From NCBI GenBank assembly GCA_021793595.1, contig JAJYSL010000016.1:1-39382 (forward strand): a stretch of 39,382 nucleotides of DNA. Reading direction: 5' to 3'. The DNA comes from Acidobacteriota bacterium. GTDB taxonomy: Bacteria > Acidobacteriota > Terriglobia > Terriglobales > Acidobacteriaceae. Positions 1 through 39,382 of this stretch are shown here, one piece after another. The notes beneath the pieces were generated by a model. It saw only the letters and a program-made list of their open reading frames with translations. It made no database searches and was not told the DNA's origin. The position numbers and the translations under genes are program-made. The first letter of the stretch is position 1. Each line of letters opens with the position of its first letter.

Positions 1-750
1 ATGGAATCCAATGGCCCACCACAGATGACCGAGCCGCCACAGGCTCAGCGAAAACACCAGTGCGATCAGCGCCGCGGCGACCAGGCCGAACGGGCTTTCG
101 CCGGGGTTGCCCTTGTGCAGCGCACCAAACAGGATCGCCAGCACAATTGCCGCCGGCCAAAAACGGATGCCGCGCGCCAGCGTGTACAGCAGGTAGCCAC
201 GCAGCATAAATTCCTCGGTCATGCCCACCAGGAAGAAGGCCAGAGCCCAAGCGGCCGCGTACCTCAGCGACCAACCTAAGGTCATGTGCGATTGGGTAAG
301 CGTGAGATGGTGGGTCGCCACCAGGATGCCAACCAGCAAGGAGAGGAAGGCGAATCCGCAGGCCAGGCCAATCATAAACTGACGGACGCGATCGAACCCG
401 GATAGCCCGTAGTCCGCCGCACGACGCTGTTCCAGCCGCGCCATGCCTGCGGTTGCAAGCAGCACCGCGATAAGGGCGCTGGCTTCCGACAAAATGGCGA
501 TCGCGGGATGAAAGCCCGAACCCCGAGTCGGGCGCATGCTCGCTGGCAGGTGAGGTGTCAGCCAGTGCAGCTCTAATCCAACAAGAAACAGCAGCGCAAT
601 CAGCACCCCAACGTAGATCACGATGCTCCAGCCGGCACGCAAGCCATTGGGGCCGTACAGGACTGTGGATCGCGGTCGAGGGACGGGTGAAATTTGCGGT
701 GCAACAGGTTCAGAAACGGTATCCGGTGAATCCGGCGGGAGAACTTCCAT
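1..750 (-). CDS. CPBP-family intramembrane metalloprotease (3' end outside the window)
   Basis: The frame stays open for 250 codons on the minus strand and runs off the left edge. After a proline-rich N-terminus of about 45 residues come several hydrophobic segments, the first beginning GWSIVIYVGVLIALLFLVG. The CPBP (CAAX protease/bacteriocin-processing) signature is visible: EEFMLRGYL at residues 179-187, then H212 in ALHKGNPGE, and H250 in WWAIGFH, where the sequence is cut just as the third motif begins. Family members are membrane-embedded metalloproteases; in bacteria they act in peptide maturation, immunity or unknown roles, and no substrate can be read here. The ATG at 750 follows a GAGG about 8 bases upstream. 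The gene diverges from the glutaminyl cyclase, with 109 bases between the two starts. Confidence 0.88.
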   Translation of the reverse strand, partial: MEVLPPDSPDTVSEPVAPQISPVPRPRSTVLYGPNGLRAGWSIVIYVGVLIALLFLVGLELHWLTPHLPASMRPTRGSGFHPAIAILSEASALIAVLLATAGMARLEQRRAADYGLSGFDRVRQFMIGLACGFAFLSLLVGILVATHHLTLTQSHMTLGWSLRYAAAWALAFFLVGMTEEFMLRGYLLYTLARGIRFWPAAIVLAILFGALHKGNPGESPFGLVAAALIALVFSLSLWRLGHLWWAIGFH

Positions 751-859
751 GGGATGGCCTCATGCAATCGATATGCGTTGCAGTAAGTTCGTGCTTCCAT
801 ACTACCGGCGAATTCGCATGGGTCGCACGCGGTTTTTGTGCTTCGGATGATTCCTCGCG

Positions 860-1717
860 ATGCAGTATGTTGAATGTATGCGTCCCCAAGGCCTCGCACA
901 GGTGACTTCGCACAACATTTGTCGCCGACGAACTTTGCGGCTGCCGTTTCTTATCCTGATTTTCATCTCCTGGGTGGCCGCCGCGTCCGTCTTCGCCGCT
1001 ACCCGCGCGACTCCGACTGAAAGCTATCGAATCGTCCACATGTATCCGCATGATGCGACCGCGTTCACGCAAGGTCTGGCGTTCGTGAACGGCATGCTGT
1101 ACGAATCGACAGGGCTGCGAGGGCAGTCCACTTTGCGCATGGTCGATCTTGCGTCCGGCCGGGTGCTACAAAAACATGACCTGGCAGCAAAATATTTCGG
1201 CGAGGGACTCACCGACTGGCAGAGCCACCTGGTTCAACTCACCTGGCAATCGCACCTGGGGTTTGTCTATGACACGTTCAGCTTCCGAACTCTTAGCACG
1301 TTCACTTATCCGTGGGAGGGCTGGGGTCTGACGCATGACAGCCGGCATTTGATTCTGAGCGACGGCACTTCCGTTCTCCACTTGCTCGACCCCTCGACGT
1401 TCAAAGCGGTCGGCAAGATTCAAGTGACCGCAGATGGCCAACCGGTGATGAATTTGAACGAACTCGAATACATCCACGGCGAAATTTACGCCAACATCTG
1501 GGGAACGAATCGAATCGCGCGGATTTCTCCTGCGACCGGCAAGGTGATCGAATGGATTGATCTTTCAGGCCTGCGGCCGGCGGCTGTGCAACAGAACGAC
1601 AATGCCGTACTGAATGGAATTGCCTATGACAGCCAGCATGACCGACTGTATGTGACCGGGAAGCTGTGGCCCACCCTGTATGAGATCAAGCTGATCCCGA
1701 CGGTCAATCGCCGGTAG
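860..1717 (+). CDS. Glutaminyl-peptide cyclotransferase, plant/bacterial beta-propeller type
   Basis: The 285-residue product has a basic N-terminus (NICRRRTLRLPF) followed by a hydrophobic stretch ending VAAASVFA, a signal peptide or anchor, so it is probably exported. The rest matches the Glu_cyclase_2 five-bladed propeller family: FTQGLAF, LYESTGLRGQS, EGLTDW, GFVYD, WGLTHD, NELEYIHGEIYANIW, and VLNGIAYD followed by LYVTGKLWPTLYEI. These enzymes cyclise N-terminal glutamine to pyroglutamate on secreted peptides. Length is normal for the family. In-frame starts at 860 (ATG), 878 (ATG) and around 902 (GTG) all precede the signal segment, so the start is not fixed. It is transcribed alone, divergent from the CPBP protease. 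Confidence 0.92.
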   Translation: MQYVECMRPQGLAQVTSHNICRRRTLRLPFLILIFISWVAAASVFAATRATPTESYRIVHMYPHDATAFTQGLAFVNGMLYESTGLRGQSTLRMVDLASGRVLQKHDLAAKYFGEGLTDWQSHLVQLTWQSHLGFVYDTFSFRTLSTFTYPWEGWGLTHDSRHLILSDGTSVLHLLDPSTFKAVGKIQVTADGQPVMNLNELEYIHGEIYANIWGTNRIARISPATGKVIEWIDLSGLRPAAVQQNDNAVLNGIAYDSQHDRLYVTGKLWPTLYEIKLIPTVNRR

Positions 1718-1830
1718 TCAGCGCGTTTTCTTCCGCTCCTCCCTCATGTCCCCGAGGGCGAACAGGTTGTCGGGGAAGCCGGTTCGCTTGACATATCGCC
1801 GAATGCAAGCAATGCTAGTTGATTCAGCCT

Positions 1831-2892
1831 ATGAAGATATCGTTGCCATTGGATGGTGGCGAATGGAGTGATGGCTCTCAAGTGAAAGTACGCGTCTTTT
1901 ATCATGATAAGTGTTTCGATGGAGCCTGTTCGGCCTCGCTGTTCGCGCGCTTCCATCGCGAACGCATCGCTGCGGGCGCGGACTATGAATTCTGCGGATT
2001 GGTCCACCGCGCCGGTGCCCTGTTTGACGAGAAAGAGTTTACCGGCGATGAGAATGCCATTGTCGATTTCAAGTATTCCGCTTCTCCGGCTATAAGCTGG
2101 TGGTTCGATCATCACCTGAGCGCATTTCTGACCCCGGAAGATCACCAGCACTTTCTCGCTGGACAGAAGGACCCAAAGATTCGCGAGCGGAAATTTTACG
2201 ATCCCGACTATGTTTCGTGTACTGGATTCATCGCGCACATTGCGGCAACGCATTTTGGATTCGACGCTTCCCCGGTTGCGGAACTGATTCGCTGGGCCGA
2301 CATTGTCGATGGCGCGCACTACGAGAGCGCCGAGAGTGCCGTGGAAATGGCCGCGCCGGCAATGAAGCTGACCATGGCGATTGAATCGGCGCAGGACCCA
2401 GGCTTTGTTCCCAGATTGATTCCATGGCTGACGGAGATGAGCCTGACGGAAGTATTGGACCAGCCGTTCGTGCGCGACCTGATTCCGGGATTGATGGAAC
2501 GCCATCACCAGGCATTGGCGCTGATTCGGGAGCGCTCCACGTGCGAACAGGGAACCATCTATTTCGACATTACGGACCATCCGCTGGAAGGCTACAACAA
2601 ATTTATTCCCTACTATCTGCATCCCGAAGCGACCTATAGCATCGGCCTCAGCCGCTCCAGTTTTCGCACCAAAATTGCGGTGGGCTCTAATCCGTGGACG
2701 CGCGTACCCGCGGAGCAAATGGTGAATCTGGCCGTGATCTGTGAACGCTACGGTGGCGGGGGGCACGCACGGGTGGGAGCGATTTCTTTCCCGCGCGAGA
2801 AAGACGATTTGGCACGGCAGGCGGCTGCGGAGATTGTCGCCGAACTGCGTGCCCATGACCCTGCGCCGACGGGGACGGCAGTTGCTGGTTGA
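1831..2892 (+). CDS. DHH-family phosphoesterase
   Basis: This 353-residue protein has the DHH-superfamily layout. An N-terminal metal-binding segment reads VFYHDKCFDGACSAS, with two Asp residues in the D-x(4)-D pattern of the family. An aspartate lies in IVDFKY, the signature FDHH follows, and the C-terminal DHHA1-like substrate motif is GGGGHARVGAISF. The family includes RecJ, inorganic pyrophosphatases and nanoRNase/cyclic-dinucleotide phosphodiesterases. The short two-domain build without CBS or GGDEF domains fits a small-substrate phosphoesterase, but the substrate is not identifiable. ATG 1831 is chosen; an in-frame TTG lies at 1819, and a downstream GTG in CAAGTGAAA, just before the first motif, is also possible. 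It ends 120 bases before engB. Confidence 0.85.
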   Translation: MKISLPLDGGEWSDGSQVKVRVFYHDKCFDGACSASLFARFHRERIAAGADYEFCGLVHRAGALFDEKEFTGDENAIVDFKYSASPAISWWFDHHLSAFLTPEDHQHFLAGQKDPKIRERKFYDPDYVSCTGFIAHIAATHFGFDASPVAELIRWADIVDGAHYESAESAVEMAAPAMKLTMAIESAQDPGFVPRLIPWLTEMSLTEVLDQPFVRDLIPGLMERHHQALALIRERSTCEQGTIYFDITDHPLEGYNKFIPYYLHPEATYSIGLSRSSFRTKIAVGSNPWTRVPAEQMVNLAVICERYGGGGHARVGAISFPREKDDLARQAAAEIVAELRAHDPAPTGTAVAG

Positions 2893-2961
2893 TGCCGGGT
2901 GGCGGAGGCATTTCCATGTTCTCGTCATTCTGCATAGCGATAGTGCAGTCGCTACTCTAAA

Positions 2962-2987
2962 CCCAGGTCTCAAAGGCGAGACCTGGG
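2962..2987. repeat. Dispersed hairpin repeat, copy 1
   Basis: CCCAGGTCTC pairs perfectly over 10 bp with GAGACCTGGG across a 6-base loop AAAGGC, and is followed by GGCACCCGGATT. Copies with the same architecture occur at 30467-30492 and 31836-31861. The shared tail GGGGCACCCGnATT is also seen after a second hairpin at 30512-30536. Here it fills the gap between the DHH gene and engB. The flank just after it, AGGTGG, sits 8 bases before the engB ATG and could be its ribosome binding site. Confidence 0.85.
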
Positions 2988-3012
2988 GCACCCGGATTCA
3001 GGTGGATCCCTA

Positions 3013-3633
3013 ATGTTTCGCTATCAAACAACGTTTCTCTTGTCGGCTACCAGCGCCGCACAATTCCCGGCCACCTCGGTGCCGGAGATTGCCTTCCTGG
3101 GCCGCTCCAACGTGGGCAAATCCAGTTTGATCAATGCCTTGTTAGGAGAGCCGGCGGCGCGCGTTTCTTCCACGCCTGGGCGAACGCGAGCCATCAATTT
3201 TTTTGCGTTGCAAGCGCCGTCGCAGCCCCGGCCAGAGCTGATTCTGGCGGACCTGCCGGGCTATGGATATGCAAAAATCTCCCGCTCTATCAGCGCTGAA
3301 TGGCCGGCATTTATCAACCCGTACCTGGCCGAGCGAGAAACGCTGGCGGCCTGTGTTTGCCTGGTCGATATGAATGTGCCGCCGCAGCCCGGGGACGTGA
3401 TGCTGGCGGAATATCTGGACAGCATTCATCGCCCGCGAATTATTGTCGGGACCAAGGCGGACAAGCTGTCGGGGAATCAGCGTGTGGTTGCGACCAGGCG
3501 GTTGCGCGAAGCGCTGGAGACGGAGGATATTCTCGTGTGCTCTGCGAAGGATGGACGGGGCGTATCGGCCCTGTGGCAAGCGATCCACAGGATTGCTGAG
3601 TCCGCGAAGAAGGCCAACGCGGAATCGCTTTAA
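3013..3633 (+). CDS. engB: Ribosome biogenesis GTP-binding protein EngB (YihA/YsxC)
   Basis: This 206-residue TRAFAC GTPase has every G motif: G1 GRSNVGKS at residues 30-37, G2 within STPGRTRAINFF, G3 DLPGYGYA starting at D80, G4 TKAD at 147-150 and G5 CSAKDGRG near the C-terminus. The FLGRSNVGKSSLINALLG and DLPGYGYAK contexts are specific to EngB, which acts in late large-subunit ribosome assembly and is usually essential. Length is typical. The ATG at 3013 is preceded by AGGTGG with an 8-base spacing, and this lies in the tail of the upstream hairpin repeat. It converges with the urocanase-like gene, leaving only 25 bases between stops and no clear terminator. Confidence 0.96.
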   Translation: MFRYQTTFLLSATSAAQFPATSVPEIAFLGRSNVGKSSLINALLGEPAARVSSTPGRTRAINFFALQAPSQPRPELILADLPGYGYAKISRSISAEWPAFINPYLAERETLAACVCLVDMNVPPQPGDVMLAEYLDSIHRPRIIVGTKADKLSGNQRVVATRRLREALETEDILVCSAKDGRGVSALWQAIHRIAESAKKANAESL

Positions 3634-3658
3634 TCCTGCCGACCGGTTTTGAGAGCCG

Positions 3659-4483
3659 CTACAGTTCGATGGTTGCCTTCGAGCCTTCGGCGGTTTGCAC
3701 GTGGAGGGTCGCAGGCGATTGAATCGCTCCAGCAGAAACCGCGGTCTTGAACGTATCCGCCAATTGCGTCACTTCTTCCGAGTTCATCTCCAGAACGCGC
3801 TGCAAGGGTCGCTGGCGATGGAAGTATCCGGGGGCATGCTGCAGCCATCGGCGACGGATTGCATCGTCTGCAGGGAGTCCCCGCAGCGCAAGCTGGTCCA
3901 TCCGCCGCAGGTCTGCGATGCTGGATGCTGTCCAGAGCACTTCAACAAAGCCAGCGGTGTGAGAATGTTCTACAGCGCGGGTGTTCACACAGACCGCGCC
4001 GCGTTCAACCAACGTGCGCAGCGCAGGCCGATAATGGCTGGCCGCAGCCTGGTTTTCGGGCATGCAGGTATCGGCGACCAGGTCAGGCTGTACGCCCCGC
4101 TCGACCATTGCCGGCAGGATCGCCGCTGCCTCCCCCAGCAGGCCGACCGAGAGAGCCTTCTTCTTGCGCAATTCGTTTTTCAGCACGCGCAGCGACTCAT
4201 CGAGTGTGTTCACCATAAAGTCGCAGGAGCCGTTGCGGACCGCCGCCTTCAAGTGTTCGGTAGAGGGATCGACGCCGAGAAATGTTCCGCCGGAAATGAC
4301 GGTCGCGAGGGCCAACTCTGCGCCTTCCAGGCCGAATCCCACGCATGTCAGTAGGAGTCCTGCCAAGCCGTCCGCAGCATCGCGTGAAAATCGTTCGCGA
4401 CGAATCGACTGCAGCTGCGCGTAGCGGCGATAGACAGTGGACTGGTTGGGTTGAGTTGCGGAAGAAATGTCTGGATTGGTCAC
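3659..4483 (-). CDS. Stand-alone protein related to the NAD-binding core of urocanase
   Basis: The 274-residue product aligns by eye to the Rossmann-like middle domain of urocanate hydratase. GFGLEGAELALATVISGG and LGVDPST correspond to the urocanase nucleotide-binding loop and VeVDP strand. LSVGLLGEAAAILPAMVERG then PDLVADT correspond to the conserved SvGLvGNAAevlPelvrRG and PDvvTDQTSAHD. The QTSAHD part is replaced by CMPENQAA, and the protein is about half the length of urocanase (about 550 residues), lacking its N- and C-terminal domains, so urocanase activity is unlikely. It is the last gene of the secretin/pseudopilin operon, starting 22 bases after the second pseudopilin stop. Its role there is unknown. 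The relationship is inferred from motif memory and not from a search. Confidence 0.62.
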   Translation of the reverse strand: MTNPDISSATQPNQSTVYRRYAQLQSIRRERFSRDAADGLAGLLLTCVGFGLEGAELALATVISGGTFLGVDPSTEHLKAAVRNGSCDFMVNTLDESLRVLKNELRKKKALSVGLLGEAAAILPAMVERGVQPDLVADTCMPENQAAASHYRPALRTLVERGAVCVNTRAVEHSHTAGFVEVLWTASSIADLRRMDQLALRGLPADDAIRRRWLQHAPGYFHRQRPLQRVLEMNSEEVTQLADTFKTAVSAGAIQSPATLHVQTAEGSKATIEL

Positions 4484-4505
4484 GGGATCAGTCTTTCAGA
4501 TTCCG

Positions 4506-4967
4506 TCACCATTGCGAATAGGGCTCACCATTGCTGCCGACCAGATCCGAACCGCTGTGGACATCATCGATACCGGTCTGCGTCTGATCGACGCTGCTGT
4601 AGGAGTCCGACTGGTCGGCGACCCAGGTGGTGTTGCTATGGGTCATAGGATCGATGGGAAGCGACTTCAGATAGCCGGCCTGCACCAGATCGTCGAGGGA
4701 CTGCGGAGCGGCCTCTTTATCTTCCGTATATTGCTCGATGGCGTCACGCATGGTGTGCAGGTCCTGGCGCAGGGCCGCTTCCTTGGCGCTGCGGATGGCA
4801 GAGACAAAGCTGGGAACAGCGACCGCCATCAGAACCGCAATGATCGCCATCACCACCATCAGTTCGACCAGCGTAAAGCCGCGCTGTCGCCGAGTAGATT
4901 CTCCTGCCGTCGCCAGGGGATTCCAGCGGCGTCGTTGGAAAAGCGTGGTGCGGAAATGGTTCGACAT
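4506..4967 (-). CDS. Type II secretion/type IV pilus-like pseudopilin (GspG-like), second copy
   Basis: The class III prepilin signature is clear: after a long basic leader containing STRRQRG, cleavage would fall before FTLVELMVVMAIIAVLMA, with Glu at +5 of the mature chain. The mature part has the GspG-like features LRQDLHTMRDAIEQYTEDK and LPIDPMT, and ends in a Ser/Asp-rich tail (QSDSYSSVDQTQTGID). Family members assemble the periplasmic pseudopilus that works with the secretin. The start is uncertain: ATG 4967 gives MSNHFRTT, while ATG 4988 overlaps the stop of the previous pseudopilin (shared ATGGTAG) and adds seven residues. The 22 bases after it lead into the urocanase-like gene. Confidence 0.88.
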   Translation of the reverse strand: MSNHFRTTLFQRRRWNPLATAGESTRRQRGFTLVELMVVMAIIAVLMAVAVPSFVSAIRSAKEAALRQDLHTMRDAIEQYTEDKEAAPQSLDDLVQAGYLKSLPIDPMTHSNTTWVADQSDSYSSVDQTQTGIDDVHSGSDLVGSNGEPYSQW

Positions 4968-4981
4968 CGGTTGTCCCGCGG

Positions 4982-5554
4982 CTACCATGTGTTGTACTTT
5001 GTCCCGTCCAGGGCCGTCCCGTCAGAGGCGGAGTGTACGTCGAAAACATCCTGGCCGCCCCAGGAATCGCTATCCGGGTCGTCCTGCATCGAACGCAGTA
5101 CCCAATCTTTTTTCCCGGTCATCGGATCGACGGGAATCTGGCGCAGAAATTTCACTTTCTTCCCCTGGACATCGACGCCGTTGACAAGGGTGTCCATGTC
5201 CGGCGGATATCCATTGCTGTCGACCGAAGTTTGAAAGGCGTGCCGGTCCGCGGCGTCCTTGTATTTATCGATGGCATGGCGCATGGTCCAAAGGTCGTCG
5301 CGAAGAACCTGTTCTTTTTGCCGCTGGATCTGAAAGCGCGCGATCGGGTAAGCGACGGAGGCCAGAATCGAAAGAATGGCTACCGTCACGATCAGTTCCA
5401 CCAGGGTCAATCCCTGCTGGCCTGTGTTGCGTTGTCCGGGCGCTGTTGTCCATCGGCGAATGCGTGGATCGAAAATCGTCCCTGCACGGAGAATCCAGCG
5501 CGTTAATGCGGCTTCACGGTTTTCGCGATTCGCACCCATCCTATTCAACTCCAT
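4982..5554 (-). CDS. Type II secretion/type IV pilus-like pseudopilin (GspG-like), first copy
   Basis: This 190-residue protein has a prepilin N-terminus. A leader of about 48 residues ends GQQG, then the mature start LTLVELIVTVAILSILASVA carries Glu at +5. GspG-type features follow: QRQKEQVLRDDLWTMRHAIDKYK, a short acidic region, and IPVDPMTGKKDWV. The leader is unusually long for a prepilin peptidase substrate. ATG 5554 follows GGAG about 10 bases upstream; ATG 5539 (MGANRE) is an alternative. It lies 26 bases after the secretin and overlaps or abuts the second pseudopilin, so the genes are probably cotranscribed and translationally coupled. The two copies share architecture but differ in sequence, suggesting an old duplication. 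Confidence 0.88.
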   Translation of the reverse strand: MELNRMGANRENREAALTRWILRAGTIFDPRIRRWTTAPGQRNTGQQGLTLVELIVTVAILSILASVAYPIARFQIQRQKEQVLRDDLWTMRHAIDKYKDAADRHAFQTSVDSNGYPPDMDTLVNGVDVQGKKVKFLRQIPVDPMTGKKDWVLRSMQDDPDSDSWGGQDVFDVHSASDGTALDGTKYNTW

Positions 5555-5580
5555 TGCGAAGCGCTCCCTACTTCTCCAGC

Positions 5581-8079
5581 TTACTGCACATGGACGATAG
5601 CTGGGGAGCCCGCAAGCACGGGCAGGATCGATTGCGCACTGTTACGGGCGGCTGCTTTGGTCACCTGTACGGTGGCGTCCCCCGGGGCCTTGGCCAGGAA
5701 GGTCAGGGTGCAGAGACTGCCGTCGCCGGTGATGCCCTTCACGCCCGGTGGGCGCGAGGTGCTGATGGTCACATCGCCATTGCCTTCATCTCGATGCACG
5801 GTGGCCGTGGTCTGGCCGTCTTTCGCCAGCAGGGTACCGGTATCGACATTGATCAGCTCAAGAACCTTGGGATCGTAGTGCAGTTGCATGGGCACCGAGA
5901 AAAGGTCATGACCACCAGTCAGGTCCATCTGCATCTGGAACGTGCTGCCAACCTTATGCACACTCTGTTGTGGTGCGAAAGAAAGCGTCATCGCAGAGCC
6001 CGCAGCGGCAGGCGGAGGATTCGCTCCCGCATTCTGCGCCATTTGCGCCATCTGCGTCACTGCCTGATTTGCCGCCTCGGCAGCGCCTGCGGGCGGAGTA
6101 CTCGGCTCAAACGTCAGTGGGGTGTGGCCGGTGCGAGTGATTACGGCGGAAGAAACATCCTGGGACTGCTGCGGCACCTCGCGCAGGCTTACATTTGTAC
6201 CCGTTCCGGTGTCGATGGTACGCAAGTTGAGCGGACTCAAATCAATGCCGCGAACCAGATGGGGAATCAGTACGAAAACAATCTCGTCATTCACCGTTTC
6301 CGTCTGTTGCGAGCTGAACAGATACTTCAGAAGCGGAATTTCTCCCAGTCCCGGCGTGCCCCCGACGGTCAAACTTTCGGAGTGCTGCAGAATTCCGCCC
6401 AGCAGATTCGCCTGGCCTTCTCTCATGCGGATCACCTGCTGCAAATCCTGCTGTCCGATGACCGGCTGCTCAATTCCACCCAGGTTGCTGTAGCTGGTGA
6501 TGTTCGAAACCACGATGTGGAGCTTCATCGAAACGTCCCCGTCGTAGTGAATGGTCGGCTGCATGTCGATCGTCACCCCGACGTCGACATAGGAAAACTG
6601 CGTGCTTACCAGCGGGCTGATACCGGCTGCGGCAATGCCGGCGCCAGGTGAAAACGAACCGGTGGCGATTGGAACTTTGGAGCCGATCTTCAGCGTCGCC
6701 TTTTGGCCATCTACAGCCCGGATTTGCGGATTTTGCAGGACGCGTGTGTCGGAGTCAGTCAGCAGCATATTCAACGTGGCCGTGCCGATACTGATGCCGA
6801 AATTGGTGGCATTCAGGTTGCCCAGATCGTTGAGGGAAAGATTAGGGGGAGTGGTTCCTGTGGTGCCAGTGAGTCCCGGCGTAGTCGTGGCGGTAGTCGC
6901 GGTCGTAGCGGCGGCAGAACTTTGCAGTTGCACGCCGATCGATCCCGGCAATTGCAGTCCGATGTTGCGCAGCAGGTCCTTATTCACTTCCAGTACCGCG
7001 ATATCGACGACAACTTCCGGTTTGGCCTTGTCCAGATCGTCGATGATCTTCTGCGCCAACAGCAACTGGTCCGGGGTGCCGCGCATCACGATGGCATTCT
7101 GGCTGGGCACTGCCTGCATTTTGACGGTGGTGTCCATCAAGTTGCGCACCGCATTCAGCACTTCATTCAGATCGTTGGCCTGGGTGATGTTTCCCAGGTA
7201 AAAGGTCTGCACCGCTTGTGCTTCCAATTCGGTGCGCTTGGTGCGGGTGTCGGCCGCGACAAAGATAGTGTCGGAGGTGACCGGGCGCCAGAAGGTCTGT
7301 GAAACGAAAGCGACGCTCCGAAGAGCGTCGGCGAGCGTCACTCGATCGAGATCGATCGGGATGCGCTTGGAAGTGTAGTCGGGGTCAAAAAGAACATTGA
7401 TGCCGGCGAGCTTGCCGATGGTTTTATAAATTTCCTTGGTGTCGGCCACCATGTGAATCGTCAGCGGTTCATCGGAAAGCGGTTTCAAATGCAGCGGGCC
7501 GCCCAGATCCTGCAGTTCTCTCTGGCTGGTAGCGGAGGTGACACCGGAGTGATCCGAGGGGGCGTGGAGCGCGCTGGAACCGTTGATTTGGGCGCGTAAG
7601 AGATCAGCCTCTTGCCGCGCTTCCTCGTAGGTTGGATCAATCGCGAGGGCGCGGAGGAAATCCGTCAAAGCATCGTTCAGCCGCCCCTGGTCACGCAGCT
7701 TTTTCCCCAATCCCACATACTGTGCCGCGGCCTGGAAACGAAGCCGGGTATAGGATTCCTTGTATTCCATGTCCTTGGGCTTTGCCAGCCACGCCTGCCG
7801 ATAATCCTCATAGGCCGTGATGTAGTCTTCGCGAATTTCAGCCTGTTTGCCTTGCTTGAAAAGCTTTTTGGCGGCATTTGCATGCAGCGGAGACAATGTG
7901 CCTTGGATGGCGAATGCCATCAGGAAAAAACCGATCCAGCCGAACAGGCGCACGTAGCGGCAAAGAGACCGTCGGGAAGAAGCGCAGGACGACGAAGGGT
8001 CGGGTGGACATGCGAGCGGGTTCGAACTTGCGGCGATATCAAGATTCCGATCGCGAGAAGGATAGAAGGGCAAGGGCAT
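5581..8079 (-). CDS. Secretin (GspD/PilQ type) with N-terminal TPR and C-terminal cohesin domain
   Basis: From ATG 8079 the protein is 832 residues. A hydrophobic segment near 46-60 (FGWIGFFLMAFAIQG) acts as a signal or anchor. TPR-like helices occupy about 70-165. A secretin N0/STN-like domain is at 200-280 (TIGKLAGINVLFDPDY), and a NolW-like N domain at 290-355 ends in AQKIIDDLDKAKPEVVVDIAV. A Thr/Gly-rich insert follows. The secretin beta-barrel region is at about 435-612 (NPQIRAVDGQKATLKIGSKVP, then VGGTPGLGEIPLLKYLF, and EIVFVLIPHLVR). An Ala/Pro linker leads to a cohesin-like beta-sandwich at 697-832 (VPMQLHYDPKVLELINV). Secretins form the outer-membrane gate of type II/IV systems. The frame is open back to 8388, with ATGs at 8100 and 8163 also possible. 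It heads the operon with two pseudopilins and the urocanase-like gene. Confidence 0.92.
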   Translation of the reverse strand: MPLPFYPSRDRNLDIAASSNPLACPPDPSSSCASSRRSLCRYVRLFGWIGFFLMAFAIQGTLSPLHANAAKKLFKQGKQAEIREDYITAYEDYRQAWLAKPKDMEYKESYTRLRFQAAAQYVGLGKKLRDQGRLNDALTDFLRALAIDPTYEEARQEADLLRAQINGSSALHAPSDHSGVTSATSQRELQDLGGPLHLKPLSDEPLTIHMVADTKEIYKTIGKLAGINVLFDPDYTSKRIPIDLDRVTLADALRSVAFVSQTFWRPVTSDTIFVAADTRTKRTELEAQAVQTFYLGNITQANDLNEVLNAVRNLMDTTVKMQAVPSQNAIVMRGTPDQLLLAQKIIDDLDKAKPEVVVDIAVLEVNKDLLRNIGLQLPGSIGVQLQSSAAATTATTATTTPGLTGTTGTTPPNLSLNDLGNLNATNFGISIGTATLNMLLTDSDTRVLQNPQIRAVDGQKATLKIGSKVPIATGSFSPGAGIAAAGISPLVSTQFSYVDVGVTIDMQPTIHYDGDVSMKLHIVVSNITSYSNLGGIEQPVIGQQDLQQVIRMREGQANLLGGILQHSESLTVGGTPGLGEIPLLKYLFSSQQTETVNDEIVFVLIPHLVRGIDLSPLNLRTIDTGTGTNVSLREVPQQSQDVSSAVITRTGHTPLTFEPSTPPAGAAEAANQAVTQMAQMAQNAGANPPPAAAGSAMTLSFAPQQSVHKVGSTFQMQMDLTGGHDLFSVPMQLHYDPKVLELINVDTGTLLAKDGQTTATVHRDEGNGDVTISTSRPPGVKGITGDGSLCTLTFLAKAPGDATVQVTKAAARNSAQSILPVLAGSPAIVHVQ

Positions 8080-8375
8080 GAATTCGGCGCATCCCGGCAT
8101 TTGCGACAAACTCGAACGAGCAGCGACTGTTTCGCTCGAGCCAATGCAGCGGTTCGTTACCATCACTATACCATCGGGGAGCTGGACTGGCCGGGCCCGT
8201 GTTCGCCGATCGACCCGCGCAACAAGTGGCGTGATTTGCGTGCTAGCATGAGGAATTGCAGCGGCATTTGTGGAGTCGAACGGGTTCAGGCGCGCTCCTG
8301 ACAGCCTTCGGTTGCGTGAGCCTGCAAAACAGGTAGCCTTCTTCGCATTCGCGTGAAGCGGAAAATGTTCAATCA
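8080..8375. other. Divergent intergenic region, secretin operon / smpB
   Basis: About 300 bases between the secretin start region and smpB. The minus frame stays open without domain similarity as far as 8388, so part of this may be an N-terminal extension of the secretin. Promoters for both directions should lie here, but I see no convincing -35/-10 pair, RNA gene or repeat. A search for an ssrA (tmRNA) gene next to smpB found no candidate. Confidence 0.5.
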
Positions 8376-8909
8376 ATGCCACGCCCAACTACCAATTTGG
8401 TTCCGAACCCGCCGAAGAAGCCCAAGCCGCGCGATCCTGTCGCCTCCGGTGAGAGAGATGCGGCCCAGAACCGTCAGGCTGGCCACAATTATTTTTTATT
8501 GGAAAAGTTTGAGGCGGGAGTGGTGCTCCGCGGCACGGAAGTGAAGTCGATCCGCGAAGGCAAGGCGAACCTGCGCGATGCCTACGGCCTGGTCAAGGAT
8601 GGGGAAGCCTTTTTACTGAATCTGCATATTGGGCCGTATTCCCACAGCGGTTACACCAGCCACGATGCCGTGCGGACGCGAAAGCTGCTGTTGCACGCCG
8701 AGGAAGTACGTAAGCTGCTTGGCAAGGTGCAGCAGAAAGGGCTCACGCTGATTCCGACCCGGTTGTATTTTCGAAACGGGCGCGTGAAATGTGAGATTGC
8801 CGTCGCCAAAGGAAAGCAAAACTGGGACAAGCGTGAGACCGAGCGCCGCCGTGAAGACGACCGCGATGCCAGGTCCGCCATCGCCGCCAGCAAACGTCGC
8901 AATGCCTAG
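8376..8909 (+). CDS. smpB: SsrA-binding protein SmpB
   Basis: The 177-residue product carries the SmpB fold signature: NYFLLEKFEAGVVLRGTEVK, then SIREGKANLRDAYG, LLNLHIGPYSHSG, TRKLLLHAEEV, KGLTLIPTRLYFRNGRVKCE and a basic tail WDKRETERRREDDRDARSA that inserts near the ribosomal decoding site. SmpB binds tmRNA and delivers it to stalled ribosomes for trans-translation. An N-terminal extension of about 35 proline- and lysine-rich residues precedes the conserved domain, more than in most homologues. ATG 8376 is the natural start. It is followed 56 bases later by pepA in the same direction. Confidence 0.96.
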   Translation: MPRPTTNLVPNPPKKPKPRDPVASGERDAAQNRQAGHNYFLLEKFEAGVVLRGTEVKSIREGKANLRDAYGLVKDGEAFLLNLHIGPYSHSGYTSHDAVRTRKLLLHAEEVRKLLGKVQQKGLTLIPTRLYFRNGRVKCEIAVAKGKQNWDKRETERRREDDRDARSAIAASKRRNA

Positions 8910-8965
8910 CGCAGAGCGAAGCAGAAGTGTCACGGGCTGAAATCTGAAAGGAAAACAAATTTCAA

Positions 8966-10480
8966 ATGAAAACCGATGTGAAGTTTGAAGCGCTGCAATC
9001 TTTGGAAGCCGAAATTTTGGTTGTGCTGGCTGCGGATGCCTCCAGCTCAAAAGACAAGAATGCGGCGGCAGAGCCGGTGCTGCTGACGAACGATGCCACT
9101 GTCGCAGGCGCCGATAAACCGGCGCTAAGAAGCGGTGAATTTTCCGCCACTGCCTCCGAAACCCTGCTGCTGTATGCGCCGCCGGAACTAAAAGCGAAGC
9201 GGCTCTTGATCGTTGGGGTGGGGAAGACTGCGAAGCTGTCGCTAGCGGAAATTCGCAAGGCCGCGGGCGCCGCGGTGCGTTTTGTCAAGCCCCGTAAAAT
9301 TCGCCAGGTGACGTTTGTGTTGCCGGAGCACGAGGGGTTGGATTTAGCTGCAGCCGCGCGCGCCGCGGTGGAAGGCGCGTTTGTCGGAGACTTTGACCCG
9401 GATACCTACAAGTCCGATCGCAAAGATCGCTCCATCGAGCAATTTACCGTGGTGGCTCCTGTGAGCGCGGATAGGCAAATGGTCGAGGCGGCGTTGCGCG
9501 TGGGTGTAATCCTCGGCGAGTCGCAGAACTTCACGCGTGCCCTGGTCAACGAGCCCGGCAATCGGCTGACCCCGACGATTCTCGGCGAACGCGCCGCGGC
9601 GATGTGCAAAGAGCAGGGATTGACGTGCGAGGTCCACAGCACAGACAAGATCAAAGAGCTGAAGATGGGCGCATTCTGGGCAGTCGCGCAGGGCTCAGAT
9701 GAGCCGCCCGCGCTGATCGTGATGCGTTATGAGCCCAAGAATGCTCCAGCCGATGGACCTATGCTCGCGCTGGTGGGCAAGGGAATTACGTTCGATACCG
9801 GCGGCATTTCCATCAAGCCATCGGAAGGCATGGAAAAGATGAAGTACGACATGGCGGGTGGTGCGGCCATGATTGGTGCGATGCGTGCGATTGCCCAACT
9901 GAAGCTGAAAGTGCGCGTGATTGGGATTGTTTGCTCGGCGGAAAATATGCCCTCCGGCAAGGCCTACAAGCCGGGGGATGTTGCGATTGCGATGTCCGGC
10001 AAGGCGATTGAGGTGCTGAACACCGACGCGGAAGGTCGCATGGTGCTGGCCGATGGCCTGCATTATGCCAGGCAACTGGGCGCGACGCATTTGATCGATG
10101 CGGCCACGCTGACCGGGGCGTGCGTGGTGGCACTGGGCATGGTGAACGGCGGCGTGTTCGCCAACGATGAAGATAACTATGGCCGCTTTCAGAAGGCGCT
10201 GGCAATTTCCGGCGAGCGGTTCTGGCGCATGCCGCTTGAAGAGGAGTATCGCGACATGATCGTCTCCGACATTGGAGATATCAAAAATACTGGCGGCCGT
10301 TATGGCGGCGCGAGTACGGCGGCCATGTTCTTGAAAGAGTTTGTCGAGGAAACACCATGGCTGCATCTCGACATTGCCGGCGTCGCGTGGGTGGAAGAGC
10401 AGAAGCCGTGGATCGCGAAGGGCCCCTCCGGCGTGGCTGTGCGCAGCATTGTGGAGTGGATCAGGAGCTACGAAAAGTAA
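8966..10480 (+). CDS. pepA: Leucyl aminopeptidase (M17 family cytosol aminopeptidase)
   Basis: This 504-residue protein has an N-terminal macro-like domain (about 1-160, variable) and an M17 catalytic domain. Metal and substrate motifs are present: VGKGITFDTGGISIKP (first metal-binding Lys/Asp region), YDMAGGAAM, and the family signature NTDAEGRMVLAD starting at N352. ATLTGACVVALG and the C-terminal TPWLHLDIAG also match. It hydrolyses N-terminal residues, preferentially leucine, from peptides in the cytoplasm, using two divalent metals. Length is typical. AAAGGA lies upstream of ATG 8966. It converges on argS with a 26-base gap and no obvious terminator hairpin. Confidence 0.95.
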   Translation: MKTDVKFEALQSLEAEILVVLAADASSSKDKNAAAEPVLLTNDATVAGADKPALRSGEFSATASETLLLYAPPELKAKRLLIVGVGKTAKLSLAEIRKAAGAAVRFVKPRKIRQVTFVLPEHEGLDLAAAARAAVEGAFVGDFDPDTYKSDRKDRSIEQFTVVAPVSADRQMVEAALRVGVILGESQNFTRALVNEPGNRLTPTILGERAAAMCKEQGLTCEVHSTDKIKELKMGAFWAVAQGSDEPPALIVMRYEPKNAPADGPMLALVGKGITFDTGGISIKPSEGMEKMKYDMAGGAAMIGAMRAIAQLKLKVRVIGIVCSAENMPSGKAYKPGDVAIAMSGKAIEVLNTDAEGRMVLADGLHYARQLGATHLIDAATLTGACVVALGMVNGGVFANDEDNYGRFQKALAISGERFWRMPLEEEYRDMIVSDIGDIKNTGGRYGGASTAAMFLKEFVEETPWLHLDIAGVAWVEEQKPWIAKGPSGVAVRSIVEWIRSYEK

Positions 10481-10506
10481 CGCGATCCTCTCGAGCCGCA
10501 AAGGTC

Positions 10507-12498
10507 CTACATCACATCGGGGGCTTCGATGCCCATCCAGCCGAGCGTGCGGAGCAGTTCTCGCTGGGCGACGGCAGCAGTTGCCAGCAGCAGCGCTTTT
10601 CGCGCTGGATCGCTCTCCGTCAAAACGTGGTGGCGATGGTAGAAATTGCTGAATTGCTGCGCCAGTTGAAAGGCGTATTTCGCCAGATATGCCGGTTCGG
10701 TGGTTTGAATTGAGCGCTTCAGCACATGCACGGACTTCGACGCCAGCAGCCACAGTTCCCACAGGCTGTCGCCATCTTCGTCGGTGAAATAGGTTGTGGT
10801 GTCGATGGCCTCAAACTGCTGCAGCGCAGCTTCGGCGGTGATGCCCGCCTTGCGGAAAATGTTGGCAGCGCGCACCACGGCATATTGCACATACGGTCCA
10901 GTCTCGCCTTCAAAGCTGAGCGCGTCCTCGAAATCGAACGCGATGACGGTATTGCGTGTGTAGCGCAGCATGTAATAGCGCAGCGCGCCCACCGCAATCT
11001 TGCTGGCAATGCTTTGGCGCTCGTCTTCGCTTAGTCCCGGATGGCGCGCGTTCACTTCCTTGAGAGCGGAGGCGATCAGTTTGTCGATCAGGTCATCGGC
11101 CTTCACGCCGAAACCCTTGCGTCCGGAAACTTCAATGTAGGCTCGGCCCTGGTCCTCTTCGGAAATCACGTAGCCCAGTTCCATGGCGCAGCGCGGTGTC
11201 AGTGCGACCATTTCATAGGAGAAGTGATGATAGTTATCCGCTTCTCTGGCGAATCCCATGCCGCGCAGGGCTTCAATCACGTTGTTCTGCGGATCGGCCT
11301 GACGCGCGTCAATGACGTTGTAGATGGCGTCGGCTCTACCAAATGAGGATGGCTGGATGGCGGGATTCTTTGGGTCCGGCTCGCAGGAGATCCAGCACTG
11401 CGTGCCGTCCGGGTAGGCGTAAAAAAGCCGTTTGTCGAAGTCGAGGCCGAGCTTGTTGAACTTCCACAGGTGATACGCGATATCTTTGCCGACATAGCCG
11501 ACGGTCCCATTGGAGCGCACGATCACCTTGGCTTCTTCATCGGGATTTTCGCCATCCGCGCCCGCAGTTCCGGCACGCCGCATCACCCAGCAGCCGGCAT
11601 TCTTGCCTTCTGTTTCCCGATAAAGGACGCCTTTTTCCTTCATCAACTCGAAGGCGGCATTCCAGAAATGCAGATGCAGGATTTCGCTCTCGCGGGGCAG
11701 GAATTCATATTCAATGCCGAGCCGGAGCATGGTTTCCAGATGCCGCCGCAGAATGGCCGTGGAGACGAGGTCGGCAATGGCAGCGGTCTCATTGCCACCG
11801 GCTTCAAGCGCGTGCAGCGTATCCAGGCGAATCTGCTTACGGGCCTGCTTTTCGTTTTCCTCGGCGTCATACCACTGCGAGACATGGGCGTAGAGGTCCC
11901 AGCAGGCGAAGTCGATGCGCTGGCCACGTGCGGCGAGCTCGGCAATCCAGCGCTTGACGGCCTCCGTATCCATGCCGCGCAGGTGTATCAGCGCTACAAC
12001 CACATCCGCGACCTGAACGCCGGTGTTGTCGATGTAATTCTGCACGCCGACGAGGTAGTTGGCGGCGCGCAGCATGCGCACCAGCGTGTCGCCGAGGATG
12101 GCATTGCGCAGGTGGCCAACATGCGCCGCCTTGTTGGGATTGATGCTGGTGTGTTCGACCAGGATGAAGTCGAACCTTTGCGGCAGATTTTCCATCCGCG
12201 CTGCCAGCTCGCGCGCCGCCGCATTTCGATCAAGCCGACAATTGATGTAACCGGTGCCGGCGACCTCAAATGCCGTGAATCCTGGCACGGAGCCGATGGC
12301 GGCAACGAGTTCTTCGGCGATTTTTCGTGGCGCTTTGCGAAGCGTGCGCGCCAGCTCGAAGGCGATGGGCAGGGCATAGTCGCCCATCTCCACATTGGGA
12401 GGCTCCTCCACCGTGAGGCGAGGAAGTTCTACCTGGAATCTTTCCAGCAGGACAGTGCGAAAACGCTCAAACAAAGATTGTCGATAGGTGCGATACAC
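10507..12498 (-). CDS. argS: Arginyl-tRNA synthetase
   Basis: The 663-residue class I synthetase begins with an Add-1 tRNA-binding domain (EEPPNVEMGDYALPIAFELA). The ATP-binding HIGH motif appears as HVGHLRNAILGDT, preceded by VEHTSINPNKAA, which is typical of ArgS. GTVGYVGKDIAYHLWKF and a C-terminal DALR anticodon-binding domain (YAVVRAANIFRKAG, then LAQQFSNFYHRHHVL) complete it. It is longer than many bacterial ArgS (about 560-590), mostly through an insert in the catalytic region (about residues 195-290). It charges tRNA-Arg with arginine. The start is GTG at 12498 (MYRTYRQSLFERF). It diverges from metG, and the two synthetases share a 236-base promoter region. Confidence 0.95.
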   Translation of the reverse strand: MYRTYRQSLFERFRTVLLERFQVELPRLTVEEPPNVEMGDYALPIAFELARTLRKAPRKIAEELVAAIGSVPGFTAFEVAGTGYINCRLDRNAAARELAARMENLPQRFDFILVEHTSINPNKAAHVGHLRNAILGDTLVRMLRAANYLVGVQNYIDNTGVQVADVVVALIHLRGMDTEAVKRWIAELAARGQRIDFACWDLYAHVSQWYDAEENEKQARKQIRLDTLHALEAGGNETAAIADLVSTAILRRHLETMLRLGIEYEFLPRESEILHLHFWNAAFELMKEKGVLYRETEGKNAGCWVMRRAGTAGADGENPDEEAKVIVRSNGTVGYVGKDIAYHLWKFNKLGLDFDKRLFYAYPDGTQCWISCEPDPKNPAIQPSSFGRADAIYNVIDARQADPQNNVIEALRGMGFAREADNYHHFSYEMVALTPRCAMELGYVISEEDQGRAYIEVSGRKGFGVKADDLIDKLIASALKEVNARHPGLSEDERQSIASKIAVGALRYYMLRYTRNTVIAFDFEDALSFEGETGPYVQYAVVRAANIFRKAGITAEAALQQFEAIDTTTYFTDEDGDSLWELWLLASKSVHVLKRSIQTTEPAYLAKYAFQLAQQFSNFYHRHHVLTESDPARKALLLATAAVAQRELLRTLGWMGIEAPDVM

Positions 12499-12734
12499 AA
12501 GGGTCGTCCGTGGGCGCTGGGCCGCCGGAGCGACCTGGTAGCGATTCGATTGGGTTAGTGCGAATTTTAGCAGAGTCCCCGCCGGCCACGCGTCGCGATG
12601 ACGCTCGCGGCCTTCTTTGGCATGAGCTGCGCGCGGGGTCAGTGATGGAACTCGCAGAGGGGCGGCGGCAAAACGTTATAAGATGAAATTGATCCGCTCT
12701 CCAGCCTTACCCGCGAGGATTGAACGCCTACTTG
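12499..12734. promoter_or_regulatory. Divergent promoter region between argS and metG
   Basis: The 236 bases must hold promoters for both synthetase genes. TATAAG near 12677 in the context AACGTTATAAGATG could be a -10 element toward metG, but no matching -35 stands out. No T-box-like structure or conserved leader was recognised. Confidence 0.35.
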
Positions 12735-14987
12735 ATGCCAACCCAGGAAAAAAAGCAAGATCCGAAACCGACGTTTTACATCACCACGCCTATCTATTAC
12801 GTGAATGCCCGCCCGCATCTGGGGCACACGTACACGACGGTGGCGGCCGATGCCGTAGCGCGCTGGAAGCGCATGCGTGGATTTGACGTGCTGTTTCTGA
12901 CCGGCACCGACGAGCATGGCCAGAAGATTGAGCGGTCGGCAGCCAAGGCCGGCAAAACTCCGCAAGAATTTGCCGCGGAAGTGTCGAACGAGTTTCGCGG
13001 CCTGTGGAACCGGATGGGACTCACCTACGACGACTACATCCGCACCACCGAGCCCCGGCATAAACGCGGCGTGCAGCATTTGTTTGCGGAGCTGCAGAAG
13101 CGCGGATTCATTTACAAAGGCACCTACTCCGGGCAGTACTGCGTGTGGGATGAGTTGTACGTGGAAGGTTCGCCAGGAACGCCGTGCCCCGATTGCGGTC
13201 GCATCACGGAGACGGTGAGCGAAGAGAATTATTTCTTCAAGCTGTCCGCGTTCGAGCGCAAGCTGCTGGAGTATTACGAGCAGCATCCGGACTTTATCCG
13301 GCCGGAAGCGCGGCGCAATGAAGTGATGGCGTTTGTCCAGGGCGGCCTGCGCGATCTGTCGATCAGCCGCACCAGTTTCAACTGGGGTATCCCTGTACCC
13401 GGCGACGAAAAGCATGTCATCTATGTGTGGATGGACGCGCTGGCGAATTACATTACGGCGCTTGGATACGGCAGCGAAGATTGCGCGAACTTCAACAAGT
13501 ATTGGCCTGCGGATGTACACCTGATCGGCAAGGAGATCAGTCGCTTCCATTGCGTGTACTGGCCGGCGTTTCTGATGGCGGCTGAACTGCCGCTGCCGAA
13601 GAGCGTGGTGGCGCACGGGTGGCTATTGTTTGAACAGTCGAAGATGTCGAAGTCGCGCGGCAACATTGTGCGTGCGGAGACGGTGCTGGATGTGCTGGGC
13701 GCGGACGCGCTGCGGTATTTTCTGCTGCGGGAAGTGACGTTTGGGCAGGATGGCAGCTTCAGCTTCGATGCGCTGGTGCAGCGATATAACGCGGACCTGG
13801 CCAATGGGTATGGCAATCTGGTCAGCCGCACGCTGGCCATGATTGTGAAGTATTTTGATGGCGTGGTGCCGGAGGCTGAACCACAGGTCAGAGATGCACA
13901 CATAACCGACGCGCCCATCGGGGGGAATGTACTTGGAATAATTAACAGTATTCAACATCTTGGGACAGGCGAATTGTTTAAGCGCGAGAGTCATGTTGCT
14001 GAAGGCTTCGAGAGCTTAGATTTTTCTATCGCCCTCCAGGGAATTTGGAAACTGATTGGCGATATTGACCGCTTCCTTACGAACGAGGCGCCTTGGAAAA
14101 ATAACGCCAACTTAGGCGAAGCGATTTTCGAACAACGTCGTCGCGACATTTTATACACGGCGGCGGAAGCAATCCGTATCATCACCGCGCTGGTCTATCC
14201 GGTGATTCCGGATGCGGCGACAAAGGTGTGGCGGCAACTTGGACTGGGCGACATCAGCAAGGCGGATTTGAAAGATTTGAAGTGGGGCGATCTGCCGCCG
14301 GGCACCAAGCTTGGCGAGCTGGGTCCAGTATTTCCCCGCGTGGAAAAGGAAGCGATTGAGCGTATGCAGAACATGGAAGACGAGCGTGTCGCCACGGCGA
14401 CCAGGGAAGCCCAATCCGAAGCGGCGGAGCAACAGGCTGTTCCCAACAGCAAAATATCGGGGCCAGTGGAGCAAGCGCCGCCTCCCCATGTGCCTGAGCC
14501 ATTCTCCGCGACCGGGCTGTCTCCTGAGCAGGAGGCGGATGCCGTCGCGCAACAAGCCGCTGCCAACCGGCAGGTGAGTCCTGTGAGTGCCGTTTTCGAT
14601 CCGCTTCCTCCGCCGCAACCGGTGGTAGAGCCCGTGACCCCCGCCGTGCCTCCAGAACCCAAGATCGGCATTGAAGATTTTGCCAAGGTCGACTTGCGTG
14701 TTGCCATCATTCGCGTGGCAGAACGAGTTCCGAAAGCTGACCGATTGCTGCGCCTTGAGGTCGATCTGGGGTACGAGCAAAGACAGATCGTGGCGGGAAT
14801 TGCAGAAGCATATGCACCCGAGAGCCTGATTGGGCGCAAGGTGGTGATCGTGGCAAATCTGGCGCCGAGAAAACTACGCGGCCTGGAATCGAATGGGATG
14901 ATTGTCGCTGCTTCGATCGGCGACAAGGGGACTCCCGTGCTGGCAGGATTTTTGGAAGACGTCGAAATCGGAGCACGGCTCAAATAG
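12735..14987 (+). CDS. metG: Methionyl-tRNA synthetase, long form with C-terminal tRNA-binding domain
   Basis: A 750-residue class I synthetase. The HIGH motif reads RPHLGHTYTT. The connective peptide has CVWDELYVEGSPGTPCPDCG, a partial zinc knuckle with one clear CxxC. The KMSKS motif is FEQSKMSKSRGNIV. An alpha-helical anticodon domain follows, then a Pro/Gln/Ala-rich linker (about 540-640) and an EMAP/Trbp111-like tRNA-binding domain (IEDFAKVDLRVAIIRVAERV to the end). It charges initiator and elongator tRNA-Met. ATG 12735 is chosen over TTG 12720. Codons between about 13888 and 14158 (residues 385-474) are rich in AGA, ATA, TTA, GTA and CTT, unlike the flanks, suggesting intragenic replacement. 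It is followed 15 bases later by tatD. Confidence 0.95.
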   Translation: MPTQEKKQDPKPTFYITTPIYYVNARPHLGHTYTTVAADAVARWKRMRGFDVLFLTGTDEHGQKIERSAAKAGKTPQEFAAEVSNEFRGLWNRMGLTYDDYIRTTEPRHKRGVQHLFAELQKRGFIYKGTYSGQYCVWDELYVEGSPGTPCPDCGRITETVSEENYFFKLSAFERKLLEYYEQHPDFIRPEARRNEVMAFVQGGLRDLSISRTSFNWGIPVPGDEKHVIYVWMDALANYITALGYGSEDCANFNKYWPADVHLIGKEISRFHCVYWPAFLMAAELPLPKSVVAHGWLLFEQSKMSKSRGNIVRAETVLDVLGADALRYFLLREVTFGQDGSFSFDALVQRYNADLANGYGNLVSRTLAMIVKYFDGVVPEAEPQVRDAHITDAPIGGNVLGIINSIQHLGTGELFKRESHVAEGFESLDFSIALQGIWKLIGDIDRFLTNEAPWKNNANLGEAIFEQRRRDILYTAAEAIRIITALVYPVIPDAATKVWRQLGLGDISKADLKDLKWGDLPPGTKLGELGPVFPRVEKEAIERMQNMEDERVATATREAQSEAAEQQAVPNSKISGPVEQAPPPHVPEPFSATGLSPEQEADAVAQQAAANRQVSPVSAVFDPLPPPQPVVEPVTPAVPPEPKIGIEDFAKVDLRVAIIRVAERVPKADRLLRLEVDLGYEQRQIVAGIAEAYAPESLIGRKVVIVANLAPRKLRGLESNGMIVAASIGDKGTPVLAGFLEDVEIGARLK

Positions 14988-15002
14988 GACAAGGAACTCC
15001 CC

Positions 15003-15875
15003 ATGCTGGTGGATTCGCACGCACATTTGGACAGTGACCGCTACGCAGACGACCGCGAAGCGATGCTGGTGCGCGCGTATGAGGCAGGGGTGGAAACCAT
15101 TTTGGCAGTGGGGATCGGCGAAGGTCCGGACACCATGCACGCCGCGCTCGAACTGAGCCGGAAATATCGATCGAAGGCGGACATGCCTCAGATTGTTGTC
15201 AGCGCTGGAATTCATCCGCACGAGGCAACTTTGGCGGACAAGAGTGCACTGAACAAGCTGGATGCTTTAGCGAGCGAGGCGGAAGTGGTGGCGGTCGGCG
15301 AAATCGGTCTGGATTATTTCTACGATCATTCGCCGCGCGAGGTGCAGCAGCGCGTTTTTGTCGATCAGATGAAGATCGCCGCGACGCACAACTTACCGAT
15401 TCTGATTCACTGTCGGGCCTCGGCAGACAGTACCAACGCCTGGGACGACGCGCTGGCGCTGCTCAACGAGCATTGGCGGGCGACGGGGTTGGGCGGGGTG
15501 CTGCACTGTTTTGCGGGGGAGTATGGGCACGCGAAAGCGGCGATGGACATGAACTTTCTCGTTTGCTTCGCCGGCAATATCACGTTTCCCAAGGCCCAGC
15601 CAATTCGCGACGTGGCGGCGAAACTTCCGGCGGATCGCATTTTGATTGAGACGGATGCGCCCTTTCTGGCCCCAGTGCCGAATCGCGGCAAACGGAACGA
15701 GCCGGCCATGGTGCAGCGGGTGGCAGAGCAACTCGCAGAGGTTCGCGGCTCGGACTATGAGACCATGGCTTTGACGACGACGGAAAACTTCTATCGATTT
15801 TTTCGTCTGTCGCGAACGGTAAAGATGCCGGCCAGTGGGACCGGGACAGAGGCTGGGTTTCGAGTAGAGAATTGA
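15003..15875 (+). CDS. tatD: TatD-family metal-dependent DNase
   Basis: This 290-residue amidohydrolase-fold protein has the TatD signatures: VDSHAHLDS (metal His pair), VSAGIHPHEA, VAVGEIGLDYFYDHSP (catalytic Glu), LPILIHCRAS, GVLHCFAGE and RILIETDAPFLAPVPNRGKRN. The family is assigned 3'-5' exonuclease/DNase activity and roles in DNA repair. A C-terminal tail of about 20 residues after FYRFFRL is not conserved. ATG 15003 follows AAGGAACTCCCC. It lies between metG (15 bases upstream) and yajQ (21 bases downstream), so all three are probably one operon; metG-tatD adjacency is common in bacteria. Confidence 0.94.
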   Translation: MLVDSHAHLDSDRYADDREAMLVRAYEAGVETILAVGIGEGPDTMHAALELSRKYRSKADMPQIVVSAGIHPHEATLADKSALNKLDALASEAEVVAVGEIGLDYFYDHSPREVQQRVFVDQMKIAATHNLPILIHCRASADSTNAWDDALALLNEHWRATGLGGVLHCFAGEYGHAKAAMDMNFLVCFAGNITFPKAQPIRDVAAKLPADRILIETDAPFLAPVPNRGKRNEPAMVQRVAEQLAEVRGSDYETMALTTTENFYRFFRLSRTVKMPASGTGTEAGFRVEN

Positions 15876-15896
15876 AATCAGTAAGGATAGGCAAGT

Positions 15897-16397
15897 ATGG
15901 CGACAGAAAATTCATTTGATATTGTCAGCAAAGTGGATGCGCAAGAGGTGTTGAATGCAGTGGACCAGGCGTCCAAGGAGATTCGGACGCGCTTCGATCT
16001 GAAGGATACGCATTCTGAAATCAAGCTGGAGGGGGAAGAGGCGATCCAGCTGGCGTCCAGCGATGAGTACAAGCTGAAAGCAGTCACGGAAATTTTGCAG
16101 CAAAAGCTGGCCAAGCGCGGGGTGTCGCTGAAGGCGTTGACCTACGGCAAGATTGAGCCGGCGGCCAACTCCAGTGTTCGCCAGAAGATAACGCTGCAAC
16201 AGGGAATTGCGATCGAGAAGGCAAAAGAGATCGTGAAGCTGATTAAGGAATCAAAAAGCAAGGCACAGGCGACGATCCAGTCCGACACCGTACGGGTCAG
16301 CAGCAAGGATCGGGACACGCTGCAGGATATGATTGCAATGTTGAAGAAACATGATTTTGGGATCGATCTGCAGTTCACGAATTATCGCTCCAATTAG
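15897..16397 (+). CDS. yajQ: YajQ-family nucleotide-binding protein (UPF0234)
   Basis: A 166-residue protein of two ferredoxin-like halves, matching YajQ along its whole length: NSFDIVSKVDAQEVLNAVDQ at the start, IRTRFDLKDT, KLEGEEAIQLASSDEYKL, KRGVSLKALTYG, RQKITLQQGIAIEKAKEIVK and the C-terminal RDTLQDMIAMLKKHDF followed by LQFTNYR. Family members bind nucleotides, and a Xanthomonas member binds cyclic di-GMP and acts with a transcription factor; the role here is unknown. AAGGATAGGCAAGT precedes ATG 15897. It is third in the metG-tatD-yajQ run. Confidence 0.94.
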   Translation: MATENSFDIVSKVDAQEVLNAVDQASKEIRTRFDLKDTHSEIKLEGEEAIQLASSDEYKLKAVTEILQQKLAKRGVSLKALTYGKIEPAANSSVRQKITLQQGIAIEKAKEIVKLIKESKSKAQATIQSDTVRVSSKDRDTLQDMIAMLKKHDFGIDLQFTNYRSN

Positions 16398-16481
16398 TCT
16401 GTGAAGCTCGCCGCTGCATCCTTATCGTTGAGGTAGTTGGCAAGTTTGGGCAGGGACAGGAAAAGCGAGGATGGAAGGCGT

Positions 16482-17471
16482 TTGAGCACAACGGCCATTA
16501 CGACGGCGAAAGAAGTGTTCGACCTGCTGCGCGACGAACTGATCGCGGTGGAGCAGGAATTCGAGCGCCTGTCTGCGTCGGAGGTCGATTCCATCACGGA
16601 GATTGCCGGATACCTGCGTGAAGGCGGCGGCAAACGGATCCGCCCAGCCCTGCTGCTGCTGGCGGCCAAAGCACTGAGTTACAACGGCAATAGCAGTGTC
16701 CGCCTAGGCGCGGTGATCGAGATGATTCACACTGCCACCCTGGTCCATGACGACATTATCGACGTGGCCGATATTCGCCGCGGCCGTCCCTCCGCAAATA
16801 CCCAATGGGGCAACTCCAAGTGTGTGCTGGCCGGTGACTGGCTTTATATGCAGGCATTCCGCGTGGCGTTGGAGGAGCGCAATTTTCGCATCCTCGATTT
16901 GCTGATCGGCCTGACGCAGCAAATGGTCGAAGGCGAACTGCTGCAGATGGAACGTCTTGGAAATACGTTAACCGAGCATGATTATTTTGAACTGATTTAT
17001 CGCAAGACCGCATGCTTGTTCCGCGTATCCATGCAACTTGGATGTGTGTTGGCCGACGCTCCACGGGCGATGGAAGAGGCGCTGGGAGATTATGGGCGGA
17101 ACGTGGGCCTGGCCTTCCAAATTGTGGATGACGTTCTGGATTTGACCGCCAGCGAAGCGGTCCTGGGTAAGCCGACAGCGAGCGATCTGCGCGAAGGCAA
17201 AGCGACCCTGGCCGTGGTGCATGCGTTGGAGCATGGCACTGCGGAGGAGCGATCCGATATTCTTGCGGTGATTGAAGACCAGGGCTTTGAGCGAGTTCGG
17301 CACGAGCGCATTCTTGCCATTCTGCGGCGCAATGGTTCGCTTGATTACGCCATTCAAGTGGCGGACGCACACGCCGAGGCAGCCCGCGTCAATCTTGCCG
17401 AGTTGCCGGACTCCGAGTTCAAACGGGCGTTGCTATGGGTGCCCGACTTCGTTGTATCCCGCGAAAAGTAG
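16482..17471 (+). CDS. Polyprenyl diphosphate synthase (trans-isoprenyl synthase)
   Basis: The all-alpha prenyltransferase has both aspartate-rich motifs. FARM is in HTATLVHDDIIDVADIRRG, and SARM in GLAFQIVDDVLDLTA. EGGGKRIRPALLLLAAKAL, SKCVLAGDWLYMQAF and GKPTASDLREGKATL are also family signatures. It condenses isopentenyl diphosphate with allylic diphosphates, probably giving the octa- or longer-prenyl chain of quinones. From TTG 16482, which has GAGG about 10 bases upstream, it is 329 residues; the frame is open to a TTG at 16437 that adds 15 residues. It follows yajQ on the same strand, and stops 92 bases before the convergent GH97 gene. Confidence 0.93.
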   Translation: MSTTAITTAKEVFDLLRDELIAVEQEFERLSASEVDSITEIAGYLREGGGKRIRPALLLLAAKALSYNGNSSVRLGAVIEMIHTATLVHDDIIDVADIRRGRPSANTQWGNSKCVLAGDWLYMQAFRVALEERNFRILDLLIGLTQQMVEGELLQMERLGNTLTEHDYFELIYRKTACLFRVSMQLGCVLADAPRAMEEALGDYGRNVGLAFQIVDDVLDLTASEAVLGKPTASDLREGKATLAVVHALEHGTAEERSDILAVIEDQGFERVRHERILAILRRNGSLDYAIQVADAHAEAARVNLAELPDSEFKRALLWVPDFVVSREK

Positions 17472-17563
17472 TCGCTGAAAAAAGCCAGCCTCCTTCAGAT
17501 TCCGCCCCGGAAAGAGCCAAGCCCAGGCAATCGGCTTTCCATTTCACGCACGGAGATATCTCG

Positions 17564-19567
17564 TTATGTGGCCGGCACGAAGCGGATGGCGCAACCGCCG
17601 CCTTTGGCAAGGGACAGCGTCAGGGTGTCGCTGCTGTGAACGGTTTGTCTGCGGATCAAAACATGCTTGGGATGGTCGGTGGCATCGGGAGCATCCTCGT
17701 ATATCTCCGCGGTGTACGCGCTGCTACCGAGGAAGTTCAGCGGGACTCGCAACGTGCGTGCGTTCCAGTCGGTAATGCTGCCCAGGTACCAATCCTGTCC
17801 GTGGCGCCGCGCAATGGTGACAAATTCTCCAGGAAAGCCATCCAGCACACGTGTCGCATCCCAGACGACGGGAACATCTCGCAGGAACTTGAAGCTCGGT
17901 TGATCAGCGTACGCAGCAGGAGCGTCGGAAACCATCTCAAAGGGAGATCGAAAGACGACGTAGAGCGCCAGTTGCTGAGCCCGTGTTCCGACTACCATCG
18001 GATTTAGCTGACGCGGTACAAACTTTTTTTCCGTGACGTTCCCGAAGCCACCCGGAGTGTAGTCGAGCGGACCGTTCAACATGCGCGTAAAGGGGTACAT
18101 GGTGCGGTTGAGAGGACCGTCGCGGCGGCTCCACTTGTTGTATTCAAGTCCAAGCACCGCTTCCATGTTGAGGACATTTGGGTATGTGCGCTCCAGGCCC
18201 CAGGGGGTGGTGGCGCCGTGGAAGTCGAGCATCAGGCGATGTTCGGCCGCGAGCTTTGCCACCCTGTAATAAAACTGGATACCCTTCTGGTCATTGCGCT
18301 GGACAAAGTCGATCTTGACGCCGACCACGCCCCATTTCTGATAGAGAGGAAACGCGGTCTGCATCTGTGTGGCGACTGCTTTCGAGTGAGCCCATACCCA
18401 CACCTTCACGTTCCTTTTGGCGGCATAACGCACCAGTTCCGGCACGTCGACGTTGCCAAGCATCCTGGTGATATCGGTGTACGTCGACCATCCGGCGTCG
18501 AGCATCATGTAGGGAAAACCGGATTTGGCGGCGAAATCGACGTAGTATTCCATGTTCCTGGTGGTGTAGGCGGGTTTCCCTTCAGGATCGAGATCGCCGC
18601 TCCACCAATCCCACGCAGCTTTTCCAGGATGAATCCAACTGGTGTCAGACACACGGTTGGGAGGATTCAGATCGGTGATCACATTCGATTCAATCAAGAC
18701 GCCCGGGGTATCGCCGAGCAGGACCACGCGCCAGGCACTGTGGTGCGGCAGGCTGGCGTCGACGGCTGGTCCGCTTCCATCGACCGGAGGAGAGATTTCG
18801 GTCACCAGAGAATGGCCGCTCCAGATGCCGGGGACGGCTTCGAGATACATGGCGCTGTTGCCCTCGAGGTCCGCTTCGGTGACAGCGGCCCATGCCACTC
18901 CCGGCAGATGCAGCAGCATCGGCGCTCCAGTGAGGATATGGCTTGGGACGCCGCCCTCGCTGCTAAGCGCGCTGACTGTCTGCCGCAGATACTCCGCTTC
19001 GTATCCGCTCTGATAATTCGGCAGGCGCAGTGCCCACGCCGTGGCGTCGCCACTCAGGTGAAACTGCGTATCTTCCTGCATCAGTCGATAACCAGCGAGT
19101 GCCGCCTGCTTCGGCACCTGATAACGAAAAGCCACAGCGTTGTTGTAGACACGAGCTTCGACGGCGAACTTGCGGTCGGGACTCGCAGCTTCCGTAACCA
19201 GCACCGTCACGGCGTTGTAGGCGTCATGCACGGCAGAGGTTTTGCCTGCCAGCAAGGTGTAATTATCCACGCCTGAGCCACGCATGCTGCTGGTGATTCG
19301 CACTGCAGTGCCAAGTGGCGGCTGATTGGCCAACTTCAGGCCAAGTGCGGAGTTTTCGAGAACCGGCTTGCCGCGGAAATCAACCGAGTAGACAAGCTGG
19401 CCCGCGGAAGTGGCTTGCCCTTTGCCGGGAACGACAGCAAAGCGCAGCCGGATGCGGGAGTCGGGAGAACGGACCTCAAGCGGACTGGATTGCGCCTGCA
19501 TGGCTAACGCGCCCAGCACGATGTTCACAGACAAGGCAAACCGGGCACAAGGTTTCAATCGCAACAT
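17564..19567 (-). CDS. GH97-family alpha-glycosidase, exported
   Basis: The 667-residue product has a signal peptide (FALSVNIVLGALAMQAQSS), a GH97 N-terminal beta-sandwich (SPDSRIRLRFAV to about residue 280), a TIM barrel (SDTSWIHPGKAAWDWWSGDL, PYMMLDAGWS, VKVWVWAHSKA, GVVGVKIDFVQRNDQ) and a C-terminal beta domain. GH97 covers inverting alpha-glucosidases (SusB type) and retaining alpha-galactosidases. The Asp in VKIDF, residue 420, falls where the retaining group has its nucleophile, so alpha-galactosidase is favoured but not proven. GGAGGAG at 19579-19573 sits 5 bases before ATG 19567, which decides that start over ATG 19585. It diverges from the MscS gene. Confidence 0.93.
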   Translation of the reverse strand: MLRLKPCARFALSVNIVLGALAMQAQSSPLEVRSPDSRIRLRFAVVPGKGQATSAGQLVYSVDFRGKPVLENSALGLKLANQPPLGTAVRITSSMRGSGVDNYTLLAGKTSAVHDAYNAVTVLVTEAASPDRKFAVEARVYNNAVAFRYQVPKQAALAGYRLMQEDTQFHLSGDATAWALRLPNYQSGYEAEYLRQTVSALSSEGGVPSHILTGAPMLLHLPGVAWAAVTEADLEGNSAMYLEAVPGIWSGHSLVTEISPPVDGSGPAVDASLPHHSAWRVVLLGDTPGVLIESNVITDLNPPNRVSDTSWIHPGKAAWDWWSGDLDPEGKPAYTTRNMEYYVDFAAKSGFPYMMLDAGWSTYTDITRMLGNVDVPELVRYAAKRNVKVWVWAHSKAVATQMQTAFPLYQKWGVVGVKIDFVQRNDQKGIQFYYRVAKLAAEHRLMLDFHGATTPWGLERTYPNVLNMEAVLGLEYNKWSRRDGPLNRTMYPFTRMLNGPLDYTPGGFGNVTEKKFVPRQLNPMVVGTRAQQLALYVVFRSPFEMVSDAPAAYADQPSFKFLRDVPVVWDATRVLDGFPGEFVTIARRHGQDWYLGSITDWNARTLRVPLNFLGSSAYTAEIYEDAPDATDHPKHVLIRRQTVHSSDTLTLSLAKGGGCAIRFVPAT

Positions 19568-19784
19568 TTTTACTCCTCCACGCATGTAGTCGTTACCTTG
19601 CAGTCCTCTGCGTCAAGCGGATTGATTGTGAAGAAAAGCCACCCGCCACCCGCCACGTGCAACGAGAGGCCACGCCTGCCTCGCGAGACGTTAGGCGGTA
19701 CCGAACCGCGACGCTTTCCTTCATCTTTCCATATCTAGCCCGTAGGATCATAGAGAAGGTCAATTTCATTTGTCTGGTGTCGCT

Positions 19785-21869
19785 ATGCGGATTTTGCATA
19801 AACGGTTGTGCGGGCTGGTGGTAGCTGGAGGCGCATTGGCGCTGATGACGTGGATTGCGGCTGACGCCCAGACGTCGACGCAGAGTGCAGTCGCGCCGAA
19901 TACCGGCGTTCAGGTGTTGAACCACGTCAATCGCGTGCTGCAATGGTCTCGCAGGTGGGCTGGCGCAGACGCATATTCGGTTGTGCCGAGCGATGAACTG
20001 TTCGTCGAGAACGGCCAGGATATTGCTCGCAAAGTCGTGGACCTGGAGTTCAAGTCCGCGCTGGCGCAGGCCGCGCTGCTTGCGGATTCGTCGCATAAGC
20101 CGTTGCCGCCACAGGGGAGTGCGCCGGCCGCTGTCGATGCCCAGAACCTTCTAAATGTGCAGCAAAACGTCGCCTCGCAGCTGACATCTTTGAACATGGA
20201 ATTGGATAGGATCAACAAGCAGATTCCAACAGCGCGCGCCAAGGAGCGTCCCTCGCTTCAATCACAGCGAGACACGTTGCAAGGGCAGATCGCCTTGGCA
20301 CAGGCGCTGCAAAGCAATCTGCAGCAGTTAACCTCGTTCGTGAATGCGACCGACGCGTCCAGTGGCGTGGCTACTGAACTGACCACGAAAATTCGCGCAT
20401 TGCAGCGGACAGTTCCAACCGCGGCCATTCCAGTGGGATCAACGACAGACAAGTCGACGCCCAAAAGTGCCGCAACATCGTCGCAAATCCAATTTCCAAC
20501 TTTCGGAGGAGTGCGCAACGAAGGGCTGGTGGGGCAGATGGCACAGATGATCCATCTGGTGAGCGGTCTGCACTCTCTGGATCAGCTCGAGGATGAGACG
20601 ACGCGATTGCAGACCTCTACCGAGCAACTGCGCACACCATTGCTGGCCGCATTGCGGGCCACTCTGCAGCAGGGCCGAGTCAAACTCAGACATGCGAGTC
20701 CCCGTGGCGCGGCTTCTGCGCCGGCAAATGGTGGCGAGCAGGGCGCAAATTCCGGCCCGAACAATGGGGCATCTGGACAGACGGCTCCGCAGAGCCCGGG
20801 TCCGGCGCCTGCCAATCCAACTGCGTCACAGGAAACGCCAAAGCAGAGGCAGCAGGCAACGGCTCTGCTCGTCCAGCATTTCAAGCAACTCTCCGACGCA
20901 ACCATACCGTTGAGCCAGGAACTGATTCTGTTGGATCAGAGCCAGGCAAACTTGAAGCAATTGCAGGACTCTGTCGACCACGAGTATGACCAGGTTTTTC
21001 GATCTTTGTTGCTGCGAGTTGTGACGTTGTTGATCGCATTGGGATTGATCTGGCTGTTTTCTGAATTGTGGCGGCGAGCCACATTCCGCTATATCCGCGA
21101 TGCTCGTCGCAGGCGCCAATTTCTGGTGCTGCGCAGAGTCATTACCGGCTTCTGCATGTTCGTTGTGATCCTGCTGGGCTTTGTCAGCGACTTCAGCTCA
21201 CTGGCCACCTATGCGGGCTTGATTACTGCCGGTGTTGCGGTAGCGTTGCAGACCGTTATTTTATCGGTCGCCGCATATTTCTTCCTGGTGGGACGGTACG
21301 GGGTTCGCGTCGGCGATCGGGTGACTGTGGTTTATAACGGCGCCAACAGCGTGACCGGAGATGTGGTCGACATTGGTCTGGTGCGTTTTTACTTAATGGA
21401 ATTAGCAGGAAGCGGTATTGAACTGAAGCCGACAGGGCGCATCATCGTGTTTCCCAATTCTGTGCTGTTTCAGACCAGTCCTCTGTTTAAGCAGTTTCCG
21501 GGGACGGAATACATGTGGAGGGAGATTGGATTTCCGATGCGCGCCGATAGCGACGTGGCGCTGGCGGAAAAAGAATTGCTGGCAAGCGCCAATACCCTGT
21601 ACGCGGAATATAAGCCCACTCTCGAACGGCAGCATGCGGGACTGGAACAGTCGATGGGGATGCATGTCGACGTTCCCAAGCCCTATGCGCGCTTGCGGCT
21701 GATTGCGACGGGTCTCGAGATAGTTGTCAGCTACCCGGTGCCTCTGCGGCAGGCACCGAGTATGGACGATCGCATGGTGACTGCGGTGATGGATATCCTG
21801 CGGAACAATCCGGCGATCCATCTGGTGGACGGAGGTTCGCCGGAGTTGCGTTCGCCGATCAAGACATAG
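19785..21869 (+). CDS. Large MscS-family mechanosensitive channel with periplasmic coiled-coil domain
   Basis: The 694-residue protein starts with a signal peptide (LVVAGGALALMTWIAADAQ). A long helical, probably periplasmic region of about 270 residues (DRINKQIPTARAKERPSLQ) follows, then a Pro/Gly/Asn-rich linker (about 300-365). Membrane segments start near 405 (VVTLLIALGLIWLFSELW), then FCMFVVILLGFV, and the pore-lining TM3 helix AGLITAGVAVALQTVILSVA, followed by RVGDRVTV and the MscS beta domain. MscS channels release solutes on membrane tension. The periplasmic domain resembles MscK/YbdG-style enlarged members in layout only. ATG 19785 is preferred to TTG 19770 because it directly precedes the basic signal-peptide start. 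Confidence 0.88.
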   Translation: MRILHKRLCGLVVAGGALALMTWIAADAQTSTQSAVAPNTGVQVLNHVNRVLQWSRRWAGADAYSVVPSDELFVENGQDIARKVVDLEFKSALAQAALLADSSHKPLPPQGSAPAAVDAQNLLNVQQNVASQLTSLNMELDRINKQIPTARAKERPSLQSQRDTLQGQIALAQALQSNLQQLTSFVNATDASSGVATELTTKIRALQRTVPTAAIPVGSTTDKSTPKSAATSSQIQFPTFGGVRNEGLVGQMAQMIHLVSGLHSLDQLEDETTRLQTSTEQLRTPLLAALRATLQQGRVKLRHASPRGAASAPANGGEQGANSGPNNGASGQTAPQSPGPAPANPTASQETPKQRQQATALLVQHFKQLSDATIPLSQELILLDQSQANLKQLQDSVDHEYDQVFRSLLLRVVTLLIALGLIWLFSELWRRATFRYIRDARRRRQFLVLRRVITGFCMFVVILLGFVSDFSSLATYAGLITAGVAVALQTVILSVAAYFFLVGRYGVRVGDRVTVVYNGANSVTGDVVDIGLVRFYLMELAGSGIELKPTGRIIVFPNSVLFQTSPLFKQFPGTEYMWREIGFPMRADSDVALAEKELLASANTLYAEYKPTLERQHAGLEQSMGMHVDVPKPYARLRLIATGLEIVVSYPVPLRQAPSMDDRMVTAVMDILRNNPAIHLVDGGSPELRSPIKT

Positions 21870-21912
21870 GGTGCGCCGTGATCTCAAGAGGTCGCGCCGC
21901 GAAGAACCGTCG

Positions 21913-22680
21913 CTACAGGCTGCCGGACTGGCGCAGCATTCCGCCGTCGATGAAGAAGGTGCTGCCGGTGCAGTAGCCGGCGGCATCGGAGGCGAGGAAA
22001 ATGGCCAGGTCCGCCACCTCTTCCGGTTTGCCCCACCGGCCCAGCGGAATCTCTGCCATCAATGTGGATTCAGTCTTCTGGCTCGCTTCCACATCCGCAT
22101 CGATCGGCGTATAAATGGCGCCCGGCGCGATATTGTTCACCGTGATTTTATAGGGCGCCAGCTCGACTGCGACAGTTCGCATCAACATGCGAAGACCGCC
22201 CTTGGCCGCGCAATACGGAGCATTGGTCGGCATCGGCAAGTCCTCATGAACCGAAGAAATGTTAATAATGCGACCGCCGCTGCCTTGCTGGATCATCGCC
22301 TTGGCCGCCGCCTGCGCGCACAGAAACGGCCCCGTCAAATCCACTGCAATCACTTTCTGCCATAACTCGAACGGATATTCCGTGAACGGGTGTTTCGATT
22401 CCATGCCTGCATTGTTGACGAAAATATCGAGTCGGCCCATTGTCTTGATGGCTTGCGCCACCAAAGCATTCACTTGATCGGGATTGGAAACGTCGGCTTC
22501 GCAAGCCATCGCCTGGCTGCCTTTGCCGCGAATTGTGCTGACGACAGCGTTGGCCAGATCAGGCGTCCCTACGTAGTCGATAACGACCGAGGCTCCTTCC
22601 TCAGCCATTCCAGTGGCGATGGCTTTGCCGATGCCTGTGGCTGCGCCGGTGACAATAGCAACTTTGCCTTGCAGTTTCAT
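21913..22680 (-). CDS. SDR-family oxidoreductase, glucose 1-dehydrogenase-like
   Basis: A classical 255-residue short-chain dehydrogenase. The nucleotide motif TGAATGIGKA is at the N-terminus, with NNAGM, then the catalytic Ser in INISSVHE and YCAAK giving Tyr and Lys. The C-terminal AIFLASDAAGYCTGSTFFIDG is typical of the glucose 1-dehydrogenase/3-oxoacyl-ACP reductase-like group. The substrate is probably a sugar or polyol, and a glucose dehydrogenase role is plausible but only inferred. AGGAGG lies 9 bases upstream of ATG 22680, so the open frame further upstream is not used. A decayed enolase-superfamily gene lies just upstream on the same strand; the two may have belonged to one sugar-acid pathway operon. 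Confidence 0.9.
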   Translation of the reverse strand: MKLQGKVAIVTGAATGIGKAIATGMAEEGASVVIDYVGTPDLANAVVSTIRGKGSQAMACEADVSNPDQVNALVAQAIKTMGRLDIFVNNAGMESKHPFTEYPFELWQKVIAVDLTGPFLCAQAAAKAMIQQGSGGRIINISSVHEDLPMPTNAPYCAAKGGLRMLMRTVAVELAPYKITVNNIAPGAIYTPIDADVEASQKTESTLMAEIPLGRWGKPEEVADLAIFLASDAAGYCTGSTFFIDGGMLRQSGSL

Positions 22681-22796
22681 TGAGTGGTTCCTCCTGAAGC
22701 GATTATGTTTTGGCGCGGAGTGACGTGTGCGACGGAATGGGGCTCGCGAAAGCCTTGGGCCACCAGACACCCGAGGCAAGATCAGAATACCTGTTA

Positions 22797-23200
22797 GACG
22801 AGAAACTTCTCGGCGTCTGTTTTCTTCAGCTCCAGGCCCAAGCCCGGACGCGACCAGTCGGGGAACATGTAGTCCTGGCGAGGTTCGCAGAATCCATCGA
22901 AAAACATTCGTTCAATGCGGGCGTGATCATGGAAGAACTCCAAATGACGTGCATGGGGAACGGCACAACAGGCGTGCATGTGTATGCTTGGGGCACAATG
23001 CGCGGAGAGTGCGATCTGATGTGCGTCGCAGACCGCGGCCGCGGCTAGAAATCCTGGAATGCCCTGGGCACGTGTCTTGTGGTTGAGTCCCGCGAGAGGA
23101 TGCCGTCTGCTTCTGGCGCAGCCGTTGGAACGGTATAGACACGAATCTTGCTGCTCGAAATTGATTCCGCAGTAGTAGGGATTCGCCGCGTCCTCGTGGA
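22797..23200 (-). pseudogene. C-terminal remnant of an enolase-superfamily (mandelate racemase-like) gene
   Basis: On the minus strand the run GIPGFLAAAAVCDAH, then ALSAHCAPSIHMHA, RHLEFFHDHARIERMFFDG and SRPGLGLELKKTDAEKFL is the end of a mandelate racemase/muconate-lactonizing type protein, matching the usual GITGfLrAAalCdAh and PGLGlel endings. Just upstream the matching piece ADGILSRDSTTR is in another frame, so at least one frameshift separates them. Most of the protein, including the catalytic N-terminal two thirds, is absent. The upstream limit is approximate. It precedes the intact SDR on the same strand. Confidence 0.7.
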
Positions 23201-23408
23201 GTTGTGTTGAAGCCGATTTTCTCTGCGGTCGTGTGGCAATACATCCCGCATCTTGAAATTGTCCTCTAACAGATTGTGGCAAGGCTTCGTCCGATGTGCG
23301 TTTTTACAGCGTCCCGTGCTGCTGCTTCGGCCCATCTCTTTCCGACATTCTGCGATGTGAGCCGGTGCCTCCATCGCCAACTTCAAAAACCGAAAAGGAA
23401 GCGATCTC

Positions 23409-23965
23409 ATGAGCCAGCAAGTTGCAGATGTCCTGTTTGAGCGCTTGATTGACTGGGGAGTGGATACAGTCTTCGGTTCCCCTGGCGATGGCGTAGACGG
23501 GTTGACTGAAGCACTGAGAACGCACCAGGAAAAATGAAATTCATTCATGTGCGACAGGCTGAAGCGGCGGCGTTTGCAGCTCTCGGCTATGCGAAATACA
23601 CCGGTCGACTGGGAGTCTGCCTAGCCACATCGGGTCCCGGTGGTATTCATTTGTTGCATGGCCTGTATGACGCCAAGTGCGATGGGCACGCGGTGCTCGC
23701 CATTACCGGTCACACTTTCCATGACCTGATCGGCACGCACTACCAACAGGACGTCGATCTGGACAAACTGTTCATGGACGTCTCTGTCTACAACGAACGC
23801 ATCATGGGGTCGGAGCACGTGACACCAGTGGTAGACGAGGCGATTCGAACTGCGTTCGCGCGTCGAGGTGTGGCGCACGTCGCCATTCCAAAAGACATTC
23901 AGGAATGGCCAGCTTCCAGCCAGAAGAGCTCCGATGCGAATGTAGCGAATCATTGCGAGCATCGG
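23409..23965 (+). pseudogene. Truncated, frameshifted thiamine-diphosphate enzyme (pyruvate oxidase/acetolactate synthase-like)
   Basis: ATG 23409, with GGAAG upstream, opens a TPP-binding N-terminal domain: SQQVADVLFERLIDWGVDTV then GSPGDGVDGLTEALRTHQEK, ending in a TGA at 23535. The domain resumes one frame over from 23534: KFIHVRQAEAAAFAALGYAK (conserved Glu), ATSGPGGIHLLHGLYDAK and VAIPKDIQEWPA. The shift falls in a run of five A (23530-23534) where six would restore the frame. After about residue 140 of the second piece the TPP similarity stops, and the frame runs directly into GMC oxidoreductase sequence. Middle and C-terminal TPP-enzyme domains are missing, so this is a remnant. Confidence 0.82.
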
Positions 23966-23984
23966 ATTCATCCCTTCTCATCCC

Positions 23985-24341
23985 ACTCCGACGCACAGTT
24001 CTCTCGAGCAGGCGGCTACGCGCACCTGGTGGGCGCGGCCCGCATGGGCTCCGATCCGCGCACTTCCGTGGTCGATAAATTCGGGTGGACGCATGACTTA
24101 AGTAACCTTTTCGTATGCGATGGAAGCATTTTGCCCACGCAGGGGCAGCGCCAATCCGGGGTTAACGATTCAGGCATTAGCGGCGCGAACAGCTGATTAC
24201 TTAATTGCCCAAGGGGAATCTATTTTTACCCGCAAGGATCGGGATATGATGCAGCCAGCCATTCGTAGAGATCTTGCTCCGCCAGGGACATACGGTCGAG
24301 GAATTCCGCGGCTGGCCAATACGGGCCTCGCGAAACCATAG
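23985..24341 (+). pseudogene. C-terminal remnant of a GMC-family oxidoreductase
   Basis: In the frame continuing from the TPP remnant, YAHLVGAARMGSDPRTSVVD and NLFVCDGSILPTQG are the FAD-binding end of GMC (glucose/choline) oxidoreductases. The frame is lost in a run of four G (24142-24145); one base fewer would give QGSANPGLTIQALAARTADY, which is found in the next frame and continues to DMMQPAIRRDLAPPGT and a natural stop at 24339-24341. The N-terminal nine tenths of the protein is absent. It lies 62 bases before the intact SDR, suggesting a former GMC-SDR operon. Confidence 0.82.
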
Positions 24342-24403
24342 AACGGGTGACGTTTACGAAGGACGCGCTGACGATGCGCGGCAAGCTTAGAAGGGGATAC
24401 AAG

Positions 24404-25408
24404 ATGAAGAGGAACCAAGTGGTGATGGTTACCGGCGCTTCTGCTGGTCTGGGCCGTGCCATCGCACATGGATTTGCAAAGCAGGGTGCGAAGATTGGTC
24501 TGATTGCGCGCAATCGAGAAGCACTGGAAGCTTGCAGAGAAGAAGTTGAGCAAATGGGCGGCGAAGGGCTGGTGCTGCCGCTGGATGTGAGCGATGCTCC
24601 TTCGATAGAGCATGCAGCCAATCGTCTGGAAGAAGCCTTTGGTCCCATCGACGTGTGGGTCAACAACGCCATGGCGTCGGTGTTTTCTCCGGTAAAGAAG
24701 ATGACGGCGGAAGAGTACAAGCGCGTAACCGAGGTGAGTTATCTGGGATATGTCTACGGCACGCTGGCTGCCCTGCGCCGTATGTTGCCGCGCGATCATG
24801 GCACCATTATCCAGGTTGGCTCGGCGTTGGCGGTGCGCAGCATTCCTCTGCAGTCAGCCTATTGCGCCGCCAAGCACGCCATCATTGGATTTACAGATTC
24901 GCTGCGGTGCGAGCTATACCACGACAAGAGCAATGTTCAGCTGACCGTGGTGCAAATGCCAGCGATGAATACCGTGCAATTCACATGGGTCAAGAGCCGG
25001 TTGCCGAACAAGCCGCAGCCCGTGCCGCCGATTTTTCAGCCTGAGGTTGCCGCACAAGTGGTGGTGCATGCTGCAGGAGTGGAGCGGCCGCGGCGGGAAT
25101 ACTGGGTCGGTTCGCCCACGGTGGAAGCGATCGTCGGACAAATGTTTATTCCCGGCCTATTAGATCGCGACCTGGGAGAGACGGGATATAAAGCGCAGCA
25201 AACGAACGTTCCGGACGATCCCAATCGGCCGAACAATCTGTGGGATTACGTTCCGGGGCGTCATAGCGCACACGGTCCGTTCGATAAGAAATCCTGTTCA
25301 TTCAGCCCACAGGTTTTCCTGGATTTGCATCATAAATGGTTTGCAGCCGGTGGCGCCGCGCTGGTAACGGCCATTGTTGTGGCGTGCAAAAGGAAACAGG
25401 AAGTCTAG
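24404..25408 (+). CDS. SDR-family oxidoreductase with C-terminal membrane anchor
   Basis: The 334-residue protein starts with a classical SDR core: MVTGASAGLGRAIAHGFAKQ, NNAMAS in place of the usual NNAG, GSALAVRS, and YCAAKHAI with the catalytic Tyr and Lys. A C-terminal extension of about 100 residues holds YWVGSPTVEAIVGQMFIPGL and ends in a hydrophobic segment WFAAGGAALVTAIVVA followed by a short basic tail CKRKQEV, so it is probably tethered to the membrane by its tail. The substrate is unknown. ATG 24404 follows AAGGGGATACAAG. It sits between the GMC remnant and a VKOR-like gene 12 bases downstream, and is likely cotranscribed with the latter. Confidence 0.9.
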   Translation: MKRNQVVMVTGASAGLGRAIAHGFAKQGAKIGLIARNREALEACREEVEQMGGEGLVLPLDVSDAPSIEHAANRLEEAFGPIDVWVNNAMASVFSPVKKMTAEEYKRVTEVSYLGYVYGTLAALRRMLPRDHGTIIQVGSALAVRSIPLQSAYCAAKHAIIGFTDSLRCELYHDKSNVQLTVVQMPAMNTVQFTWVKSRLPNKPQPVPPIFQPEVAAQVVVHAAGVERPRREYWVGSPTVEAIVGQMFIPGLLDRDLGETGYKAQQTNVPDDPNRPNNLWDYVPGRHSAHGPFDKKSCSFSPQVFLDLHHKWFAAGGAALVTAIVVACKRKQEV

Positions 25409-25420
25409 GGGGAGAACCGT

Positions 25421-25912
25421 ATGACGCTCGAATTGGCAGTCGACAATCAACGTGGAAACTCGGTCGCCCTGGGGAAAGTATGCTCCGTCCACAAGGGCAT
25501 GGCGGTTGCCTGTTGCTGTGCCGCCATGGCGACATTGACTCCCGTCGCCCTGGTGCAGCTCCACATCATAAAAGATCTGCCGGATCCTCCGGGGCGCTGG
25601 TTCAATTCCAAGCAAGTGGTCACGTCGAAGGGTGCATATCGTCTCGGCATTCCGGACGGATTGCTTGGCCTGGCAAGTTATGGCGTGACCTTGGCGTTGC
25701 TGTTGGCAGCGACTCCAGAGCGACCACTCATGCGGAGGCTGTTGCGCGGCAAGCTGGCGTTTGATGCAACGATGGCGATTCGAAATGTTCGCAAACAGGT
25801 GACCGCATACAAACACATCTGCTCCTGGTGCATTGGAACTGCGGCGGCAACGGCGGGGCTGGTGCTTTTCGGGCGTACAGTGGGAGCTGCCGAGCCGCCA
25901 CGCACAGCCTAA
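25421..25912 (+). CDS. Small membrane protein resembling the vitamin K epoxide reductase (VKOR) family
   Basis: The 163-residue product has about four hydrophobic segments. GAYRLGIPDGLLGLASYGVTL resembles the VKOR signature near LGIPnallGl.yY, and HICSWCIGTAAATAGLVLF carries a CxxC (CSWC) at the start of a helix, as in the VKOR redox site. In VKOR a cysteine precedes the GIP motif by about 15 residues; here that region reads FNSKQVVTSKGAY, with serine instead. If the family call is right, the outer cysteine pair is altered. The gene starts 12 bases after the SDR with GGGGGAG upstream of ATG 25421. A function in thiol-disulfide chemistry is inferred only. Confidence 0.55.
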   Translation: MTLELAVDNQRGNSVALGKVCSVHKGMAVACCCAAMATLTPVALVQLHIIKDLPDPPGRWFNSKQVVTSKGAYRLGIPDGLLGLASYGVTLALLLAATPERPLMRRLLRGKLAFDATMAIRNVRKQVTAYKHICSWCIGTAAATAGLVLFGRTVGAAEPPRTA

Positions 25913-25955
25913 AATCGGCCCCATCGGGCGAGAAGGACTGTCTCGACCCCGCCCC

Positions 25956-25987
25956 TTGAGTCGGCGGCGCCCTATCCGCTCTATAAT
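25956..25987 (+). promoter_or_regulatory. Candidate promoter for the LMF1-family gene
   Basis: A perfect TATAAT lies at 25982-25987, with TTGAGT at 25956-25961 as a possible -35 at a long 20-base spacing. Transcription would begin near 25994, only about 5 bases before ATG 25999, so the message could be nearly leaderless; no Shine-Dalgarno sequence is visible before that ATG. Confidence 0.4.
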
Positions 25988-25998
25988 TCGTCCATCCG

Positions 25999-27636
25999 AT
26001 GAACTGGGGCGCCGCACGAATAATCCGTAGTTGGTTCGACTCCGAAGAAGGTGTGGCCGACCATCATATTTCGCGCTGGATTTTCCTGCGCGCGCTGGGG
26101 CTCATCTACTTTTCTGCGTTTTATTCCCTCATTTTCCAGATTCGCGGGCTGATTGGGCCTCGCGGGATTCTTCCCGCAGAGCAGTACCTGTCCGCAGTGG
26201 AACGCGGGTTAGGCCCGTTGCGTTTCTGGTACGCGCCTACGCTGTTATGGTTCTCCAGCGGTTCCCACATGCTGATGGCAATCTGCTGGGTCGGCATTGT
26301 GGCGTCGTTGCTGCTGACGGCGAACGTATGTCCGCGAGCCAATCTGGTAATTTGTTTCCTCTGCTTTCTCTCCTTCGTCAGTGCTGCTGGAGAGTTTTCC
26401 GGCTATCAATCTGACGGCATGTTGCTGGAGGCCGGGTTCATCTGCCTCTTCTTCGCACCGGCAGGATTCTTACCCGGCTGGGGAAGACGAAGTCCACCGG
26501 TGCGTGCCAGCCTGTTTCTCCTGCTGTGGGAATGGTTCCGGATTTACTTCGAGTCCGGCGTGGTGAAGCTGGCGAGCGGCGATCCGCAATGGCGCCACTT
26601 GACCGCGATGGACCAGTACTACCAGAATGGTCCGCTGCCGACTTGGATTGGTTATTATGTCCAGCAACTGCCGCATTGGTTCCAGGCGTCGACCGTGGTG
26701 GCGACGCTTGCAATGGAACTAGCGCTGGTGTGGATGTTGTTTCTGCCTAGAAAATGGCGCATCGTATGTTTTTTTATCGTTACGCCGTGGCAGATCGGCG
26801 TAATCCTGACTGCCAATTATGCGTTTTTGAATTACATTGTGCTGGCCCTGGGATTTCTGTTGTTGGATGATCGTTTCCTGATGCGCTTCGTGCCTGCCCG
26901 TTGGCGATTCGTCGTGCCCAACAGCGAACCTGAGACGGCAGCCGAGGAGAATCCTGAAAGTGGGCAAGAAGAAGAGCTTATGCCTGTGCAGTCATCGGGC
27001 TTTCGCCGTCACCTACACTCTGCAGGTTTGGCGATCACCGCGGTGATACTGAGCTGGATTTTCTACGCGACTACCGTGCCGATGCTGCAGATGTTCTGGC
27101 GCAGCATTCCGTTGCCAACCGCACCCTTGATAGCGTTGCAGCCGTTTCGCATCGCCAATGAATATGGGCTGTTCGCGGTGATGACGCCCAATCGATATGA
27201 AATTGAATTTCAAGGATCGGATGATGGCAAGACCTGGGTCGCCTATCCATTCCTCTACAAGCCGCAGGCACTCAACAAGGCACCCGGAATTTATGCGCCC
27301 TATCAGCCGCGGTTCGATTGGAATCTATGGTTCGCATCGCTGGGTTCGTGGACGCAATACCCCATAGTGCCGCGAACGGAGGAGTTGCTGCTGACTAACG
27401 ATCCCGCGGTGTTGTCTCTCTTCGCGGGCAATCCATTTCCGAATCATCCTCCGCGCATGATGCGTGCAGTGCTGTGGCAATACTGGTTCACGACCATCGA
27501 CGAAAAACGCGCGACCGGATACTGGTGGCGGCGACTCCTTCTGGGCGCCTATGCTCCTACATTGACAATTGAGCCGGACGGAAAAATCGGGGTCGTGCGC
27601 GAGAATGGCCCGGACACGATGGCTCCGCCGCAGTAG
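25999..27636 (+). CDS. Lipase maturation factor (LMF1)-family membrane protein
   Basis: This 545-residue protein has at least seven hydrophobic segments and the LMF1 family landmarks: YSLIFQIRGLIGPRGILPA, then SGYQSDGMLLEAGFI, WEWFRIYFESGVVKLASGDP (WR..T), QYYQNGPLPTWIGYY, and in the soluble C-terminal part YEIEFQGSDDGKTWVAYPF, APYQPRFDWNLWFASLG. In vertebrates LMF1 aids lipase folding in the ER; bacterial homologues are common but uncharacterised. A charged loop of about 40 residues (EPETAAEENPESGQEEE) splits the membrane part. It is followed 10 bases later by the FAD-dependent oxidoreductase, likely in one operon. Confidence 0.9.
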   Translation: MNWGAARIIRSWFDSEEGVADHHISRWIFLRALGLIYFSAFYSLIFQIRGLIGPRGILPAEQYLSAVERGLGPLRFWYAPTLLWFSSGSHMLMAICWVGIVASLLLTANVCPRANLVICFLCFLSFVSAAGEFSGYQSDGMLLEAGFICLFFAPAGFLPGWGRRSPPVRASLFLLLWEWFRIYFESGVVKLASGDPQWRHLTAMDQYYQNGPLPTWIGYYVQQLPHWFQASTVVATLAMELALVWMLFLPRKWRIVCFFIVTPWQIGVILTANYAFLNYIVLALGFLLLDDRFLMRFVPARWRFVVPNSEPETAAEENPESGQEEELMPVQSSGFRRHLHSAGLAITAVILSWIFYATTVPMLQMFWRSIPLPTAPLIALQPFRIANEYGLFAVMTPNRYEIEFQGSDDGKTWVAYPFLYKPQALNKAPGIYAPYQPRFDWNLWFASLGSWTQYPIVPRTEELLLTNDPAVLSLFAGNPFPNHPPRMMRAVLWQYWFTTIDEKRATGYWWRRLLLGAYAPTLTIEPDGKIGVVRENGPDTMAPPQ

Positions 27637-27646
27637 AGTTCAATCT

Positions 27647-29089
27647 ATGGTCAAGCGCGATCGTGACATTCGGCACAAGAGAGCATGTGTCATCGGATCC
27701 GGCCCGAACGGATTGTCGGCCGCGATTGTGTTGGCGCAGGCGGGTCTGCGCGTGGAGGTGTTCGAGGCGGAAGCGCAACCGGGCGGCGGCGCGCGCACCC
27801 TGGGTCTGACGCTTCCGGGCTTTCATCATGACTTTGGTTCCGCAGTGCATCCCATGGCTGTCGGATCGCCGTTCTTCAATTCTTTGCCGCTCGCGGACTA
27901 TGGCCTGGAGTGGATTGATTCTCCGTCACCGCTGGCACATCCCTTCGACGATGGCACCGCAATTACGCTGGAACGAAATCTGAATGAAGCGGAAAAACTG
28001 CTGCAAGAAGATGGCCGCGCCTGGCGCGACCTGATGGCGCCGTTGTCGAAGAATTGGCCTGCACTTGCGAAAGATATTCTGCGCCCACTGCTGCACGTTC
28101 CAAGCCACCCATTTTTGTTGGCCAAATTCGCCCAGGATGCTGTGGCTCCGGCGACGTTCGTTGCGCGGCGAAGATTTCGCAACGAGCGAACGCGGGCGTT
28201 ATTCGCCGGCCTCGCAGCGCACTCGTTCCTGAGTTTGAACAAGCCGCTCAGCGCATCGTTTGGCCTGGTGCTTGGGGCAGCGGCGCATGCGGTCGGCTGG
28301 CCGATTCCTCGAGGAGGCGCGCAGGCTATCACCAACGCATTGTCGGCGCATCTGGTGCGCTTGGGAGGGAAAATTATTTCCTCGACTCGAGTCGAGGATC
28401 TCGACCATCTTGGCAAATACGACGTTGTTCTCTGCGATATTACTCCGCGCCAGTTATTGCATCTCTCACAAGGGAAGCTGTCGCCGGGGTATCGGAAGCG
28501 CCTGGAAGATTTCCGCTACGGGCCGGGTGTTTTCAAAGTGGATTACGCACTTTCGTCGCCGATTCCGTGGAAGTCGGCCGATTGCTTGCGCGCCGCGACC
28601 GTGCATCTGGGCGGCAGCATGGCGGAGATTGTCGCGTCGGAAGCGGCAATGGCAAACGGCACACCGGCGGAGCGTCCGTTCGTTCTGCTAGCGCAGCCGA
28701 CGTTGTTTGATCTGTCACGTGCACCTGCCGGCAAGCACATTGCATGTGCCTATTGTCATATTCCCAATGCCTCGACCTTCAACATGCTGCCGAGAATCGA
28801 AGCGCAGATCGAGCGCTTCGCTCCCGGATTTCATGAGTTTGTTCTGGCACGGCGCACGTCCTCGCCTGCAGATTTGCAATCGATGGATGCAAACCTGGTG
28901 GGAGGAGATATCAGCGGGGGAGCATCCGATTTCCGGCAATTTCTTTTTCGCCCTACGTGGCGGCAATACGCGACCTCCGACAAGCGGATCTATCTCTGCT
29001 CGTCTTCCACTCCGCCGGGAGGTGGCGTACATGGCATGTGCGGCTACAACGCCGCCATTCTCGCGCTGCGGCACCTAGTCGATCACTGA
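27647..29089 (+). CDS. NAD(P)/FAD-dependent oxidoreductase, phytoene desaturase/PYROXD2-like
   Basis: The 480-residue flavoprotein opens with a dinucleotide-binding motif CVIGSGPNGLSAAIVLAQAG (GxGxxG at residues 17-22) followed by the ribose-binding acidic end VEVFEAE. GGGARTLGLTLPGFHHDFGSAVHP is characteristic of the CrtI/PYROXD2-type branch, and GWPIPRGGAQAITNALSAHL and the C-terminal SSSTPPGGGVHGMCGYNAA close the FAD site. Reactions range from carotenoid desaturation to oxidation of other lipids; there are no carotenoid genes nearby, so the substrate is open. ATG 27647 lies 10 bases after the LMF1-gene stop. Length is slightly short for CrtI but normal for this branch. Confidence 0.9.
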   Translation: MVKRDRDIRHKRACVIGSGPNGLSAAIVLAQAGLRVEVFEAEAQPGGGARTLGLTLPGFHHDFGSAVHPMAVGSPFFNSLPLADYGLEWIDSPSPLAHPFDDGTAITLERNLNEAEKLLQEDGRAWRDLMAPLSKNWPALAKDILRPLLHVPSHPFLLAKFAQDAVAPATFVARRRFRNERTRALFAGLAAHSFLSLNKPLSASFGLVLGAAAHAVGWPIPRGGAQAITNALSAHLVRLGGKIISSTRVEDLDHLGKYDVVLCDITPRQLLHLSQGKLSPGYRKRLEDFRYGPGVFKVDYALSSPIPWKSADCLRAATVHLGGSMAEIVASEAAMANGTPAERPFVLLAQPTLFDLSRAPAGKHIACAYCHIPNASTFNMLPRIEAQIERFAPGFHEFVLARRTSSPADLQSMDANLVGGDISGGASDFRQFLFRPTWRQYATSDKRIYLCSSSTPPGGGVHGMCGYNAAILALRHLVDH

Positions 29090-29366
29090 CCGGCTTGCCG
29101 GATACCACCTGTTGATCGAAGCCGACACTAAATTCGTCGCATCGCGGAGGTAGCGATTCCTGCGTAATAAATTCGTGGTTCGACTGCAGGTCCGTCCGCT
29201 GCGTTGCCTCCCGGCCATAGTCGTCAGTAAATTTCAGGACCTTGCGAACGACGTCGTTGTCCAACGTCCACCGACGTTGCTGCGAAACAGTTCGCGCGAA
29301 AGTAATCTGGCTCGATAGACGGGGAAAAAGAAACAGAGCGAGATTCAGGCGAACGGTCTTTTTCAC
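28953..29366 (-). CDS. Possible small hypothetical protein
   Basis: A GTG at 29366 with AAGGA about 8 bases upstream opens a 137-codon frame: KKTVRLNLALFLFPRLSSQI, then TLDNDVVRKVLKFTDDYGRE. The first 92 codons lie in otherwise empty sequence, but the last 45 run antisense through the end of the flavoprotein gene. No family is recognised. The ribosome binding site and lysine/arginine-rich start support it; the antisense tail argues against it. Confidence 0.25.
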   Translation of the reverse strand: MKKTVRLNLALFLFPRLSSQITFARTVSQQRRWTLDNDVVRKVLKFTDDYGREATQRTDLQSNHEFITQESLPPRCDEFSVGFDQQVVSGKPVSDRLGAAAREWRRCSRTCHVRHLPAEWKTSRDRSACRRSRIAAT

Positions 29367-29435
29367 GAAGTATTCCTTCGGTTTCGCTGGCCAAATGATC
29401 GTGGGGGATTCACTCTGAGGAATTCCGGTGGCGTC
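29090..29435. other. Intergenic region between flavoprotein and PIG-L genes
   Basis: About 350 bases separating convergent genes. Apart from the weak minus-strand frame starting at 29366 and a short CCGG palindrome just after the flavoprotein stop, no RNA gene, repeat or terminator was recognised. Confidence 0.4.
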
Positions 29436-30140
29436 TCACGGAAGAAGTATGCTGTTGGCTCGTTTTGGCCACGTCATCGACAGCTGAAAACATTCCGCGT
29501 ATTGCGCGCCACACTGCAGTCCGCGAAACCGACCCACACAGTCGATGAAATCCAAATAGGTCATCTTGTACTGGTCTTCAAGCCATGACGATTGACTCTG
29601 GTGGCAGGAAAGCATCTTCTTCTTCACGTCGAATGTGCTGGTGATGTCGACATAATGTTGCGGAACAAAATCAATTCCCGCCATGGTGTCGAAAAAGTAG
29701 ATTTCCGGAACGATGTCGGTGGGTGGAGCTTCGGTCTTAATGTTCGGAACCGTGATCATAATGCGCACATCGCACACAATTTGCGCTGTCATGCGATGGT
29801 CCGGGTGATAGTCGGCCGGAGAATGTGTCAGAATCACGTCGGGGCGCGCCTGACGAATCACATTCAAGAAATCCAGTCGCGCCTGCTCCGTAGAGAACAG
29901 AAATCCATCGCTGTAGTGGTGCATGTGAAGAAATTCAGCTCCAAGCACTGCGGCGGAGGCGCGGGCTTCTTCTCCGCGAATGGCGGCGATTTGTTCTTTG
30001 GGCAGCGTGGATGACCCGCAATCCCCACTCATCACCACCGCCATGGTGACGTGGTCGCCACGGAGTGCATATCTGGCCAGGGTGCCCGCACACTGCAGTT
30101 CCAGGTCGTCGGGGTGAGATCCTATTGCTAGTACTCGCAA
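29436..30140 (-). CDS. PIG-L/LmbE-family deacetylase
   Basis: The 234-residue protein has the zinc-binding PIG-L motifs: GSHPDDLELQCAGTL at the N-terminus (H9, D11, D12) and THSPADYHPDHR with H112 and H115. The family removes acetyl groups from N-acetylglucosamine-containing lipids, mycothiol/bacillithiol precursors or glycoside antibiotics. HHYSDGFLFSTEQARLDFLN and YHPDHRMTAQIVCDVRIM are typical of the widespread bacterial subgroup of unknown substrate. The start is TTG 30140, preceded by an AGGAGG with an 8-base gap, which fixes it. It is transcribed alone. Confidence 0.92.
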   Translation of the reverse strand: MRVLAIGSHPDDLELQCAGTLARYALRGDHVTMAVVMSGDCGSSTLPKEQIAAIRGEEARASAAVLGAEFLHMHHYSDGFLFSTEQARLDFLNVIRQARPDVILTHSPADYHPDHRMTAQIVCDVRIMITVPNIKTEAPPTDIVPEIYFFDTMAGIDFVPQHYVDITSTFDVKKKMLSCHQSQSSWLEDQYKMTYLDFIDCVGRFRGLQCGAQYAECFQLSMTWPKRANSILLP

Positions 30141-30466
30141 GGTTCTGCCTCCTGTTCAGAGTCGAGTTCGATGGTTAGATTCACGATATATTAAATGCAA
30201 TTTTCCGAGGGAAGGGAATTGTGAATGGCAGGATGGCGAAATTGGTGGTGATCACTTTTTTGCCGCATGCAATGGAAATGGATTCGACAATGTCAATCGC
30301 CTGACGGCACAGATTGCGACCGGCGGCGTCGCCGGTACAGTGAGGGATTCTACAGGGGCTTGCGGATTGCGTTTATTGGTGGCTGGGCAAGCAGCGCAAT
30401 TGTCACAGTCCCGAGGCAGACCGGGGCTTGCAGCTGCGATATTTCTCAGGATGACGAGGATGACGT

Positions 30467-30492
30467 CCCAAGTCTCAGAGGCGAGACATGGG
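30467..30492. repeat. Dispersed hairpin repeat, copy 2
   Basis: CCCAAGTCTC and GAGACATGGG form a stem with one A-A mismatch around the loop AGAGGC, followed by GGCACGCCCG. It is the same design as the copy at 2962-2987, in the same orientation, and lies upstream of the ParA-like gene. Confidence 0.82.
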
Positions 30493-30511
30493 GCACGCCC
30501 GCCGTCCATAG

Positions 30512-30536
30512 CCCGCCCTAGCCAAGCTAGGACGGG
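30512..30536. repeat. Second hairpin repeat type sharing the GGGGCACCCG tail
   Basis: CCCGCCCTAGC pairs with GCTAGGACGGG (one mismatch) across a CAA loop and is followed by GGCACCCGAATTTGATCCC. The repeat at 2962 has the closely similar tail GGCACCCGGATT, later GATCCC. The stem differs but the flank is shared, so the two hairpin types appear to belong to one repeat superfamily. Confidence 0.7.
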
Positions 30537-30752
30537 GCACCCGAATTTGATCCCTGTGCGAACATGGCGGCTGAATGCTAGCCTGGGCCACCCGCCCGTC
30601 GATAGGATATATCTTCGTTGCGATCCCCCTCGGAGAGATGGAGAAGAATTGAATTCCGCTGCCTGTCGAATTTCGCAAAAATATTACCTGTAAACTGATT
30701 TTGTGGCGGACGATTGAATGCAGGAAGAATCCACCAATGGAGTATGAAAACG

Positions 30753-31811
30753 ATGGCAGTTTATGCAATTTGGAACAACAAGGGCGGGGTCGGTAAGAGC
30801 TATCTCACGTTTCAGATCGCGGCCGAGTATGCGAAGACCCACCCTGATGAGCGGGTTTTGGTGGTAGATTTGTGTCCCCAGGCGAATGCCTCGAGCATGT
30901 TGCTCGGCGGCATTATTCAAGGGGAAGATCGACTCACCAAAATAGCGGGGCGCTCCTCACGGAGGACGATCGCGGGGTATATCGACGAACGCATTCGTAG
31001 TCCGTACGTCAGCCCGAAGGTTGGGTCTAAATATGTGACGAACGTCCACCAAAAGAATGACCAGGTTGCGCCGAACCTTTTTTTAGTCGTGGGCGATGAG
31101 AGCTTAGAAGTTCAGACATCTCGCGTTTCAAACGCGACGAATCCGGGCCCGACTGATGCTTGGCGCATTGTGCATAGTTGGATCACCGATCTCATATCGG
31201 ACATCCGAAGTTCCTGGAATGTCACTGATTCCACCGTGTTCATTGATTGCAATCCCAGCTTTTCAATCTATACGGAATTGGCGATGTCGGCCGCGGATCA
31301 CCTGATAATTCCTTTTTCCGCGGACGGTTCTTCTAAAAGAGCTGTTAGGGCGGTGCTCGCTCTCCTTTATGGGTTAACCCGTGTGCCTGGAACGGAGCAG
31401 TCGGAGTTTTACTTGAACACGCAGCGATTTCGTATGTCTGTTCCCCGCATCTACAGCTACGTTGGAAATCGCTTGACTCAGATGAATTTGGGAGCCGCGA
31501 GGGCATTCAAGACCGTTGTTCTCGAGATCGGAAAAGAGATTTGGGACGTGTGGCTTCAAAGTCCGAATAACTTTGCGATACATCCCGCCGGCTCGCCAGC
31601 TCCGAGGAATTCGGCAGAATTTCGGCGAATGTTCCAGGTCGAAATTAATGACGCAAACACCGCCTCCGTAGTTTCGGGAGGGCTCGGGATCCCGATAACG
31701 ACGCTCGGGTCTGGGACGAAGAGCCTCGCGGGTCGAAGGATAATGGTTAATCAGTCACAGTTAGATAAGCAGCAGCCAAACCTCAGGAAATTCGTTCGCA
31801 CAATCGAATAG
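30753..31811 (+). CDS. Orphan ParA/MinD-like ATPase
   Basis: The 352-residue product has a deviant Walker A, NNKGGVGKS (K10-S16), at its very start, VLVVDLCPQANASSMLLGG in place of the usual DlDPQgNas (second Asp replaced by Cys), and a Walker B-like strand TVFIDCNPSFSIYTELAMSA followed by DHLIIPFSAD. This matches ParA-type ATPases (AAA_31/CbiA). No parB partner is adjacent. The C-terminal 120 residues are not recognised. ATG 30753 follows GGAG by 10 bases; ATG 30744 and TTG 30714 are alternatives. Base composition is more AT-rich than neighbouring genes, and the gene is bracketed by hairpin repeats at 30467 and 31836, suggesting acquisition. It may serve partitioning of an element or a defence function; neither is shown. 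Confidence 0.85.
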   Translation: MAVYAIWNNKGGVGKSYLTFQIAAEYAKTHPDERVLVVDLCPQANASSMLLGGIIQGEDRLTKIAGRSSRRTIAGYIDERIRSPYVSPKVGSKYVTNVHQKNDQVAPNLFLVVGDESLEVQTSRVSNATNPGPTDAWRIVHSWITDLISDIRSSWNVTDSTVFIDCNPSFSIYTELAMSAADHLIIPFSADGSSKRAVRAVLALLYGLTRVPGTEQSEFYLNTQRFRMSVPRIYSYVGNRLTQMNLGAARAFKTVVLEIGKEIWDVWLQSPNNFAIHPAGSPAPRNSAEFRRMFQVEINDANTASVVSGGLGIPITTLGSGTKSLAGRRIMVNQSQLDKQQPNLRKFVRTIE

Positions 31812-31835
31812 ACGTGATTTAAATATTTGACGACT

Positions 31836-31861
31836 CCCATGTTTCAGAAGCGAGACATGGG
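31836..31861. repeat. Dispersed hairpin repeat, copy 3
   Basis: CCCATGTTTC and GAGACATGGG pair (one T-G wobble) across the loop AGAAGC, followed by GCGTTCGG. It lies 25 bases after the ParA stop and before the converging small gene, in the same orientation as the copies at 2962 and 30467, and may also serve as a transcription terminator. Confidence 0.8.
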
Positions 31862-31874
31862 GCGTTCGGTTCGA

Positions 31875-32147
31875 CTAGATTTTGTGGGGTTCGAATCCAG
31901 GCAATTGCCTGAGTCCGTTGGTTCTCTGCCCGGACTTTTCTAGAAAATCTTTGCTGTAAGCCACCGACATATAGGTCCAGCGCTCGTTGCCGTAGTCATG
32001 AAGTGTGATGGTGATGCCTACGTTTCCCCTCAATTGTCCAAAATCGTAGCGGGCCTGATACTGGTTGTCGAGCTCAACCTCGGCGCCACATCTAAAGCCA
32101 TTATTCAAGAGATACCGGCCGGCTTCCTTGAGAGTTTCTGTAGTCAT
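31875..32147 (-). CDS. Small hypothetical protein
   Basis: A 90-residue product starting MTTETLKEAGRYLLNNGFRC, with GAEVELDNQYQARYDFGQLR and WTYMSVAYSKDFLEKSG. It looks like a compact alpha/beta protein without signal or membrane segment. No family is recognised. The GGAG 6 bases before ATG 32147 supports this start over upstream ATGs at 32153 and 32162. It converges with the ParA-like gene and is followed only by repeat copy 3. Codon use and the good ribosome binding site argue for a real gene. Confidence 0.6.
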   Translation of the reverse strand: MTTETLKEAGRYLLNNGFRCGAEVELDNQYQARYDFGQLRGNVGITITLHDYGNERWTYMSVAYSKDFLEKSGQRTNGLRQLPGFEPHKI

Positions 32148-32214
32148 TAACATCTCCTGCATCCATTCTAGCCAACCGCATCTCGCCGGGATAAGCCAAG
32201 GTGCGCGAGGATGG

Positions 32215-33723
32215 CTAGGTGGGGAGGTGGAGTTGGTGGAGGGCGGTGCGGGCGCCTTGGAGGTCGGTGAGTTTCATCTCGGAATATTTGCGGGAGAGGA
32301 TGATGCCGTCGGCGTTGCCCTGGAAGGCGGCGAGGACGGCATCGCGGACGCCGTCGGGAGAGCACTTGCTGTGGGTGGGTGCGGTGGGGATGTCGACGTC
32401 TATGCCGGACCAGAGAAGAGTGTTGGTGCCGGCGAGGCCGGCGCGGGAACGCTGGGTTTCGCGAAGCACATAATCCGAAGAGAAGCCGGTGAAGGGAATT
32501 TCTGCGAGTGGCTTCTCCTGATAATTGAGGACGCGGTAGTGGAAGTCGAGGAGCTGCTGCGGAGGGACATCGCCGTAGAGAGTTTGGGAGACGCTGCTGA
32601 TGTAGCCGGCCATGCGCTCGCCGGCGCAGTTGTTATACATGACGATTTTGATGAAGTCGGAATTGGGGGCGAGGGCGGCCAGGTCCTGCTCCGCACGGTA
32701 GATGGGGTTGAAGGAGTTGGTGGAGGAGATGTGCCAGCCGACGCCGAGGGCGGGATTGATTTGTTTGACGTGGTGGTAGATGGCGGCGTAGGTTTCGCGG
32801 AGGCTGTCGGTCCATAGCATCTCCCACGCGAGCAGTTCGGGATAGCGGAGCATGAGACGCCATAGCTCAACATAGTAGCCGTCGACGGGGCGCTGCGATT
32901 TGCGGCCGGCCTGAACGAAGGCGGCGAGGGCGAGGAAGCCTTGACGGGCGCGGTCGGGATTGATGCCGCGCTGTTTTGCTTTCTGAATGCAGAAGGGACA
33001 GAAGCAGGTGACCTGGTAGGGGTTGATGTCGCGGCCTTCCTGCTCCGCGCCGAGAGCGTTGGAGAATGCGCCCTGACGTTCGGAACACCACATGATGCCG
33101 TCGATGTCGTAGGAGCGGGACCAGTCTTCGACAATGCCGAGGAGGAAGTTGCGGTAGTTGGGATTGTTGAAGCAGACGGTGTCGGCGTGGTTGCCGGAGA
33201 GATCGATTTCCTGCATGGCGGAGACGTTGGGGATGTCGGTGCGGAAGGCATCCTCAAACCAGCAGATGGTTTTCAGGCCGCGCTTGCGGGCGGCGGGGAT
33301 GACGTCGGCGAGGACGTCGTAGTTGCCAAGCTCAGTGGCGCGAGAGCCGTGGAAGACGGCGTTTTTGTAGTACTGCGGGTGGATGGTGGCGTAATTTCCG
33401 CCGGTGAAGGTGCTGGTGTCGTACTGCTGCTTGCCGTGGTCGGGGAGGGGCTGGCCGGGAATTTGGCGACCGGCGATGCCGCGACCGTAGGTGAAGGTGG
33501 CGAGGAAAAGAGTGTTAACTCCGGCATATTGCTGGAAGTTGTCGAGAACTTTTTCTGTTCCTTCATCGACGAAGGAGACGGCGCCGACCTGGATGCCGAT
33601 GGTTTTTTTATTGGGGGTGGCGGCGCGGGTGGTGGCATGGGCGTACTGGGCGCTGACGGCATCGGGAACGGATGTTGCGAGGGCGGCGGCTGCGGCGGTC
33701 TGAAGGAAAGCTCTACGATCCAT
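32215..33723 (-). CDS. Tat-exported protein, putative TIM-barrel glycosidase-like
   Basis: The 502-residue product starts MDRRAFLQTAAAAALATSV, a twin-arginine signal. The body looks like a TIM barrel: VNTLFLATFTYGRG, DVLADVIPAARKRGLKTICW then FEDAF, NFLLGIVEDWSRSYDIDGIM then WCSERQGAF, and a strand FIKIVMYNNC, ending NTLLWSGIDVDIPT and DAVLAAFQGNADGIILSRKY. TCFCPFC in the middle is a compact cysteine cluster, suggesting a metal or disulfide. Acidic residues after barrel strands resemble glycoside hydrolase catalytic sites, but no known GH family is identified. It is strongly GC-biased at third positions. It is transcribed leftward, away from the small charged ORF. Confidence 0.8.
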   Translation of the reverse strand: MDRRAFLQTAAAAALATSVPDAVSAQYAHATTRAATPNKKTIGIQVGAVSFVDEGTEKVLDNFQQYAGVNTLFLATFTYGRGIAGRQIPGQPLPDHGKQQYDTSTFTGGNYATIHPQYYKNAVFHGSRATELGNYDVLADVIPAARKRGLKTICWFEDAFRTDIPNVSAMQEIDLSGNHADTVCFNNPNYRNFLLGIVEDWSRSYDIDGIMWCSERQGAFSNALGAEQEGRDINPYQVTCFCPFCIQKAKQRGINPDRARQGFLALAAFVQAGRKSQRPVDGYYVELWRLMLRYPELLAWEMLWTDSLRETYAAIYHHVKQINPALGVGWHISSTNSFNPIYRAEQDLAALAPNSDFIKIVMYNNCAGERMAGYISSVSQTLYGDVPPQQLLDFHYRVLNYQEKPLAEIPFTGFSSDYVLRETQRSRAGLAGTNTLLWSGIDVDIPTAPTHSKCSPDGVRDAVLAAFQGNADGIILSRKYSEMKLTDLQGARTALHQLHLPT

Positions 33724-33819
33724 AGGTACCTCGACACGTCTGGGTGAAGCTGGATGCGCTGCGATCGCGCGAAAGTGACTGGGTGCTTTGGCGCTGATTT
33801 CTGGGGAGCATAATTTGCG

Positions 33820-35100
<1,281 letters not shown>

Positions 35101-35124
35101 GCGGCCAGAACAAGAGGAGAGGCA

Positions 35125-35391
35125 ATGGAGATTAAACGAGTGGGGACGCGGCCGTCGGAGAAGGGACCGGCGGATTGGTTTACGGGAGTGGTGCGGCTGG
35201 ACCGATTATTTGATGCGCCTGAACCGGCGCGGGTGGCGGGTGCGAGTGTGACGTTCGAGCCGGGAGCGCGAACGGCGTGGCATACGCATCCGCTGGGGCA
35301 GACGCTGATTGTGACGGCGGGCTGCGGACGAGTCCAGCGCTGGTGGCAGCGCCGGCGCAGTTGGCACCGGCGAAACTGGTGCAATATTTGA
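35125..35391 (+). pseudogene. Truncated cupin gene fused to transposase sequence
   Basis: ATG 35125, with AGAGG upstream, encodes the first half of a single-domain cupin: [20 protein letters not shown], then [20 protein letters not shown] (cupin motif 1 with the metal His pair) and [14 protein letters not shown]. The normal continuation (motif 2 with GDVVWIPPGEKHWHG-like sequence) is missing. From about 35331 the DNA is IS200/IS605 tnpA in another frame, so the cupin frame ends in junk and a stop at 35389-35391. Homologues with intact motif 2 act as carbohydrate- or nitrile-processing cupins. Confidence 0.85.
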
Positions 35392-35591
35392 AGGGACGGT
35401 CGAGCCGGATGCAGCAGGAGGAATATCCCCATCTGCGGAAGCGGTATTGGGGGCAGCATTTGTGGGCGCGAGGCTATTTTTGTGCGACTGTGGGCGCGGT
35501 GGATGAGAAGACGATCCAAGAGTACATCGAGAATCAAAAATGGGACGAGGATGCGGAGAGCTTTAAGATCACAGCGCCCACGGAGCCTTAA
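35331..35591 (+). pseudogene. 3' fragment of IS200/IS605-family transposase tnpA
   Basis: One frame away from the cupin, [40 protein letters not shown], and FCATVGAVDEKTIQEYIENQ are the C-terminal half of a TnpA (Y1 HUH transposase) of the IS200/IS605 family; the helix after ARGYF carries the catalytic tyrosine region near EYIENQ. The N-terminal HUH part is missing; the fragment begins at the cupin junction. It ends with TAA at 35589-35591, directly followed by the hairpin-rich right-end sequence. Confidence 0.88.
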
Positions 35592-35680
35592 GCCGGCTTC
35601 AGCCGGGAGCGCTTCAGGCGGCTTGAGCCGCTACCCGCGACTTTCAGTCGCAATTCAACCCACCGGCTTTCAGCCGGTGG
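35591..35680 (+). repeat. Row of four short hairpins, probable IS200/IS605 right-end sequence
   Basis: Directly after tnpA come successive palindromes with TTCAG or TTGAG cores: AGCCGGCTTCAGCCGG, GCGGCTTGAGCCGC, GCGACT-TTC-AGTCGC (35637-35651) and CCACCGGCT-TTC-AGCCGGTGG (35660-35680, 9-bp stem). IS200/IS605 elements carry subterminal hairpins recognised by TnpA, so this could be the right end, although such palindrome rows also occur in Acidobacteria genomes as stand-alone repeats. Confidence 0.65.
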
Positions 35681-35729
35681 TCATTTAGTTTCGGTTTTGG
35701 ACTTTGTGAAACATGGCTGGGTATTGATA

Positions 35730-35785
35730 TGGTGGGCGAGGCGGGAATCGAACCCACAACCCCCGGCTTAGAAGGCCGGTGCTCT
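35730..35785 (-). pseudogene. 3' half of tRNA-Arg(UCU), displaced att site
   Basis: Read on the minus strand: AGAGCA, anticodon arm CCGGC-CTTCTAA-GCCGG (anticodon TCT), variable loop, T arm GTGGG-TTCGATT-CCCGC, acceptor 3' strand CTCGCCC and ACCA. The matching 5' acceptor strand GGGCGAG is absent from the sequence beyond 35785, and no full D arm precedes it, so it is not a functional tRNA. Integrases acting on tRNA 3' ends leave precisely such a fragment at the far att site. The adjacent integrase supports this. Confidence 0.85.
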
Positions 35786-35807
35786 GGACCTTTTCAGCCG
35801 GTGCTCT
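35775..35807. repeat. 22-bp tandem repeat overlapping the tRNA fragment edge
   Basis: GCCGGTGCTCT at 35775-35785 recurs at 35797-35807, with GGACCTTTTCA between, a period of 22 bases. The first copy is the tRNA's anticodon-stem/D-arm edge. A separate 9-base repeat TTAGTTTCG flanks the fragment at 35685-35693 and 35851-35859. Between 35808 and 35928 no gene is seen. Confidence 0.7.
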
Positions 35808-35928
35808 ACGATCGGCACGCTCAGCGGCAGGAATCTCACTGCAACGTTTCTTAGTTTCGAAAACTGCAGCAAAACTAATTCACGATGGGCAAGCTGTCAA
35901 GAAAAACCTGCGATCAATGCAACTTTTT

Positions 35929-37134
35929 TCAAAAATACGTTCCATTTCGCTCGCGGCCTTCCTGCGCTGGACGCACCGGCTTCTTCGGCATCACCGCCAT
36001 CACCACCGCCAGTTTCGCCTGCAACCGTATGTGCGAGTAGTACTCCGTCAGCTTCGGGTTCACGTGTCCGCACACCGCCCGCAGAGAATCCGGCTCGACG
36101 CCATTCTCCAGCCCCCGCGTGATGAACTGATGTCGCAGATCGTGCGGATGCAGGCCCTCCACTCCCGCGATGCGCACCATGTGCCCCCAGCTCTTGCGCA
36201 GGAACCACCGCGAGGCCGACCGCGTCGGATCCCACTTCCGCGTCGCGCGATCCCGCAGCGGAAACAGATAGTGCTCCGGCTTTGTGCAGCCAAGCGCCAA
36301 CGCGCGCCGATACACCATTTGGAAAGCCCACAACGCCAGCGGGTTCAGCGGAATCTTGCGAGGCCGGTTCTCGTTCTTCACCGCCTCCGCGGGGATGTCG
36401 ACCAGACTTGGATTCCTGTCCGTGCCGTTCGCATCGACCCTCGGCGTATTCCATACCAGATGCCGCAATCGCAGCCCGCGCAGCTCGCACCCCGCGGCGC
36501 TGGTATTGTTCGTGATCACAGCGACCCAGTACGCCAGCTCCGCTTCCGGATGGCCCCGTACCTTCTCGAATACCCGCGCCTCGTCCTCTTCGCTCAGCAC
36601 ATCGCGCGGCGACCACGCCGGGATCGCCCTCGGCGCATAGTAGCCCTTCAGCCTGTCCCACAACCCACAATGCGCCAGCAGCTTTCCCAGTGCCGCCAGC
36701 TCATGGTTGATCGTCGAGTTGCCGCACGGCTTCTTCCAAGGCTGGATCTCGCCCTTCTCCGTCGCCAGCAGGTTCGCCGCCCGCGCCACCTGATACTCGC
36801 GCAGCTGTCCCGCCGTAATATCCTTCAGCCGCACGTCGCCGAAGAACTTTTCCAACGCCACAAAGTACGTGCGTGTCGCTTCGTGGGTTCTGGGTCGCAG
36901 TCGTTCACGTTGCTCGCGTATCTGCTTCCAAACCGGCACCGCTTCAGCAAGAGTCAAGGCAGAGAATTCAGCAGAATCGATTGTCAGCATTGCATTCGCG
37001 TGGCTGCATGCCGGGCAATTCACATGTCGTCGCGTATGTCTTGGCCTGGCGCCCTCAGAATAGTTACTGCCGTGGCCAAAGTCGAAGCAATTCTGCAATC
37101 GTTCGTTCGCGCAGAAGTTACTTTCGTGCTCCAT
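35929..37134 (-). CDS. Tyrosine-type site-specific recombinase (integrase)
   Basis: The 401-residue protein has an N-terminal segment with cysteines (NCPACSHANA), a SAM-like core-binding domain (about 60-160, with YFVALEKFFGDVRLKDITA) and a C-terminal catalytic domain. HPHDLRHQF gives His331 and Arg334, CGHVNPKLTEYYSH gives His357 and Tyr365/366. The Lys of the beta-hairpin may be in NENRPRKIPLN. At the usual position of the first catalytic Arg the sequence is TSAAGCELRGL, with Ala about where Arg is expected. It lies beside the tRNA-Arg fragment, its stop nearest the fragment, as in tRNA-targeted islands. ATG 37134 is kept; ATG 36990 would omit the cysteine-containing N-terminus. Confidence 0.9.
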   Translation of the reverse strand: MEHESNFCANERLQNCFDFGHGSNYSEGARPRHTRRHVNCPACSHANAMLTIDSAEFSALTLAEAVPVWKQIREQRERLRPRTHEATRTYFVALEKFFGDVRLKDITAGQLREYQVARAANLLATEKGEIQPWKKPCGNSTINHELAALGKLLAHCGLWDRLKGYYAPRAIPAWSPRDVLSEEDEARVFEKVRGHPEAELAYWVAVITNNTSAAGCELRGLRLRHLVWNTPRVDANGTDRNPSLVDIPAEAVKNENRPRKIPLNPLALWAFQMVYRRALALGCTKPEHYLFPLRDRATRKWDPTRSASRWFLRKSWGHMVRIAGVEGLHPHDLRHQFITRGLENGVEPDSLRAVCGHVNPKLTEYYSHIRLQAKLAVVMAVMPKKPVRPAQEGRERNGTYF

Positions 37135-37185
37135 GCCCTAGACGTATATCACGACTTCGCGTTCGCGCGTCCTATAATTCACAGC

Positions 37186-37213
37186 AAAAAATCGGGGCAC
37201 ATCTCTGTGCCCC
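37186..37213 (-). terminator. Rho-independent terminator of the secreted-protein operon
   Basis: On the minus strand GGGGCAC-AGAGAT-GTGCCCC forms a perfect 7-bp stem followed by GATTTTTT. It lies 95 bases after the stop of the Ig-like gene at 37308, at the end of the three-gene minus-strand operon and before the integrase. Confidence 0.8.
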
Positions 37214-37307
37214 AGCTGCCTCGGCTGTTTGGCAGCCCTTGGAGGGCCGCCACTTCAGGCGCGGATCGCTGCTCGCAGGAAGGCGCTGGCGTCCACGCAG
37301 GAAGCTT

Positions 37308-37709
37308 TTACTGAAAGTCAGGGGACGGCTTGTAGTTCGCTCCCGCGCCGCCATACACGAACTCGATCTGATAGCCGCCCACCGGGGCCGTCGCGGGAAC
37401 AGGGTAGCTGCACGTGAAGCTCCCATTCGTCAGCGGGAACGTGTTGATCAGCGTTTTCGCGGTCGCACCCGGCAACGTCGCCAGCAGCTCCACGCTGCCG
37501 GTCGGCGTCGCCGCGCCGGTTGGTGCCGACGCGGTTACGATGAAATTCACCCTTCCGCCCGCTGCCACCGTGGTCGCGCTCTGCGTCACGGCAATCGCTG
37601 CAAATGGAGGGGGCGCCCCCACCTGCACCTGCACTGTCGCGCTCGAGGTCTGCGCCAGCGCCGCCCCGCCCATCGCTACCACTGCCAATATCCATCGAAT
37701 CAGTCGCAT
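37308..37709 (-). CDS. Secreted protein with one bacterial Ig-like domain
   Basis: The 133-residue product has a signal peptide (LIRWILAVVAMGGAALAQ) and then a single beta-rich domain, SATTVAAGGRVNFIVTASAP then GTVELL-like PTGSVELLATLPGATAK and GGYQIEFVYGGAGANY, which resembles the Big_3/Ig-like repeats common in acidobacterial surface proteins. The ending KPSPDFQ is short, so the gene is a single-domain form. It follows the 292-residue secreted protein by 11 bases and precedes the terminator. Its function is unknown; surface adhesion or binding is inferred only. Confidence 0.7.
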   Translation of the reverse strand: MRLIRWILAVVAMGGAALAQTSSATVQVQVGAPPPFAAIAVTQSATTVAAGGRVNFIVTASAPTGAATPTGSVELLATLPGATAKTLINTFPLTNGSFTCSYPVPATAPVGGYQIEFVYGGAGANYKPSPDFQ

Positions 37710-37720
37710 CGTCTTCCTCC

Positions 37721-38599
37721 TTAGTTGCCGCCTGCAAAGTTCGCTTCATCCATATACTCGTCAATCGTCACCGCGCTGGCATACGGCGCGGCGTCCAGCT
37801 GAAATTGAAAGCCCGAGGTCGACTGGGTGTAGGTCGAAGGATACTGCTCCGCCGGCGTCGAGCAATATCCGGCGTCGTAGTTCACGCTGCCCGAGGCAGT
37901 TCCGCAGCCATGCGTCCAGTCGTGGTACACGCCATCTACGATCAGCGCGTCGTAATAGTTGTAGCCGTAGCTGTGAGGCCCTCCTGTCTGTCCGAGGACG
38001 CGGTGATTGTAGACCTGAATATGATGCCAGCCCACCGTCAGGCTGCAGGCGACATTCGTATCGGACCAGCCAAAATCGCTGTCGATCTGCCAGCTGCCGC
38101 CGTTCACGCACTGCATGCCCCACATGTTCTTGTAGTTGTTTTCCTTATCGAAGATGTAGGTGTCGAACTCATGCGTATTCACATAGGAGGCGGTGCTGGT
38201 GATGTATACCCAGAAGTCCGTCGCAATCCGCGTGCAGGTGGAGCAGTCGCCGGCCACGCGCACAAACAGCACGTTGGTATACGCGGTGCTGCTGTTTGCC
38301 ACCTCGTTCAGATACATGCTCTCGCCGTCTTTGGACTGGGCGCTATTGTTGATGGTCTGCGCCACCGAAACCGGCACGCCAGCGCCGCCCGGTGAGCACG
38401 CAGTCTCATAGCAGGGCGGCTTCCAATCGCCGGCCGCGCTGCCCACCGTCAGCGTGTCGTCCACGTTATACGCGGAGGCCACCACGGAGGCGATGGGACG
38501 CATCTGGGAAGGCGGGACGCCGCTGGTCACGCACAGCGGGGTCTGCTGCTGCGCGCCGCTCGCCACCGCCATCAATAGAACAGCCAGGAGTTGTCTCAT
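37721..38599 (-). CDS. Secreted cysteine-containing hypothetical protein
   Basis: The 292-residue product has a signal peptide (RQLLAVLLMAVASGAQQQ) and a body with repeated aromatic, Asp, Asn, Ser and Cys residues: DCSTCTRIATDFWVYITS, YIFDKENNYKNMWGMQCVNG, and GWHHIQVYNHRVLGQTGG. The mid-section (NWGM...WHHIQVY) recalls a jelly-roll, lectin-like or LamG fold, but no family is recognised. The cysteines and tyrosine/tryptophan content fit an extracellular domain. ATGA overlap links its start with the stop of the upstream partial gene. It is the middle gene of the three-gene minus operon. Confidence 0.75.
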   Translation of the reverse strand: MRQLLAVLLMAVASGAQQQTPLCVTSGVPPSQMRPIASVVASAYNVDDTLTVGSAAGDWKPPCYETACSPGGAGVPVSVAQTINNSAQSKDGESMYLNEVANSSTAYTNVLFVRVAGDCSTCTRIATDFWVYITSTASYVNTHEFDTYIFDKENNYKNMWGMQCVNGGSWQIDSDFGWSDTNVACSLTVGWHHIQVYNHRVLGQTGGPHSYGYNYYDALIVDGVYHDWTHGCGTASGSVNYDAGYCSTPAEQYPSTYTQSTSGFQFQLDAAPYASAVTIDEYMDEANFAGGN

Positions 38600-39382
38600 T
38601 TCGCGCTCGCATTCATCGTCATCGGCCCAGGCGTGACCGACGTGGAGTTCAAGTTGCAGACGCGCCAGTTCAATGTGTTCGCGGTTGGATATTTATCGAT
38701 GGTCAACAGCAGCCCCGTCGCCGGGTCCCATCCAGCCACGCCGGAATCGTCCGTGGCGTTTTGAAACGTGATCGTGGATGTCGTCGCCAGCCCCGGCATG
38801 GCCGTCGCGGTATACGCGGTACATGTGTCGCTGGCCATCGCCGCCGTCGGCATGGCGATCTGAATATTGGCCACGACCGCAGCCCCGTTCAGGCTTCCCA
38901 CCTGCGCGTTTCCGCTGATGCTGGCGCTTGCGCCCGACACCTGATTCAGTGCCGTCACATTGTAGGCTTGCACCGTCCCGGACGGGCTGATGATCGGCGT
39001 ATGATTCTCGCCATAGCTCTTTCCGAAGGTCCAGGTCTCAAGCTTTGGATCGTAGTTCAACGCCTCGCTGTCTGGCATCAGGAGGACGTCGAAGTTGCTC
39101 GCGGTATTATTGCAACCGATGGGGCCTGCCTTGCACGCGACGACTTTCAGAACTGCCTGATCGGGAGCCTGCGCGGCAACAAACGAATCTTGCCATTCTC
39201 CACCCAGGTAGAAGCCGTTGCCCGGCGGAATATGCGTTCCGCCATACCCCAAATATCGGTTCTGGTCCGTGCCGTTGGTGATCTGGAAGCCACTGAACGG
39301 AAGGCCGCTGAGCAAGCCTCCATAATTCATGCCGTACATTTCAGTGCCGTTGTACATGCGAGGCAAAAACTGGAACGTGCCT
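38596..39382 (-). CDS. Secreted or surface hypothetical protein (5' end outside the window)
   Basis: The frame is open from the right edge to TGA 38596, 261 codons. It reads GTFQFLPRMYNGTEMYGMNY, then GYGGTHIPPGNGFYLGGEW, SGNAQVGSLNGAAVVANIQI and ITFQNATDDSGVAGWDPATG. It is rich in Gly, Asn, Thr and Ser, low in charge, and includes single cysteines, like extracellular beta-structured proteins. No family is recognised. The true start lies beyond the window. It overlaps the next gene by four bases (ATGA), so translation is coupled. Confidence 0.72.
   Translation of the reverse strand, partial: GTFQFLPRMYNGTEMYGMNYGGLLSGLPFSGFQITNGTDQNRYLGYGGTHIPPGNGFYLGGEWQDSFVAAQAPDQAVLKVVACKAGPIGCNNTASNFDVLLMPDSEALNYDPKLETWTFGKSYGENHTPIISPSGTVQAYNVTALNQVSGASASISGNAQVGSLNGAAVVANIQIAMPTAAMASDTCTAYTATAMPGLATTSTITFQNATDDSGVAGWDPATGLLLTIDKYPTANTLNWRVCNLNSTSVTPGPMTMNASAK

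Follow-up and report, generated by a model that had tools for sequence, protein, structure and literature searches.

The feature at 35730–35785 in the window (the whole stretch of DNA analysed, i.e., an entire contig of 39,382 bases from an Acidobacteriota bacterium) is most probably attR, the point at which a siphovirus-like prophage lying in a tRNA-Arg(UCU) gene meets the chromosome; we put the probability of this reading at roughly 0.87. The proposed course of events is that the phage integrase carries out recombination between attP and the anticodon stem-loop in the tRNA gene, where the loop would serve as the 7-bp overlap and the two halves of the stem as inverted core sites. Integration would move the 3′ half of the host gene to the far end of the prophage (35730–35767 in the window), and the 3′ half brought by the phage itself would restore an intact tRNA gene at the other end, about 35–43 kb to the right and beyond the contig; both this intact tRNA and the remainder of the phage are thus expected in the genome from which the window comes. 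This reading is based on a tRNA fragment ending in CCA with an adjoining integrase, on the parts of tRNA-Arg(UCU) found at 21 of 41 loci of this integrase family, on the layouts of three relatives (G420, G122 and G001), on an arm motif at a distance of 22 bp, on a protein module that recurs in viral contigs, and on a left flank of housekeeping genes (including metG, argS and smpB). Counted against it are the lack of an intact tRNA and of any head or packaging gene on the contig, the lack of PHROG matches to the right of the integrase, the lack of relatives of the integrase in phage or plasmid records, an empty site that was looked for but not seen, and four of the 41 loci, which have no tRNA part. 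The coordinates of the features are given in Table 1.

Table 1. Features at the right end of the window, on the host side and the element side of the putative phage/chromosome junction.
Feature	Position	Strand	Basis and remarks
Aldo/keto reductase gene, chromosomal, left of junction	34105..35100	+	92% identity to G084
IS200-like transposase gene, 3′ part (to 35591), plus REP-like palindromes (~35590–35690, by eye)	35343..35729	+	Pfam Y1_Tnp E 1.8e-21; NCBIfam IS200
tRNA-Arg(UCU) 3′ half past the anticodon loop (3′ anticodon strand, T arm, acceptor strand, CCA); putative displaced host end, B′ side of attR	35730..35767	-	Sequence; 57/57 with G211; G420 T arms
Anticodon loop CTTCTAA; putative 7-bp overlap (crossover)	35768..35774	-	Sequence; hybrid tRNAs and junctions in relatives
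Core-proximal AGAGCACCGGC copy, putative P-side core site; also fits tRNA D-stem/anticodon-stem strand	35775..35785	-	Sequence comparison across att sites
Second AGAGCACCGGC copy, 22 bp outside core copy; putative integrase arm site	35797..35807	-	17/20 att sites
Tyrosine recombinase (phage integrase), 401 aa	35929..37134	-	Pfam PF00589 E 1.8e-10; PHROG phrog_1 integrase E 1.7e-28; alignment A1
Weak bacterial Ig-like match	37308..37709	-	Big_3_5, 32.1 bits, below Pfam cut-off 35.5; signal-peptide-like start by eye
292-aa protein	37721..38599	-	No Pfam or PHROG match; no viral-contig pattern match
261-aa protein, cut by contig end	38596..39381	-	C-terminal module shared with viral contigs; "tail-fibre-like" is a guess

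Read on the minus strand, positions 35785–35730 have the sequence AGAGCACCGGC CTTCTAA GCCGG GGGTT GTGGG TTCGATT CCCGC CTCGCCC ACCA, which comprises a UCU anticodon arm, a variable loop, a T arm, the 3′ acceptor strand, the discriminator and CCA. The tRNA model of Rfam matches 35741–35799 with 38.8 bits (gathering score 29). The 45-nt piece from the loop to CCA occurs a single time in the window, and none of 100 shuffles yields a match at three or fewer mismatches. Positions 35729–35785 are identical at 57 of 57 bases to the intact tRNA-Arg(TCT) of relative G211, and the identity of 35730–35785 to the intact tRNA-Arg(TCT) is 98% for G117 and 96% for G084. A preliminary description of this DNA, made from the letters of the window, had reported here the 3′ half of a minus-strand tRNA-Arg(UCU) ending in CCA, with a tyrosine recombinase about 140 bases away. 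The first of these claims is borne out by the sequence, the Rfam score and the identity to G211, and the second by a Pfam PF00589 match in an ORF 143 bp from the fragment. The tRNA fragment is real: displaced and correctly oriented, it lies at one end of the element, which it adjoins.

The boundary between host and phage DNA can be placed within the fragment. The hybrid tRNAs and the junctions of relatives suggest that the crossover occurs in the anticodon loop, in which case the DNA of the element would begin near 35775 and the 3′ half would be host DNA. The preliminary description had regarded everything from 35.73 kb on as cargo; this appears to hold from about 35775 on, whereas 35730 to about 35767 would belong to the host. 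It had also stated that the fragment has no matching 5′ half. ARAGORN agrees with this in so far as it finds no complete tRNA in the window, yet AGAGCACCGGC, which is the tRNA's own D-stem/anticodon-stem strand, is repeated 22 bp upstream, where Rfam reads it as a D arm. The interpretation of this repeat as a second tRNA fragment (D arm) is disfavoured, because the spacing is constant at 22 bp from one relative to the next, which is more in keeping with an integrase site.

Among 20 attachment sites aligned on the loop (a count that leaves out L144), 17 have a second copy of the motif, with at least 9 of 11 matches, exactly 22 bp outside the core; the mean match is 9.2 of 11 at this offset vs at most 3.75 at unrelated offsets. 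The exceptions are L006, in which the copy is at 21 bp (by eye), and L001 and L029, which are without a second copy. In the window, both copies score 11 of 11. A further copy, with up to three mismatches, lies 57–63 bp past the CCA in six of the 16 3′-half sites examined, L009 and L014 being outside this count with less than 50 bp past the CCA. Taking all 18 regions together, including two of the reversed phages described below, there are 10 hits past the CCA vs 1.7 expected from shuffling. Both the 22-bp repeat and the copies past the CCA are candidate binding sites for the integrase. An exact 19-base pattern of the arm is found in only two stretches among the viral contigs, because the arm varies. 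A REP-like repeat at 35668–35682 agrees with the phage arm at 35792–35806 at 14 of 15 bases, which may be due to chance, and a reading of the GTAGAGCACCGGCTGAAAA stretch as a remnant of tRNA-Phe was rejected, its stem being unpaired (by eye).

In an alignment of 29 relatives of the integrase (alignment A1), R219, K253, H331, R334 and the pair Y365/Y366 are invariant and H357 is nearly invariant. We take these to be the likely catalytic residues, with which the window would have a tyrosine recombinase equipped for catalysis. The N-terminus has an HTxxHxxCPAC-like motif that is common in the family, and the motif of many family members resembles a metal-binding site (alignment A1, by eye). By sequence profile, the best match among solved structures is the Int of PDB 6emz (E 3.9e-10, over the catalytic part), presumably that of Tn1549, a conjugative transposon.

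The open integrase ORF, which keeps its likely catalytic residues, and the two perfect copies of the arm motif argue against a decayed remnant, i.e., an old prophage that has mostly been deleted, of which only a few genes are left besides the integrase and the att fragment, and which has no intact tRNA at the distance of a phage. The contig ends 3.6 kb beyond the tRNA fragment, and the element is visible over that distance only, as it would be in a remnant. Furthermore, remnants may occur at this tRNA, since in G004 a tRNA-Arg 3′ fragment stands without an arm beside it (by eye), on a 7.2-kb contig that has no integrase relative. Taken together, a remnant is considered improbable in the window.

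A protein search with the integrase gave 346 proteins at E ≤1e-20 among 7999 scored candidates, and at E ≤1e-60 the integrase is found in 11 of 397 genomes of the same order. It has no match in the phage records and plasmid records searched, i.e., this integrase family of Acidobacteriota is absent from them. A scan of viral contigs with the single sequence gave five stretches, none of which is a relative; the search based on alignment A1 gave 30 viral loci and six genome loci. Altogether, 41 integrase loci including the window were compared, some of which are near-identical phages (L008 is the same sequence as L001, and L145–L147 repeat L003–L005). Part of tRNA-Arg(UCU) adjoins the integrase at 21 of them (the window, L001, L002, L006, L009–L012, L014, L015, L017–L019, L021, L024, L025, L029, L030, L034, L141 in G122 and L144 in G220), another tRNA at three, and none at four; the remaining 13 are unclassifiable, as they end no more than about 160 bp from the integrase on one side or have only a partial integrase.

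The 3′ half of tRNA-Arg(UCU) lies upstream of the integrase and on the opposite strand at 13 of the 21 loci, and downstream on the same strand at five (the window, L001, L029, G122 and G220, the contig of G220 ending inside the 3′ half); the other three have a reversed loop (L002, L006 and L034). In L027, G066 and G334, it is the 3′ half of another tRNA that lies downstream of the integrase, with anticodons that by eye are those of Val(UAC), Arg(CCG) and Gly(CCC), respectively; among these three pieces, only that of G066 reaches the Rfam gathering score. No tRNA part adjoins the integrase in L003, L005, L033 and G069, which have long flanks. Two other observations were made. A second integrase-like gene (phrog_1) is present among the early genes, apart from the att-side integrase, in L149 (1005–2543) and L019 (181–1383). 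Another element, at locus L098 (G250:C186, 1749–10208), comprises an intact tRNA-Arg(UCU) and, about 8.3 kb away, a 3′ fragment; pieces of an integrase and hydrogenase-like genes, both identified by eye, are also present.

The preliminary description had predicted that the element extends to the right, with an intact tRNA-Arg(UCU) at its far end. The layout was checked in relatives because the contig ends before any such tRNA could appear, and the prediction agrees with what is found in G420 (whole) and in G122 (on two contigs), both of which have the same direction and layout. Viral contig G420, 40,485 bp long, bears both pieces on the minus strand, an intact tRNA-Arg(UCU) at 40333–40409 and a 3′ fragment at 75–126, and the integrase adjoins the fragment. 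The T arm of the fragment is TTGTGGGTTCGATTCCCGCC, which is the host type, as in the tRNA of G211, and that of the intact copy is TTGCGCGTTCAAGCCGCGCC; this difference fits a displaced host end with a phage end in its place. In G122, contig C15 has a fragment (597042–597105, minus strand) and an integrase arranged as in the window and continues for 40 kb to the contig end, and an intact tRNA is found on contig C2, 1.4 kb from the contig end. Both contig ends consist of the same GCC/TAC-type tandem repeat (by eye), at which the two contigs presumably join. Terminase, portal and tape-measure genes are present in the G122 element, and beyond the fragment, on the side away from the element, the DNA appears to be chromosomal (tannase, GH43, GH42).

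In G001, CGGCCTTCTAAGCCG is present at both ends of a phage contig of 35,210 bp, and an intact tRNA directly precedes the sequence with which this contig begins. This tRNA has a C–U mismatch in its anticodon stem (by eye), as would be expected for a hybrid of a host 5′ half and a phage 3′ half. G418 has an intact tRNA at 737–813 and the integrase at the opposite end. The intact tRNA at the far end is seen within one contig in each of G420 and G006, and over two contigs in G122. A complete tRNA-Arg(UCU) away from att is found in two of 29 related viral records (G407 and G410), many of the records being fragments.

The genes to the right of the integrase have no match in PHROG, and single-sequence searches of viral contigs with the 292-aa protein and with the 261-aa protein gave nothing that was confirmed. 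The C-terminal module of the 261-aa protein is found in 113 stretches of viral contigs, of which 80 were kept, and the last 100 aa of the protein match all 80 kept loci (best E 3e-17). As the collection searched is exclusively viral, this demonstrates the occurrence of the module in viruses rather than its absence elsewhere. A tail fibre PHROG has a weak match (E 3.4e-5) in one of five module-bearing viral ORFs and a match in two of five neighbouring ORFs, and to call the window protein "tail-fibre-like" is a guess. Starts that by eye resemble signal peptides were seen in the two genes within 37308–38599 and in several proteins with the viral C-terminal module (alignment A3).

No head or packaging gene (capsid, portal, terminase) is visible in the window, which, together with the lack of PHROG matches, is what a non-phage integrative island (a satellite, an ICE or a small island) would look like, and the island of G250 at the same tRNA seems to carry hydrogenase genes (by eye). 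The relatives of the integrase, however, are on contigs with terminase, portal, capsid and tail genes (e.g., terminase, portal and major head genes in L101, and central tail fibre J in L001, L019 and L010, with replication proteins in L101 and L019). The last gene in the window, weak as its tail-fibre label is, has a module found in viral contigs. An island of this kind is therefore regarded as unlikely, and a prophage as the better description of the element.

On the left of the junction, a cupin gene (mandelonitrile-lyase-like; 35125–35591 region) is cut at about 35343, where it runs into the middle of the IS200-like transposase gene; the cupin gene is whole in relative G084. Thus, the left flank is rearranged or mis-assembled at this point. 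So sharp a break could reflect a chimeric assembly, in which phage DNA bearing the 3′ half of attP was wrongly joined to unrelated bacterial DNA. Yet the break is 387 bp outside the tRNA fragment, the DNA that touches the fragment (the IS200-like piece and the REP-like repeats) does not look like phage DNA, and the fragment itself is of the host type, as its identity to the G211 tRNA indicates. A chimera at the junction is accordingly considered very improbable. A separate observation in the left part of the window is a 220-aa ORF (23534–24196) that matches part of the N-terminal domain of TPP enzymes and part of the C-terminal domain of GMC oxidoreductases, and which perhaps represents two fused remnants.

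Positions 35340–35735 of the window have no match in the six relatives searched. In G084, the closest relative by the flanking reductase gene, there is no tRNA-Arg within the 15 kb examined beside the reductase, so this genome shows no empty site. Comparison of 12 genomes revealed a gene upstream of tRNA-Arg(UCU) that is common to nine (G084, G117, G056, G066, G334, G001, G122, G002 and G006) and did not turn up in G211, in G069 or beside the G004 fragment. Downstream of this tRNA, the DNA varies and, among the genomes compared, is clearly common to G056 and G334 only, as expected at a busy integration site.

Three relatives (G002, G006 and a viral contig, i.e., loci L002, L006 and L034) have the loop the other way round: read in the orientation of the arm, it is CTTCTAA in the 3′-half sites and TTAGAAG in these three. 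In two of them (G002 and G006), the orphan piece is the 5′ half of the tRNA. In G006, within a single contig, only the first part of tRNA-Arg is present beside tRNA-Pro and tRNA-His, followed by the arm and then by the integrase, and the intact tRNA-Arg(UCU) is 36 kb off, behind phage replication genes. In G002, an orphan 5′ half of tRNA-Arg(UCU) lies behind the gene that usually precedes this tRNA, and another contig bears an intact tRNA, with a D loop that differs, behind phage early genes; the two contigs are probably linked. The tRNA identity (core) of L034 is just 18 bases, and its 30.7 kb hold no other tRNA match at E 0.01. As the anticodon stem is palindromic, the direction is set by the 7-bp loop only. 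With the loop reversed relative to the arm, a phage would contribute the promoter and the 5′ half instead of the 3′ half, and the phages of G002 and G006 appear to supply the front of the tRNA-Arg(UCU) gene.

The integrase tree has 37 rows, namely 36 of the 41 loci and L147 (a repeat of L004), and omits the fragments L026, L032, L035 and L036, as well as L144, whose att-side sequence is by eye the same as that of L029. In this tree, L002 and L034 group together (100/99) and join the 3′-half phage L025 (100/99), and L006 branches apart. The label "3′-half or reversed" needs two changes overall, on a tree in which several branches are weak and that of L006 is long. The position of L002 and L034 beside L025 implies at least one switch within the clade, and on balance we favour the view that, as the result of such a switch, the tRNA anticodon stem-loop is used in opposite directions within one integrase clade. 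In the available text on tRNA-gene islands found with Islander, 159 of 3919 islands have a 5′ fragment [PMC4383910], and that of a review states that a rebuilt bacterial tRNA retains its original promoter with very few exceptions [PMC8371274]. No report of a direction switch within a single integrase clade was found in the literature searched, in which subscription papers were few.

How the window compares with known systems can be judged from those parts of the respective papers that were accessible. In the Islander islands, the site is in the anticodon loop in 2083 of 3919 and the fragment is a 3′ fragment in 3760 of 3919 [PMC4383910]. The window resembles these in having a tyrosine integrase, a displaced tRNA fragment, an anticodon-loop site and an intact tRNA expected on the correct side, and differs in that the intact tRNA is off the contig and that three relatives have a reversed loop, two of them with a 5′ fragment. 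Mycobacteriophages with tRNA-dependent lysogeny likewise have the integrase crossover in a tRNA gene, and some carry a full tRNA of the target isotype, as do G407 and G410 [PMC10865867]. In them, the core measures about 10 bp and no tRNA is rebuilt, whereas in the window the 3′ half is complete (45 nt, loop through CCA, which is not the too-short core of such phages), and G420, G122 and G001 have an intact tRNA. The pTN3-like integrases have attB in the 5′ half of the tRNA, like the reversed G002 and G006 [PMC8371274]; these elements are archaeal, whereas the window itself is of the 3′-half kind. Prophages of Acidobacteria have been described that are Caudovirales-like, as here, many of them from subdivision 1, and in the portion of that paper available no tRNA target or attachment structure was found described [PMC5900883]. 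Nor was a description of the attachment sites of such Acidobacteriota prophages found in the literature searched, part of which was available in excerpt.

Thus, the window has what is, on good support, a prophage end of an ordinary kind within a tRNA gene, and the reversed use of the tRNA by some relatives would be an unusual twist on a well-known mechanism. The end of a prophage is located nearly to the base in a metagenomic contig, and the place of its other end is predicted. The integrase family offers a testable case of a phage integrase that reverses its use of one tRNA gene, and the conserved arm motif could help to find more prophages of Acidobacteriota.
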